Virus record (IMG/VR): IMGVR_UViG_3300023443_000078
Span: 1 to 45,867 of that record
DNA length: 45,867 nt
Source of the DNA: a virus
Strand: one strand, 5' to 3'
In this document: piece after piece, positions 1 to 45,867 of the stretch
Numbering within the stretch: the stretch's first letter is position 1
How the letters are laid out: each line of letters opens with the position of its first letter
Position numbers and translations under genes: made by a program
The notes under the pieces: generated by a model
What the model was told of the DNA's origin: nothing
Seen by the model: the letters and a program-made list of their open reading frames with translations, nothing else
Databases searched by the model: none

Positions 1-144
1 GATTAGAGAGCCAGGAGAATACAGAATGGTAACTAAGGAAGAGGAAGAACAGAATAAGTTAATGGATGAGGTAGCTAGAGGCAGAGAAAGAAGCTCAGGG
101 CAAACAAGTGATGGATCTACAGCACCTTACTACACCTTACCTCC
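1..144. repeat. Terminal direct repeat, left copy
   Basis: Bases 1-144 are identical to 45724-45867. The gene reading through the right end continues in frame through the left end, so the true molecule is either circular in the assembly (circularly permuted or concatemer-derived) or has a short direct terminal repeat. An assembler overlap gives the same picture. The unique unit is 45,723 bp. Confidence 0.95.
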
Positions 145-373
145 AGCATCTACTCAGCTTCAGGATCTTATATCTTATAAAGATATGAATGGACAGATGG
201 CAGAGATCTTCAGATCAACCTATCGCTATGGACAACCTTCTCATTCAGGTAAGATGAGAGATATAAAGAAGATTATCTTCTATGCACAAGCTGAGCTGGA
301 GAGATTGGAGACTTATGAAGTAGTTGCTCCAGCGCCGCCATCGCCGCCACTTACAGATCTTATTCCATTCTAG
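1..373 (+). CDS. DUF3310-like small protein, 3' part (gene wraps the ends)
   Basis: This is the 3' part of a 141-aa gene whose ATG is at 45671. Across the circle junction (53 nt plus 373 nt) the frame is uninterrupted, so a start at 26 would lose 26 residues. The N-terminal third is charged and low-complexity. The middle has a YYTLP segment followed by a helical part with RDIKKIIFYAQAELERL, which resembles the DUF3310 family of small phage proteins (resemblance from memory). The C-terminus is Pro/Ala-rich. It is the last gene of the rightward block and ends in the first TAG of a tandem TAGTCCTTC repeat shared with the convergent late block. Function unknown. Confidence 0.8.
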   Translation, partial: IREPGEYRMVTKEEEEQNKLMDEVARGRERSSGQTSDGSTAPYYTLPPASTQLQDLISYKDMNGQMAEIFRSTYRYGQPSHSGKMRDIKKIIFYAQAELERLETYEVVAPAPPSPPLTDLIPF

Positions 374-403
374 TCCTTCTAGTCCTTCTAGTCCTTCTAG
401 TCC
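371..403. repeat. Tandem 9-bp repeat TAGTCCTTC (3.7 copies) with stops on both strands
   Basis: Copies start at 371, 380, 389 and 398 (last partial). As 9 is a multiple of 3 and each junction reads CTAG, every copy gives an in-frame TAG to the rightward gene and, on the minus strand, an in-frame TAG to the leftward gene. The used stops are 371-373 (plus) and 399-397 (minus). No hairpin terminator is visible here. Confidence 0.9.
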
Positions 404-3400
404 GCAGTAAAGTCCCTCACTTCCCTTCCACCCATTAATAATTGCATACTTTCAGCAAAGGGATTAGTAAGGCTCTTCTGGATTTCAGCCGCTTGAGAAA
501 GGTTAGCTGTCTTATATAACTGAGTAAACCAGCGGCTGAAATCCTTCTGTCTCCCTCCTATCTTAGCATAATCCTCAGCAAAGTTATTAATCTGATCTTG
601 CGTAGGATTCTGCCCAGCAATCATAGTACTCTTAATAGCCTGCCCCAAAGCCATCCTAGCTTTCCCATCCTTAGCTTCATATGCTTGATACCTATATGTA
701 GCATCGATAGCAATAGCTTCATCGAATGGTTTCCCTCCTGCTAACCTACCCAAATTCGTAAGACTTAATAGATCATTAGAAGCAATAACATTACCTCTCT
801 TAGAAGTAGAATAAGATGCAGCTAATGGATTATCAAATCCTTGCAGCGTCTGAGCTAGTCCAGCAAGAGGACGAGATAAAGAGTTATGCTCTAAGCCTTG
901 AAGGATGGTAGTAGTAACATCCCCGCCAGCAGCCAGCTTACCAGCAGTTTGAAATAAGTTACCTAGCACTCTACCTGTAGCTTGGATCAGAGGTATGCTA
1001 GCAGGATCAGTAGGTATAATAGTTACATGTCTAGGATTAATATCACCCCGAGTATAGAGATTAATCTTAAGATCTGGATCAATCAAACCTAAGAAATTAG
1101 AGGCGGCTCCATACATAAGCCAGTCGCCAGCTTGCTTGCCAGCTACTCCATACACTGCATCATAAGCATCCTTATGTGTAGAGTTCCCTGAAGCAGTACC
1201 TACCAGATGCGTATTAATCGCATTGAATGCAGGTAAGCCATTCATACCGTGGATAGTACCTTGCAGAGCAAGTAATGTCATAGCATCTTTAGCATGACCT
1301 TCACCTGTATGTCTTAGGAGTTGCTGCATAAGATTAAACTGATAGGTCTGGAATAATCCTACAGCTTGTCCTATAGCTCCTTGAAATAGCATAGGCCTCT
1401 GAGCTGCTAGATAGTTCCCCTGTGTTCTATTAACAAAGGTATTAATATAAGCTAGCTGCTCTCTAGCCCCCATTAGTCCTCTACTTATAGCTACATCAGT
1501 CATCTGTTTCATAACATCAGCAGCTACAAATCTATTAAATTCTTCAGCTAATCTATTACCGGTTATCTGCTCTCCCTTATCAGCTAAAACTCTTAACTTA
1601 GCATGCCTTTCATTGATCTTAAAATCCCAAAAACCAACACTCTTCTTAGGATTAAATGTGAGATCTTCTAATGTACTTCTGTACTGATCTGAGATAGAAG
1701 TAGCAAAGCCATTCTCCTTATAGAACTTCATATCATCAGAGGTTCTATTAAATTTCAGCATTGCATTAGCAATAAGCTTCTGAGGAGAGAAGATAACCTT
1801 ATCTGTACCAGGCACATTGATCTTAGTCAGAACATTCCATGAAGCCTGGGCTCCCTCTCCTCCACTATTAATTAACCTGGTAAGTGAAGCTGTCTCTGAG
1901 CCTAAGAGTACATTAGCAGACACTGCATTAGTAGCTGCATTAAGCATATCCCAGCGGATTACTACTGTAGCTATTATACTATTAGCTTTCTGTACTACAG
2001 TTGTGAGTGCTCCTCTAGCTGGCTGTGCATTAGCAAACACCTCCATACTCGCATCATACTTAGCACCACTATAGCCTGCTTTCTCCAGCATCTTATTCAC
2101 TTCTAATAACTGCTCAGGAGTCTTAGCAGTCTCCATCACAGCAGTAGCTTTCATAAGAGTAGTAGTTACAGTTTTATCCGCCATGGTATTAGTCCACTGC
2201 CACCAAGGATAACTCTCATTCTTCCTTAGCGCCAATGCTGTATTCACATAGTCATTAAAAGGATTAGTTATTGAGTCTGGAATACCAAGCTTATCTCTAA
2301 TCTTTCCGAACTTACTAGCATCTGCTTTCCCTACACCTCTTCCTAAAGCTTCTAGCTCTCTGAACTGTACTTCATATTTAGAAGTAACAGCTTCTCTCAC
2401 TAAGCCCGACTCTCTTTCTAAGTGCCAGTTGAGGAAATCAGAAGTTATTTTAGTGGGATCAGTAGCTGGCAGAAAGGGAGAGCTAGTTCCTGTCCTATGC
2501 ACTGCTGTATCTAAGTAGTTATTACTAAGTGTCTTCTCGTAACTAAACTGTCCTATACTTTTAAAGTACTCTTCTGCATCATCTTTAAAGAGCACCTTAA
2601 GTTGCGGGTTTTGTTCTAGCTTAGTTGCCATCTGCTGTAACTCTTCTCCAGTAGTAGCGAATAGAGTTCTTGATTGATTACCTGAAGTGACACTCTCATC
2701 TATTACTATAGCAAAATTAGGAAAGTCTTTAGGGTTCACAGGTATAGGGTAGAAAGCATCAGCCGCCCGATTGAACTGAGTTCCTTGTGCTGTACGTATC
2801 CCAGCTAGGGATGCTGTTCTTGCTCCATTAACTTCTATATGAGCCTTAGTCAGATCTCGAACTTCTTGAGTCTTAAGTTCTATCCTAGGCTTCATAGCTG
2901 GGTTAGCAAGAGTAGGCCGCTTAGGCACAGCTGTTCCTGCAGCAGTAGCTTCTTCAGCAGCCTGCTTCCAGCGAATAATATCTAACGGCTCTAAGGCATC
3001 TCCAGCTGCATTAAGTCCGTAGATACCATCTATATTCCTTACCTCAGCACTGATAGTAGACCACTCAATAGCAGCCTGTTGGTTATTACCAAGCTTATAG
3101 AGTAGCGGCTCTAGTACCTCTCTAGCTCCATCCTTAGCAGCAGTGATAGCTCTGCTAGTTACATTACCGGCTTGCTCTACTGCTGAAGCTAGACTACCAT
3201 AACCTCCTGAAGCTGACTTAAAGAACCCAGCTCCGGCGCCTGAAGGTACAGCACCACTAAATACTCTACCACTATTTATTTCTGGTAGCTGCTCATAGAA
3301 CTTACCTAATGGAACAGCAGCAGCTCTTGCTGTACCTTCCTGATATAACTTCTGCTGCTCTTTAAGAATAACCATGTTCTCAATTACAAAGTTATCTAAA

Positions 3401-5379
3401 CCCTCAAAAGGTTTGCTATCATATGTGAGCTTAATATGCTGAGGTACATTCCATATATCTACTATACCTTCCTTCTCTTTCCTAGCTCCTTGCTTCACCA
3501 GTTGCTTATTATAGTTCTGGGCATAGGATTGCATAGCTAACATATCATCTAAAGCGTATGCAGATGTAGAATCTTTTAGCACCTCTCCATTAAGAAGAGA
3601 GGAACGTACATTAGTTATTGCAGCTATCTCATCTTGTATAAGTCCTGCAGTGCCTGCCTTCTCTCCTCGTATAGCTAGGAGTCTATTAGCAAGTGATATC
3701 TTTTTATCCCCTATAAAGTCCCTAAGAGAAGTACCTATAACTTCTCCCTTATCCAATCCCGTGAACTTTACATTAGCTAAGGCCTCAGGATCTGTTACTT
3801 CAAGCATCACCTTTTCCATAAGAGGAAGGTCATTCACATTCACAGTTAGAGGCTTGGATGCTGTAGGTTTAAAGGGAGCAAGCTTCTGCGCCCACATATA
3901 TCTAGCTTGTGCTTCAAAAGTATCAGCACGTAAGATGTTCCAAGCAGTTCCCTTGCCTACCTTATTAAACTTAAGATCAAATGGGAACTTCTTCTGTCCA
4001 GCAGTAACACCTGAAGGAGTAACCTTTATTTTCTGCTTGCCTTTAAGAGTATCTACAAGAGAGATAACAGTAGGCTTCTCAGGAGTTATTCTACCTGTAT
4101 CTTCGCCCCACATCTTTACATACTTCACTGTGATATCAGAAGCAGCAAGCTCCTCTGTTTCTTTAGCAGTAGCCTTACCTGAGATTGCTCTAGCTTGTAA
4201 TTTTTCTGATCTAGCTGCTATCTTAGAAGTTACACCTAGCTTAGTACTATCCACTAATCCTATAAAGGCTGCTTGCTGTACTTCAAACTTAGCTGCTTCT
4301 AAAGGACCTATGAATTCTCTCTCAGCTTTAGTTACTTTAAATGCATTGAATAAAGCCCTAGCTACATCTTGATCGCCATTAGATAGAACCCCCAACTCTC
4401 CTCTTATTCTATTCTCTAACGTAGTTCTTTTAGATTTAGATGCAGACTCTAAGAAAGCTTGTCTGCTAGCTCCTACATTAGTAGGAATAGGAGGTATGTT
4501 ATTAAGTTGTTCAAAGTCAAGCACTACTTTATCATAAGAAGTAGAAGCTGCAGCTGGCTCTGCTACAGATGTCCAAGGCCTAGCCTCCACAGCAGCAGTA
4601 TCAGCAGCTCTCTTAAGAGAGAATGAAATCCTAGTTGCATCTATTGTTCCTCCTATAAGACCAAAGACGCCAGCACCAAATGCTACATTAGTTGCGAAGT
4701 CTCCAAAGTCTTGGTTCTCTAGAATAGGAGATTTAAATAAGGTAGCAGCTACAGCAGTTTCAAAAGCTAATGCCTCTAAAGCATTCTGTCCAAAGCCTCC
4801 AGCTACTGCTCTTAATGCATTGCCATTTAGAATAGAGGCCGCACTGGAATTAGTAGTTACCTCTAGCAAAGCTTTCTCTAAGGCAGGGGCTTTTATACTA
4901 TTAGATAAGAGACCTAAAGCAACTCCTGTATTATCTCCAAAGCTACCAGTGGCAATGGCTGCACGTAGATTCTTCTGTCCAGCGTTTAAAACTTTAATAG
5001 CACCCAGGCCAGGAACTAGAGAACTCATCATAAAACCTACTAAGTCTACATAGGTTTGATTCTCTTTATAGAATGCACCTAGATTAGAATCTAAGCTAGC
5101 TATAAGTTCACCTGTATCTGAGCGTTCAAAGTCTGCTCCGAATAGATTACCTATATCTGTAGGTATATTATATAGCTGGTTAGCCCCCGAAATTATAGAA
5201 GTACCAATGAATTTAGGGACGTTATCAATAGCATTTAATGCGGAATCTACAAAGGTCTCATTCCCATTAGCTATATTTAATGTATCGGAAGCTGTCATAT
5301 AACTAGGTATAGAGGAACCACTGGTATCTTGACCGGAGGCTATTCTAGATAAAGCTTCAGCATAAGATGTTATAGCCAT
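397..5379 (-). CDS. Giant internal virion / DNA ejection protein (T7 gp16-like position)
   Basis: A 1660-aa protein, last gene of the late block. Its size, position after three smaller genes in the order and relative size of T7 gp13-gp14-gp15, and lack of any tape-measure gene in the genome argue for a giant ejection protein that enters the cell with the DNA. It is largely helical and Ala-rich, with a hydrophobic stretch near residues 108-130 (VGFMMSSLVPGLGAIKVL) and a long region rich in Gln/Asn/Phe around residues 1325-1420 (GLFQTYQFNLMQQLL), seen in other podophage giant virion proteins. I could not see a clear lytic transglycosylase motif such as the T7 gp16 one. The start is 6 nt after the preceding stop with no strong ribosome site, suggesting translational coupling. 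Family assignment is inference from context. Confidence 0.7.
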   Translation of the reverse strand: MAITSYAEALSRIASGQDTSGSSIPSYMTASDTLNIANGNETFVDSALNAIDNVPKFIGTSIISGANQLYNIPTDIGNLFGADFERSDTGELIASLDSNLGAFYKENQTYVDLVGFMMSSLVPGLGAIKVLNAGQKNLRAAIATGSFGDNTGVALGLLSNSIKAPALEKALLEVTTNSSAASILNGNALRAVAGGFGQNALEALAFETAVAATLFKSPILENQDFGDFATNVAFGAGVFGLIGGTIDATRISFSLKRAADTAAVEARPWTSVAEPAAASTSYDKVVLDFEQLNNIPPIPTNVGASRQAFLESASKSKRTTLENRIRGELGVLSNGDQDVARALFNAFKVTKAEREFIGPLEAAKFEVQQAAFIGLVDSTKLGVTSKIAARSEKLQARAISGKATAKETEELAASDITVKYVKMWGEDTGRITPEKPTVISLVDTLKGKQKIKVTPSGVTAGQKKFPFDLKFNKVGKGTAWNILRADTFEAQARYMWAQKLAPFKPTASKPLTVNVNDLPLMEKVMLEVTDPEALANVKFTGLDKGEVIGTSLRDFIGDKKISLANRLLAIRGEKAGTAGLIQDEIAAITNVRSSLLNGEVLKDSTSAYALDDMLAMQSYAQNYNKQLVKQGARKEKEGIVDIWNVPQHIKLTYDSKPFEGLDNFVIENMVILKEQQKLYQEGTARAAAVPLGKFYEQLPEINSGRVFSGAVPSGAGAGFFKSASGGYGSLASAVEQAGNVTSRAITAAKDGAREVLEPLLYKLGNNQQAAIEWSTISAEVRNIDGIYGLNAAGDALEPLDIIRWKQAAEEATAAGTAVPKRPTLANPAMKPRIELKTQEVRDLTKAHIEVNGARTASLAGIRTAQGTQFNRAADAFYPIPVNPKDFPNFAIVIDESVTSGNQSRTLFATTGEELQQMATKLEQNPQLKVLFKDDAEEYFKSIGQFSYEKTLSNNYLDTAVHRTGTSSPFLPATDPTKITSDFLNWHLERESGLVREAVTSKYEVQFRELEALGRGVGKADASKFGKIRDKLGIPDSITNPFNDYVNTALALRKNESYPWWQWTNTMADKTVTTTLMKATAVMETAKTPEQLLEVNKMLEKAGYSGAKYDASMEVFANAQPARGALTTVVQKANSIIATVVIRWDMLNAATNAVSANVLLGSETASLTRLINSGGEGAQASWNVLTKINVPGTDKVIFSPQKLIANAMLKFNRTSDDMKFYKENGFATSISDQYRSTLEDLTFNPKKSVGFWDFKINERHAKLRVLADKGEQITGNRLAEEFNRFVAADVMKQMTDVAISRGLMGAREQLAYINTFVNRTQGNYLAAQRPMLFQGAIGQAVGLFQTYQFNLMQQLLRHTGEGHAKDAMTLLALQGTIHGMNGLPAFNAINTHLVGTASGNSTHKDAYDAVYGVAGKQAGDWLMYGAASNFLGLIDPDLKINLYTRGDINPRHVTIIPTDPASIPLIQATGRVLGNLFQTAGKLAAGGDVTTTILQGLEHNSLSRPLAGLAQTLQGFDNPLAASYSTSKRGNVIASNDLLSLTNLGRLAGGKPFDEAIAIDATYRYQAYEAKDGKARMALGQAIKSTMIAGQNPTQDQINNFAEDYAKIGGRQKDFSRWFTQLYKTANLSQAAEIQKSLTNPFAESMQLLMGGREVRDFTAD

Positions 5380-5385
5380 AGGATG

Positions 5386-7302
5386 TTATCTCTGTGGTGT
5401 AGTTGCGGGAGCAGTGGAAGTAGGAGTAACCACTTGCTCTTTAGGGAAGGTGCTCATGAGTTTGATTATGTGATTACTAACTTCTGTCCTATCCATGAAG
5501 TCTACGATAGTTGTTTTAAGCAGGCCCTCAACAGCAGAAGCTACAGCAGAAGCTACAGCAGCTTCAGTTCCTTTAGTTGCTTTAGTTGCTGTCTTAATTA
5601 CACCTATAGGACCTATGATATCTAATATAACTCCAGTAGTGACCTTTAACCTTTCAAAGGAAGTAGGCTCTCTAAAGAGTACAGCTTTATAAGTTTCCTG
5701 ATTAGGTAATCCTACTCTCCTAAACCCTCCGAACATAGTGTTATTATAGTCAACAGCAGCTGTAAAGATAGTAACTATTCCAGCAGTAGCTTCATCAGGA
5801 GATATAGAGTTGCTTCTTATACCAGCTATTGCAGCTTCCATAATCCTTTGTGGGTTTGTCTCCTTCATAGCCATAGGAGAAAGGACTCTTTTATATAAAG
5901 TAGAATCAGCTACTGCAGCTCTGGTTTCTAGCACAGTCATAGGAGGAGCTTGATACATATTAGTTGTATCGCCTGCTGTAATACCAGAAGCAGCAGTCTT
6001 TGCTAAGTCACTTGCTATAGTATTATAATCAGATTTTATTACAGCATCATCCTTAGGTACGCCATCCTTTCTATACTTCTCCACCTGAACAGTTGCTACT
6101 CTATCTAATAGTCTTGTAGCTGGAGTGCTATCAAAGTTACCTGAAGGAGCTACTATAGATAAAGTCTCACTGGCTTCAAAAGGAGTGCTGCCTAATACAG
6201 GTTGAATAGAGCTTCCTATCTCTAAGAGTTTTCTATACTTAGCTCCTGTGGCTCCAGGCTGATTAAGACCGAAGATTATTCTCTCTCTAGGCTCTATAGC
6301 AAGCCCAGCAGCAGACTGTCCTGATTGCCCTGCATCGCCTAGTTGCTTCTCGATAGTTAATACGTCATTGAATTTCTTAATAGTAGCTGCATTATTAGTT
6401 ATAGCTGCATTTATATCGCCGGGATTAGTTAACTTAGCTGTCTCTAATCTTAAAGCAGCAGCCTCCGCAGCTACCCTAGCGGCAGGTAATGATACCTCCC
6501 ACTCTTTCCTAGCTTGCTCCATCTTCTCTGATTGAAACGCTAGCTGCTTTTCTGCAAACTTCCTCTGTTCAACTTCTCCTTCTATCCTGAATAACTGTAC
6601 CCTATTAGCTACATTCCTAGCACTAGCTGTTTCCATAGCAGCCATTACACTAGCATTAGCATGGATATTCTTTATCTGCTGCTCGGCTGCTTTAACATCT
6701 CCTTCAGCTCCTATGATTCTATAGTTAGCTGCAACAGTTCCTTCATTGAGAGTAGCTTTAGTTAGCGCGTTAACTCTAGCAATAGATTCAGTTGAGGCGG
6801 CAGTATTATTTACTTGCCGTTCTGTATTAGCTAGTTTCGCTTGAGCAGCTGCTAATCTAGTATCTGTTAATTTTAAAGTAAACTTATTCAGCGCGTTATC
6901 TATTATACCAATTCCTGGATCGCCCCTGTCTGTAGAAGCTAAAGCTACCCTCTCAGATAGAATATCCTCCACTCTCTTATTATCTTCAGTGAGCTGTGAT
7001 ATAAGAGCAGCCTGTGCATCAGCGCCTCCTGCTATTTCAAAAGCTTCTATAGTAGCAGTCTGCGCTTGCAAATCTGCATTATCTCTAGCTTTAACTGTGA
7101 TCTGAGTAGCGGCAGTTATATCTGAGATAGAAGCAGTTATCACATCCATTGCTGTCTGTGTCTCTTTAATACCTACCTCAGACTGCTGTATAGTAGATAC
7201 TGTCCTAGCAGTAGATTCAGCTATAGCTTTAGTTATATCATCTATAGAAGTAGTTGGTGTAGTAGCAGGCTCTGCTTGATTTAATATAGGATTGTGCGGC
7301 AT
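5386..7302 (-). CDS. Internal virion protein (T7 gp15-like position)
   Basis: A 638-aa protein, mostly predicted helical, Ala/Thr/Glu-rich with long heptad-like stretches (roughly residues 40-300, many AAE, QLAFQ and ARKEW patterns), consistent with a rod-like internal virion component. It lies immediately upstream of the 1660-aa protein and downstream of two small genes, the same order as the T7 gp13-16 core/ejection genes. Near the C-terminus an ASAV-ASAV tandem is encoded by repeated 12-bp units at about 5543-5570, a likely replication-slippage expansion. No enzymatic motif recognised. Assignment rests on order and composition. Confidence 0.6.
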   Translation of the reverse strand: MPHNPILNQAEPATTPTTSIDDITKAIAESTARTVSTIQQSEVGIKETQTAMDVITASISDITAATQITVKARDNADLQAQTATIEAFEIAGGADAQAALISQLTEDNKRVEDILSERVALASTDRGDPGIGIIDNALNKFTLKLTDTRLAAAQAKLANTERQVNNTAASTESIARVNALTKATLNEGTVAANYRIIGAEGDVKAAEQQIKNIHANASVMAAMETASARNVANRVQLFRIEGEVEQRKFAEKQLAFQSEKMEQARKEWEVSLPAARVAAEAAALRLETAKLTNPGDINAAITNNAATIKKFNDVLTIEKQLGDAGQSGQSAAGLAIEPRERIIFGLNQPGATGAKYRKLLEIGSSIQPVLGSTPFEASETLSIVAPSGNFDSTPATRLLDRVATVQVEKYRKDGVPKDDAVIKSDYNTIASDLAKTAASGITAGDTTNMYQAPPMTVLETRAAVADSTLYKRVLSPMAMKETNPQRIMEAAIAGIRSNSISPDEATAGIVTIFTAAVDYNNTMFGGFRRVGLPNQETYKAVLFREPTSFERLKVTTGVILDIIGPIGVIKTATKATKGTEAAVASAVASAVEGLLKTTIVDFMDRTEVSNHIIKLMSTFPKEQVVTPTSTAPATTPQR

Positions 7303-7317
7303 AGTATCTCCTTAGAC

Positions 7318-7722
7318 TTAAAAACCAAAATCTGTGGTTAGGCCGAACTCATTTTCAAATCCGCTGCCTGTCTGTGCAACAGCTCTTGTAAGATCTTCTG
7401 TTTCAGTTCCTGTGTCTCTAGTAACAGTTTCGCCAGTAAGCTTAGCTAATTCTCCTACTAACTTAGCTGTTAGATCACCTGCTGCTTGCGCTGCTACTGT
7501 ACTGCCAAATATGCCAGCAGTTTGCTCTCCTGCAAAGATCTCAGCTAAGCCACCTGGTCCACTTAGTACATCTTCAATCAGTCTTTCAATAGCAGCATCA
7601 TCTAGCTGTAACTGTTGTGTTCTTGTCTTATCAGTTGTTATTGTTCCTGTTCTATCTTCAGCCAAGTTACTTTTCTCTCTAGTATCTGTCACTTTACCTT
7701 CAGTGCCTGCGCCAAAACTCAT
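7318..7722 (-). CDS. Small virion protein (T7 gp14-like position)
   Basis: A 134-aa protein with a polar Thr/Asp/Glu/Arg-rich N-terminal third (residues 1-40), a central helical Ala/Leu-rich part (about 40-95, including AAGDLTAKLVGELAKLTGE) and a Gly/Phe-rich C-terminus. The minus-strand start at 7722 has AGGAGAAT upstream, a good ribosome site. It sits between the GNAT-like gene and the 638-aa protein, where T7-type phages have a short internal virion protein. No family recognised with certainty; role inferred from order. Confidence 0.55.
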   Translation of the reverse strand: MSFGAGTEGKVTDTREKSNLAEDRTGTITTDKTRTQQLQLDDAAIERLIEDVLSGPGGLAEIFAGEQTAGIFGSTVAAQAAGDLTAKLVGELAKLTGETVTRDTGTETEDLTRAVAQTGSGFENEFGLTTDFGF

Positions 7723-7739
7723 AATAATTCTCCTATATA

Positions 7740-8183
7740 CTATTTTAAAAAAGATGATACAGCCATAAAGTATACTAAATCATTCTCCTTCCTGACCTCT
7801 TTGAATCCAATCTTCCTGCACATGTTAGCTATCTTACCTTCTGGACAGCTAGTGATTAAACCCTTTGCTTCTGGATAAGCCTCTTTAAAGAACCATTGCA
7901 TAGAAGCTAGAGTCAGCGCCCTACTCGCTCTTATACTATCCTTAGGACAAGCTACATGGCATTCATGTATGCCCTCCTTAACTTCGAATACTTTAAATAG
8001 CATCTTAAATGATTTAAACGTTATAATATACAGGGGAATCTTTCTTGTAGATATATACCCAGGGAGTTCAGATAAGTTATCTAGAGGAAGCGCAGCAAAT
8101 AACTGAGGCTCTGATAGAATATCTAAAGACTGTTCTGGTGTTGCGTAGTTTACTTTAAATGTAGGCTTAGATACAGTACTCAT
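7740..8183 (-). CDS. GNAT-fold-like protein of the ejection cluster (T7 gp13-like position)
   Basis: A 147-aa protein with features of the N-acetyltransferase fold used by small podovirus assembly proteins: a central beta region (IPLYIITFKSFKMLFKVF), a helix rich in Ala/Ser (RASRALTLASMQWFFKEAY), then a strand and the typical C-terminal MCRKIGFKEV segment seen in GNAT domains. The acetyl-CoA pyrophosphate loop (Q/RxxGxG/A) is not clear, so it may be structural and not catalytic. Its ATG overlaps the stop of the upstream 113-aa gene by one base, so the two are co-translated. It heads the gp13-gp16-like string. Confidence 0.6.
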   Translation of the reverse strand: MSTVSKPTFKVNYATPEQSLDILSEPQLFAALPLDNLSELPGYISTRKIPLYIITFKSFKMLFKVFEVKEGIHECHVACPKDSIRASRALTLASMQWFFKEAYPEAKGLITSCPEGKIANMCRKIGFKEVRKENDLVYFMAVSSFLK

Positions 8184-8524
8184 TATACGCTAGTTCCATC
8201 ATATTCTGTATAAGTAATCTTAGCATTCAGATCACTAGCAGCAGCTCCGCCAGTAGTTTGTGTGCCTGTAATTACTACTCCTGCAACATACCCCTGACCT
8301 ATTATCTCTACGACATCTATTGAGCTATCAGCAGCTATACTATATACAGCTACTTCTGTACCGTCTTCTTGTATGTCAACAGCTCTATCAAAAGCAGTTA
8401 CGTTATGTATGCTAAATGCAGTAATAACTCTACGCGTACCTGTACCAGGAATGAACAGAGGAGTAGATACACTTACTGCATTTAGCTGTACTAGAGTCTG
8501 TCCTATATTAGCTTTAATAGTCAT
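8183..8524 (-). CDS. Small beta-rich virion protein
   Basis: A 113-aa protein of unrecognised family. Alternating hydrophobic/polar residues with many Val/Ile/Thr/Gly predict a beta-sandwich or decoration-type domain. No signal peptide or membrane segment. It lies between the nozzle-like gene cluster and the ejection genes and overlaps the next gene by one base, so it belongs to the late operon and is probably a minor virion or tail component. Confidence 0.5.
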   Translation of the reverse strand: MTIKANIGQTLVQLNAVSVSTPLFIPGTGTRRVITAFSIHNVTAFDRAVDIQEDGTEVAVYSIAADSSIDVVEIIGQGYVAGVVITGTQTTGGAAASDLNAKITYTEYDGTSV

Positions 8525-8538
8525 AAGAGTCTTTCTCT

Positions 8539-9087
8539 CTATACTGTATTCATTTGCAGGGCAGTTTTAATCTTTGCAAGAAGTGAGTTAAATTTATTAG
8601 TTATAAATCCATTATAGTCTGTAGCTATGAAAGTATTTATAGTTGCTTTGCAGTCATTAACTAGATCTACTATCTCTTGTATCTGAGTCTGGCTATAGGC
8701 TCCAGGAGCTGCACTAGCATCAGCAGTACTTACAGACTCAGAAGAGGTTGATGCATTGGTGAGTAAGGTAGCTAATAATGCTACGCCTCCTATAGCTTCA
8801 GTTGCGAAGTCTTCAGTTCCTACATTCTCCCCAGTAACTCCATGAGCTGAATTAGAGCTTATATGCACAGTAAGAGTAGCCCTTACTTTTCCACCTACAG
8901 CGACTGACACAGTCACTTCTTGAGCTAAGTCTACATTCTCGTCACCACTAAAAGTAATTAAGCCTTCTATGGCATTATGTATATCAAGTAATTCTCTATA
9001 TAACCCTTCAGGAGTATCTATGTCAGCAGGTACATTACCTAAAGTTAATTCAACAGGGGAGTTATATGTATTAGTAGGTGCAACCAT
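8539..9087 (-). CDS. Late-operon structural protein, unknown family
   Basis: A 182-aa protein. The N-terminal half is mixed (ELTLGNVPADIDTPEGLYRE, then helical). The middle is beta-like (VTVSVAVGGKVRATLTVHI). A Ser/Ala-rich linker near residues 108-130 leads to a C-terminal helix (residues 130-180). It follows the nozzle-like gene after 5 nt on the minus strand and precedes the 113-aa gene. Family not recognised; virion role inferred from the operon. Confidence 0.5.
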   Translation of the reverse strand: MVAPTNTYNSPVELTLGNVPADIDTPEGLYRELLDIHNAIEGLITFSGDENVDLAQEVTVSVAVGGKVRATLTVHISSNSAHGVTGENVGTEDFATEAIGGVALLATLLTNASTSSESVSTADASAAPGAYSQTQIQEIVDLVNDCKATINTFIATDYNGFITNKFNSLLAKIKTALQMNTV

Positions 9088-9092
9088 AGGAG

Positions 9093-10610
9093 TTATCTCC
9101 TACCGTCTGTGGTGAATGTCACCAGCGCTGTGACTATATTAAACTTACCTATAAATACAATAGAATGATTCTTAGCTGTAGATCTAAAAGCATATTTTCT
9201 TATATTTGTAGCGGAGCTTATTAAGCCTCCATCTACAGAGGTAAAGTTTTTACCATCTAAAGAAGCTTGTGAAGACACTGATAGGGTAGAAGAAGTATTT
9301 ACATTCTCCACCTGAACTTCTAAAAGATTAATTAAACGAGTTCTTACGAACTGTAACTTACCTAATATAAGAACTCCAGGGGAATCTCCTGATGCAGAAA
9401 AGTCTACTACTTGCACTTCTCCTGTAGATAATACAAAGGCTATAGAATCTTTACTTATCTCAGTTTGCTGCCCTATATACTCAAACACGTCTACATGATC
9501 TATTCTAAGTTTTCCTAACTTCTGTAATGCTATATCAAATACAAGAGCGTGAGTAAAAGAGGTTGTGCCATATGAGATAACCAGATACCTTGAGGCTACT
9601 AGCTTAATTTTCTTAATCATTGTTTCAGTGATAGGCAGATTAGTAACTTCATACTGCTTAGTAGTCTCATTATAATCTTCAAAGACTCTACCCGCCAGGA
9701 AATCAGTAACTTCTGGAAGTATGTTTGTTGCTCTAGTAGAAGTTATTGTCTGCAGCCCTCCTTTTGAAAATATGAACTGAGCTTGTGCTGTATTTTCATA
9801 AGCTACTAAATCTAAATTAATACCTCCATTAGAATCATCTACTTGCCTGAATTTAAAAGGAAACTGAGTGTTACCAGTATAAGTTCCAGCTATAGTATTA
9901 GCAGAAGTATAAGCAAGAAAGCCTAAAGAGTTAGCTAAAATAAATAATATAGCTCCTTGCGTACCTGCTACATTACCTCCTCCTGATCCTGTAACTGTAC
10001 TAGGTATGAAATCAGTAGGGTCTATTGTACTACTCCAAGCTACAGCTAAGTTAGTATAAGCTATTAAATACCCCGAAGAGCCAACCACTCCTAATGTATC
10101 AGGTATAGAAAGTCCTGTAAGAGTTACTGCAACTAATACAGCTGCGCTTTCATCATAATTAAAAGCTCCTATCCCAGCATAGAATATATAAGATATACCA
10201 TTGACTGTGCCTATAGTTACAGACTCCGGATCAAAAGAAGCTCCTCCTGTAGCAGGCACAGTTGCAGGCAGAGGTATCCAAGCAGTGAATACATCAGCAG
10301 TCGAGTATACATTACCTTCCGTATCCCAAGCAAGATATACTCTGCTCTGCTCATCTCCATAAGCTACTCTTACATCAGAGAATTCCAATCCATCAGGTAG
10401 AGACTCAGCAGCAGGAATTGCGGTGTTAAAACTTATTGAATCAAAACCATACTGAGAAGGCATTACATTATGACAATAAGCTACATATGGTTTATCTCCC
10501 TTAGCAGGAGACTCACCAGCAGTAGATCCTATAATAGTTCTAGTCTGCTGCTCAGACAGCATAGGAAATACAGTATCTTGTAAGTCTATTGTATAAAATT
10601 GCTGTGCCAT
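9093..10610 (-). CDS. Tail nozzle-like protein (T7 gp12 / tail tubular B-like position)
   Basis: A 505-aa beta-rich protein with repeated blade-like strands (for example SRVYLAWDTEGNVY, TIGTVNGISYIFYAG, SRYLVISYGTTSFTHALVF). Such a pattern fits the beta-propeller of podovirus nozzle or stabilisation proteins that close the tail tube. The start at 10610 encodes MAQQFYTIDLQDTVFP and is preceded by a short gap after the 83-aa gene. Neighbours (adaptor and tailspike upstream, ejection proteins downstream) support a tail-tip role. No sequence motif makes this certain. Confidence 0.55.
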   Translation of the reverse strand: MAQQFYTIDLQDTVFPMLSEQQTRTIIGSTAGESPAKGDKPYVAYCHNVMPSQYGFDSISFNTAIPAAESLPDGLEFSDVRVAYGDEQSRVYLAWDTEGNVYSTADVFTAWIPLPATVPATGGASFDPESVTIGTVNGISYIFYAGIGAFNYDESAAVLVAVTLTGLSIPDTLGVVGSSGYLIAYTNLAVAWSSTIDPTDFIPSTVTGSGGGNVAGTQGAILFILANSLGFLAYTSANTIAGTYTGNTQFPFKFRQVDDSNGGINLDLVAYENTAQAQFIFSKGGLQTITSTRATNILPEVTDFLAGRVFEDYNETTKQYEVTNLPITETMIKKIKLVASRYLVISYGTTSFTHALVFDIALQKLGKLRIDHVDVFEYIGQQTEISKDSIAFVLSTGEVQVVDFSASGDSPGVLILGKLQFVRTRLINLLEVQVENVNTSSTLSVSSQASLDGKNFTSVDGGLISSATNIRKYAFRSTAKNHSIVFIGKFNIVTALVTFTTDGRR

Positions 10611-10633
10611 AGTTTATACTCTTATATGTATAC

Positions 10634-10885
10634 TTAAAATGTAATGTGATTAGAAAACCAAGTAAGTATACCTCCAATAATAGCCAAACCAGAAAGCCAT
10701 TTTAAAAACCTATATAAATTATTTCCAGTAGTCCAAGCATCTACTAATCCTTGTGTACTGCCCGTAAGATCAGCTATAGCAAGCATAGTTTTTTCATGCT
10801 GCTCATCCCATATTTTAGACCTAACTTTATATTCTTCCATGTGTGCCTCTAATTTACTAATAACATCATCTAGCGAATCTGTCAT
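10634..10885 (-). CDS. Holin / XhlA-like single-membrane-span protein
   Basis: An 83-aa protein. Residues 1-55 form a charged amphipathic helix (KLEAHMEEYKVRSKIWDEQH), followed by a hydrophobic C-terminal helix at about 59-80 (FLKWLSGLAIIGGILTWF). This long cytoplasmic coiled-coil helix plus one C-terminal span is the architecture of the haemolysin XhlA/holin-like proteins common in tailed phages. It is the only lysis candidate in the late block; no endolysin was recognised next to it. It may instead be a membrane-docking tail factor. Confidence 0.55.
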   Translation of the reverse strand: MTDSLDDVISKLEAHMEEYKVRSKIWDEQHEKTMLAIADLTGSTQGLVDAWTTGNNLYRFLKWLSGLAIIGGILTWFSNHITF

Positions 10886-10940
10886 ATTAAAATACGTCCT
10901 TTAATTCTATTTTAATTATTTAATAACTTTTGCCTAGTAG

Positions 10941-13181
10941 CTATGGATTAATAATCTGATAAGTAAAACCACAAAAACCCACTACATTTGTAGCATCTGC
11001 TGTATTTACATCAAATGATACACCTACTACTTTATTTGTAGGAAATAAAGACTTAGAGCTTCCCATTGCAGTAGCGCAGTTAGCATCGCTAGCGCTTAAT
11101 AATATTAAAGAGTTTGCCTTAACTCTAGCGTCTAATACCGTCCTAGTGCTGGCAGTAGTAATACTACTCTCGTCAGTATACTGTGCAGACAATGAAGTAG
11201 AAAATAATTCAGTCCAATGAGTATCACCTGAGTTTGATCTAAGGAAAGATATACTATCCCCTCCGACTAAAACACGATCTATAGAATCTCTAAGCCTAAT
11301 CTTAAAAAAATCATTTTCAATAGTAACGTCTGCATCGCTATTATTAATTACTATTATTACTTGACCTACATACTCAGTTATAAAATCTGTAATAGTAGTA
11401 TTAGCTAGAGTGTCAATAAATTGAAATACATTTCCACCATCTACTGCTGGCGTTGCAGAGTCCTCTAAATTTAATAAAGCGGCAGAGCTGGTAGAAATCT
11501 CACTCGCTGCCGGTACACTTTTTATTGATCTTAGTATATTCTGTTCATTAACTCCAGATTCTATCTCTAGATTATCTGGGCCAGTAGTATTCTTCCATAT
11601 CATTCCAGTAGATATAGGTGAACTAGGAGATGTTGTAATATCATTATCAAATCTAAAACAAAAACCAGAAGAGGATACTCTTAAAAATTCAGTGGATTCA
11701 AAAGTGATAGCATTAAGATTTGAGTTTGATGAAGTAGGGTCTATCATAAACCTAACCCCAAAATCAGCTTGAGGAGAAGTTGCAGCTCCAGCTGATATGT
11801 GAGTACTTACAAAGGAACATGTAGCGACATTGCCTTGAATTTCTATTGCACTTTGTGAACCAGCAGTATCATTACTTCTTGCCTCTAAATGACATCCTGC
11901 AAAGGAAACGCCAGCAAGCGTAGAATTTTGCCCTCTAAGTCTTAGTACTGATCTTGCAGCAGATGTGTCAATATTAAACATTCCACAACTACTAAAGACA
12001 TAAGAATCTATTAATTGAGCATCGGCAAGAAAATACACTGCTGTTTCAAGTCCCCTAAAACTTGAATTATAGAAAGAGCAAACGCCAGTATTAACATCTT
12101 CTGTATTTGTAATAAATAATCCATACTGCCCTCCAATATCAAAAGCTTGATGGGAGCTATATAAACCTAAATGAGAAACTCCATCGATATATAAAATAAC
12201 GCCTGCAGGATTATTATACTGCTCCACTATAACATTATCTAATACTATAAATCCAGAGGTTGTAGAAGGAGAGTTTCCAGCCATTCCTCCAGAGAGTTCA
12301 ATTAATCTTGAGCAAGAAGATAAAACAGAGCTATCTTGTATAGCAATGTTTTCTATCTTTATATCTTTACATCCTCCGTTAGCTAAACTCCAGCCAAGAC
12401 GCAAAGCTGCTGTACTAGTTGAACCTTTAAAGTCGAGTATAGAATTAGGTCCGACTCCTTGAACTACAAGATTCTCCAGACCTTCCTCATCTATATCGCT
12501 TAATAGATATGTACCTTCTGGAAAGAATATAGTACCCCCGCCAACAGCTCTTATATTAATGATTGCAGCGTCCCAAGCGGAAGTGTCATCAGTAACACCA
12601 TCTCCCTTAGCCCCCCAAAACTTAATATTAATAGCTAGTTGAGTATTAACCCAAGCTTCAGAGCCATTGCCTCCAGTAGGTACAATAATATCTATGTTGT
12701 TATCTACAAAAAAGCCGGGCGCTTGGCCAGTAATCTTCTGAAAAAATCCTTCTCCTGCATCTCCTACAGTAGCTTTTCCTTGAGAGTATAAAGTAATCTC
12801 TGTACCTGTATAATCTCTAATAGCCTGATAATTAGTTACAAAAATATCAGTGTCTCTTACATCTACAGTACCTTCAATAGCTACATAGCCTACTGCCACT
12901 ATTTGCTCTCCAGCAACAGCTGGTGTAACTATACTAAAACTAGTCTCGGTCTGCTCTACAAACTCTACTCCAGGAGTAAGAAATCTCTTACCTATTATTG
13001 TAATGTCTGAGTTTTGCCTATACACTTCTAATGAACCTACGCCTAATGTATAAGCAAAATCTGTAATTATGAATAAAGTCTGATTCGCTACTGCTGTGAA
13101 TCTCTGAGTCACTCTTTTAGTATCAGCTGATACTTGTATAATAGTTCTTGGTTGCCAGATATTAGCTTCGCCAGCTGTCAT
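10941..13181 (-). CDS. Tailspike with pectate-lyase-type right-handed beta-helix
   Basis: A 746-aa receptor-binding protein. Residues 1-110 are a beta-rich N-terminal domain like virion-anchoring domains of podovirus fibres. Residues 188-203 (FWGAKGDGVTDDTSAW) are the classic entry of pectate lyase/GH28-like phage spikes (capsule or LPS depolymerases). GGTIFFPEGTYLL and ENLVVQGVG follow as the first coils, then a long run of short Asn/Ser/Gly-rich strands (about 230-540). The C-terminal 200 residues look like a trimerisation/sugar-binding tip. Catalytic Asp/Glu residues cannot be assigned by eye. Enzymatic specificity is unknown; binding of a host surface glycan is inferred. Confidence 0.8.
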   Translation of the reverse strand: MTAGEANIWQPRTIIQVSADTKRVTQRFTAVANQTLFIITDFAYTLGVGSLEVYRQNSDITIIGKRFLTPGVEFVEQTETSFSIVTPAVAGEQIVAVGYVAIEGTVDVRDTDIFVTNYQAIRDYTGTEITLYSQGKATVGDAGEGFFQKITGQAPGFFVDNNIDIIVPTGGNGSEAWVNTQLAINIKFWGAKGDGVTDDTSAWDAAIINIRAVGGGTIFFPEGTYLLSDIDEEGLENLVVQGVGPNSILDFKGSTSTAALRLGWSLANGGCKDIKIENIAIQDSSVLSSCSRLIELSGGMAGNSPSTTSGFIVLDNVIVEQYNNPAGVILYIDGVSHLGLYSSHQAFDIGGQYGLFITNTEDVNTGVCSFYNSSFRGLETAVYFLADAQLIDSYVFSSCGMFNIDTSAARSVLRLRGQNSTLAGVSFAGCHLEARSNDTAGSQSAIEIQGNVATCSFVSTHISAGAATSPQADFGVRFMIDPTSSNSNLNAITFESTEFLRVSSSGFCFRFDNDITTSPSSPISTGMIWKNTTGPDNLEIESGVNEQNILRSIKSVPAASEISTSSAALLNLEDSATPAVDGGNVFQFIDTLANTTITDFITEYVGQVIIVINNSDADVTIENDFFKIRLRDSIDRVLVGGDSISFLRSNSGDTHWTELFSTSLSAQYTDESSITTASTRTVLDARVKANSLILLSASDANCATAMGSSKSLFPTNKVVGVSFDVNTADATNVVGFCGFTYQIINP

Positions 13182-13199
13182 TATATTCCCCTTGAGATC

Positions 13200-13790
13200 C
13201 TAGTATCCAATATCTTGAATTGCAGATAGTTTAACTTCTGCAAATTCTTCTGCTGTAAGTTGAGCCATTCCATTAGATTCTTCCATCTTACCTATAGCTT
13301 TAAACACTACTCTTGTAGCTTCGTATATTATAGCAAATGGAAACTGTTCAGCAGCCCAGGAATTGTAAGCTCCTAACCTCACTATAGGATATACATAAGC
13401 GCCTAGCAATGCGAATTGAAACTCAACATTTGCTCTTATCTCTAACACCCTACCTGCTACATATGCTATATTAGTTCTATTTATACCATAAGAATCTAAT
13501 ACACTATCAGGAGTTATTATAGTTATGAAATCTCCAGTATCATCAGTTGCATTTTCAGCTAGCCTAAAATACTTTATAGACCTAAAGTTAGATATGAAAG
13601 ATATATAATCTAATGACTGCCTGAAATCTGAAGTAGGAAATTCAACGCCTGTCTCGAATATATCTTTAGAGAAGAAGTCTAACTTATGAACTTTTAATGT
13701 GGCAGCTCTAACTGCAGACTCAGTCTCAGCTGTAAGATCTGGCCGATTAGTTAATAAGATTACTTCTGCTACAAGCTCATCAAATGTCAT
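13200..13790 (-). CDS. Head-tail adaptor / tail tubular protein A-like
   Basis: A 196-aa protein whose opening (MTFDELVAEVILLTNRPDL, then AVRAATLKVHKLDFFSKD) matches the pattern of podovirus tail tubular A (T7 gp11-like) and gp4-type adaptors: an N-terminal helical bundle, a beta domain around residues 45-125, and a C-terminal helix with LTAEEFAEVKLSAI. The adaptor docks to the portal and starts the tail. Unusually it is separated from the capsid gene by five fibre-like genes. Confidence 0.65.
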   Translation of the reverse strand: MTFDELVAEVILLTNRPDLTAETESAVRAATLKVHKLDFFSKDIFETGVEFPTSDFRQSLDYISFISNFRSIKYFRLAENATDDTGDFITIITPDSVLDSYGINRTNIAYVAGRVLEIRANVEFQFALLGAYVYPIVRLGAYNSWAAEQFPFAIIYEATRVVFKAIGKMEESNGMAQLTAEEFAEVKLSAIQDIGY

Positions 13791-13807
13791 AAGTTTTTAC
13801 TCTGCTC

Positions 13808-14470
13808 TTATGGTGCCACTATACTATGCGGTATAGGCGGCTCTTCAGTTTTAGTTGGTCCATTTACCGTTAAGTCTAACCCGCCGATGATATCCAATTC
13901 TGGATCTCGCCCGTTAAGTGGTACGTAAAATAATAAGTTATCCCTATGGATTCTTAATGGATTAACACCTGCTGATAAAGACTCTAGCTCACTAGCCGAT
14001 AAAGTAGCATCCCAAATTGCACAGTGACCAATATCTCCATCAAATGGTTCCTCAGTTCCTACACCTCCTGATCCTGCACCAATTCTAACAGGCGCTGTGT
14101 TTGATGGCATATTCCCAGTTTTCGCAGTAGAGTCTTCTTCTACTCCGTCTAAGTAGACTCTTACATCTGATCCATCATAAATTCCCGCGACGTGAAGCCA
14201 CGTTCCAGCGCTTAAAGTCGTTGTCCCAGTAGCAATTGCGGTACTACCTGAAAAGATAGCCATTATGATTTTATCTGACACGTCAACTGATAATAGATAG
14301 CTAAAGTCAGCAGCAGCATCTGACCATTTACCCAAAATCTTCTGCTCCCCATTAAGAGCTTCTATTCTTATCCAAGCTGATAAAGTAACCTCATCGCCAG
14401 TAAGATCTAAGGCAGCTACATCGCCAATCTCTATGTAATCGTTGTTGGCTGCTATAAAATGGTCAGCCAT
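13808..14470 (-). CDS. LamG / concanavalin-like lectin domain protein
   Basis: A 220-aa protein made almost entirely of one LamG jelly-roll domain: LDLTGDEVTLSAWIRIE, WLHVAGIYDGSDVRVYLDG and VRIGAGSGGVG, followed by a GDIGHCAIWDATLSASELE segment, the standard order of LamG_3 domains in phage and bacterial adhesins. These domains usually bind glycans or calcium. It is one of a run of five adhesin-like genes and is probably carried on the virion surface or tail fibres. The 3' end adds a Pro-rich tail. Confidence 0.75.
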   Translation of the reverse strand: MADHFIAANNDYIEIGDVAALDLTGDEVTLSAWIRIEALNGEQKILGKWSDAAADFSYLLSVDVSDKIIMAIFSGSTAIATGTTTLSAGTWLHVAGIYDGSDVRVYLDGVEEDSTAKTGNMPSNTAPVRIGAGSGGVGTEEPFDGDIGHCAIWDATLSASELESLSAGVNPLRIHRDNLLFYVPLNGRDPELDIIGGLDLTVNGPTKTEEPPIPHSIVAP

Positions 14471-14472
14471 TA

Positions 14473-15243
14473 TTACACCGCTCCAACTTTAACAATTGCA
14501 GCATCGCCTAACATATCATCACCGACATCGCCAGTAACTCGCTGTACTATCACTCTGTAAGAGTCGAATGCTTTAATACCATCTGCCTGAATCTGAGTAA
14601 ATGGAATAATCGTTCTTGTGATGACTCCGACAGTTCCATTAGTTGTACTTGTTGCTGTTTGCTGCGCTGCAAATGAGTCAGTCATAATACTGCTCCCTCC
14701 TGGGGCATCTCGCTCGAATTCAATTCCCCATGTCACCCCGCCTGTGGTAGCTGTTGTTGAAATAGCATCAATAAAAATATCAAAATCCTCACCCTTATAA
14801 CCTCCAGGCACGGTTGAATTGATAAAGGCCCTTTCCGCACCCGTGTCTTTATAATTGATTATAGGATGGCCATTTATAGAACTAGCAGTAGCACTATTAC
14901 TTGATGGATAAGTAACGTTATTTGCGTCAAAAAGGACTTCCTTCGATCCTTCGTTTCGCCTTAGAATTATATATTCTTCATTTACCGGATCCCATACCAC
15001 AAACTGAGTAGCCACATCGTAGTTCTTTGTTGCATCAGAAAATATTGTACCATTCCACTCTGTCACATCTGCATTGGAATCAGCGTAAACTTTCACGGGA
15101 GGTACAGCATCTGTTCTAACAGACATGATGGAAGCGTTGAACCTGCTGTCTAAAGTTAGGTCTGTATATCCCGCTGCGATAACATCTCCAGGGCCTGTAT
15201 TACCTGAGTCGTGTAATATTAAAACTTGAAATGCAATGGCCAT
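14473..15243 (-). CDS. Virion-associated beta-rich protein in fibre cluster
   Basis: A 256-aa protein of unknown family. Beta-rich with Thr/Asp/Gly loops (DLTLDSRFNASIMSVRTDAV, VVWDPVNEEYIILRR) and no membrane segment. It starts one base inside the stop of the upstream 541-aa gene (overlap at 15243) and stops 2 nt before the LamG gene, so the three are tightly coupled. Codon use looks more mixed and less AT-extreme than in flanking late genes, a visual impression that could mean later acquisition. Probably a fibre or baseplate accessory. Confidence 0.55.
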   Translation of the reverse strand: MAIAFQVLILHDSGNTGPGDVIAAGYTDLTLDSRFNASIMSVRTDAVPPVKVYADSNADVTEWNGTIFSDATKNYDVATQFVVWDPVNEEYIILRRNEGSKEVLFDANNVTYPSSNSATASSINGHPIINYKDTGAERAFINSTVPGGYKGEDFDIFIDAISTTATTGGVTWGIEFERDAPGGSSIMTDSFAAQQTATSTTNGTVGVITRTIIPFTQIQADGIKAFDSYRVIVQRVTGDVGDDMLGDAAIVKVGAV

Positions 15244-16868
15244 TATATATTCACCTTAAATCCTTGGACTGATAGATAGGCGTCATCACCCGCGTTAATC
15301 ACCTCATATTCTATTATTCGATCTTCATCAGTAATCATAGTTTCAAATGCTCTGTTTGAAATTGTTGTCGATATTCCTGGACGTATTACAAACGCTACAT
15401 ATGTACCACCTGCACCGTTTGGTCTTATCGACATTCCTGCAAACGCTGCAGATGAAACAATACCCAGTTGAAAGAATCCAAATATCGATGTTGGTGGGAT
15501 GAAAGCTGAGCAATCGATATCAGTGAACGACGTAGCACTACCTGCTGTCAGTAGTTCTGACTGAGCATCAATATCAAACAGATATATCTGAGAAGACCCC
15601 TTACCTTCTGCATTAAACCTGAAAAAATCAGCGCCAGCGTTATTTTTTACCCACCCTACCGTTCTGATTACATCGTATCCAGACTCACTAAATGCCACAC
15701 CTTCTGGTATAAGTAAAGTCGTTGTGGCATTAGATCCAGAAGTATCACCTATCGCATAAACCCCATACCAAGTGTTAGATGATTCAGATGAGCCCGTTTG
15801 TAATCCACCGGCACCGGTAGTTGTTATGACCACATTGGTGTTTGATCCTAAAACAAGATCAAAAGAATTAGCACTATCTCTCCAAGAGCCTGATGATACC
15901 TGTACAGTAGTACTTGATATATAGCTTAAACCACCAGATTCATCAAAACTTGCAAAATTTAATGGGAGGGCCGAAGTAGCTGCTGTTCCGCCTAATAGAA
16001 ATACGATACCGAATTCTTTACCATCTGTGAAGTTCGAGTCTGAGTCACTAACATTTCCTGCTATTGAACTCCAGGTACCATTATCTACATTTGCAGTCAC
16101 ACTAAAGGTTAAGAACTCTGTAGCGTCTTCAGGGTTCTGAATATAGAGTCTATTACCTGAAACAAGCAGGTTGATAATGTTGGTAGCATCTGCGCCAGTT
16201 TCTGATTCATGTGATATAAATATCTCTGTGGAGCTACCGATAGTATTATTATCAGTGCGGAAATTCCCTGCTCCCGGATTTGCCTCAGTTATAGTATTAT
16301 CGTATTTCCAAGATCCACTAACAGAAGCTCCACCGCCGCCAGGAGGCCCTACCCAATCAAGTCCCTTACGGTATTGAATTTGGTTAAGATCAGAATCTAC
16401 AAGATGGAAGTTATCCTCGATATCGGTGTATGAATTTTTCTGTACTGTAGTAGCTTGAGGCAATGGATCTTCGCCGTTAAGGAGCGTATCTCTTAAATCG
16501 CGATACGCGTCCAGCCTAGTCTGCTTATAATCACTTATAGCAACTTCAGCGGTATACGAACCCACAGAAGCTTCACTCCCTGTAAAAGCAACTCCAGTCT
16601 CAAAGGTGGTTGCAGTAGATGCAGTAACACGGATAGTATCGTTGTAAGTGGTGTTAGTTATAAAACCTGAGATGGTAACTAACGAGTCCACTGGGGGCGT
16701 AACGCCTGCGTGAACAAAAGAAGCAATGCCGCCATTATCAGTTACGCTCGTAATGGTAGTAGATACGATCGAAGCTGAAGCTGTAAATCCTGAACCGAGT
16801 ACTTGATCAGCTATTACAAAATCAGGAAACAGCGCGGCTAAATCGTTCTTATAAACATTAAAATCCAT
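15243..16868 (-). CDS. Tail fibre-like protein with Ig-like TISGF domain
   Basis: A 541-aa protein. Residues about 35-108 hold a domain (TTITSVTDNGGIASF, then VTISGFITNTTYNDTIRV) that is repeated in the adjacent 1113-aa fibre protein at about residues 821-890, so the two genes share a module. After a linker (residue 170, WVGPPGGGGASVSGSWKYD) come long beta-rich regions. The middle to C-terminal parts look like phage fibre stalk and tip. No chaperone or collagen repeat seen. Likely receptor-binding or fibre-assembly role, from content and position. Confidence 0.6.
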   Translation of the reverse strand: MDFNVYKNDLAALFPDFVIADQVLGSGFTASASIVSTTITSVTDNGGIASFVHAGVTPPVDSLVTISGFITNTTYNDTIRVTASTATTFETGVAFTGSEASVGSYTAEVAISDYKQTRLDAYRDLRDTLLNGEDPLPQATTVQKNSYTDIEDNFHLVDSDLNQIQYRKGLDWVGPPGGGGASVSGSWKYDNTITEANPGAGNFRTDNNTIGSSTEIFISHESETGADATNIINLLVSGNRLYIQNPEDATEFLTFSVTANVDNGTWSSIAGNVSDSDSNFTDGKEFGIVFLLGGTAATSALPLNFASFDESGGLSYISSTTVQVSSGSWRDSANSFDLVLGSNTNVVITTTGAGGLQTGSSESSNTWYGVYAIGDTSGSNATTTLLIPEGVAFSESGYDVIRTVGWVKNNAGADFFRFNAEGKGSSQIYLFDIDAQSELLTAGSATSFTDIDCSAFIPPTSIFGFFQLGIVSSAAFAGMSIRPNGAGGTYVAFVIRPGISTTISNRAFETMITDEDRIIEYEVINAGDDAYLSVQGFKVNI

Positions 16869-16872
16869 AGTA

Positions 16873-19800
16873 TTAACCTACAATCATTCTGAAATCAGTT
16901 ATAGTAATGTCACCAGATATACCATCACCCACTACTTTAGGGACTATTTCATCTCCGGTAGATACTGTTATCTCTGCCTCAAAGGTTCCTTTAGACGGAG
17001 TCGTGTTAACTACCATCGGCTCATAACCTACAGTATCAGAAGTAGGATCAACATCGTTCTTAGTTACAGCTACTCTAACATTTCCAGAAGATCCAGATCT
17101 TATGATAGTAAATGTAGCTACTACAGGAACCGTTATAGTCTCAATACCGGTGTATATGTAACTGCTTATTTGAGCACTGATCATTCTAAAGTTTTCTGTG
17201 ACTTGTGAGTTTGTAACATTCAATTGACAAGTAGAGTATGTTGTTGCATTACTCGATATAGAAGTAGTTACATTGTTTCCATTTCTCTCAGCAAATATTA
17301 GTGCTTTAGAATCTGCGTTATCACTGAAATTACTAAATGCTTTTATTCTGGGATCTCGCTCATCCAAGCCAACATCTCTTGATAAAGTACCTGTATCAGT
17401 TCCTTCAAATGAATGATTTACTTCTACCTCATTAGTAGTGGAATCAAGCACACGGTAGAAACCGTTATAGAACTGTGAATCAGTTATCTCCGCTGTATCA
17501 CCATTAGAGAAGGAGTTACCAGAAGAAAAGCATAGAATTCTTTTAGAGGCCCAAACCCCTGATTCAGTTGAGCCGAATGGGATATTAGCTACAAATGAAG
17601 TGTTAATAACAACATCGAATACTTTAATTGTTACATTGTAAGCAGTGTTAATTGTAAACCCGGAGATGGTGATTTCTTCTCCCTCGAATAAAAGCGCTGT
17701 ACTAAGAAACTCTGTTAGTCCGCTTCCGTTATCTTGAACGGCTGTGATTGCTTGGCTACTGACAGCACTACCGCTAACTAATGTAAATGCATCTGTTGCT
17801 ACTTGAGTCTGCTTAAATATATTACCAGTAGTAGTTAGGCACTCGCTGACAGCTATTTGAGTAGTAGTAGGAATGTCAGGGTTGAAATCAAATATAGATC
17901 CAGTAGCAGTTAGGTTCCCTCTAATATCCTTAAAGCTATATAGCTCTCCTATAACTCTAGTATTAAAAGTAAATAGCGATCCAGCCATTGCTACGCCATC
18001 TTGGAATACCTTAGTAACAGCTACCTCTCTTGGATTAGTTAGGGTGAGGCCAACTGTAATGTTATCTGCCTCAACTGTGTTAATAATTAAACCGCCATTA
18101 GCTATCTCACCTACATCATCCCAGCCCTCAAGGGTTACTTCTTTCATTATGACTGTTCCAGTTGCTCCTGTCATATCAAATAAAGTGCCTGTACCTACAC
18201 TCTCTAGCTCACATTCTTGAGCAGCAGTAAAAGAGCCTTCGCCACTAATAAGAGTTCCAGCTCCTGAATAGTTAACGCCTACATCGCCTTTATACCTACC
18301 AATGAAAGCTAAAGCAACTCCTGTATTAATTGAGAATACAGATGTACTGACAGGTTTCATATTAAATATGAGTAATGTGTCAGTTGTTACTGTGAGTGTA
18401 CCTCCTGAAAAAAGATCTTCATACTGTGCAGTGTTATTTATTACTCTTATTTCAGGTGGATTAAAGCTTGCTGAATGCCATAGAGTGCTAGAAATGGCCG
18501 CCAAGCTTATATTCAACCCTGATAACTCACCATTATTTATATGATGGAGATCACCAGGGAAGCCAGTTATATGAGTGTTACCATCTCTATTACCTACAAA
18601 CGTTCTATACCCAGCACTGTCAGTACCAGTAGAACTTATTCGTGCAATAGGAATAGTATCGCCAGTACCATCTGAAGCTAGTTCTAAATAATGACTGGCT
18701 ACTCCAACGCCACGGCCAATACTTGTAAAGCCATTACTCTGAGCTCTTATCTGATTACTAATACCGATAAACGTATTCCCGGCAAGTTGATTTAGTTTTA
18801 AATCTCCTCCCTTAGCTCTTACATGGAGAGCAATACCGCTATCTGTACCTTCAGGTACTATATTAACATCTCCTCCGGTATTAGCCATTTCAACTAGTAA
18901 GCCATTAACTGGGGTAGAGGATGTTCTTATACCTAACCCTTCAACTCCATCTACCGCTATGCCAACTCCGGTAATATTTGTAAACAAGCCACTTGAAGTA
19001 TGAGAAGCAAAGTTAATTGAGGGTGCTACGGCTGCACCGTTCTCAACTGTTAGTGCGCCTACTACATTTAAGTCATTACCGTTAAAAGAAGCAGTAGCTA
19101 CATCAATATCTTCAGTTCCATTACCAACTACTACACGCCCAGCTGGTAATGTAACCGAGGTAGTTACATTACCTCCAGCATCTAATGGAGCTGAATAACT
19201 ACCAGATTCATTTAAGAAGTTAGTAGTTGCGCCTCCAGTAGTAAGACTTACTCCATTTACCGAAGTTCCTGTAATGGCCGCATCTAGATTAGCAATAGGA
19301 TTCACAGGATCTGAAGCATCTATAGTTATATTAGTTCCGCTGACTACTGAATCTACTTGTCCTGTATCCGGAGGTACTGAATAAGCTCCTGTCTCATCTA
19401 GAAAGTTAGAAGCGCTACCTCCGGTAGTAATAGCGACACCATTAAAATTACTGGCTGTTACATCCCCCGAAATAACGACCGCTGTACCGGTGGGGCTGAT
19501 GGTCATTACAGTTCCAGCGCCTATATTCACATCACCAGAAACTGTTTGTAGATTTAAAGCGTCTCCTCCTCTTCCACGAACTACAAGCGCAACAGCGGCA
19601 TCTGATCCTACAGGCACTACATTGACAGCGTCCCCCGTGTCAGACATCTCAATTAATAGACCATTTGCAGGAGTTGTAGAGGTTCTTATTCCTAGGCCTT
19701 CAATACCATTAACTGATAGCTCTAACCCTCCTGTTCCATCGACTGATAGCCCAGATGTGAGATGGGATGCGAAATTAACTGATGGCGCTGCAACAGAGCC

Positions 19801-20214
19801 ATTCTCAACAGTTACAGAGCCAGTAAGCGTTAAGTCATCAAAAGTAGGGCTAGCAGTAGTATTTAAGTTCTGTCCGAATTCTAGATCAGTTCCAGCTGAG
19901 TTACCTTGCACAATTAAGTTAGCTGTTATACTTACAGGAGTATCTGTAAGTCCTACCCAATCAGTTGTGCCTGTTCCTCCAGGTACTGAATAAGCACCAG
20001 TTTGATTTAAAAAGCTGGACGCAGCTCCTGTGTCATCAAGTGTTACTCCATTAACTGAAGTACCTGTAACAGCTGCATCTAAGTTTACAATAGGATTTAC
20101 AGGATCGACAGAGTCTACTGTTATATTTGTACCACTGACAACAGAATCTACTTGTCCAGTTCCAGCTCCTCCGCCATTACCTATTCCAGGAACTGAAGGA
20201 AAGTTAGCAGTCAT
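16873..20214 (-). CDS. Large tail fibre-like protein with internal repeats
   Basis: A 1113-aa beta-rich protein. A block starting DSVVSGTNITVDSVDPVNP (residue 23) recurs at about residue 285 (DSVVSGTNITIDASDPVNP), each followed by GTSVNGV and FLN.TG.YS. A second block starting LTVENG with GIRTS.TP.NGLL.EM recurs at about residues 131 and 391. This gives about two tandem units of about 260 residues, like the repeated shaft of fibre proteins with SVNG/GLEL repeats. Residues about 560-760 resemble a beta-helix (many TLVSGEGSF and GGLIINT strands). Residues about 821-890 share the TISGF domain of the 541-aa protein. It is the largest adhesin in the genome. Confidence 0.65.
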   Translation of the reverse strand: MTANFPSVPGIGNGGGAGTGQVDSVVSGTNITVDSVDPVNPIVNLDAAVTGTSVNGVTLDDTGAASSFLNQTGAYSVPGGTGTTDWVGLTDTPVSITANLIVQGNSAGTDLEFGQNLNTTASPTFDDLTLTGSVTVENGSVAAPSVNFASHLTSGLSVDGTGGLELSVNGIEGLGIRTSTTPANGLLIEMSDTGDAVNVVPVGSDAAVALVVRGRGGDALNLQTVSGDVNIGAGTVMTISPTGTAVVISGDVTASNFNGVAITTGGSASNFLDETGAYSVPPDTGQVDSVVSGTNITIDASDPVNPIANLDAAITGTSVNGVSLTTGGATTNFLNESGSYSAPLDAGGNVTTSVTLPAGRVVVGNGTEDIDVATASFNGNDLNVVGALTVENGAAVAPSINFASHTSSGLFTNITGVGIAVDGVEGLGIRTSSTPVNGLLVEMANTGGDVNIVPEGTDSGIALHVRAKGGDLKLNQLAGNTFIGISNQIRAQSNGFTSIGRGVGVASHYLELASDGTGDTIPIARISSTGTDSAGYRTFVGNRDGNTHITGFPGDLHHINNGELSGLNISLAAISSTLWHSASFNPPEIRVINNTAQYEDLFSGGTLTVTTDTLLIFNMKPVSTSVFSINTGVALAFIGRYKGDVGVNYSGAGTLISGEGSFTAAQECELESVGTGTLFDMTGATGTVIMKEVTLEGWDDVGEIANGGLIINTVEADNITVGLTLTNPREVAVTKVFQDGVAMAGSLFTFNTRVIGELYSFKDIRGNLTATGSIFDFNPDIPTTTQIAVSECLTTTGNIFKQTQVATDAFTLVSGSAVSSQAITAVQDNGSGLTEFLSTALLFEGEEITISGFTINTAYNVTIKVFDVVINTSFVANIPFGSTESGVWASKRILCFSSGNSFSNGDTAEITDSQFYNGFYRVLDSTTNEVEVNHSFEGTDTGTLSRDVGLDERDPRIKAFSNFSDNADSKALIFAERNGNNVTTSISSNATTYSTCQLNVTNSQVTENFRMISAQISSYIYTGIETITVPVVATFTIIRSGSSGNVRVAVTKNDVDPTSDTVGYEPMVVNTTPSKGTFEAEITVSTGDEIVPKVVGDGISGDITITDFRMIVG

Positions 20215-20561
20215 TAGAAACCTCCGGAGGTATATCTATCTATCCTAGCTCTATAGTTAAGAGCTCCAGTTATACCAGCTGCTGTTGCTCTCACTACTTT
20301 CACAGATCCTGCAAAATTAGGTCTGTCGTAGGCTTCTATGCTTGCGTCTACAGCACCATCAACTATAGTGCCAAAACCTTCACCTGTTTCAGAGGCTTCA
20401 AAAGTAAGAGTTCCAGTTAAAGGAATCACAACAGTTTCAAACTCGTCACTATAAAAAAGAACTGAAATGTATCCACGTTCAAAGGCCGCACTCATAAACT
20501 CATGTCCTACGATAGTACCATTCGTAACAGGGCCTTGTATAAAATATGCTACGTGAGACAT
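20214..20561 (-). CDS. Small structural protein upstream of fibre genes
   Basis: A 115-aa beta-rich protein of unknown family (VLFYSDEFETVVIPLTGTLT; GSVKVVRATAAGITGALNY). It overlaps the first base of the fibre gene that follows (20214), so the pair is translationally coupled. The size and beta content suggest a fibre-anchoring or capsid-associated small protein, but nothing diagnostic is visible. Confidence 0.5.
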   Translation of the reverse strand: MSHVAYFIQGPVTNGTIVGHEFMSAAFERGYISVLFYSDEFETVVIPLTGTLTFEASETGEGFGTIVDGAVDASIEAYDRPNFAGSVKVVRATAAGITGALNYRARIDRYTSGGF

Positions 20562-20616
20562 AATAATTTTTCCTGATTATTACTCTATGAGTCCAGCTTA
20601 TATAGTTTGCTTAGAT

Positions 20617-21060
20617 CTAGCTAGCTGGAACGTTACTAGAAGCAGAGTTAACAGCATTAGTTACCTTTTTGGTAGATGCAGGACTAACAGCTTTTCTTAT
20701 TTCTGCTTCTGATTTAGAATTTCCCATATCTTGTTCAATACCTAATGCGGCCTTCTTAGCTGCTTCTCCTTGTTCTGCTAATATCTCTTTCTTCAGATCA
20801 GCTTTCAGCTTAGCCATAGGATCAGCTTCTTCAACTGTCATGAGCTTTCCTTTAGTAACTACATTAAGACCTTGATCAATCTCTTCATCTATGTAAGAAA
20901 TAAGATCTTTGTCAGCAGTAATAAACTGGAAATTAGTAAAGGAGATATGTTTACCTTTTTTCGTAACTAAGTTCATAGCTACACGAGAAGAGGAGTAGTG
21001 TTGGTATTTGAGTTCTTCTTTAGTTTCTTGTTTGGCTTGTGTAAGGTTATTTAAAGTCAT
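20617..21060 (-). CDS. Late protein of unknown family downstream of the capsid terminator
   Basis: A 147-aa protein. The N-terminal 65 residues are mixed alpha/beta (RVAMNLVTKKGKHISFTNFQ and DLISYIDEEIDQGL). The C-terminal half is a Lys/Ala/Glu-rich helix (KLKADLKKEILAEQ) plus a Ser/Ala-rich tail. Similar short genes with a GKxISFxNxxF pattern follow the capsid gene in several podoviruses (recollection). It is the first gene after the capsid gene terminator at 21096-21133, so it needs read-through or an unrecognised promoter. Confidence 0.5.
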   Translation of the reverse strand: MTLNNLTQAKQETKEELKYQHYSSSRVAMNLVTKKGKHISFTNFQFITADKDLISYIDEEIDQGLNVVTKGKLMTVEEADPMAKLKADLKKEILAEQGEAAKKAALGIEQDMGNSKSEAEIRKAVSPASTKKVTNAVNSASSNVPAS

Positions 21061-21095
21061 TGGTAAATCCTTGATGAGTAAGAGAAGTGGGGAAT

Positions 21096-21133
21096 AAAAA
21101 AGTTACTACCTACTAATTAAAGTAGGTAGTAAC
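21096..21133 (-). terminator. Rho-independent terminator after the major capsid gene
   Basis: A perfect 13-bp stem (21102-21114 with 21121-21133) with a 6-nt loop is followed, on the minus strand, by six T (plus-strand A 21096-21101). It lies 35 nt past the capsid stop. It would give a high-copy capsid transcript with reduced read-through into the fibre and tail genes. Confidence 0.85.
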
Positions 21134-21167
21134 AAGGGCCTTGCCGGGCTATGGGTTTATCTAGAAT

Positions 21168-22397
21168 CTATCCTGTAGCTGCAAGAGTAAGATTGCGGAT
21201 AACTACATTAGCAGGAACATTCTTAACAACAGTTGTGACTTCGGTAGTAAGGGTTCCACCTACTGCATCAATACCATTATCCTGAGCTTGATTACCGCTA
21301 GTATTAAACTCCATATTTTGAGTCTTACGGCCAGCAAGATAAGCAAGACGGAAAGTAGGAAGATCAACACCAACTGCCATCTGAGACCAAATAGAGTTAG
21401 TATTAAACAAAGGGTGCTCAATAAGACGGAACTTACCACGAGAGGTAGTAAGAGTAGAGAACTGAAGACCAAAGTTAGTTTGACCATCCATCAGCTGGTA
21501 GGTACCATTCAAGCGACCAATGTTATTAAGAACTACTTTAGCAGCCCCACCTACGAATAGAACTCGCTCATTAGCTCCTTTAGGATCAGTAGTCTGATCA
21601 AATACAGGATCTAAGAAACCTTCCAGCTGAGTCCAGTTAGTAGTAGCGCCTGCAGTAAAGCTGTTAACAGCACCGCCGAAACTAGGAGGATAGTTCCCCG
21701 GAGTTTCTATTAGATTAAGCAAACCATCCATAGTACGGAAAGGTTGACCATTACGAGTACCCTGTGACTTCTGACCAAAGAAGATAGCTTTCTCAATGTC
21801 AGCAGCATGTAAAGCAGCAGCATCTTGCCTGCTCTCTGCATCTGTAGATTCACCAGCAATAACTTGAGTAGCTTTAGCTGATCCAGAGATAGCCCAAGTA
21901 TTACGGAAGATTTGAGTTAAGTTAGTAACTCGTACAGGAATAATGTTATTAGCAGTAGGGCGATCAGAACTTTCTTCAAATGCATTACCTACTTGGAAAA
22001 GGTCATCATCATCTACGATAGCAGCAGCAGCTACTGAACCTACTGAGCGAGCAACAGATGCAGTAGTAGCACTGAGAACTGTGTTAATAATGATATTTTC
22101 GCCAGTACGCTCAACTCGCATGATCATGCCAGGAAGAGTATCTAACGTAGTATCTACTATAAAAGTAGTATCTGTAGCTAGGAAACCTCCTGGTGCATTA
22201 ATCTTAAGTTCTGGGAAGATCATAGTTTTAGAAAAGAAACCATGCTCTACCTGAACCGCTGTTTCATCTGTAAGCATTGAAGTGAGTGCAAACAAAGGAG
22301 CTGTACCATTAGGCATTAGCCTCGTGATCATAGCTGCAAACGACTTCTTAGCTAGATCAGTTGTGAAGTTCCCTGTGTTGAAGACTCCGAGAGTCAT
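21168..22397 (-). CDS. Major capsid protein, SU10/DUF5309 type (HK97 fold)
   Basis: A 409-aa protein resembling the DUF5309/SU10 major head protein family of podoviruses: N-terminal ITRLMPNGTAPLFAL region, then E-loop-like strands, a VRVTNLTQIFRNTW segment, and the diagnostic IEKAIFFGQKS followed by TRNGQPFRTMDGLL, and a C-terminal AGRKTQNMEF region. It has AGGAG upstream of the ATG on the minus strand, a 7-bp hairpin just before that (22410-22426), and a strong terminator after it. Arginine is mostly CGT/CGC/CGA and isoleucine ATC/ATT, with no AGA and almost no ATA, unlike neighbouring genes, as expected for the most abundant virion protein. Confidence 0.85.
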   Translation of the reverse strand: MTLGVFNTGNFTTDLAKKSFAAMITRLMPNGTAPLFALTSMLTDETAVQVEHGFFSKTMIFPELKINAPGGFLATDTTFIVDTTLDTLPGMIMRVERTGENIIINTVLSATTASVARSVGSVAAAAIVDDDDLFQVGNAFEESSDRPTANNIIPVRVTNLTQIFRNTWAISGSAKATQVIAGESTDAESRQDAAALHAADIEKAIFFGQKSQGTRNGQPFRTMDGLLNLIETPGNYPPSFGGAVNSFTAGATTNWTQLEGFLDPVFDQTTDPKGANERVLFVGGAAKVVLNNIGRLNGTYQLMDGQTNFGLQFSTLTTSRGKFRLIEHPLFNTNSIWSQMAVGVDLPTFRLAYLAGRKTQNMEFNTSGNQAQDNGIDAVGGTLTTEVTTVVKNVPANVVIRNLTLAATG

Positions 22398-22409
22398 AAT
22401 ATTCTCCTA

Positions 22410-22426
22410 CTAACTCTAAGAGTTAG
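22410..22426 (-). promoter_or_regulatory. Hairpin in the 5' leader of the capsid mRNA
   Basis: CTAACTC (22410-22416) pairs with GAGTTAG (22420-22426) with a 3-nt loop, directly upstream of the capsid ribosome site. There is no T tract, so it is not a terminator. It could protect the mRNA or set translation, by inference. Confidence 0.4.
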
Positions 22427-22461
22427 GAATAAGTTTTAAAAGGTTTTAAAAAGGGTAAGAA

Positions 22462-22869
22462 TTAGAAGAGATCGTAAGTAGCAACACCTCTTTTAACTAG
22501 AGCAAACATACGAGAGCTTTCAGCTACTACATTACCTACACCTTGTAAAGTAACTCCTGTACCTCCAGCTACTATAGTATTAAAAGCTGAAAATTGCGCA
22601 CTACTTACAGAAAACATAAAACTATCTCCTACGTCCATAGTAGGAAACTCAGCATCAATCTCAGTAGCAGTAGGAGTAGTAAGAGTTCTAGGAGCCGTTA
22701 ATGTAGTAGTTTGTGTAATGAAGCCGCCAGATAATTGAGCTGTAGTAAGAATGAGATCTGCATCTGCTGCATTCTCAGTAACTCCTACATTAGCTACAAA
22801 TCCATCACCTTCTCGTAAAGGCTGAGGTAATCTACCATCACCTGAAAAGCTTGTGCGTCCAAAAGGCAT
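22462..22869 (-). CDS. Head decoration-like protein
   Basis: A 135-aa protein encoded directly before the capsid gene in transcription order and after the scaffold. It opens with MPFGRTSFSGDGRLPQPLR then beta-rich stretches (TLTAPRTLTTPTATEIDAEF and DSFMFSVSSAQFSAFNTIVAG), a pattern common in small capsid-decorating or head-fibre proteins that precede the capsid gene in podophages. No motif proves the role. Copies of this kind are often in near-stoichiometric amounts with the capsid. Confidence 0.5.
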   Translation of the reverse strand: MPFGRTSFSGDGRLPQPLREGDGFVANVGVTENAADADLILTTAQLSGGFITQTTTLTAPRTLTTPTATEIDAEFPTMDVGDSFMFSVSSAQFSAFNTIVAGGTGVTLQGVGNVVAESSRMFALVKRGVATYDLF

Positions 22870-22915
22870 AATATATCTCCGAAAAATAAGTTAGTAAATA
22901 AAATTAAAGAAAGAT

Positions 22916-23680
22916 CTAACCTGCCTGCATAAATGCTTCCCAATCAACTTCTGTATTAGAGCTATCATTAACAACAGGCTTAGGTGCGAAGGTTTCTCCC
23001 ATAGCTACAACATAATCCTGAGTCATTTTAGTTATCTCAGCAGCAGTAGCAGTAGGGAACTTTTGAAGTAACTGAGCTTGGGTGGCTTCTATAACAGGTT
23101 TAATGGCGGGATTAGAAAACAGGGGATTGGAAGTAACAAGGTGATCAGAAGCAGCTTGGCTTCTAAGTTGGCCAGGTAAACTAGCCATGTGTGCTTCTAC
23201 AGCTTTAGTAATAGCTTGATCAGTCAACTTCTTATTTATCATAGTTGACGTAGTCATTGCTTGCTGAGTTACTTGATTCATTGCTAAGGCAAATGCTTTC
23301 TGTGCTTCTTCTCCTCCAGCCGCTATGGCTGTTAAATGTTCAGGAGAGATAGCAGCAGAGAAGTCAGTCTTAGCCATAGCTTTTGCTACTGCTTCTTGGT
23401 TTAAGCCAGGAGCTACAGCTACTGTTTTATCATCGACTTTCTTAGGATCAGTGTCCCATAAAGTGTTAAACTCTGCAAGGGGGGATTCATCTTTTTTCTC
23501 TGGTATAGCTGCTGGTACTACTCCATTAGGTTCTGTAGTAGGTGATTGCTGAGTAACTGGAGTAGCTTGGTCTGGTATATTACCAGGAGGCGCAGCAGTA
23601 GGAGCTGCTTGTACTGGAGTAGTAGTTGCTGGAGCTACTGCTGGAGCAGGCTCTGATTTAAAGATATCTAATATTCCCAT
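22916..23680 (-). CDS. Capsid scaffolding protein
   Basis: A 254-aa protein with a low-complexity Pro/Ala/Thr-rich N-terminal segment (about residues 9-70), then a helical, charged body (AVAKAMAKTDFSAAISPEHL; TMINKKLTDQAITKAVEAH), and a C-terminus ending in an acidic/aromatic tail (TEVDWEAFMQAG). Scaffolds of podoviruses have this composition and always lie between portal and capsid genes, as here. No protease domain is visible, so it is probably expelled or degraded otherwise. Confidence 0.75.
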   Translation of the reverse strand: MGILDIFKSEPAPAVAPATTTPVQAAPTAAPPGNIPDQATPVTQQSPTTEPNGVVPAAIPEKKDESPLAEFNTLWDTDPKKVDDKTVAVAPGLNQEAVAKAMAKTDFSAAISPEHLTAIAAGGEEAQKAFALAMNQVTQQAMTTSTMINKKLTDQAITKAVEAHMASLPGQLRSQAASDHLVTSNPLFSNPAIKPVIEATQAQLLQKFPTATAAEITKMTQDYVVAMGETFAPKPVVNDSSNTEVDWEAFMQAG

Positions 23681-23712
23681 GATAGTTTACTCTCTTTTAA
23701 GTTTCTGAAGGG

Positions 23713-24000
23713 TTAAGTTTCTTGGTTGATGTTACGATTAATGATGATTTCTTCTTCTGCAGCGTCTGATGAAGCAAGTATGAAATTTAAGATATCTATC
23801 TGACCTCTTTTATATGCTTCTTGCTGCATAAACTTGTCAGGTTTATCTGTGTCAAACTCTAAAGTTATTTTCTCAGAAACTGCAGCAGACAACTGATTCT
23901 GCATTACTTGTCTTTGAGTTACAGTAAGTAAAGAGCCTTGTAGTTCTTCTTCGTCAGTTAGCGTGTAGGAAGAAAATTCATTATCTCGTAGTCTGGCCAT
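23713..24000 (-). CDS. Small late protein adjacent to portal
   Basis: A 95-aa, mostly helical acidic protein with TLTDEEELQGSLLTVTQRQV near the start and IDILNFILASSDAAEEEI near the end. Proteins with a similar LTxEEExxGS opening are found next to portal genes in many phages (recollection), without a known function. Its start overlaps the portal stop by one base (24000), so it is translated with the portal. Confidence 0.6.
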   Translation of the reverse strand: MARLRDNEFSSYTLTDEEELQGSLLTVTQRQVMQNQLSAAVSEKITLEFDTDKPDKFMQQEAYKRGQIDILNFILASSDAAEEEIIINRNINQET

Positions 24001-26033
24001 TATTGATTACCTATAGTTTCTGGTGTGGTTACTTGGGAGGTTTCTGGTGAGATTGGTGTAGCTGGAACTCCACTAGGTGAAGGTTTGTTAGTTGCTGGAT
24101 CATATCCGAACTCCGCAGGTAGCGGCCGGGGCTGCTTAAACTCTTGTTCTTTCTCTATAGCAAATTGAGCTAATCCTTGCCAAGCACTAAGAGCTTGTTC
24201 ATATGCTACCTGCTCAGGAGACTTCTCAAATGCTGAAATCTCAGCTCCTTGTGTTTTCATAATATAAGAAAAGAGTTGACCTATATTATAACTAGAACCT
24301 ATCTGAGGAGAACTGCCTAAGACCTGCAAAGCTACAGCAAATGACTCTGAGTTAATGAGCTTAGCGGAAGGGATTAAGCCGTCTGAGATCTTAAGCTCTA
24401 ATACTGCGTTCCTAAGAGCTACAGGATCTACCTCTACAGCTACCTGCTTATCTCTGTTATATACAGTTGTTCCTCCTTGGAATTGGAGGATATTAAGTTT
24501 GAGTATCTGCTTCATAGGAACAAACACTTGAGACTCAAGCAAGATAGACACCATCTGATCTCTACCATTAGCATTAGCCATAACAGACTCAAACTCTTGT
24601 AATGTCTTATTTCCTTTAACAAACTGCCCTTGAGATGCTTGGTTCTGTCCAGATAGCTGGTTAGATAAGCCAAGAAGTGCTTGTATTTGCTGCATAGAGC
24701 TGGCTGCTTGGTCCTCTCTATAAGGAAAGGCATATACAGATTCTGCTAGATTCTTACCATAAGCTGCTGGCCGTACTGGTATCTTAGCAGAAGGATTAGC
24801 AGAATTAATAGCCGCTGAAGTTATACGAGATGGATCATATAGCACTCTATCAGATATAGCTCTTCTGCGTGAAGCTATAATAGAATCCATGTAAGTAGTA
24901 GCTAAGTCTTGAAAAGGCCTGCCATTATCAGCTAATGACTTAGTTTGATAGTTTAATCCATCCTCTAATGGCTGCCCTATTAAGATAGGTATGTAAGCAT
25001 GAGCATTAGTTTGCTGCTCGGCATAGATAATATGCTGATGATTTATTATGATAAGTTTATAGATCTGTGGAGTGTTCCTATTTGGTACGCTTAGATCAAA
25101 TTCAGAAGGTAGTACCTTAGCATATAGAGTAGTAACTTCATAAGAGTCCTGATAGTTTATCTGTGTATCTCTTATTTTAGATAAGCCAGCCCACCTTAGC
25201 CAGTTAATACTCCCTCCAATGTAATCATTCTCAGATACCTTTGGATTAATCTGAGGTACATAGTAGTTTTGAGCACTAGCATCAAAAGAGCCTACTCCTC
25301 CTGCTATACCAGACTCAAAAGCAGGAACTATATTAGATATAATCTTATCAGGAAGGCGAGATATAAAAGACTTAAGTTCAATACGAGTCATGAACTCTGT
25401 AAATCCAGCAAACTCTCCTTTCTTATATACTTCACTAGGAGCTACTCTTGTATCTACAAATGTATTATAAGGATCTAAGCGCCGTAACCTATTCCCATTC
25501 CATATAACTTTCTTAGGTGTTCCTTGGGCAACACTCTTTTGTATATTAGTTTCTACTGAATAAGTAACTTCAGTGCCCCAATCTACTTCTAAAGGAGCAA
25601 AGTTATACTTAAAACCATCCCTAAAGAACATCATTAGTTCTCTAGCCCAGCCTCCTCTTACAGAGTTCTCTTCTATTATAGTCTCCATTTGCAGAGCTTC
25701 ATCTATAAACGCAGGAGATGATACAACTCCAAAAATTGGATGGCCTGTTAGATATACAGATGCTTGATATGTTACTGCTGTTTCTACCTGTGGCATTACT
25801 ACAGGTACAGTCATATTTTGAAATCTATTAGGATCTCCTGCCCTATTAGCTCGCTGTGCTCTTAGATTCTCATCTGTATTATCCTGCTCTCGCATATAAG
25901 AGCGATCTACTTGCTCTAAGCGAGAGCGAAAGTCAGTGCGAGTTATATTTTGCAGAGACTGTACGCTTCTATAGTACTCTACAAAAGCATTCTGGGACTT
26001 CTTAGTAAGGGGGACTGAGGTAGAAGCTACCAT
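24000..26033 (-). CDS. Portal protein
   Basis: A 677-aa protein, in the podovirus portal size range. An N-terminal helical wing is followed by RFQNMTVPVVMPQVETAVTYQA (residues about 69-90) where portals contact the terminase, a beta/helix core, and a C-terminal helical part ending in a disordered Pro-rich tail (SPSGVPATPISPETSQV). Residues about 440-500 (AASSMQQIQALLGLSNQLSG) fit the crown/stem helices. It forms the dodecameric DNA entry pore. It lies between the terminase/anti-defence genes and scaffold/capsid, which agrees with all tailed phage orders. Confidence 0.85.
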   Translation of the reverse strand: MVASTSVPLTKKSQNAFVEYYRSVQSLQNITRTDFRSRLEQVDRSYMREQDNTDENLRAQRANRAGDPNRFQNMTVPVVMPQVETAVTYQASVYLTGHPIFGVVSSPAFIDEALQMETIIEENSVRGGWARELMMFFRDGFKYNFAPLEVDWGTEVTYSVETNIQKSVAQGTPKKVIWNGNRLRRLDPYNTFVDTRVAPSEVYKKGEFAGFTEFMTRIELKSFISRLPDKIISNIVPAFESGIAGGVGSFDASAQNYYVPQINPKVSENDYIGGSINWLRWAGLSKIRDTQINYQDSYEVTTLYAKVLPSEFDLSVPNRNTPQIYKLIIINHQHIIYAEQQTNAHAYIPILIGQPLEDGLNYQTKSLADNGRPFQDLATTYMDSIIASRRRAISDRVLYDPSRITSAAINSANPSAKIPVRPAAYGKNLAESVYAFPYREDQAASSMQQIQALLGLSNQLSGQNQASQGQFVKGNKTLQEFESVMANANGRDQMVSILLESQVFVPMKQILKLNILQFQGGTTVYNRDKQVAVEVDPVALRNAVLELKISDGLIPSAKLINSESFAVALQVLGSSPQIGSSYNIGQLFSYIMKTQGAEISAFEKSPEQVAYEQALSAWQGLAQFAIEKEQEFKQPRPLPAEFGYDPATNKPSPSGVPATPISPETSQVTTPETIGNQ

Positions 26034-26071
26034 CTGAGGATATTCCTATAGGATTGTTTTATAAAGGTGGT

Positions 26072-26287
26072 TTAGATGTGAGTCCAATCTTCTGCTAATA
26101 TATCAGCCTGGCTAGCTAACCATGGAATTAAATCGCCGCCGACTGTACGTATATAAATATATGGGGCAGTCATTTTTGAATTCGAGTCAGGAACTTGTAA
26201 TGCTATATACATACCTTTGCCATTCCAACCTTCTCTAGATACTATCTTATCTGCTTTTAATACTTCAATTGCTTGTCCAAAGTTCAT
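26072..26287 (-). CDS. tad2: DUF2829 / Tad2-type anti-Thoeris protein
   Basis: A 71-aa protein that matches the DUF2829 pattern: WNGKGMYIAL (residues 21-30), PYIYIRT (42-48), and PWLASQADILAEDW (55-68). From established work, DUF2829 proteins are Tad2, tetrameric sponges that bind the Thoeris ThsB-made cyclic ADP-ribose isomer and block ThsA activation; some homologues also sequester CBASS nucleotides. It sits in the late block between portal and large terminase, an odd place for an early counter-defence function. It could be packaged or act on late infection responses. Ligand type cannot be told by eye. Confidence 0.8.
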   Translation of the reverse strand: MNFGQAIEVLKADKIVSREGWNGKGMYIALQVPDSNSKMTAPYIYIRTVGGDLIPWLASQADILAEDWTHI

Positions 26288-26324
26288 AATATTTCTTCCT
26301 TTTAAGGTTTAATAGCGCAATGCG

Positions 26325-27911
26325 CTAGAAGGGTGAGTTAAATTCAGGGACTTCTAAACCATCAAATTCTTGGGACTCTATTATATTACCTGCTATCACA
26401 AACTCTCCAAACTCCTGCACTACTCTAGGTGCATAAGTAAGAAGATCTAATAGCCCATCTGTATTATCTTGTTTCATAGGATTAAACTGAGTAATCTGTA
26501 AGTGCACATCTAGTCTGCAATCTCCATATACATACATTTCACCTTGCGCATATGCTTTAAACATCTCTAGTATTCTAGCATTCTTAGATCTTACTCCAGA
26601 GTATATAGGTACGGCTTCTATTCCTACGACTCCCATCTGCTGACATATGAATTCGAACCAGTAAAGGAGAGAGTACTGGTAAGCATTAGCTTCTACAGCT
26701 ATAAGTCTACAGTTTCTGGTGAGAGCGAAGTTAAGAGCCTTTCTAATGGTTTTTCCTGGAGAGAATCTACCTTCTTCTAATGCCATCATTATAGGAGAAG
26801 CGTCATGTATTTCGAAATAACCTATAGATACTTCATCTGATCCAAGCTTATCTGTAGCTGGATCTATTATAATAAAATTTCCTCCAGCTATATCACCTTC
26901 AGTATAAGGCACTTCTGGTAGCTTAGATAGATCTATAAGATTATTAGCCGAAACATTCTCGTCATTAAGAACTTCTGAATAGAAGATCTCAGGGTGCCCC
27001 ATAGCTAAGTCATTTTCGAACTCTTTAGTAAGCTGTGCTATAGGCTGCAAATCTTCCCATAAGGAGGTACCATTTGCTAATATCCCGCCAGCTATGAACT
27101 TAACCCAAGTATGATTATTCTTAAGTTTACGTAGAATTGAGTGCTTAGTAGGATACATATTAGCTACAAATAAGAACATGCAGCCAGTAGGCGACTTAGC
27201 TTTCATGGCAGTACCTACCATCCAGCTTTCTAAAGAAGCAGATTGTACTTCTGAGTCAGCGCACTCTCTAGATTGTATATCCTCAAATAACATAACATCT
27301 GGTCGAGTATTCTTAATATTTAAGCCGCGTAGAGAAGTCTCTGCTCCAACTGCTGCTATAGTAATGTTTCTTCCTCTAAAACCGAACTTCTTAAGTGACT
27401 GTGTATCCTTCTCTACTCCTAGTTTCCAATCACCAAATACAGATTTAATATTCGGCTCTTCTAGCATATCTACTACGTCAGATAATATGTTCTCAGCAAG
27501 TTTAGCTGTAGCAGAGATAATAAGGATGAATTTGCGCTTAGTGAATAATATGCAGAAGATTATAAAGATCTTCATCAGCGTAGTCTTACCAAAGCCGCGG
27601 GGTAGACCTAATGCTAATTGCGGGAATGTTCTATCTTGATGTACATAAGATAGCAGCCATTGCCACACTGACTTAAATACAGAAGGAAAGCAGAAGGTAA
27701 ATACCATTGGCATTATTAAGCCAGCTAAGAAATCTAAATCACTTTTAGCTGCACTCTGTATCTCTTGTGTAGAAGCTCCTAGCTGGATTACTTCCTCAGC
27801 TTTAGCTGCCCCCTTATCTATAGATGCGCTGTGCGCAGGAGAGAAGCCAGTAGGAAGATCAGAAGAGGAACCTCCTAGGGATTCTAATATACTCTCTGTT
27901 TTATACTCCAT
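26325..27911 (-). CDS. terL: Terminase large subunit
   Basis: A 528-aa packaging motor. ATPase: Walker A GLPRGFGKTT at residues 102-111, Walker B VMLFED at 206-211, with a coupling motif in ISATAKLAENIL around 132-144. Nuclease: IIIDPATDKLGSD at about 347-358 contains the first catalytic Asp (D350), and later an Asp-containing GLLDLLTYAPR near the C-terminus. The architecture resembles T7-type and other podovirus terminases. The stop codon overlaps a 13-nt GCGC hairpin (26314-26326). The start overlaps the preceding 75-aa gene by 11 bases. Confidence 0.9.
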   Translation of the reverse strand: MEYKTESILESLGGSSSDLPTGFSPAHSASIDKGAAKAEEVIQLGASTQEIQSAAKSDLDFLAGLIMPMVFTFCFPSVFKSVWQWLLSYVHQDRTFPQLALGLPRGFGKTTLMKIFIIFCILFTKRKFILIISATAKLAENILSDVVDMLEEPNIKSVFGDWKLGVEKDTQSLKKFGFRGRNITIAAVGAETSLRGLNIKNTRPDVMLFEDIQSRECADSEVQSASLESWMVGTAMKAKSPTGCMFLFVANMYPTKHSILRKLKNNHTWVKFIAGGILANGTSLWEDLQPIAQLTKEFENDLAMGHPEIFYSEVLNDENVSANNLIDLSKLPEVPYTEGDIAGGNFIIIDPATDKLGSDEVSIGYFEIHDASPIMMALEEGRFSPGKTIRKALNFALTRNCRLIAVEANAYQYSLLYWFEFICQQMGVVGIEAVPIYSGVRSKNARILEMFKAYAQGEMYVYGDCRLDVHLQITQFNPMKQDNTDGLLDLLTYAPRVVQEFGEFVIAGNIIESQEFDGLEVPEFNSPF

Positions 27912-28128
27912 AGATTTCTCTAACAGCTACTTCGGTGGAGGAGCGGGAGGCTCTATGAGACCTAGCAGTTAATGTAAGCAGTCTATCTAGCACTGTTTTC
28001 GCGGCCTCTATATCAGAAGAAGGGTATACTATAGGAGTATAAGAAGGACGCTTGCCTTGCATCTTATCTAATACCTCTTGTATGTTAAGATCTACTCCTC
28101 TCTTCTTGTACATGGGATCCCTGCTCAT
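27901..28128 (-). CDS. Small protein linking the terminase genes
   Basis: A 75-aa basic protein (many Arg/Lys; KMQGKRPSYTPIVY; DRLLTLTARSHRASRS). Its 5' end overlaps the small-terminase gene by 44 bases and its 3' end overlaps the large-terminase gene by 11 bases, so it is likely translated by coupling. Family not recognised; perhaps a DNA-packaging or terminase-assembly factor from position. Confidence 0.6.
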   Translation of the reverse strand: MSRDPMYKKRGVDLNIQEVLDKMQGKRPSYTPIVYPSSDIEAAKTVLDRLLTLTARSHRASRSSTEVAVREIYGV

Positions 28129-28780
28129 CTTGTTGTTCTGGATTAAGTAATATCTTAGAGGTTTGATTAGTTATTTGGGCGGTTGCTCTAGCTGCGGTTG
28201 CATCTTCTACTTGTTTAAGTAAGTTACCTGAAGCCATTGTAAGTAGCTCCTGGTCTCCTGCTTTAGTAACTTGGTTATCTATATTAACTGAGAACTTTGC
28301 AGCAATCACTGAAGGAAGTACTAGATTTACTATATTCTGCTGATTAGCTACTTGTTCTGGTGCAGACTGCCCTCTGCGCTTAGCTCCATTAACTACTGTG
28401 ATTGCTTTCAGTATACTCTCAGGTCTCATAAGTAATGGCAAGCTCTTTTCAAGTTTGCGCAGCAGGGTATCTTCTAAGGAGTCATATGATTCATCTCTTA
28501 CATTATGCTTCTGCATATTCTCATAGCGTAAGGTAGCTACTTTATTAGAAAAGCTTTCTTCAGATAAGAGCTGTGAAATTCTTGCTGGTGTAACTCCTAA
28601 TGCAGAAGCTACTGACTCAGCTGCTACGCCGCTACCTAAGAGAGAAAGGGCGCGCTCTTCTGTAGAAGAAGTAAGTCCAGTAGAATACGTAGAACTAGGA
28701 GCAGGCACAAACTCCTCTATACCTCCTAAAGATTCTAAAGTAATAGAGTCTTGCTCTATAGGCAGAGAAGGTTCATACAT
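28085..28780 (-). CDS. terS: Small terminase subunit
   Basis: A 231-aa protein directly before the terL string and first gene of the late block. A helix-turn-helix-like segment (VASALGVTPARISQLLSEES, about residues 56-75) fits the DNA-binding domain of small terminases, followed by a helical oligomerisation part (SLEDTLLRKLEKSLPLLMRPESIL) and a C-terminal beta/helical portal-binding segment. It recognises packaging sites and stimulates TerL. N-terminal 40 residues are low-complexity Ser/Glu. Start ATG at 28780 has AAGGTAC upstream on the minus strand. Confidence 0.75.
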   Translation of the reverse strand: MYEPSLPIEQDSITLESLGGIEEFVPAPSSTYSTGLTSSTEERALSLLGSGVAAESVASALGVTPARISQLLSEESFSNKVATLRYENMQKHNVRDESYDSLEDTLLRKLEKSLPLLMRPESILKAITVVNGAKRRGQSAPEQVANQQNIVNLVLPSVIAAKFSVNIDNQVTKAGDQELLTMASGNLLKQVEDATAARATAQITNQTSKILLNPEQQDEQGSHVQEERSRS

Positions 28781-28811
28781 TGGAAGGTACTCATGATGTA
28801 TATAAAAGAAT

Positions 28812-28840
28812 AGTATATAAGAGATACCTAAAGAAGCTAA
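28812..28840 (-). promoter_or_regulatory. Weak late promoter candidate (TTAGCT-N17-TATACT)
   Basis: On the minus strand TTAGCT (plus 28835-28840) and TATACT (plus 28812-28817) are 17 nt apart. The -10 box is 5 of 6 matches; the -35 is weak. It points at the small terminase gene. Late genes may instead use an unrecognised element or the divergent sites. Confidence 0.3.
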
Positions 28841-28949
28841 TGGGGAATCAGGTGTTTGTAAAAAAGTTTAGGAATAAAATATGAGTCTCTTAGGAGGGCA
28901 CGCGACTGCTAAACGTAAAAGGCTTCCATCCCCCTCCCCTTTTATATAT

Positions 28950-28966
28950 TGGCATAGATCTTGCAT
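28950..28966 (+). promoter_or_regulatory. Sigma-54-like -24/-12 element, copy 1
   Basis: TGGCATAGATCTTGCAT has TGGCA, then TTGCA with GG and GC exactly 12 bp apart, matching the YTGGCAY-N5/6-TTGCW sigma-54 consensus. If used, transcription would start near 28976 towards the early genes. Such promoters need a host activator (AAA+ enhancer-binding protein). Confidence 0.5.
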
Positions 28967-28979
28967 GATAGAGCATAGC

Positions 28980-28996
28980 TGGCATAGATCTTGCAT
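28980..28996 (+). promoter_or_regulatory. Sigma-54-like -24/-12 element, copy 2
   Basis: An exact repeat of the 17-bp element 30 bp downstream of copy 1. The start site would be near 29006. Two identical copies 30 bp apart (about three helical turns) argue that the element is a selected site and not chance. Confidence 0.5.
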
Positions 28997-29056
28997 ACCT
29001 ATAAGTAAGGGTTCTTATAAGTAGGGGTGATAGAGGAAATAAATCTTACGATGAGC

Positions 29057-29084
29057 TTGCTTGCACACTTAGGTGTAGTATACT
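29057..29084 (+). promoter_or_regulatory. Early promoter (TTGCTT-N16-TATACT)
   Basis: TTGCTT (29057-29062) and TATACT (29079-29084) are 16 nt apart, the same spacing as two other promoters in this genome. It lies 59 nt before the first early ATG. The dyad at 29065-29076 occupies its spacer. Confidence 0.45.
29065..29076. promoter_or_regulatory. Operator-like dyad ACACTTAGGTGT, copy 1
   Basis: A 12-bp dyad with central TTAG, inside the spacer of the early promoter. A bound protein would block polymerase. The binder is unknown. Confidence 0.4.
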
Positions 29085-29102
29085 TAGAGGGTAAGATACA
29101 TA

Positions 29103-29114
29103 GCACTTAGGTGC
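29103..29114. promoter_or_regulatory. Operator-like dyad GCACTTAGGTGC, copy 2
   Basis: Same CACTTAGGTG core as copy 1, 38 bp downstream, in the leader of the first early gene. Confidence 0.4.
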
Positions 29115-29142
29115 ATACATACATAGATAGGAGTACATAGAT

Positions 29143-29442
29143 ATGAGCACGACACTTAGATATAGTAAGAAAGAATGGGCTATAGCTGTAGCATTAGAAT
29201 GTATACTAAAGGAAGCTGGCACGGATACACCACTAGATATAACTCTAGAGCATAGATCAGAAGGTATGGCTGCTACATTAGAGGCTGTAAAGAGTGAATC
29301 TTTAGACTCTCAGGTGATCTATACTGTGGAGATAGCGTTTAAGAGTATAGCTGGTATAGATAATTGGCATGTAAGTTCTGTAGTTATTAAGTACCTGAAT
29401 AGAGGTGTTACATATAACTACATAACTAGAGAGTACACATAG
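29143..29442 (+). CDS. First early protein, unknown
   Basis: A 99-aa protein with AGGAG at 29129-29133 before its ATG. Alpha/beta: an N-terminal helix (EWAIAVALECILKEAG), then strands (SQVIYTVEIAFKSI; HVSSVVIKYLNRGVTYNYI). No membrane segment, no known motif. First gene after the early control elements, the usual place for host take-over or anti-defence proteins in phages, but that is only position. Confidence 0.55.
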   Translation: MSTTLRYSKKEWAIAVALECILKEAGTDTPLDITLEHRSEGMAATLEAVKSESLDSQVIYTVEIAFKSIAGIDNWHVSSVVIKYLNRGVTYNYITREYT

Positions 29443-29492
29443 ATATACATACATACACTGCTAGATATAGATAGGTATATAGGTACATACAT

Positions 29493-29729
29493 ATGCACAC
29501 ACATACAGCTACAGCTATTACTACTCATAATCACACAGCAATTGTAGAAGAAGTCTCTAAAAGAGGAGTAACCATTAAAAGAATAGGTTCTGCTTACTTT
29601 CTCTTACGAGGTGAGAAGATCTTAGCAAGCTCTGATAATATTGATTCGATCTTATATCTTGTGGATAAGTTTGATCTTATGCCGATAGAAGAAGTTATAT
29701 TAGATACTTTACCTGATTGCTTAGATTAA
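29493..29729 (+). CDS. Second early protein, unknown
   Basis: A 78-aa protein. The first 16 residues are His/Thr-rich (MHTHTATAITTHNHTA), possibly metal-binding or a result of the CATACA microsatellite in its leader. The rest looks like a small alpha/beta domain (VTIKRIGSAYFLLRGEKILA then an acidic helix). It is followed by 545 bp of non-coding DNA. Family not recognised. Confidence 0.5.
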   Translation: MHTHTATAITTHNHTAIVEEVSKRGVTIKRIGSAYFLLRGEKILASSDNIDSILYLVDKFDLMPIEEVILDTLPDCLD

Positions 29730-29778
29730 GGTATTTGGATTTGGCATAATGGCATGATGTCATGATTTGGCATGCTCG

Positions 29779-29807
29779 TGCCATTTTGCCATTTTGCCAT
29801 TTTGCCA
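29779..29807. repeat. Tandem TGCCATTT repeats, 8-bp period
   Basis: TGCCA begins at 29779, 29787, 29795 and 29803, with the preceding bases TT. Three TGGCA half-sites in the opposite orientation lie at 29742, 29750 and 29768. Confidence 0.8.
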
Positions 29808-30144
29808 TTGACTATTTGGGTGTGTATCGGGGTCAATATCGGTCCTTCTGTATCTATCTAACTACTTGTGTATATAACTCTATCTAGCTTCTATCTGTAT
29901 CTCTCTATCTTAGTATGCTTGTATCTATCTCTCTGTATTAGGGTATATCTTATTTCTTATTAAAAATAGCACACACCCCTCTATACCCCTATATCCCAAC
30001 GTATCCCATATGCATGCCCCCTTAGATCTAGCATATAGGGAGCTATAACTAGCTACTATCATACACATACTCTTACCTAACTACTACCATATACAAGGAG
30101 TTAGTTAGGGATAGGAGGGAGGAATATGCACCCATATATACCCC

Positions 30145-30172
30145 TTGACATGCTCTGTCATACTGGTACACT
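30145..30172 (+). promoter_or_regulatory. Promoter TTGACA-N16-TACACT with extended TGN
   Basis: TTGACA (30145-30150) is a perfect -35. TACACT (30167-30172) lies 16 nt away and is preceded by TGG, the extended -10 form. Start predicted near 30179, immediately at the left arm of the 18-bp inverted repeat, upstream of the Cys-rich genes. Confidence 0.6.
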
Positions 30173-30178
30173 GTCATA

Positions 30179-30236
30179 ATGGCACGATGTGTCACGATGT
30201 GTCACGATGTGGCAGGAACGTGACACATCGTGCCAT
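30179..30236. repeat. 18-bp inverted repeat over 10-bp iterons
   Basis: ATGGCACGATGTGTCACG (30179-30196) is the exact reverse complement of 30219-30236, with a 22-bp spacer. CACGATGTGT recurs at 30183, 30193 and (one mismatch, last base) 30203, each one helical turn apart. This is typical of iteron/operator DNA. No T tract follows, so it is not a simple terminator. Confidence 0.8.
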
Positions 30237-30274
30237 GCAATTCACATCAAATCTAACAGAAAGAGTATAAGCTA

Positions 30275-30598
30275 ATGAATATAAAAGACTTGTTTAATAA
30301 GTATACAGAGCTAAAGAAGAGCATAAAGATTAATGATACCTGTACTGATACATGTACTGATACCTGTGATTATTGTATTGGATGTATTGATTGTAATAAT
30401 TGTATAGGATGTACTGAGTGTTATAATTGTAATAATTGTAATAATTGTAATAAATGCGATAATTGTAATAATTGTACTAACTGCATCTTATGTATAGATC
30501 TAAAAAATGTTACTTCTGGCTATTGGTTAATTAATAAGAAAGTTACAGAAGAAGTATATAACGAAGCTAGGGCGCTTTTAAAAGCACACGAGGTATAA
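30275..30598 (+). CDS. Cys-x-x-Cys triplet repeat protein, paralogue 1
   Basis: A 107-aa protein with a Lys-rich helical N-cap (residues 1-22, with ELKKSIKI), Cys at 23, 27 and 31, then Cys at every third residue from 34 to 73 (14 in a row; 17 Cys in all). Asn, Asp, Gly, Ile and Tyr fill the other positions. The C-cap has CILC, GYWLINKK and a helix (EEVYNEARALLK). The next gene has the same N-cap and C-cap with 11 Cys. Similar C-caps (Y-x-I-x-NK-x-Y-x-x-EE-Y) recall Cys-rich proteins of candidate-phyla bacteria (recollection). A metal-binding or solenoid fold is inferred; function unknown. Confidence 0.7.
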   Translation: MNIKDLFNKYTELKKSIKINDTCTDTCTDTCDYCIGCIDCNNCIGCTECYNCNNCNNCNKCDNCNNCTNCILCIDLKNVTSGYWLINKKVTEEVYNEARALLKAHEV

Positions 30599-30602
30599 GC
30601 TA

Positions 30603-30653
30603 ATGAATAAGCAGCACCCCTTCAAATCTAACAGAAAAGGCAATACCTTATGA
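30603..30653 (+). CDS. Short leader ORF (16 aa), duplicate remnant
   Basis: ATG at 30603 opens a 16-codon frame starting MNKQ whose TGA overlaps the ATG (30650) of the second Cys-rich gene as ATGA. The surrounding GTATAAGCTAATGAATA is a copy of the start region of the first Cys-rich gene. So it is probably a decayed duplicate start, possibly used for coupled translation. Weakly supported as a protein. Confidence 0.35.
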   Translation: MNKQHPFKSNRKGNTL

Positions 30654-30907
30654 ATAAACAAGAGCTAAATAAGAAATACTTAGAGCTAAAGAAGAGCATA
30701 AAGATTACTGATAGTTGTTATAGTTGTGATAATTGTAATAGTTGTATTAGTTGTATTAGTTGTTATAATTGTGATAATTGTTATAATTGTGATAATTGTA
30801 TTTTATGCGTAGGACTAGAGAATAAAAATAAAGGGTATTGGCTATTAAATAAAGAGATCAATAGAGAAGACTTTATTGAAGCAAAGGAAATTTTAACTAA
30901 TGACTAA
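30650..30907 (+). CDS. Cys-x-x-Cys triplet repeat protein, paralogue 2
   Basis: An 85-aa paralogue of the preceding gene: N-cap KKYLELKKSIKITDS, then Cys at 23, 26, 29 and on to 53 (11 Cys, period 3 without exception), then CILCVGLENKNKGYWLLNKE and a helix. The leader sequence TCAAATCTAACAGAAA upstream is shared with the first gene. The repeat length differs (11 versus 14 plus 3 Cys) while both caps are kept, so units are gained and lost by slippage of 9-bp DNA repeats such as TGTAATAAT. It overlaps the next gene by 8 bases. No known partner is visible. Confidence 0.7.
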   Translation: MNKQELNKKYLELKKSIKITDSCYSCDNCNSCISCISCYNCDNCYNCDNCILCVGLENKNKGYWLLNKEINREDFIEAKEILTND

Positions 30908-31310
30908 AATACCTAAGTACAGGCCTGTACTAACAGCAGAACAGATAACTTATATACTTTATATGTGTAGAATACAAGAGCCACTGACTGAAGAAGCTAT
31001 GTCAATAATCATTAGCTTAGGTCCATTTAAAGCTAAGATTGATGATAGAGGAATACAAGCGGCTTATGTAGCAGGAAATGCACCTAAAGCATCTATACCA
31101 GCTAACGCTCCTACTAGCGTAGCGCCTTATAACCCTATGGGAAAGACTAAGGAAGAAGTATGGGAAGAGTGCTATAATAAGTGGAATACAGAAGGATCTT
31201 CAGCTTGTTCGCTAAGAGAGATAGAAGGAGCTAATGAGCATAGATATCTAAATGATTTAATGAGTGCTGAAGAAGTAGCAGCATTTGATAAGATATCTTT
31301 TAACTTATAA
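30900..31310 (+). CDS. Hypothetical early protein
   Basis: A 136-aa protein. It opens KYRPVLTAEQITYILYMC, a pattern I recall from unannotated phage proteins that lie before replication genes. Residues 65-90 are an Ala/Pro-rich linker. The C-terminal half is acidic with a WEECYNKW segment. Not membrane-bound. Function unknown. Confidence 0.55.
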   Translation: MTKIPKYRPVLTAEQITYILYMCRIQEPLTEEAMSIIISLGPFKAKIDDRGIQAAYVAGNAPKASIPANAPTSVAPYNPMGKTKEEVWEECYNKWNTEGSSACSLREIEGANEHRYLNDLMSAEEVAAFDKISFNL

Positions 31311-31350
31311 GCGCAGCACACGCTATGTAAAGAAAGGAGCATAGAATACT

Positions 31351-31539
31351 ATGAGCGACTACTTAATAGCAATACCTGTAATAATATCTATAGTATGGTG
31401 CATTGTGTTGCATCATCGAATAAACAAGCTTGTATGCAATACAGAGGTAGTATTTAAACATAATAAACTCATAGCTGGTACTGTAGAGGCTCTAATATAT
31501 GAGGTAAGAGATTTAAAAAGAAAGGAGGATAAGAGCTAA
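31351..31539 (+). CDS. Small single-span membrane protein
   Basis: A 62-aa protein with one hydrophobic helix at residues 4-22 (YLIAIPVIISIVWCIVL) and a basic, charged cytoplasmic tail (VRDLKRKEDK). AAGGAG lies before the ATG. Its stop overlaps the next ATG by one base (TAATGG). Possible superinfection exclusion or lysis role by type only; no evidence. Confidence 0.55.
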   Translation: MSDYLIAIPVIISIVWCIVLHHRINKLVCNTEVVFKHNKLIAGTVEALIYEVRDLKRKEDKS

Positions 31540-32522
31540 TGGCTAATATAGCTTGTGCCATTTCAGGTATAAAATTCACTTGCTCTCACTTAGAAGATAC
31601 TTACATACCACATACAGCAGGATACTTTCACCCTATCTTTGCTATACCTTATAAGTCCCTACATCACTTATACTCACAGTACTGTAAGGGGCAGCTAGCA
31701 CCTAATGACTCTTACCTGCTATTCCTAGCTTTCCTACATGCTACCGATCAAGTAACTTGGGATAGTCCAGCTACACTTGATCCAGCATCCGCATCCACCA
31801 TTGGTATGATAGCTAATAACTTAGGGCAGCTAGTTAGAGTATTAGAGAAAACAGACTGTATATCTCACCCTTCATTCACACAGCCATCATTCCGTGTCAC
31901 TTATGACACATCTACCTTGCATCAAATACCCAATTGGATTAGTGCATGGCAAGAAAATATAGAGCGCTTTCTCTCAGGTAGAATAGATAAGAGAACACAA
32001 GAATCATTACAGAAGGTAGAGAATAAGCTTACCTATCTCATACTCTCAGGAGATAAGCCAGAAACATATGCAGGAGTTATAGCAGCGTGGGCTGATCAAG
32101 CCGCTGAATTCCCACCACATCATAGAGAACTATGGATTAAAACTATAAGCTCTTGTTTTAATATAACTAAGATGTTTAACACACCTCTACCTCTTCTTAA
32201 AGAGATAAAAAACTATTGCGAGTGTAATATAGAAGTAGGGTCTATTCACTTCCATACTCTTTCTCATGTACTTAAGGAAGGGATACATAGGCATATAGAT
32301 TACCTAGGCGGATCGTCTTTAGCGCTAGGGTACACATTACTCCCAACTAGCGCAGACCAGAAAGAGAGAGAACTGAAAGGAGCTGCTGAAGTAGCTACCA
32401 TAGTAGCTAGAGCTACAGAATTGCCGCCAGTAAGATCTGCCTATACCTCTAGCTTAGACTTCTTAAAAGCTAAGCTAGCTTATAAAGTAGCTACTATAGA
32501 AGCTGCAAGAGCACTCACATAA
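31539..32522 (+). CDS. Unknown protein upstream of the helicase
   Basis: A 327-aa mainly helical protein. The opening has CAISGIKF, then HPIFAIPYKSLHHLYSQY and LAPNDSYLLFLAFLHATDQV. I recall this HPIF...SYLLFLAxLHxTD pattern in unannotated proteins encoded beside phage replicative helicases. It is translated by overlap with the membrane protein gene and lies 31 nt before the SF1 helicase, so a replication-accessory role (loader-like) is plausible but not shown. Confidence 0.55.
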   Translation: MANIACAISGIKFTCSHLEDTYIPHTAGYFHPIFAIPYKSLHHLYSQYCKGQLAPNDSYLLFLAFLHATDQVTWDSPATLDPASASTIGMIANNLGQLVRVLEKTDCISHPSFTQPSFRVTYDTSTLHQIPNWISAWQENIERFLSGRIDKRTQESLQKVENKLTYLILSGDKPETYAGVIAAWADQAAEFPPHHRELWIKTISSCFNITKMFNTPLPLLKEIKNYCECNIEVGSIHFHTLSHVLKEGIHRHIDYLGGSSLALGYTLLPTSADQKERELKGAAEVATIVARATELPPVRSAYTSSLDFLKAKLAYKVATIEAARALT

Positions 32523-32553
32523 GATCATGCCACATATAGGAGAAAATATATAA

Positions 32554-34197
32554 ATGACTAGTATAAATATGATAGCTCTACTAGCTAAAGCTAGAGAGAA
32601 AGATAAAAATCGCATCCCAGAACCTGAATCTAACTTGCAAGAATCTAATGCGCAGCAAGCGCAAGGTATGCATGGGGAAGCTATAACTTATAACTTACAG
32701 CAGCAAGAGTTTGTAAGCACTGTAGCTTCTGGCAAATCATGTGTTCTTATTGGTGCTGCTGGTACTGGTAAGACTACCTGCTCTCAAGGAGGTATAAGCG
32801 CGCTAATAGATACTTCCACCATACCTATCTTACAAGCAGAGGGGCATAAACATCTGCTTTCTGGCTCCTCTGGTATTCTCATAATCTCATATACCCGACG
32901 AGCTGTTAATAACATAAGAAAAATACAATCCAAAGACTTAAAGCATAACTGCATAACTGCTCATAAGCTCCTAGAATACCAGCCTGTATATTATGAAATG
33001 CTAGATCCCGAATCAGGGGAAACTAAGAAAACTATGGCATTTGAACCTAATAGAAATGCCACTAATCCATTACCTAACTCTATTCACACCATAATAGTAG
33101 AAGAAGCTTCTATGCTCTCTCTAGCTCTATTCGCTGAGATACAAGCAGCTTTAAAGCATAAAGTGCAATGGATTTTTATAGGTGATATACAGCAACTGCC
33201 TCCTGTATTTGGCTCAGCTATCTTAGGTTTCAAGATGCTAGAACTGCCTGTAATAGAACTCACTACAGTGTACAGACAAGCGCTAAAATCACCTATAATA
33301 AGGCTAGCTCATAGGATACTTTCTGGTAAGCCTATACCGGGAGATGAGTATCCAGACTGGCTACATGAAGATAAGCTAACTTTGCGCCCATGGAAAAAGA
33401 AACTAGACCCTGAATTAGCAACTATGACACTAGCAGCATTCTTTAAAGGAGCTATAGATAAGGGAATATATAACCCAACAGAGGATATGATACTCATACC
33501 TTATAATAAATCATGTGGCACCATAGAACTTAATAAGCATATAGCGAACCATCTAGCTAGAAAGAGAGAAGCTATAACTTATGAGATACAAGCAGGATTC
33601 TCTAAGCATTACTTCTCTATAGGTGATAAGGTTCTATATAATAGAGAAGATGCTGAGATTATAGATATAGGCATTAATTCTATGTATGCGGGCTCTAAAG
33701 TACAGCCATCTTCTAAGCATCTAGACTATTGGGGACATAACCCAAAGCTAGCAGAAGAGAGATCTAGATCTAGCTCATATGATGCTAGTGCTGAAGAGGG
33801 AGAATATGATATAGATGCATTCTTAGAGAATATAGCTGATAATGAGGAGAGAGTTACTAAAGCATCGCATGCTATAACAGTGCGGCTCTTAGATACAGCT
33901 TCAGAAGTTACAGTGGATAAAGCAGCGGAAGTTAATAGCTTACTCCATTCTTATGCTCTTACTGTGCATAAAGCACAAGGCTCTGAATGGAGGAAAGTAT
34001 TCTTTTGCTTACATCAATCACATGCTACAATGTTACAGAGAGAGCTTCTATATACAGGAGTCACTAGAGCTAGAGAAGAGTTATTTATGATATGTGAGCC
34101 TGAGTCTTTTACTAAGGGAATAATATCTCAAAAGATTAAGGGTGAGACATTAGAAGAGAAAGCAGAATACTTTAAAGGGAAGTTAGAGAAAAAATAA
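32554..34197 (+). CDS. SF1 DNA helicase (RecD2/Dda-like)
   Basis: A 547-aa superfamily 1 helicase. Motif I GAAGTGKTT at residues 68-75; motif II IIVEEASM (about 182); motif III FIGDIQQLPPV (about 210); motif IV/V region ILIPYNKSCGTIELN; motif VI ALTVHKAQGSEW (about 468), then a LYTGVTRAREELF segment. This set is typical of RecD2/Dda 5'-3' helicases used in phage replication and recombination. An acidic Ser/Glu/Asp insertion (about 404-435) before motif VI is not usual for the family. The first 40 residues are charged. Its role is fork unwinding or recombination. Confidence 0.85.
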   Translation: MTSINMIALLAKAREKDKNRIPEPESNLQESNAQQAQGMHGEAITYNLQQQEFVSTVASGKSCVLIGAAGTGKTTCSQGGISALIDTSTIPILQAEGHKHLLSGSSGILIISYTRRAVNNIRKIQSKDLKHNCITAHKLLEYQPVYYEMLDPESGETKKTMAFEPNRNATNPLPNSIHTIIVEEASMLSLALFAEIQAALKHKVQWIFIGDIQQLPPVFGSAILGFKMLELPVIELTTVYRQALKSPIIRLAHRILSGKPIPGDEYPDWLHEDKLTLRPWKKKLDPELATMTLAAFFKGAIDKGIYNPTEDMILIPYNKSCGTIELNKHIANHLARKREAITYEIQAGFSKHYFSIGDKVLYNREDAEIIDIGINSMYAGSKVQPSSKHLDYWGHNPKLAEERSRSSSYDASAEEGEYDIDAFLENIADNEERVTKASHAITVRLLDTASEVTVDKAAEVNSLLHSYALTVHKAQGSEWRKVFFCLHQSHATMLQRELLYTGVTRAREELFMICEPESFTKGIISQKIKGETLEEKAEYFKGKLEKK

Positions 34198-34240
34198 AGC
34201 ACAGCAGCCTATTTAATATATACAACTAAGGAGAATAGAA

Positions 34241-34513
34241 ATGCCAAAAACTACAATGAATAGAACTAAGCCGCCACTTAAAAACAGAAGTAGGCTACAA
34301 AAAATTAACAGCCAGCTCCAGTGGGCTGTTAATTTTAAATTGCAGTGCTTTAGCCCCCATACAGTAAACGAAATAAACCTTTCAGCTAATTCATACATGC
34401 TAATAAGGAGACTAAATAGAACAGTTAATGATTTACAGCTGTCTCTTTTAGAAGATGCAGAATATGATAAGAAAAAGATCTTAGCAGAAAGAAAAAATAA
34501 ACTTGACGCATAA
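34241..34513 (+). CDS. Small basic protein with an internal hairpin
   Basis: A 90-aa, Lys/Arg/Asn-rich protein with AAGGAG before the ATG. The N-terminal third is basic (TTMNRTKPPLKNRSRLQKI) and the C-terminal third a helix (LEDAEYDKKKILAERKNK). A 13-bp perfect stem-loop (34301-34336) lies in codons 21-32. The protein may be a nucleic-acid-binding accessory. A promoter candidate for the next gene begins inside its 3' end. Confidence 0.5.
   Translation: MPKTTMNRTKPPLKNRSRLQKINSQLQWAVNFKLQCFSPHTVNEINLSANSYMLIRRLNRTVNDLQLSLLEDAEYDKKKILAERKNKLDA
34301..34336. terminator. Terminator-like stem-loop inside a gene
   Basis: AAAATTAACAGCC (34301-34313) pairs perfectly with GGCTGTTAATTTT (34324-34336), loop 10 nt. 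On the minus strand a run of six T follows (plus A 34299-34304), so it could terminate leftward transcripts; on plus only a short T run inside the stem. It lies within a coding region. Confidence 0.5.
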
Positions 34514-34530
34514 CCGCTTCATGCTACTAT
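34503..34530 (+). promoter_or_regulatory. Promoter TTGACG-N16-TACTAT with extended TGC
   Basis: TTGACG (34503-34508) and TACTAT (34525-34530) are 16 nt apart and the -10 is preceded by TGC (34522-34524). Predicted start near 34537. It sits before the 249-aa gene that has its own terminator, so that gene can be made as a single-gene transcript. Confidence 0.55.
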
Positions 34531-34619
34531 ATTAAACCTGATCAAATGAATCAGTAATTAAAACCAAGTAAACCAAACCATCAAAACTAACAGCGCTTAG
34601 CGCACAAGGTAAATAAATT

Positions 34620-35369
34620 ATGGACACAACTACAGAATCAGTAGAGCAGCTACAAGATACTCCTACAGAAACAGCAGCTACAGATCCTAAGCAGCGAATC
34701 ATTAATGTAGACAATCCTACAACGGAAGAAATGGTAGCTATCTGCGAAAACATTAAGGTTAACTACAATTTTTCAGTAGCGACCAAGCCAGTTAACTTTA
34801 ACTTTAAGAAGTCTAAGGATAAAATAACAGGTATCGAAACTATTCGTAATTCTGTGCAGCTTGCTATGCCTTATCCATCTATTGATGGCATCGTGCATAT
34901 TTTAGGTGAAGGCGGCAAAGGCTTAGAGCTTCTAGTAGAAGCTGTAGAAAGCGTAGTTAACGCTACAGCCCGCGACTTGCTTAATGAGGATCTTACTCTC
35001 AATGCTGCTACTTTCCCGGTTGATAAGCTCTCTTGGGAAGCTATCGCCAATATGCCTAAGGCACAACGTCGGGGCGGTGGTGTTCCCAAAGAGACTTGGG
35101 AAGCATTTGCACAGGACTATGTCGAAGTTATGCCAGGAGTTACAGGGAAATCTATCGAGCAAGTGGCTAATGCTGCTAAGATTCTCGCTGGTAAGCTCAC
35201 TGCTGTACGTACCAATGAAGCAGTACTAAATCTCTTAGTAGCTCAGTTAGCAATATACTTAGATCATTCTCCCAATGCAGCGGAATATCAAGACTGCGTA
35301 GAGTTCTTAGTGAATAAGGCTGACACTTTCCTTAATGTCTCAGAAGAGGAGTTACTAGCGAACTTGTAA
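34620..35369 (+). CDS. Codon-optimised early protein, conserved unknown
   Basis: A 249-aa protein with a Thr/Glu/Gln-rich N-terminal tail (1-35), then domains including SVQLAMPYPSIDGIVHILG, DKLSWEAIANMPKAQRRGGG and VMPGVTGKSIEQVANAAKIL, and an acidic helical end. I recall conserved unannotated phage proteins with GKSxEQVxNAAKIL and KAxRRGGGxPKExW. All six Arg codons are CGN; 11 of 13 Ile codons are ATC/ATT, as in the capsid gene and unlike its AGA/ATA-rich neighbours. With a private promoter and terminator this predicts very high early expression: possibly a DNA-coating, ssDNA-binding or host-inhibiting protein, an inference. Confidence 0.7.
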   Translation: MDTTTESVEQLQDTPTETAATDPKQRIINVDNPTTEEMVAICENIKVNYNFSVATKPVNFNFKKSKDKITGIETIRNSVQLAMPYPSIDGIVHILGEGGKGLELLVEAVESVVNATARDLLNEDLTLNAATFPVDKLSWEAIANMPKAQRRGGGVPKETWEAFAQDYVEVMPGVTGKSIEQVANAAKILAGKLTAVRTNEAVLNLLVAQLAIYLDHSPNAAEYQDCVEFLVNKADTFLNVSEEELLANL

Positions 35370-35427
35370 AGACGCTTAGGAATCTAATAAATCATAACCC
35401 AATAACTCTATAATACATTCGCCCTTT

Positions 35428-35465
35428 ACTCCTAGCTTTCCCCACAAGAAGCTAGGAGTCTTTTT
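35428..35465 (+). terminator. Strong rho-independent terminator
   Basis: ACTCCTAGCTT (35428-35438) pairs with AAGCTAGGAGT (35449-35459), loop 10 nt, then CTTTTT. It lies 59 nt after the 249-aa gene and ends that transcript. Confidence 0.9.
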
Positions 35466-35469
35466 ATAA

Positions 35470-35551
35470 AATCCTTCTACCTCTCTCGCAAGCGTATGAT
35501 ATACAGCAAGTTAGAGGAACTAGGCGCTTATAGCGCTGCCTTAGAAGGATT
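35470..35551 (+). ncRNA. Candidate structured RNA, three-way junction
   Basis: Between the terminator and the next gene. P1 AATCCTTCTA (35470-35479) pairs with TAGAAGGATT (35542-35551). P2 CCTCT (35480-35484) pairs with AGAGG (35513-35517), capped by GTAT-GAT-ATAC (35494-35504). P3 AGGC (35522-35525) pairs with GCCT (35538-35541) and holds GCT-TAT-AGC. Only four junction bases (35518-35521) are unpaired. No tRNA T-loop or hammerhead core seen. Could be a leader RNA or a stand-alone small RNA. Confidence 0.45.
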
Positions 35552-35601
35552 CTATAAGAAGCGCCATGCCATCTCACCCTAACTCTAAAGAGGCAATAAG
35601 C

Positions 35602-35778
35602 ATGAGTACCCCATTACAACTAGCACTATCTGGCGTTGCAATTCTTGTCACAACAATTGCAATCGACTTTTTTATCTTATCCTTTAAAACTAAATGGCTA
35701 AATCGTGCGAATACTTTACTAAGATTTTTTAGTATCTGTGCTACAATAATTGGCACGTTACAAGCCATATGGTCTTAA
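35602..35778 (+). CDS. Small two-span membrane protein
   Basis: A 58-aa protein starting MSTPLQLALSG. I chose 35602 over 35566 because AAAGAGG lies at a good distance before it and the longer start would fall just after the RNA element. Two hydrophobic helices: about residues 5-28 (LALSGVAILVTTIAIDFFIL) and 39-57 (LLRFFSICATIIGTLQAIW), with a basic loop. Holin-like by topology, but the gene is in the early block. Function unknown. Confidence 0.55.
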   Translation: MSTPLQLALSGVAILVTTIAIDFFILSFKTKWLNRANTLLRFFSICATIIGTLQAIWS

Positions 35779-35797
35779 GAAAGGAGAACTAGCAGCT

Positions 35798-36028
35798 ATG
35801 TCATCGCTATTTAAATTTACAGTAACGATTCCACGCACTGACGGAGTAACTAAAGCAGACGCAAAAAGGTATATTATAGATGCTTTAGAGAGTCACTATG
35901 GTCAATGGACTGGTTACCAATATCAGATGGGCGAGCTGCATCCTTTTGAGGAGATAGGAAATGTAGTAGAAGAAATCAAAGTAACAGAATTACGGAAATC
36001 TAATCAGAGGAGAACTAAGCATGGCTAG
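35798..36028 (+). CDS. Small early protein, unknown
   Basis: A 76-aa protein. The start at 35798 has AAGGAG 14 nt upstream; a longer frame from 35750 would begin inside the previous gene without a ribosome site. An opening beta strand (FKFTVTIPRTDGVTKADAKR) leads to a helix, like many small dsDNA phage proteins with an LFKFTV start. Ends overlap the next ATG by eight bases. Unknown function. Confidence 0.6.
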   Translation: MSSLFKFTVTIPRTDGVTKADAKRYIIDALESHYGQWTGYQYQMGELHPFEEIGNVVEEIKVTELRKSNQRRTKHG

Positions 36029-36218
36029 CGTAGATTCAAACAGCGTAACAACCTATACCTTAAATCTATCAGAGGGAGAAGCTATGTATTTAGAAGAGCT
36101 AACACAGAATTATATGTTAGCAGAGGGTGACGATTCAGAACCTGAAAATGATAAGAAACACAGACATAATATATTCAACGCATTAAGCATAAGTATACAA
36201 CTAAAAGGGCTTGGATAA
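36021..36218 (+). CDS. Small acidic protein, unknown
   Basis: A 65-aa acidic protein (LSEGEAMYLEELTQNYMLAE, then EGDDSEPEND). GAGGAG before ATG. The stop (36216-36218) lies inside an overlapping frame that continues to 36460 without interruption. Possibly it is the first part of a longer product by a -1 frameshift (see next entry). Confidence 0.6.
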   Translation: MASVDSNSVTTYTLNLSEGEAMYLEELTQNYMLAEGDDSEPENDKKHRHNIFNALSISIQLKGLG

Positions 36219-36460
36219 TCAGAAAATACTATCCAATCTGGGAAGTAATAAAGAAAGACCATAAGGTTTCTTTAGCAGCTAATCCAGCAATGCATAAAAG
36301 AATAATACAAGCAGTAAGAAAAGAGAAAACCAAAGATGTTGGATGGAAGTATGCGCTCCAAGAAAAAGGCACTAAGTACGAATTACAAGAAAAGATAGAA
36401 GGTAGCTTAATAACCTTCTATCTAGTAGACATCTCACCAATAGATATTAACTTATTATAG
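36170..36460 (+). CDS. ORF lacking a normal start, overlapping the upstream gene
   Basis: An open frame runs from 36170 to the TAG at 36460. Its residues from about KYYPIWEVIKKDHKVSLAAN onward look like a real alpha/beta protein, but no ATG or GTG is present until 36290 (a 56-aa protein with no ribosome site). Options: a rare start (ATA/ATT near AAAAGGG at 36204-36209), a -1 frameshift near ACTAAAAGGG in the 65-aa gene, or a sequencing indel. The coding character argues against chance. Confidence 0.55.
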   Translation, partial: YIQRIKHKYTTKRAWIIRKYYPIWEVIKKDHKVSLAANPAMHKRIIQAVRKEKTKDVGWKYALQEKGTKYELQEKIEGSLITFYLVDISPIDINLL

Positions 36461-36486
36461 CACTCACACCTTAAGGACATACCCAT

Positions 36487-36768
36487 ATGAATACTGAAAG
36501 CGCACCTGATCAAGCATTTGAAGTGAGAGAGAAACTAGCATCATTACAAGCAGCTCTCTTAGAAAACACTCCCGCCATGCCTACGCTATTAAGAGATATT
36601 CACAGGACTCTTAAAGCCGACCCCGATGTAGTTACCATACTTACAGAAGAAGAGTGCTCTATTCTAGTACGTGGACTTAAGAAACAGACTGCTACTGAGA
36701 TAGCTACTAAGGCAGTAAAGAAAGGCGGAAGCAAAGCTATGTCTAAAATGACAGTAGCTGATCTTTAG
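36487..36768 (+). CDS. Conserved small phage protein
   Basis: A 93-aa protein with FEVREKLASLQAALLENTPA and LLRDIHRTLKADPDVVTILT then EEECSILVRGLKKQT, a pattern I recall from many phage genomes without function. The C-terminus is Lys-rich (TKAVKKGGSKAMSKM), as in nucleic-acid-binding tails. Unknown role. Confidence 0.65.
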   Translation: MNTESAPDQAFEVREKLASLQAALLENTPAMPTLLRDIHRTLKADPDVVTILTEEECSILVRGLKKQTATEIATKAVKKGGSKAMSKMTVADL

Positions 36769-36788
36769 TTTGTAAGGAGAGCTAACTA

Positions 36789-36965
36789 ATGAATAAGCGA
36801 ATAGTAAAACAATATACAGGCAAAGGCCCACAAGAGCATATGATCTCAATACGGCCTACTATAATTCTATTAGACGGTAAGCCAATAAAGCCAGGGAAGC
36901 ATATCATTAAACCTGGTCAGGTGTTAGATATTAAAGGCGGCGGACTAACTGTGAATTCCTGCTAG
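36789..36965 (+). CDS. Small 58-aa protein
   Basis: ATG at 36789 with AAGGAG upstream; the frame is open to the TAG at 36963-36965, one base before the next ATG. Basic and beta-rich (IVKQYTGKGPQEH; KPIKPGKHIIKPGQVLDI). Unknown function. Confidence 0.65.
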   Translation: MNKRIVKQYTGKGPQEHMISIRPTIILLDGKPIKPGKHIIKPGQVLDIKGGGLTVNSC

Positions 36966-36966
36966 C

Positions 36967-37329
36967 ATGAACCTCTCTCTTTCAGAGCGTATAGCAGAAC
37001 TAAAACTTTCCTCTCAGCCTTTCCCTCTTTCTACCTTCTTATCTATATATAATAAAGCAACATATGATTGCTCTATAAACTATATGCAAGGAGCTAGAGC
37101 TTTGCATTCTTATCTCACTTCAGATGGTAAGATACCTTTACACCTCCCGCCAACACCAGCTACCCTTAAGCTAGGTCCTATTCCTGACATACTAATAAGT
37201 TACCCTCTTATGGAACTGGTAAAGATCATAGCAGGAAGGAAGGATAAGCTTGACTTAGAGAAAGAATCAAGAGTATGTAATGCAATACTGGTTGAACTTT
37301 ATAAGGAACTATTCCCATGCCTGATATAG
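36967..37329 (+). CDS. Hypothetical early protein
   Basis: A 120-aa protein with a helical body (SERIAELKLSSQPFPLSTF, then LMELVKIIAGRKDKLDLEKE) and a Pro-rich middle (LHLPPTPATLKLGPIPD). It overlaps the nuclease gene by 13 bases, so it may act with the nuclease. Family not recognised. Confidence 0.55.
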   Translation: MNLSLSERIAELKLSSQPFPLSTFLSIYNKATYDCSINYMQGARALHSYLTSDGKIPLHLPPTPATLKLGPIPDILISYPLMELVKIIAGRKDKLDLEKESRVCNAILVELYKELFPCLI

Positions 37330-38357
37330 ATAACTTTTTAGATACCAGCTTCGCATTACAAGAAGCTGATCTTATACCCTATACAGAAGAAAGTCGTATA
37401 AAACTAGTAGAGCTAGAAGAAGGAGAGATAGACCCCCGCCTTAAACTCTTATCTCATTCCTCTCGTACAACCTTACATAAGTGTCCTAGAAAGTACCAAC
37501 TCTATCGCCTTTCCTCACAGCAGATTTCTCTAGCAGATCAGAAAGATATGGAACAAGGAGTAACTTTCGCATATGGAACAGCTGTAGGCGTAGGAGTACA
37601 GTCAGCGCTGGAAGCTAAAACAGAAGATCAAGTATACTTAGATACATTCCTAGCTTGGGACGTAGATTTATTAGATGAGAATCCCAGACAAAAGAAATCA
37701 TTTTGGCTAGCTATGTTTGCAGTACAGAAGTTCATAGCATTACGCGCCAATGGCTTCTTAGATTCATATGAATTAGTCTATTATAAGGGGAAGCCAGCGG
37801 TAGAACTAGCATTTCAAGTTCTTCTCCCTGGTGGATTTAAGTACAGAGGTTTCGTAGATGCAGTTCTTAAGCACAAGGAGTCAGGGGAAGTAATGGTTCT
37901 AGAATGTAAAACTTCTTCTGGTACAGCTAATTCTGCCACCTTTAAAAACAGCGGCCAAGCTCTTGGCTATTCAGTAGTTCTTGACATTCTATTCCCTTCC
38001 CTTTCTTCTTATACAGTACTTTACCTAGTCTATGAAACTAGAAGCATGGAGTATAAAGAGATACCCTTTGAAAAATCCTTACTCCAGCGAGCGCTATGGC
38101 TGCAAGAACTTCTTATAGATACCCAAGCAGTGGAGTTATATGAGGAGTATAAAACTTATCCTATGCATGGTGAAAGCTGCTTTGATTTCTTCAGAGAATG
38201 TGAGTATCTTTCCTTATGCACACTAAGTACTAAGAATCTAACTAAGCCCCTGACTTCTGCTGTATTAGAGGATATAGAGAACGATTCTAAGAAGTATGAT
38301 TTCACTGTAAGTTTTGAAGATCTTATCCAAGCACAGATAGCGAAAGGAGAGGAATAG
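37317..38357 (+). CDS. RecB/Cas4-like PD-(D/E)XK nuclease
   Basis: A 346-aa protein. LSHSSRTTLHKCPRKYQLYR (residues 45-64) is the standard opening of this nuclease family with an early Cys (C56). Catalytic residues: E163 in AVELAF, D181 in GFVDAV, E196 and K198 in LECKTS, and Q214 with Y218 in GQALGY. C-terminal Cys pattern CFDFFRECEYLSLC (about 289-302) with C56 suggests a 4Fe-4S cluster as in Cas4/AddB enzymes. Its role with the next recombinase is likely 5' or 3' strand resection for recombination-dependent replication. Confidence 0.8.
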   Translation: MPDIDNFLDTSFALQEADLIPYTEESRIKLVELEEGEIDPRLKLLSHSSRTTLHKCPRKYQLYRLSSQQISLADQKDMEQGVTFAYGTAVGVGVQSALEAKTEDQVYLDTFLAWDVDLLDENPRQKKSFWLAMFAVQKFIALRANGFLDSYELVYYKGKPAVELAFQVLLPGGFKYRGFVDAVLKHKESGEVMVLECKTSSGTANSATFKNSGQALGYSVVLDILFPSLSSYTVLYLVYETRSMEYKEIPFEKSLLQRALWLQELLIDTQAVELYEEYKTYPMHGESCFDFFRECEYLSLCTLSTKNLTKPLTSAVLEDIENDSKKYDFTVSFEDLIQAQIAKGEE

Positions 38358-38360
38358 ATT

Positions 38361-38546
38361 ATGACTATACGCAACTTAGGAACTGCTAGCACTTTAATAG
38401 ACTTAGCGCGGCTTATACTTTCTTTACCGGAAGATGTACAAGAATTAAAATGGTACGGTTTTGATGACGAGTCGCTGATAATTCAAGATAATTATGAAAT
38501 GTATGACCTAGGGTATATAGAGAATACATCTAAAGGAGAGGAATAG
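38361..38546 (+). CDS. Small acidic early protein
   Basis: A 61-aa acidic protein (LIDLARLILSLPEDVQELK; GFDDESLIIQDNYEMYD). It ends with the codons for KGEE and TAG, and the same 17-bp end/start sequence (AAAGGAGAGGAATAGAT) occurs at the end of the preceding nuclease gene, so its flanks look duplicated. Function unknown. Confidence 0.55.
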   Translation: MTIRNLGTASTLIDLARLILSLPEDVQELKWYGFDDESLIIQDNYEMYDLGYIENTSKGEE

Positions 38547-38548
38547 AT

Positions 38549-38638
38549 ATGATCTTTGCAATATTTTTTACAAGCCCATTCTTAATCCAACGTATGATTT
38601 TAAATGAACTATATAAGGAGATGTATGGCTATGAATAA
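38549..38638 (+). CDS. Tiny 29-aa hydrophobic protein
   Basis: ATG at 38549 after the duplicated AAAGGAGAGG ribosome site; stop at 38638. Sequence begins MIFAIFFTSPFLI, mainly hydrophobic, and overlaps the next gene by 14 bases. Could be a membrane micropeptide; low certainty. Confidence 0.4.
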   Translation: MIFAIFFTSPFLIQRMILNELYKEMYGYE

Positions 38639-38732
38639 TTTCCAGCGTAGACAAGTCTTATATGTACTCAATGTACTTCTAATTATATCTATAATAGTAA
38701 ACGTAACCAAAATATTCACAGCAGGTATATAA
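38625..38732 (+). CDS. Tiny membrane protein
   Basis: A 35-aa frame. The start at 38625 shares an exact 20-bp leader with the next gene (38741): TATATAAGGAGATGTATGGC at 38610-38629 and 38726-38745. The protein has a basic N-terminus (QRR) and one hydrophobic helix (VLYVLNVLLIISIIVNV). Likely a real single-span micropeptide. Function unknown. Confidence 0.5.
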   Translation: MAMNNFQRRQVLYVLNVLLIISIIVNVTKIFTAGI

Positions 38733-38740
38733 GGAGATGT

Positions 38741-39691
38741 ATGGCAAAACTATCAACTAAATCAGCATCAAAAACTCATAGAATACTAATCTTTGGTGGC
38801 CCTAAATCAGGCAAGTCATTATTAGCAGGAGAACTTGCAGAGTTCTATAATCTAATATGGTTTGATTTAGAGAATGGACATGAGACTCTATTCCAATTAC
38901 CTACAGAATGGCAAGAAAGAATAAATCTTATAGAGCTACCAGATACTAGATCTTATCCTATAGCTATAGAAACCTGCCTTAAGGTAATTAAAGGAAAGGT
39001 CTCTATATGTGAGGAGCACGGTAAGGTAAGTTGTATGATCTGTAAGAGAGAAAATAAAGAGTTTATAGATATAGATCTCCCACATCTAGGATCAGACTCA
39101 ATAGTAATATTCGACTCCATGACTCAGCTTACTAATAGTGCCATAGCTCACATAACTAAGAACCAACCAGATGATTATAAATTAAACTATGACGACTGGG
39201 GCCATCTTGGAAAGCTAATGGACACCTTTCTTTCTCATCTACAGCAAGCTAATTATAATGTAATTGTAATCTCACATGAAGCTGAAGCAGAAACAGAAGG
39301 AAAGAAAAAGACTCTAGTTCCAGTAGCAGGTACAAGAAACTTCTCTCGTAATGCAGCTAAGTATTTTGATCATGTAATATATGCTGAGAGAAAGAACAGA
39401 AAACATGTATTTGCTTCTTCGACTCAGTATGCAACTAATATACTTACAGGCTCTAGAACTGGAGTAGTGCTAGAACAGGAAGATAAAGCATCTTTACTGA
39501 GTATATTTAAACCAGAACTTTATGCTCCCAAGAAAAAGGAGGTACCTAAAAGTGCTAGCGCTAGCAATAACTTACTGGGCACTGCAAGGAATGGCGCTAG
39601 GGCTAATATACCTAGTAATAACACACTTAAAAAAGAAAGAGGTGAAGCGGCTCAAGATATCCTAGCCAGATTAAAGAATAGATCTAAATAA
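38741..39691 (+). CDS. Sak4-like RecA-fold single-strand annealing protein
   Basis: A 316-aa RecA-fold ATPase. Walker A GGPKSGKS at residues 19-26, WFDLENGHETL at 40-50 (typical of Sak4/AAA_24), Walker B-like VIFDSM at 122-127, and the HEAEAETEGKKKTLVPV segment before the C-terminus. An insertion with C90, H93, C98 and C101 (C-x2-H-x4-C-x2-C) may bind zinc. The tail is basic and disordered. In phages Sak4 catalyses strand annealing or exchange together with an SSB and a nuclease, and both neighbours fit. Confidence 0.8.
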   Translation: MAKLSTKSASKTHRILIFGGPKSGKSLLAGELAEFYNLIWFDLENGHETLFQLPTEWQERINLIELPDTRSYPIAIETCLKVIKGKVSICEEHGKVSCMICKRENKEFIDIDLPHLGSDSIVIFDSMTQLTNSAIAHITKNQPDDYKLNYDDWGHLGKLMDTFLSHLQQANYNVIVISHEAEAETEGKKKTLVPVAGTRNFSRNAAKYFDHVIYAERKNRKHVFASSTQYATNILTGSRTGVVLEQEDKASLLSIFKPELYAPKKKEVPKSASASNNLLGTARNGARANIPSNNTLKKERGEAAQDILARLKNRSK

Positions 39692-39748
39692 ATACACTAT
39701 ATACTATATACACTAAACTAAACTAATATACATACAGGAATACATAAC

Positions 39749-40174
39749 ATGAGCGATTTAGATACTTTACTTGACGCAACTCTTGATGATTTAGAAGATC
39801 TTCCAGAGTTTAAGCCATTCCCAGGAGGAGCACATAGAGTTTTAGCCTCTTTTGAAGCTAAAACAGTAGGCATTAAGACAGCTATAGAACTTAGTTTTAA
39901 ACTGCTAGAAACAATGGAGTTAACTAACCCTCAAGATGAGCCGTCGAAACCAGGAGATACTGCTAGTACTTTATTCTTTTTAGATAATGAATATGGTGTA
40001 GGTAATTTTAAAAGGTGTGCAAAACCATTTGCTGAAGCTCTAGCTTTTAGTACTAATAGGGAGATTGTAGAAGGAGTAAAGGAAGTTGAATGCGTGATCA
40101 TTACTTCTATCAAGAAAGATAAGAATGATCCTGATAAGAAGTACTTAAATGTTAAGGAGATTCAGGTAGTATAG
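39749..40174 (+). CDS. ssDNA-binding-like protein, Sak4 partner
   Basis: A 141-aa protein encoded 57 nt after the Sak4 gene. A short acidic N-terminus (SDLDTLLDATLDDLEDLPE) then beta-rich sequence (HRVLASFEAKTVGIKTAIEL; STLFFLDNEYGVGNFKRCAK; VECVIITSIKKDKND) consistent with an OB fold. In many phages such genes sit next to Sak4. Its transcript ends at the terminator at 40206-40240. Direct ssDNA-binding residues cannot be called by eye. Confidence 0.6.
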   Translation: MSDLDTLLDATLDDLEDLPEFKPFPGGAHRVLASFEAKTVGIKTAIELSFKLLETMELTNPQDEPSKPGDTASTLFFLDNEYGVGNFKRCAKPFAEALAFSTNREIVEGVKEVECVIITSIKKDKNDPDKKYLNVKEIQVV

Positions 40175-40205
40175 TAAGCACGCATCACGTAAAGCAGTGT
40201 GATAC

Positions 40206-40240
40206 AAGCCTACTATCTGTAAAAAGATAGTAGGCTTTTT
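40206..40240 (+). terminator. Rho-independent terminator
   Basis: AAGCCTACTATCT (40206-40218) pairs with AGATAGTAGGCTT (40225-40237), loop 6 nt, with T 40236-40240. It follows the Sak4/SSB pair, so the polymerase gene needs read-through or a new promoter. Confidence 0.9.
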
Positions 40241-40281
40241 AGGTAAAAACTTATAGGAAAATATAAGGAGCTTGCTAAGCT

Positions 40282-40425
40282 ATGAAAGATTCAAAGTATA
40301 TCTTAACTCTTCAAGTAGATAATCCCGGCGGAGTTCCTGAGATTAAGGTGCATAATAAGAGACTAAGGCAGATAGCAGCAAAACTGAAAAGGTTAGAGAA
40401 AGCTATTTTGAGAAAAACAACATGA
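40282..40425 (+). CDS. Small basic protein before the polymerase
   Basis: A 47-aa frame: ATG at 40282 with AAGGAG upstream, TGA at 40423-40425 overlapping the polymerase ATG at 40422 as ATGA. Lys/Arg-rich C-terminus (HNKRLRQIAAKLKRLEKAIL), helical. Translation is coupled to the polymerase. Function unknown. Confidence 0.6.
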   Translation: MKDSKYILTLQVDNPGGVPEIKVHNKRLRQIAAKLKRLEKAILRKTT

Positions 40426-42851
40426 GCCCCGATCCTAAACTATCACTTTCGTCCCACATAGCTAATCTAAGAGCTAAAGAAGAAGCTGCACCTACAGCCC
40501 CAGCAGCAGATGATGCTATAATCTTTTGGGGAACTTCAGCAGATAAGTCTTACCTCCCTCAGCTTAAAGGATGTGTAGGATCAGCAACCACATTCCTGCG
40601 CTTAGAAACAGTAACCACACTAACCACTGTAAAGTTATACTGTTCACAGAAGAAAGTCTCCCGCATAGTATCCTCCTCTCCTTCTCTACTTACTAAGCTA
40701 CTTAAATGGGACAAGAGACGAGCACCCTCTCTAGCAAATTATGCAGGCTCTTACTTTACCCTTCCCGGATTTAAAGATACAGATCCAGAGATAGAGATAG
40801 TATTCATTCAGCCATTGAAGCAGTTAGTAACTGTAACCTATGGTAAGTTCATGGCTACCAGGATCATAACCAAGCTTACTAAGCCAGAGAAATGGTATAA
40901 AGCTACGAGTTTTGATGGATGTACTATACTTACTCCTGGAAATGAATCGCACCTATTCGATTGGCTTAGTAAGTGCTCTCTTATATGCATAGACATAGAA
41001 ACATTCAGAGAGAATGCAACCATAAGATGCCTATCTTATACAGGATTCTATTACCACTCACATAGGAACACGTGGATATCAGATTCTATAGTACTCCCCT
41101 TAGATTCAGACTATAACCTAGCTATCATGAGGAGATGGAACTATGATCTTAAAGCCCCGAAAGTTCTTCAAAATGGTAAGTACGATATATCATACCTTTC
41201 AAGATATTCTGCTCCTGTATATAACTATCTATATGATACTGCTAATTTTTTCCATTCATGGTACTCTGAGCTTCCCAAAGATCTAGGATTCTTAAACACT
41301 TTCTTCATTCGTGAAGCTGTGTACTGGAAAGACTTAGCAGAGACTAATGACCTAGAAGCATATTACAGGTACAATGCACTAGATACTTGGGGTACTGGTA
41401 ACTGTTTCTTAGCTATGCTATTAGAAGCTCCAGCTTGGGCAGTACAGAACTATCTCTTAGAATTCCCTCTTACATTTCCTTGTCACATGGCAGAGATGAG
41501 AGGTATAGCTAGAGATATGGATACATTAGAAGAAGCAAGAGCAGAACAGCAGAAGATAATAGATGCAGAAAGCGATTCTCTTAATACTATCTTAAGTATT
41601 CCTGAAGGCGAGACCTTTAATGTAAACTCGCCACCACAAATGAAGAGTCTTTTAAAAATTCTAGGCTGCGTAGATTTAAAATCAGCAGATGAGAAGCATC
41701 TTAAGAAAGCTAGATTCAGACATCCATTAAATGCAAGGATAATTAATCATGTTATTAGAATCAGAAAAGCTAGAAAGCTTGTCTCTACGTACCTTACAGC
41801 AGGCAAGGAGTTCAGCAGACAAGATGGCACAGGAGCTAGAATTCTATATGCTCTCAATCCGCATGCTACGGACACATCTAGACTTGCATCTAGGGAGCAC
41901 CACTTCTGGTGCGGACTTCAGGTCCAAAACATCCCAAGAGGACCAGCGGTTAAAAGAACTCTCAGAGCAGATCCTGGTTTCTATCTCAATGAGGTCGACT
42001 TAGAACAAGCAGAGTCTAGAGATACAGCTTACTTATCAGGGGATAAGAATCTAATAGAGAATGTAGAACACTCCCCAGACTTCCATTGTGCTAATGCATC
42101 TTCATTCTTTGGTATCCCATTTGAAGAGTTATATGATGCAGCTACAGGAACCAAACTTAATAAACCTATACGACAGCTATCTAAGAATGTGAATCATGGA
42201 GCTAATTATAATATGGGACCTTATGTCCTAGTAGATACTATGGGAGAAGAGAACATAGTAATAGCTAAGAAGCTGCTAGAGCTACCCCGCTTCTGGTCTT
42301 ATATACAAGTTGCTGAGTACCTCTTAGAGCAGTTTCATAAAACATACCCATCTATTAAAGATGTATTCTATGCTGGAGTAGTAGAAGAGATACTTACTAC
42401 ACACAAGCTAGAGAGTAAAGCGTATCATTGGACGCCAGAAGATGTAGAGATCTACCCTACAAGTAAATGCATAAGTCCAGTAAACTGGGATAAATATCCT
42501 GCATGGACTCGCTACTGCTTTGGATCACCAGAGAAGAATAAGCGACATCTTAATTCCTACATAGCTCATCCACCACAGTCTCTTAATGCGCAGACTCTTA
42601 ATAAAGCATTCCTATCTGTGTTCCATGATATAGCAATGCACCCTTCCCATAGTAAGAACTTCAAACTCATAGCTCAAATCCATGACTCTATCCTATTCCA
42701 ATACAGGATAGGACATGAATACCTAGCTGATATGGTTAAGGAAAGAATGGAGATACCAATTACTATCAAAGGATATGATGGTGAGATAAGGACATTTGTA
42801 GTTCCAGCAGATGCCAGTGAAGGCGGAAAGTATTGGAGTGATATTAAATAA
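40422..42851 (+). CDS. polA: Family A DNA polymerase with 3'-5' exonuclease
   Basis: An 809-aa replicative polymerase. Exonuclease: D191 and E193 (CIDIET), D255 (NGKYD), Y317 and D321 (YNALD). Polymerase motif A D526 in VDLEQAESR (E531, R533); motif B R584, K588 and Y596 in RQLSKNVNHGANYN; motif C H754-D755 (AQIHDSIL). The residue that aligns with E. coli Phe762 (T7 Tyr526) is H592, where Phe, Tyr or Leu are normal, and the Gly after the O-helix Tyr is Asn. No 5'-3' exonuclease. Lies with a helicase and a DUF3987-like ATPase, forming the replisome. Confidence 0.9.
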   Translation: MSPDPKLSLSSHIANLRAKEEAAPTAPAADDAIIFWGTSADKSYLPQLKGCVGSATTFLRLETVTTLTTVKLYCSQKKVSRIVSSSPSLLTKLLKWDKRRAPSLANYAGSYFTLPGFKDTDPEIEIVFIQPLKQLVTVTYGKFMATRIITKLTKPEKWYKATSFDGCTILTPGNESHLFDWLSKCSLICIDIETFRENATIRCLSYTGFYYHSHRNTWISDSIVLPLDSDYNLAIMRRWNYDLKAPKVLQNGKYDISYLSRYSAPVYNYLYDTANFFHSWYSELPKDLGFLNTFFIREAVYWKDLAETNDLEAYYRYNALDTWGTGNCFLAMLLEAPAWAVQNYLLEFPLTFPCHMAEMRGIARDMDTLEEARAEQQKIIDAESDSLNTILSIPEGETFNVNSPPQMKSLLKILGCVDLKSADEKHLKKARFRHPLNARIINHVIRIRKARKLVSTYLTAGKEFSRQDGTGARILYALNPHATDTSRLASREHHFWCGLQVQNIPRGPAVKRTLRADPGFYLNEVDLEQAESRDTAYLSGDKNLIENVEHSPDFHCANASSFFGIPFEELYDAATGTKLNKPIRQLSKNVNHGANYNMGPYVLVDTMGEENIVIAKKLLELPRFWSYIQVAEYLLEQFHKTYPSIKDVFYAGVVEEILTTHKLESKAYHWTPEDVEIYPTSKCISPVNWDKYPAWTRYCFGSPEKNKRHLNSYIAHPPQSLNAQTLNKAFLSVFHDIAMHPSHSKNFKLIAQIHDSILFQYRIGHEYLADMVKERMEIPITIKGYDGEIRTFVVPADASEGGKYWSDIK

Positions 42852-42871
42852 ATCTATTGGAGTAAGATAAA

Positions 42872-43135
42872 ATGCAAGTACCAAAGAAACTTGAATCCTC
42901 GACATTTAATACCATAGCAGAACTTGAATATATAGACAACGCTCATTATGAGTCAGCAGTATTCTACAGAGAAGTAAGATTACGCATAAAAGAATATAGC
43001 ACTTATCGTCATGCGCAAATGTATATAAGCAGACAGTGTGCAATAGATTTTATAAAATATTTCAATGTAACTTTCCAATTATGTCTAGATACTACTGTGT
43101 TAGATACTACTGTGTTAGAGGACATTAATAAGTGA
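42872..43135 (+). CDS. Small early protein after polymerase
   Basis: An 87-aa protein with GGAG before its ATG. A 15-bp tandem repeat near its end (about 43085-43116) encodes LDTTV-LDTTV. It overlaps the next GTG start as GTGA. Function unknown. Its helical body (SAVFYREVRLRIKEY) is basic. Confidence 0.55.
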   Translation: MQVPKKLESSTFNTIAELEYIDNAHYESAVFYREVRLRIKEYSTYRHAQMYISRQCAIDFIKYFNVTFQLCLDTTVLDTTVLEDINK

Positions 43136-44430
43136 GCGAAGGGGAGGAAGACTTCGTATCTCTATACCTACAATACACCTCAGAAACAGAGTGCCCTACT
43201 TTCTTCCACAGATGGACTGCTGTAACTTCTCTCTCAGCATATCTAGGTAGAAGAATCTATTTCAATCACGGTCACTTCACTCTATATCCTAACCTCTATA
43301 CAATGCTTATTGGATCTCCAGGTACCAAGAAGTCATCAGCTATAAAGATAGGAGCTAAGTTACTTAAAAAATCCGGGTATAAAACATTTGCTGCTAAGAA
43401 GACTAGGCAAGAGAAGTTTCTTCTTGATCTTGCAGAACAATCTGAGCGCCTTGATTCCTCTGGAAGTGTAGATTCTGAGAGCTGTCTCTTAGATCAGAAT
43501 CTATGGGGCGAAGATACAGTAGCTCTAGACTGCGCAGATAACTACGTAGGTAAACCTCCTGCTGAGTGCTTCGTAGCAGCAGATGAATTCAATAACTTCA
43601 TAGGTTTAGGTAACACAGATTTCGTATCTATCTTAGGAGAACTGTGGGATTATGAAGGAGTATATGACTATAAGCTTAAGAACTCTAAGTCAGTATTTAT
43701 TCCTGATCCTACTATATCTATCTTAGGAGGTAACACGCCTACTGGATTCTCTCAAGCATTCCCGCCTGAATCTATAGGACAAGGTTTCTTTTCTAGGTTA
43801 CTCCTAGTGTATGGCGAGCCTTCAGGTATAAAGTATACATTTCCTTCACCGCCGAATCTTCTTATACAAGAGCAGCTGATAGCTTACTTGCATAGAATCA
43901 AAACAGAAGTAATAGGTGAGATGATTATGACACCTGAATCTAGGAAGCTATTGGATAAGATATACAGAAGTTGGCCAGGGATAGATGATGTAAGGTTCGA
44001 GCACTATGCTAATCGTAGACTCACGCACCTAATTAAACTATGCCTTGTACTTACAGCTTCTAGATTAGGTAAAAGAATAGAAGTAGCTGATGTAGTAAAG
44101 TCTAATACACTACTGTCCTTTACTGAGCAGCTAATGCCTAAAGCATTAGGAGAGTTTGGTAAGGCTAGGAACTCAGATGTTACTAATAAAATAATGAGTG
44201 CAATAGATACCACAAGTAGGCCATTAACTACACAGGATATATGGAAGGTAGTGCACAATGATCTAGAAGGAAGGAATCAAATGTTTGAAATACTAGGTAA
44301 CTTACAAGTAGCAGAGAAGATACAGTCAGTAGAAGGAGGGTACTTACCTATTAAGAAGGTGATAGAAGAAGGAGTAGATGGGGCAGTCGATTGGACTTTA
44401 CTTACACAAGAAGAGAGGAATATAAGATGA
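43132..44430 (+). CDS. DUF3987-like primase-helicase ATPase
   Basis: A 432-aa P-loop protein. GTG start at 43132 overlaps the previous stop; GAGGA lies before it. Walker A GSPGTKKSSA at residues 61-70, then DEFNNFIG with an acidic Walker B-like segment (ECFVAADEFNNF, about 145-156), and an ILGGNTPTGF sensor-like region (about 198-208). This ordering is that of DUF3987 phage/plasmid replication proteins, often fused to or encoded with primases. It has no clear primase domain here. Likely part of origin melting or fork function. The stop overlaps the next ATG (ATGA). Confidence 0.7.
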   Translation: MSEGEEDFVSLYLQYTSETECPTFFHRWTAVTSLSAYLGRRIYFNHGHFTLYPNLYTMLIGSPGTKKSSAIKIGAKLLKKSGYKTFAAKKTRQEKFLLDLAEQSERLDSSGSVDSESCLLDQNLWGEDTVALDCADNYVGKPPAECFVAADEFNNFIGLGNTDFVSILGELWDYEGVYDYKLKNSKSVFIPDPTISILGGNTPTGFSQAFPPESIGQGFFSRLLLVYGEPSGIKYTFPSPPNLLIQEQLIAYLHRIKTEVIGEMIMTPESRKLLDKIYRSWPGIDDVRFEHYANRRLTHLIKLCLVLTASRLGKRIEVADVVKSNTLLSFTEQLMPKALGEFGKARNSDVTNKIMSAIDTTSRPLTTQDIWKVVHNDLEGRNQMFEILGNLQVAEKIQSVEGGYLPIKKVIEEGVDGAVDWTLLTQEERNIR

Positions 44431-45383
44431 ATGAGATCACACGAAAGAAAACAGCTTTGGTGGCATATCATGCAAACTGCATAGATGGATTCACATCAGC
44501 TTGGGTAACATTTAGCGCACTAGATAAGGAGGGGTATGAGATAGAGCTGCTAGCTATGAACTATGATGAGGACAGTGTAGGTTTATTAAAAGCACACTTA
44601 AATGATAAGCGCTATGATCAGCTATGGATAGTAGACTACTCACTAGATGTAGATGTATTAGAAGCCATAGCAAAAGCTAATATTGATACTAACATCACCA
44701 TATTAGATCACCATAAGACTGCATTTGAGAAGTATAATCCAGGAATAGAAGTAACGCCTACCTCTAAGCTAACCACTTATAAGCATGGAGCGTCTATATT
44801 CTTAGATAATGCAGAGTGTGGAGCTTCAGTATGTTATAGGTATTTTCATGGTAACGCTGCTCCTCTACCTAAGATAATTAAGTACGTAAAAGATTATGAT
44901 CTATGGCGGTATAAATATGGAGATGAGACTAAGCATGTTAATAAATATCTGAGATCTTATTCTCAATCTATAGCCTGCTTGGATCATATAGCAACTATGA
45001 TGGAAACAGAAGAGGGGCTGGAAGAAATATTAGAAGAAGGGATGCACTTGCAAAAAGAACATGATGCCGGAGTAAATGAGCTAGTAGCAAAGTGCCTGCC
45101 AGTTACTTTCTTTGCCATCCCCGGACTATGTGTAGCAGCACCTAAAGAATTCAGTTCAGATGTAGGTAATCTCTTAGCTAAGAAATGTAAGACCTTTGGA
45201 GCAACCTATAGTGTAGATGTAAAAGCTAATAAGATCCATTGGAGTCTGAGAAGTATAGGAGACTTTGACGTATCTGCTATAGCTAAGAGGCATGGAGGAG
45301 GCGGACATAAGAATGCAGCCGGCTTTAGTATTGAGCGTACTGGATTCACAGCTACTGTATTAGAAAAGGAAACTAAGGTATGA
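44427..45383 (+). CDS. NrnB-like DHH/DHHA1 phosphoesterase
   Basis: A 318-aa enzyme. I chose ATG at 44427 (gagagg upstream, ATGA overlap) over a TTG start 36 bases earlier. Motifs: YHANCIDGFTSAW (about residues 13-25) with the metal-binding His/Asp; VDYS (about 65-68); LDHHKTA (about 91-97, the DHH motif); and RHGGGGHKNAAGF (near the C-terminus, DHHA1). HANC.DG resembles NrnB-type enzymes. They cleave short RNA/DNA or nucleotide dimers. The role in infection may be nucleotide salvage or degrading defence signals, not shown. Confidence 0.8.
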   Translation: MNEITRKKTALVAYHANCIDGFTSAWVTFSALDKEGYEIELLAMNYDEDSVGLLKAHLNDKRYDQLWIVDYSLDVDVLEAIAKANIDTNITILDHHKTAFEKYNPGIEVTPTSKLTTYKHGASIFLDNAECGASVCYRYFHGNAAPLPKIIKYVKDYDLWRYKYGDETKHVNKYLRSYSQSIACLDHIATMMETEEGLEEILEEGMHLQKEHDAGVNELVAKCLPVTFFAIPGLCVAAPKEFSSDVGNLLAKKCKTFGATYSVDVKANKIHWSLRSIGDFDVSAIAKRHGGGGHKNAAGFSIERTGFTATVLEKETKV

Positions 45384-45637
45384 AAAGAAGAGGGTTTACA
45401 AAGTTAGAAATGTTCTCTCCAGCAAGGATAGCTCTTATGAGAGAGTGCAGGAAGCACCCAGCTCTGATGGAGAAGTTAGAGATATATAAACAAGATGAGT
45501 GGACTGAGATATTAGGAGAGGTAGCAGCTCATCTGAATATAATTATAGATGGTTTGTATCTGCCAGATGAATTAGATAGGATGGCGGGGAAGTTGTATGA
45601 TGAGCTGAAGAAGAGCAGAAGTATTATAATTCACTAA
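45380..45637 (+). CDS. Hypothetical protein after DHH enzyme
   Basis: An 85-aa helical, charged protein (ARIALMRECRKHPALMEKLE; GEVAAHLNIIIDGLYLP). ATGA overlap with the DHH gene. It precedes the last gene of the early block. Function unknown. Confidence 0.6.
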   Translation: MKRRGFTKLEMFSPARIALMRECRKHPALMEKLEIYKQDEWTEILGEVAAHLNIIIDGLYLPDELDRMAGKLYDELKKSRSIIIH

Positions 45638-45646
45638 GAGCTAGGA

Positions 45647-45659
45647 TGCGCATAGCGCA
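45647..45659 (+). repeat. GCGC mini-hairpin
   Basis: TGCGC-ATA-GCGCA (45647-45659) forms a 5-bp stem with a 3-nt loop just before the ribosome site of the wrap-around gene. Similar hairpins occur at 26314-26326, 27825-27837, 34593-34603 and 35524-35536. Confidence 0.6.
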
Positions 45660-45670
45660 GGAGAATAGAA

Positions 45671-45867
45671 ATGGACGATACAAATATGAATACGAATAGC
45701 ACAGAGCGTATGACAAGCAAGGTGATTAGAGAGCCAGGAGAATACAGAATGGTAACTAAGGAAGAGGAAGAACAGAATAAGTTAATGGATGAGGTAGCTA
45801 GAGGCAGAGAAAGAAGCTCAGGGCAAACAAGTGATGGATCTACAGCACCTTACTACACCTTACCTCC
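45671..45867 (+). CDS. DUF3310-like gene, 5' part (continues at base 1)
   Basis: ATG at 45671 with AGGAG upstream. The frame reads MDDTNMNTNSTERMTSKV and passes the repeat boundary at 45723/45724 without a stop, joining the frame described at 1-373. The first 26 codons are those missing from the left copy. Bases 45724-45867 duplicate 1-144, so the gene should be counted once. Confidence 0.85.
   Translation, partial: MDDTNMNTNSTERMTSKVIREPGEYRMVTKEEEEQNKLMDEVARGRERSSGQTSDGSTAPYYTLP
45724..45867. repeat. Terminal direct repeat, right copy
   Basis: Exact copy of 1-144. Confidence 0.95.

Follow-up and report, generated by a model that had tools for sequence, protein, structure and literature searches.

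We analysed the whole phage record IMGVR_UViG_3300023443_000078 of IMG/VR (positions 1 to 45,867; 45,867 bases, hereafter the window), in which a -24/-12 element at 28980, with its core duplicated at 28950, is probably a host-activated sigma-54 (RpoN) promoter from which the rightward early operon would start at about 29006. As judged from its sequence, the element belongs to the sigma-54 promoters, a known kind. Early transcription in phages usually starts immediately from strong sigma-70 promoters; a sigma-54 promoter gives no transcript before an activator ATPase has opened it. Since two near-perfect sigma-54 signals precede the first genes, and the same signal is present in about one-third of the relatives, a host regulator may gate infection. 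If so, these phages would infect yet wait for a host signal, or would favour cells whose pathway is active, and the element would give a way of approaching dormancy or deferred lysis of uncultured phages from their sequences. Our searches of the open-access literature, to which subscription papers do not belong, turned up no account of sigma-54 early promoters in virulent phages, of sigma-54/sigma-70 alternation in phages or of phage activators beside such promoters; a host-activated sigma-54 early promoter would be a widespread phage strategy, apparently an undescribed one.

The two -24/-12 elements of the divergent region

The leftward genes of the window form its structural side (tailspike-like, SU10-type capsid and terminase). 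Rightward, an operon beginning at 29143 runs from small ORFs to a helicase, a PD-(D/E)XK nuclease, a Sak4-like ATPase, DNA polymerase A, a primase and a DHH phosphoesterase, and its gene content suggests that these are the early genes. The features examined are summarized in Table 1. Among them, the block AAAAAGTTTAG...AAAAGGCTTCCATCCCCC upstream of the elements is perhaps a packaging site or a leader element. The tailspike-like protein (10941-13181, minus strand) contains a pectate-lyase-like stretch and gives a weak phage depolymerase match at its C-terminus.

Table 1. Features of the window and, in the last three rows, of other records
Feature	Position	Strand	Remarks
Large terminase	26325..27911	-	Anchor for gathering relatives; homology to PaMx41 gp07
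Probable small terminase	28085..28780	-	Upstream-region anchor; assigned by position, as PaMx41 gp05
Divergent intergenic region, terminase side versus early operon	28781..29142	.	362 bp, from the ORF map
Nearest IHF-like sequence, unconvincing	28846..28858	+	One mismatch; the start lies about 150 bp downstream
Block AAAAAGTTTAG...AAAAGGCTTCCATCCCCC	28860..28939	+	Shared by relatives that have the -24/-12 site and by others that lack it
-24/-12 element, copy 1	28950..28966	+	Same core as copy 2 but a weaker downstream part; predicted +1 = 28976
-24/-12 element, copy 2	28980..28996	+	Best-scoring site in the entire window; predicted +1 = 29006
AT-rich segment of copy 2 between -12 and +1, CCTATAAG with adjoining bases	28997..29005	+	
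Possible 5'-terminal hairpin, TAAG-GGTT-CTTA	29006..29017	+	Begins at predicted +1 of copy 2; read from the sequence
Best sigma-70-like candidate, TTGCTT-N16-TATACT	29057..29084	+	Score 8.9 versus random mean 8.65
ORF 1 of the rightward operon	29143..29442	+	99 aa, without family match
Dda/RecD2-like helicase, rightward operon	32554..34197	+	
DNA polymerase A, rightward operon	40422..42851	+	
L264, PF00158 protein gene	6734-7441	-	Gene end about 20 bp ahead of the -24/-12 site
G031 (L327), PF00158 gene	27182-28069	-	Site at 27133
G049, activator domain	11626-12138		Sites at 12359 and 42282, both intergenic

The sequence TGGCATAGATCTTGCAT occurs in two exact plus-strand copies (28950-28966 and 28980-28996) whose starts are 30 bp apart, as an earlier note on this DNA had claimed. 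No further match with up to three mismatches was found on either strand of the 45.9 kb, and shuffled versions of the window gave a mean of 0.28 matches at this threshold, with two being reached in 2 of 100 shuffles. The exact 17-mer also occurs in other viral contigs. Both copies agree with TGGCAYR-N4-TTGCW, the sigma-54 consensus, in all 12 defined positions and keep the 12-bp GG-to-GC register of -24/-12 promoters (GG at 28951-28952 and GC at 28963-28964 in copy 1; GG at 28981-28982 and GC at 28993-28994 in copy 2), which bears out the spacing, the TGGCA and the TTGC described in that note. Starts were predicted with the rule for mapped E. coli sigma-54 sites, by which the distance from the motif centre downstream to +1 is 19 bp (PMC4591121), and the predictions coincide with the two positions that the note had expected.

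Using a 36-column scoring matrix trained on relatives with the window left out, we obtained a score of 25.1 for copy 2, within the range of the other sites, and 13.6 for copy 1, while the random-sequence maximum on the same matrix was 15.6 (n=315). The lower score of copy 1 comes from the bases that follow its TTGC, which are not AT-rich; positions -11 to -1 are AT-rich in copy 2 and not in copy 1. Given these scores, copy 2 is the most likely functional sigma-54 promoter, and the idea of tandem promoters survives for copy 2, with its full profile, and is reduced to a matching core for copy 1. The possible hairpin at the copy 2 start is weak here, and the window sequence prefers another fold, itself weak (-0.6 kcal/mol). 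A sigma-70 promoter was also considered as the early promoter of the window and rejected, since the best candidate was no better than random sequence; a promoter scan of the window did not report it.

Recurrence of the element and its accompanying signals in relatives

Several hundred loci with terminase relatives were gathered from viral contigs and reduced to 100 non-redundant regions, each being the 1.1-kb stretch that precedes the small terminase, which is the equivalent divergent region; with the scan limited to this length, some motif-free relatives may be false negatives. On the early strand, the exact motif was present in 19 of the 100 regions and a match with at most one mismatch in 37, against first-order Markov expectations of 0.05 and 1.9, respectively. 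Other spacers from 0 to 10 yielded 0 to 2 exact matches, and the opposite strand yielded 2. In a set of 23 records, the motif gave 31 matches and its reversed pattern gave none. Within the relatives' sites, the N4 is variable and TGGCA and TGC are almost invariant; more than one site was also seen in L024, L075 and L243. The matrix scores were bimodal among the relatives, with either a clear site or a random-looking sequence.

A first batch of relatives had pointed to this recurrence; the second, non-overlapping batch, used as a test, contained the exact motif in 2 of 31 and no exact match for any other spacer, and we therefore regard the trait as patchy. On the terminase tree, it changes at least 15 times on well-supported branches. 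The expected conservation of the spaced GG and GC thus proved rigid wherever the element is present (19 exact matches at N4 against 0 to 2 at other spacers) and failed in that the nearest relatives mostly lack the element. Loss of the spacing in close relatives, which the earlier note had named as evidence against its reading, was literally found in part, as L003, L083, L189 and L197 are without the element. Since the spacing never drifts and the element is either intact or gone, our reading of these losses is promoter exchange. L083 carries a sigma-70-like TTGCAA-N17-TATAAT in place of the element. A strong sigma-70 promoter was detected in 1 of 36 relatives with the site versus 17 of 57 without it (Fisher p = 0.001, ignoring kinship), and a phylogenetically independent pair test of sigma-54 versus sigma-70, which has low power, gave a median p of 0.38.

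Matches on the opposite strand were also observed. L047, L224, L166 and L222 have a second -24/-12 match directed toward the terminase operon, about 70 to 130 bp from the early site, and these are possible divergent sigma-54 promoters for late genes. L083, a full-length close relative whose early strand has no site, carries one exact opposite-strand match inside its early region (6057-6072, minus strand).

The columns 3' of TTGC in the relatives' sites are AT-rich and often read TATATA. Most of these sites are accompanied by a short hairpin of variable sequence near the predicted +1, strong in many relatives; over the first 22 nt counted from +1, the mean folding energy was -4.1 kcal/mol, compared with about -0.4 to -1.3 kcal/mol for segments from +6 to +84, and a second dip at -30 (-3.4) spans the -24/-12 element itself. 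The location of the hairpin at the start given by the sigma-54 rule suggests that transcripts do begin there; the hairpin, near the predicted 5' end of the early mRNA, possibly stabilises it.

An IHF site or another bend between enhancer and promoter is common, though not universal, in sigma-54 promoters. Of 37 site-bearing relatives, 10 have the exact IHF consensus WATCAAN4TTR no more than 150 bp upstream, compared with 0.3 expected at random; none of 200 random runs reached 10, other spacers never gave more than 1, no match lay downstream, and only 1 of 63 relatives without the site had one. No exact IHF site was found in the window. Palindromes with 6-base arms are also in excess upstream of the relatives' sites (55 versus 21, random maximum 37), and the IHF site is placed between palindromes and promoter, as in the bacterial UAS-IHF-promoter order. 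The palindromes differ between phages, as if the activators differed: they include TGACAA-n3-TTGTCA, CGGCAA-n3-TTGCCG and TGTCAC-n3-GTGACA, as well as half-sites GCACCA, which resemble those of NtrC. In L047, L063 and L065, several 15-bp palindromes TGACAA-n3-TTGTCA stand in tandem in the upstream region. A near-identical GTGACAATTTTTGTCAC precedes the site in phages of another, unrelated group (L266, L277, L280, L288, L289, L301, L305 and L313), and the occurrence of these similar sequences in the window's family and in the L266 group suggests a shared activator. In the window, no convincing enhancer palindrome was found at the usual place.

Occurrence beyond the family and phage-encoded activators

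The extended motif TGGCAYRN4TTGCTTATATA was found in 65 IMG/VR contigs and its N5 version in 3; most of the 65 matches lie outside ORFs of at least 100 codons, and the contigs make up 24 groups between which no protein kinship was detected at our thresholds. Comparison with relatives and with IMG/VR thus argues strongly for the sigma-54-type promoter that the earlier note had proposed.

A gene for a sigma-54 activator (PF00158) was detected in 10 of the 48 searched records carrying the motif with TATATA, with E values down to 4e-61, and in the records read closely, which come from phages unrelated to the window, it adjoins the site (Table 1). In L264, which belongs to one large group, it encodes a 235-aa protein (E 9e-55) with a Walker A sequence GESGTGKE and a GSFTGA loop; no DNA-binding domain was detected in this protein or in the L327/G031 activator. 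In G031, 4 of the 6 exact sites overlap ORFs, so that not every match is a promoter. PHROGs lists the family of the activator, phrog_7998, as of unknown function, and our matches suggest that it contains phage sigma-54 activators. Matches of the phage bEBP in the phage collection were discarded, as they look like bacterial contigs deposited as phages; such bacterial-looking records are CAKLQF/CAKLQH, AGRM and AFYI, with the annotations glnG, prpR and atoC.

A PF00158 search of the window and 20 other phage records, mostly relatives, gave no match, in agreement with the earlier statement that no activator gene is visible in the phage, and a phage-encoded activator in the window's own family was accordingly rejected. 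We think it somewhat more probable than the opposite that sigma-54 promoters are a general, repeatedly acquired gating device for virulent phages, which would rely on a host bEBP as gatekeeper and on sigma-70/sigma-54 switching in the window's family, and in other lineages on a bEBP of their own, free of a DNA-binding domain and encoded directly before the promoter.

Proposed mechanism, alternatives and related systems

In the proposed mechanism, host RNA polymerase with sigma-54 would bind at 28980 as a closed complex, a host AAA+ enhancer-binding ATPase (bEBP) would open it, and the early operon would then be read from about 29006; through its dependence on the bEBP, early transcription would be tied to the state of a host signalling pathway. 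In the relatives, IHF would bend the DNA and so bring the enhancer-bound activator to the polymerase; the enhancer of the window may be degenerate or further away, or may be unneeded if the activator works from solution. Over the history of the family, the core promoter would have alternated with sigma-70 promoters. We infer sigma-54 binding, the identity of the activator, the early timing and the physiological meaning from sequence, and likewise a connection with nutrient or stress conditions and the presence of rpoN in the host.

The two sites might instead bind sigma-54 polymerase without driving the operon, as a roadblock, a decoy or relics, while a sigma-70 promoter such as the candidate in Table 1 starts early transcription. 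Such a role would fit the missing IHF and enhancer parts in the window, the absence of the element from the nearest relatives, some of which have sigma-70-like promoters, and the many intragenic sites among those mapped for sigma-54 in E. coli (PMC4591121). We nevertheless consider it unlikely, since the sigma-70 candidate is at random level, just 1 of 36 relatives with the site has a strong sigma-70 promoter, and the hairpin is kept near the sigma-54-rule start, where simple binding would not require one.

That the copies are identical and separated by 30 bp, about three helical turns, would also suit operator or origin repeats of 17 bp for a phage or host DNA-binding protein, with an accidental likeness to -24/-12 promoters. 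Iterons, however, would keep the whole unit conserved, whereas the relatives vary the four central bases freely, mostly have a single copy and hold the GG/GC spacing fixed; as the motif is moreover accompanied by IHF sites and phage bEBP genes, this explanation appears very improbable. Patchiness within the window's own branch is what a chance likeness, or a functionless local duplication in this phage, would predict; yet about 0.0005 exact matches are expected per region, copy 2 agrees with a matrix from whose training the window was left out, and the reversed pattern is absent where the motif matches 31 times, which leaves such an origin barely credible. A host-activated sigma-54 promoter is the reading that we retain.

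Host assignment was attempted by several routes. No near match was found in the phage collection for window positions 20001-45000 or for four other sigma-54-bearing contigs, and no tRNA genes were found in the window; four related contigs in genome bins, all without the motif, point to conflicting hosts (Coxiella, Anaerolineae, Ponticaulis and another bacterium). The nearest cultured relatives are Fredfastierviridae (Jamesmcgillvirus: PaMx41, PaP2 and 119X) and Aeromonas phage P5, with which the window shares divergent terminase/structural and replication operons at 32-36% identity in the terminase and 25-33% in the DNA polymerase (for Jamesmcgillvirus, distant homology at 32% and about 25%, with a similar layout). 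Unlike the window, none of the distant cultured relatives P5, PaMx41, Tiera and EBPR podovirus 3 has an exact -24/-12 site; cultured relatives were therefore rejected as a ready test system.

The element resembles bacterial RpoN promoters of the glnAp2 or nif type in its TGGCAYR-N4-TTGCW core and AT-rich start region, and differs from them in standing before early genes in a phage genome and in the lack of a recognisable UAS or IHF site in the window. Use of a non-housekeeping sigma factor would be shared with phiEco32-like phages and Pectobacterium phage Q19, but these encode their own factor (in Q19, a sigma-like protein known from a weak HHpred prediction only), whereas here host sigma-54 would serve (PMC8948821, PMC7693777). 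The closest concept is CtrA control in phages of Alphaproteobacteria, where promoters of several unrelated phage lineages are wired to a host regulator (PMC9437464). That regulator is the response regulator CtrA, demonstrated by binding and reporter tests, and in the present case it would be the alternative sigma factor itself. CtrA control of phages evolved several times and was proposed to couple the phage programme to the state of the host (PMC9437464).

What the first reader, a model, noticed from the sequence alone, without database searches (positions are those of the whole stretch)
30275..30907. Paired Cys-every-third-residue repeat proteins with conserved caps
Two adjacent paralogues carry runs of 14 and 11 Cys with strict period three, between the same N-cap and C-cap. 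A three-residue period is unlike zinc fingers, metallothioneins or pentapeptide repeats and suggests a solenoid that stacks Cys (metal, Fe-S or disulfide ladder). The unit count varies while caps are conserved, so the array is the functional part. The C-cap recalls Cys-rich proteins of candidate-phyla bacteria (memory, not checked). No partner enzyme is visible, so this may be a new kind of phage metal or redox protein.
Basis: partly seen in the sequence, partly recalled or inferred. Interest (0 to 1): 0.78.

Follow-up and report, generated by a model that had tools for sequence, protein, structure and literature searches.

The report
Phage proteins with stacked-cysteine coils
Two neighbouring phage genes encode tiny proteins with a cysteine at every third position; they most likely fold into a tight 12-residue coil with the cysteines packed inside, a rigid rod that phages swap for other known repeat rods, and they belong to a wide, barely described family rather than being a proven metal or redox protein.

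Summary
In detail: two adjacent paralogues (107 and 85 aa) carry 15 (not 14) and 11 cysteines in strict period three between matching caps. It is far beyond chance (longest run in 100 shuffles: 4). In those proteins the every-third-residue core is Cys, Ser, Leu, Val, Thr, Ala or Ile (3% polar) and surface conservation repeats every 12 residues. AlphaFold predicts a narrow beta-solenoid; the only structural match (weak) is the 12-residue-coil beetle antifreeze protein, whose inward residues are also period three. In other phages the array sits on the same C-terminal domains that elsewhere carry pentapeptide or hexapeptide solenoids. So: a Cys-cored beta-solenoid, cargo in a variable early slot, most likely a rigid binding scaffold. 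A metal or redox role is neither shown nor excluded: phage arrays keep Cys at 99% of core sites, more than packing alone seems to need. Ice binding is unlikely. Function is inferred, not shown.

The parts
30179..30236 (.). 18-bp perfect inverted repeat (arms 30179-30196 and 30219-30236) just upstream of the pair; candidate terminator or operator of the early region
30247..30274 (+). leader of gene 1, duplicated at 30622-30649 (part of a 97-nt repeat, 77% identical, that runs into the N-caps)
30275..30598 (+). gene 1, P0001, 107 aa, 17 Cys
30275..30340 (+). N-cap of P0001 (aa 1-22), predicted helix aa 3-16
30341..30367 (+). CTDTCTDTC entry, Cys spacing four (aa 23-31); the beetle antifreeze protein has an early stretch with Cys at spacings 3, 4, 3, 3
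30365..30493 (+). 15-Cys strict period-three array (aa 31-73), predicted short strands every six residues, pLDDT about 80
30494..30595 (+). C-cap of P0001 (aa 74-107): IDLKN...GYWLINK hairpin and predicted helix 92-105, like the Patescibacteria cap
30650..30907 (+). gene 2, P0002, 85 aa, 11 Cys; overlaps the start of the next gene
30650..30715 (+). N-cap of P0002 (aa 1-22)
30716..30808 (+). 11-Cys strict period-three array (aa 23-53)
30809..30904 (+). C-cap of P0002 (aa 54-85): VGLENKNKGYWLLNKEINREDF
30900..31310 (+). next gene (136 aa, unknown), overlapping P0002; conserved in related phages next to the variable slot

Best explanation
Each gene encodes a small soluble Cys-cored beta-solenoid. 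Four C-x-x triplets make one 12-residue coil; every third side chain points inward, so the core is a column of Cys; the other two positions of each triplet face out; a helical N-cap and a hairpin-helix C-cap seal the ends. Coils are gained and lost as in-frame 9-bp units. The likely job is that of other solenoid scaffolds: a rigid rod whose Asn/Asp/Tyr/Ile/Ser-rich surface binds a partner macromolecule, made early as cargo in a variable slot of the phage genome. The Cys act mainly as tightly packing thiols, not as a catalytic or metal centre. Shown by sequence: array, caps, family, slot, domain exchange. Supported by prediction: the fold. Inferred: coil length in the phage arrays (measured only in the bacterial relatives), early expression (from gene position), binding role, reduced state of the Cys.
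For: (1) 12-residue coil: in 53 Patescibacteria-type relatives conservation of surface positions autocorrelates at lag 12 (r 0.60, z 4.4) and 24, anticorrelates at 6 and 18; with all positions z 5.6 in solenoid 1 and 4.1 in solenoid 2. (2) Every third position there is C 41%, S 20%, L 10%, V 7%, T 5%, only 3% charged or amide, so the Cys site is a packing site. (3) AlphaFold of P0001: array pLDDT about 80, strand every six residues; of the bacterial relative: mean pLDDT 87, pTM 0.88. (4) The only PDB match of P0001 with Z of 2 or more is 1ezg, the beetle antifreeze solenoid (Z 4.7, rmsd 3.4 over 66 residues), with 12-residue coils (PMC7033094) and Cys/Ala/Ser at every third residue. (5) Exchange of solenoids: the C-terminal domain of array proteins L087, L007, L066, L104 is also on a pentapeptide protein (EBPR siphovirus 1) and hexapeptide proteins (phiRM10, BF766P1); that of L086 and L339 is on pentapeptide proteins of Caulobacter, Acinetobacter and spring phages. 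(6) Relatives keep TerS - variable slot - 30900 homologue - Dda helicase; L339 has a pentapeptide protein in that slot and a Cys array just past the 30900 homologue. (7) Between neighbouring units synonymous change is far below saturation (58 observed, 370 expected) while 59-68% of outward codons differ in residue: young units with varied surfaces.
Against: The P0001 model is only moderate (mean pLDDT 71, pTM 0.54) and Z 4.7 lies in the noise range that the tool states; Foldseek E was 1.9. Phage arrays keep Cys at 1337 of 1350 flanked core sites, stricter than the 41% in the bacterial relatives, so Cys chemistry may matter. Unit-to-unit correlation in phage arrays gives no clear lag-12 signal (best lag 18, z 3.5). 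No partner or phenotype is known. The varied surfaces may reflect shuffling of a few unit types rather than selection.
Confidence: 0.5

Rival explanations
1. Metal-thiolate protein: the column of four Cys per coil binds Zn, Cu, Cd or Fe-S clusters, for storage, sequestration or electron transfer during infection.
For: Core Cys at 99% in phage arrays; C-x-x-C spacing fits metal knuckles (established knowledge); the bacterial relatives also carry terminal CxxC pairs that look like zinc ribbons.
Against: In the bacterial relatives the same core positions are Ser, Leu, Val, Thr, Ala or Ile in most cells; the rare non-Cys core residues in phage arrays are mostly Leu and Ser; no His; no metal enzyme or transporter recognised among the neighbouring ORFs scanned; no Pfam or NCBIfam metal family.
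Confidence: 0.17
2. Disulfide ladder: the Cys pair across the coil as in the beetle antifreeze protein and make a very stable rod in an oxidising place (after lysis, or in a periplasm or virion).
For: Best structural match is a disulfide-cored solenoid (disulfides of 1ezg are established knowledge); opposite inward Cys would be close in such a coil.
Against: No evident signal peptide in either protein (by eye); Cys totals are odd in 23 of 40 complete phage members, including both window proteins (17 and 11), so full pairing is not selected; the genes stand with the replication genes rather than the structural genes in this phage.
Confidence: 0.15
3. Ice-binding protein, as a Vibrio phage relative is annotated ('insect antifreeze protein').
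For: Annotation NVP1238B_69, InterPro IPR016133; fold match 1ezg.
Against: The ice-binding motif TCT is 2 of 1734 Cys contexts in the phage arrays, both inside the spacing-four entry of P0001; flanks are mostly D, N, G, S, Y.
Confidence: 0.03
4. No protein function: a 9-bp DNA repeat expanded by slippage that happens to be open.
For: Units are copied recently and arrays vary in length.
Against: Cys fixed while neighbouring codons differ; caps conserved across paralogues and relatives; same frame used in dozens of phages with different caps and domains.
Confidence: 0.03

Closest known systems
Beetle (Tenebrio molitor) antifreeze protein, PDB 1ezg, InterPro IPR016133
   Same: 12-residue coil, Cys/Ala/Ser in register at every third residue, Cys in the core, an early stretch of irregular Cys spacing
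   Different: Only every second such residue is Cys (others Ala or Ser); has the TCT ice-binding face, which the phage arrays lack; no detectable sequence homology beyond composition (phmmer domain score negative)
PHROG 15341 (unknown function)
   Same: Profile matches P0001 (1.4e-8), P0002 (4.2e-6) and the other array proteins tried
   Different: Match covers mainly the array; the window caps are not part of it; Cys bias inflates the score
~580-aa 'CQNCKKEF' proteins of Patescibacteria ('Caib/baif family protein' in some records, e.g. the BFVD hit H6SUK4; a name without support here)
   Same: Same C-cap C..C..C[VI].L.N..Y.[IL][FL]NK.[YV][TS]KEE[YW] after a period-three array; tandem paralogues
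   Different: Large, two solenoids plus terminal CxxC domains, and mixed rather than all-Cys core; cap loop two residues shorter
Pentapeptide-repeat and left-handed hexapeptide-repeat phage proteins
   Same: Occupy the same position in front of the same C-terminal domains and, in L339, a neighbouring place
   Different: Different repeat length (5 or 6 residues) and core residues; no Cys core
Metallothioneins and zinc ribbons
   Same: Cys-rich, C-x-x-C spacing
   Different: No shared profile; period-three array with interchangeable small and aliphatic core residues in relatives

Membership tests
Insect Cys-rich antifreeze family (IPR016133) | 12-residue TCTxSxxCxxAx repeat with TxT ice-binding ladder | tested here: not met
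   TCT in 2 of 1734 Cys contexts; nearly all inward sites Cys
Insect Cys-rich antifreeze family (IPR016133) | 12-residue beta-solenoid coil with period-three inward residues | tested here: inconclusive
   Model best match 1ezg, Z 4.7; lag 12 shown in bacterial relatives only
Insect Cys-rich antifreeze family (IPR016133) | Core disulfides and ice binding | not testable with these tools
   needs biochemistry
Pentapeptide repeat (PF00805) | A[DN]LxX five-residue repeat | tested here: not met
   Pfam scan finds none; period is three
Left-handed hexapeptide beta-helix | [LIV]-[GAED]-x2-[STAV]-x hexapeptide repeat | tested here: not met
   period three with Cys; no Pfam hexapeptide match
Left-handed hexapeptide beta-helix | 18-residue coil | tested here: inconclusive
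   coil of 12 in the bacterial relatives; phage arrays themselves show a weak lag-18 signal
PHROG 15341 | match to profile | tested here: met
   mainly the array region
Patescibacteria CQNC/'Caib-baif' family | C-cap after Cys triplets | tested here: met
   HMM of cap plus last Cys: P0001 30.5 bits, P0002 23.9, best of 2000 cap-shuffled controls 19.0; P0002's best single domain is weak, and the cap alone is not significant for either
Patescibacteria CQNC/'Caib-baif' family | terminal CxxC domains and ~580 aa length | tested here: not met
   window proteins are 85 and 107 aa
Metallothionein or zinc-binding family | match to a known metal-binding family | tested here: not met
   no Pfam or NCBIfam match above cut-off
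Metallothionein or zinc-binding family | bound metal | not testable with these tools
   needs ICP-MS

The most novel reading that the evidence does not exclude
The all-Cys core is functional chemistry: a stack of four thiols per coil that forms a one-dimensional metal-thiolate or redox wire, made by phages (and, in mixed form, by candidate-phyla bacteria), with capacity set by the number of 9-bp units.
Probability: 0.15. Interest if true: 0.88.

Novelty: new variant of a known kind. Interest (0 to 1): 0.55.

Why it matters
It ties together three unlinked, poorly annotated sets (PHROG 15341 arrays, a phage gene called 'insect antifreeze protein', and the large 'Caib/baif' proteins of candidate-phyla bacteria) as one kind of Cys-cored beta-solenoid, and shows that phages exchange it with pentapeptide and hexapeptide solenoids on shared end domains. 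A triplet would be an extremely short solenoid unit, with a core that can be all thiol, and the Patescibacteria proteins, present in several neighbouring copies, get a testable fold.

Tried and rejected
Diversity-generating retroelement (outward codons of the window vary at A positions of AAT, Cys codons hold no A): no reverse transcriptase in the record, and Ser at the second outward site uses TCN as well as AGY in the family, so this is residue-level selection. tblastn of P0001/P0002 in isolated phages: no match, probably because low-complexity filtering removes the array. Pattern with the GYW cap in viral contigs: four chance matches. PDB sequence search: only compositional matches. Structure match of the bacterial relative's second solenoid to GlmU-type left-handed helices (Z 5.6) is not trusted, since conservation there also repeats at 12, not 18. 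Defence-protein library: nothing. Parity and modulo-four of Cys number: no clear signal. Literature: no paper found on a Cys-triplet solenoid in the held open-access library; PMC4736985 reports large Cys-rich extracellular proteins in Peribacteria, with signal peptides and an average length of 1655 aa, so apparently a different set.

Full report
OBSERVATION. The two ORFs exist as described, with one correction: the first run has 15, not 14, Cys in strict period three, and 17 Cys in all. The longest such run in 100 shuffles of the window was 4. The pair arose by duplication that included the leader (97 nt, 77% identical). Gene 2 overlaps the next gene.

SETTING. The window is a 45.9-kb virus record. 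Portal, terminase, tail spike, DNA polymerase, primase, exonuclease, Sak4-like and Dda-like helicase are recognisable, and its nearest isolated relatives are podovirus-like phages (Polaromonas phage Tiera, EBPR podovirus 3, Pseudomonas 119X/PaMx group). Structural genes run left, replication genes right; the arrays are near the start of the rightward block. In related phages (terminase up to 82% identical) the order TerS - variable slot - homologue of 30900 - homologue of 31539 - Dda helicase is kept, and the slot holds other genes. The Cys arrays are absent from the relatives read across the slot, apart from L339, which has a pentapeptide protein before and a Cys-triplet protein after its 30900 homologue. 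The arrays are therefore accessory cargo.

FAMILY. Many of these are chance or wrong-frame readings, but about 40 loci hold clear proteins with recognisable caps. Arrays run to 53 strict units and often occur as neighbouring paralogues. A pattern for Cys triplets followed by C[VI].L.N found, in one genome per species, mostly Patescibacteria (Nomurabacteria, Peregrinibacteria, Gracilibacteria and others), with some Myxococcota and Bdellovibrionales. These are ~580-aa proteins with CxxC ends, two solenoids, and tandem copies. An HMM of their cap with the last Cys scores P0001 at 30.5 bits and P0002 at 23.9, against at most 19.0 for 2000 cap-shuffled controls. The cap alone (no Cys) scores three phage relatives (L067, L139, L136) at 19-23 bits against at most 10.6 for shuffles, but is not significant for P0001 or P0002. 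So the link is firm for the group and moderate for the window pair.

FOLD. Two independent lines agree. First, prediction: P0001 gives short strands every six residues with pLDDT near 80 in the array, helical N- and C-ends, and its only PDB match with Z of 2 or more is the beetle antifreeze protein 1ezg (Z 4.7, 66 residues, rmsd 3.4), a weak value by itself. Read in register, the antifreeze sequence has C-A-C-S-C-A-C-S at every third residue, and an early stretch with Cys at spacings 3, 4, 3, 3, much like the CTDTCTDTC entry of P0001. Second, without any model: in 53 aligned bacterial relatives the period-three phase is C/S/L/V/T/A/I with 3% polar residues, and conservation of the remaining positions repeats at 12 and 24 residues; both solenoids show lag 12. 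Four triplets per coil follow. The relative's own model is confident overall (pLDDT 87, pTM 0.88).

EXCHANGE OF SOLENOIDS. Array proteins carry C-terminal domains that also follow classical solenoids. The GSRN...CGCF domain is on Cys arrays (L087, L007, L066, L104), on a pentapeptide array (EBPR siphovirus 1 gp3) and on hexapeptide arrays (phiRM10, BF766P1). The W...GCQ.HS...W...FW domain is on Cys arrays (L086, L339) and on pentapeptide arrays (Caulobacter phage Jess A, Acinetobacter phage Acba_16, a spring podovirus). The array is thus used as one of several interchangeable rods. The window proteins themselves have neither of these domains, so for them this is an argument by family.

WHAT THE CYS DO. 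For packing: interchange with Ser, Leu, Val, Thr, Ala and Ile in the bacterial relatives, and the few non-Cys core residues in phage arrays being mostly Leu and Ser. For chemistry: 1337 of 1350 flanked core sites in phage arrays are Cys. Against a strict disulfide ladder: odd totals in 23 of 40 complete members. Against ice binding: TCT in 2 of 1734 contexts, although a Vibrio phage relative is annotated as insect antifreeze protein. The metal reading stays open but has no positive evidence.

SURFACE. Neighbouring units differ in outward residues in 59% (first) and 68% (second) of pairs, while synonymous differences are far below codon-usage saturation: 130 observed against 311 expected for Cys codons, 58 against 370 for outward codons of the same residue. 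Units are young and their surfaces varied. This fits a binding scaffold but could come from shuffling of a few unit types. The residue before each Cys is mostly D, N, G, S, Y, R or H, as expected of a tight turn.

VERDICT. A real, widespread and nearly undescribed family of Cys-cored beta-solenoids (fold, about 0.7), used by this phage as accessory cargo beside its replication genes, most likely as a rigid binding scaffold (about 0.5 for the joint statement). It is a new variant of a known kind, the tight beta-solenoid.

Noticed in passing
L271 (Flavobacterium phage FL-1, KY421186.2) 882-1598: A Cys-triplet array protein lies in a frame that is not annotated; the record annotates another frame of the same DNA (APVAPIAP...) and the downstream domain as a separate ORF, which suggests a frameshift or sequencing error.
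   Followed up: partly
L272 (Vibrio phage 1.238.B, NVP1238B_69) 2501-2875: A Cys-triplet protein is annotated 'insect antifreeze protein' from InterPro IPR016133; it lacks the TCT ice-binding motif.
   Followed up: yes
window 29740-29810 and 30160-30240: Long non-coding stretch with short direct repeats (TTTGCCAT, TGTCACGATG) and a perfect 18-bp inverted repeat between the two divergent gene blocks; probably regulatory.
   Followed up: no
L223, L215, L250, L209, L184 (Patescibacteria): Two to five neighbouring ~580-aa Cys-rich solenoid paralogues in single 8-kb stretches: a large unexplained gene family of these tiny genomes.
   Followed up: partly
L339 1494-1922 and 123-815: In a related phage a pentapeptide-repeat gene and a Cys-triplet gene stand on either side of the homologue of window ORF 30900.
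   Followed up: yes
window 44391-45383: 330-aa protein with a C-terminal DHHA1 domain (Pfam 1.3e-8), probably a DHH-type nuclease or phosphoesterase.
   Followed up: no
window 16873-20214 and 5386-7302 (- strand): Large proteins (1113 and 638 aa) with no PHROG match at E 0.001.
   Followed up: no
phage arrays in general: Neighbouring units show many residue changes but few synonymous ones, also in long arrays with only three or four unit types in irregular order (for example L041, L127).
   Followed up: partly
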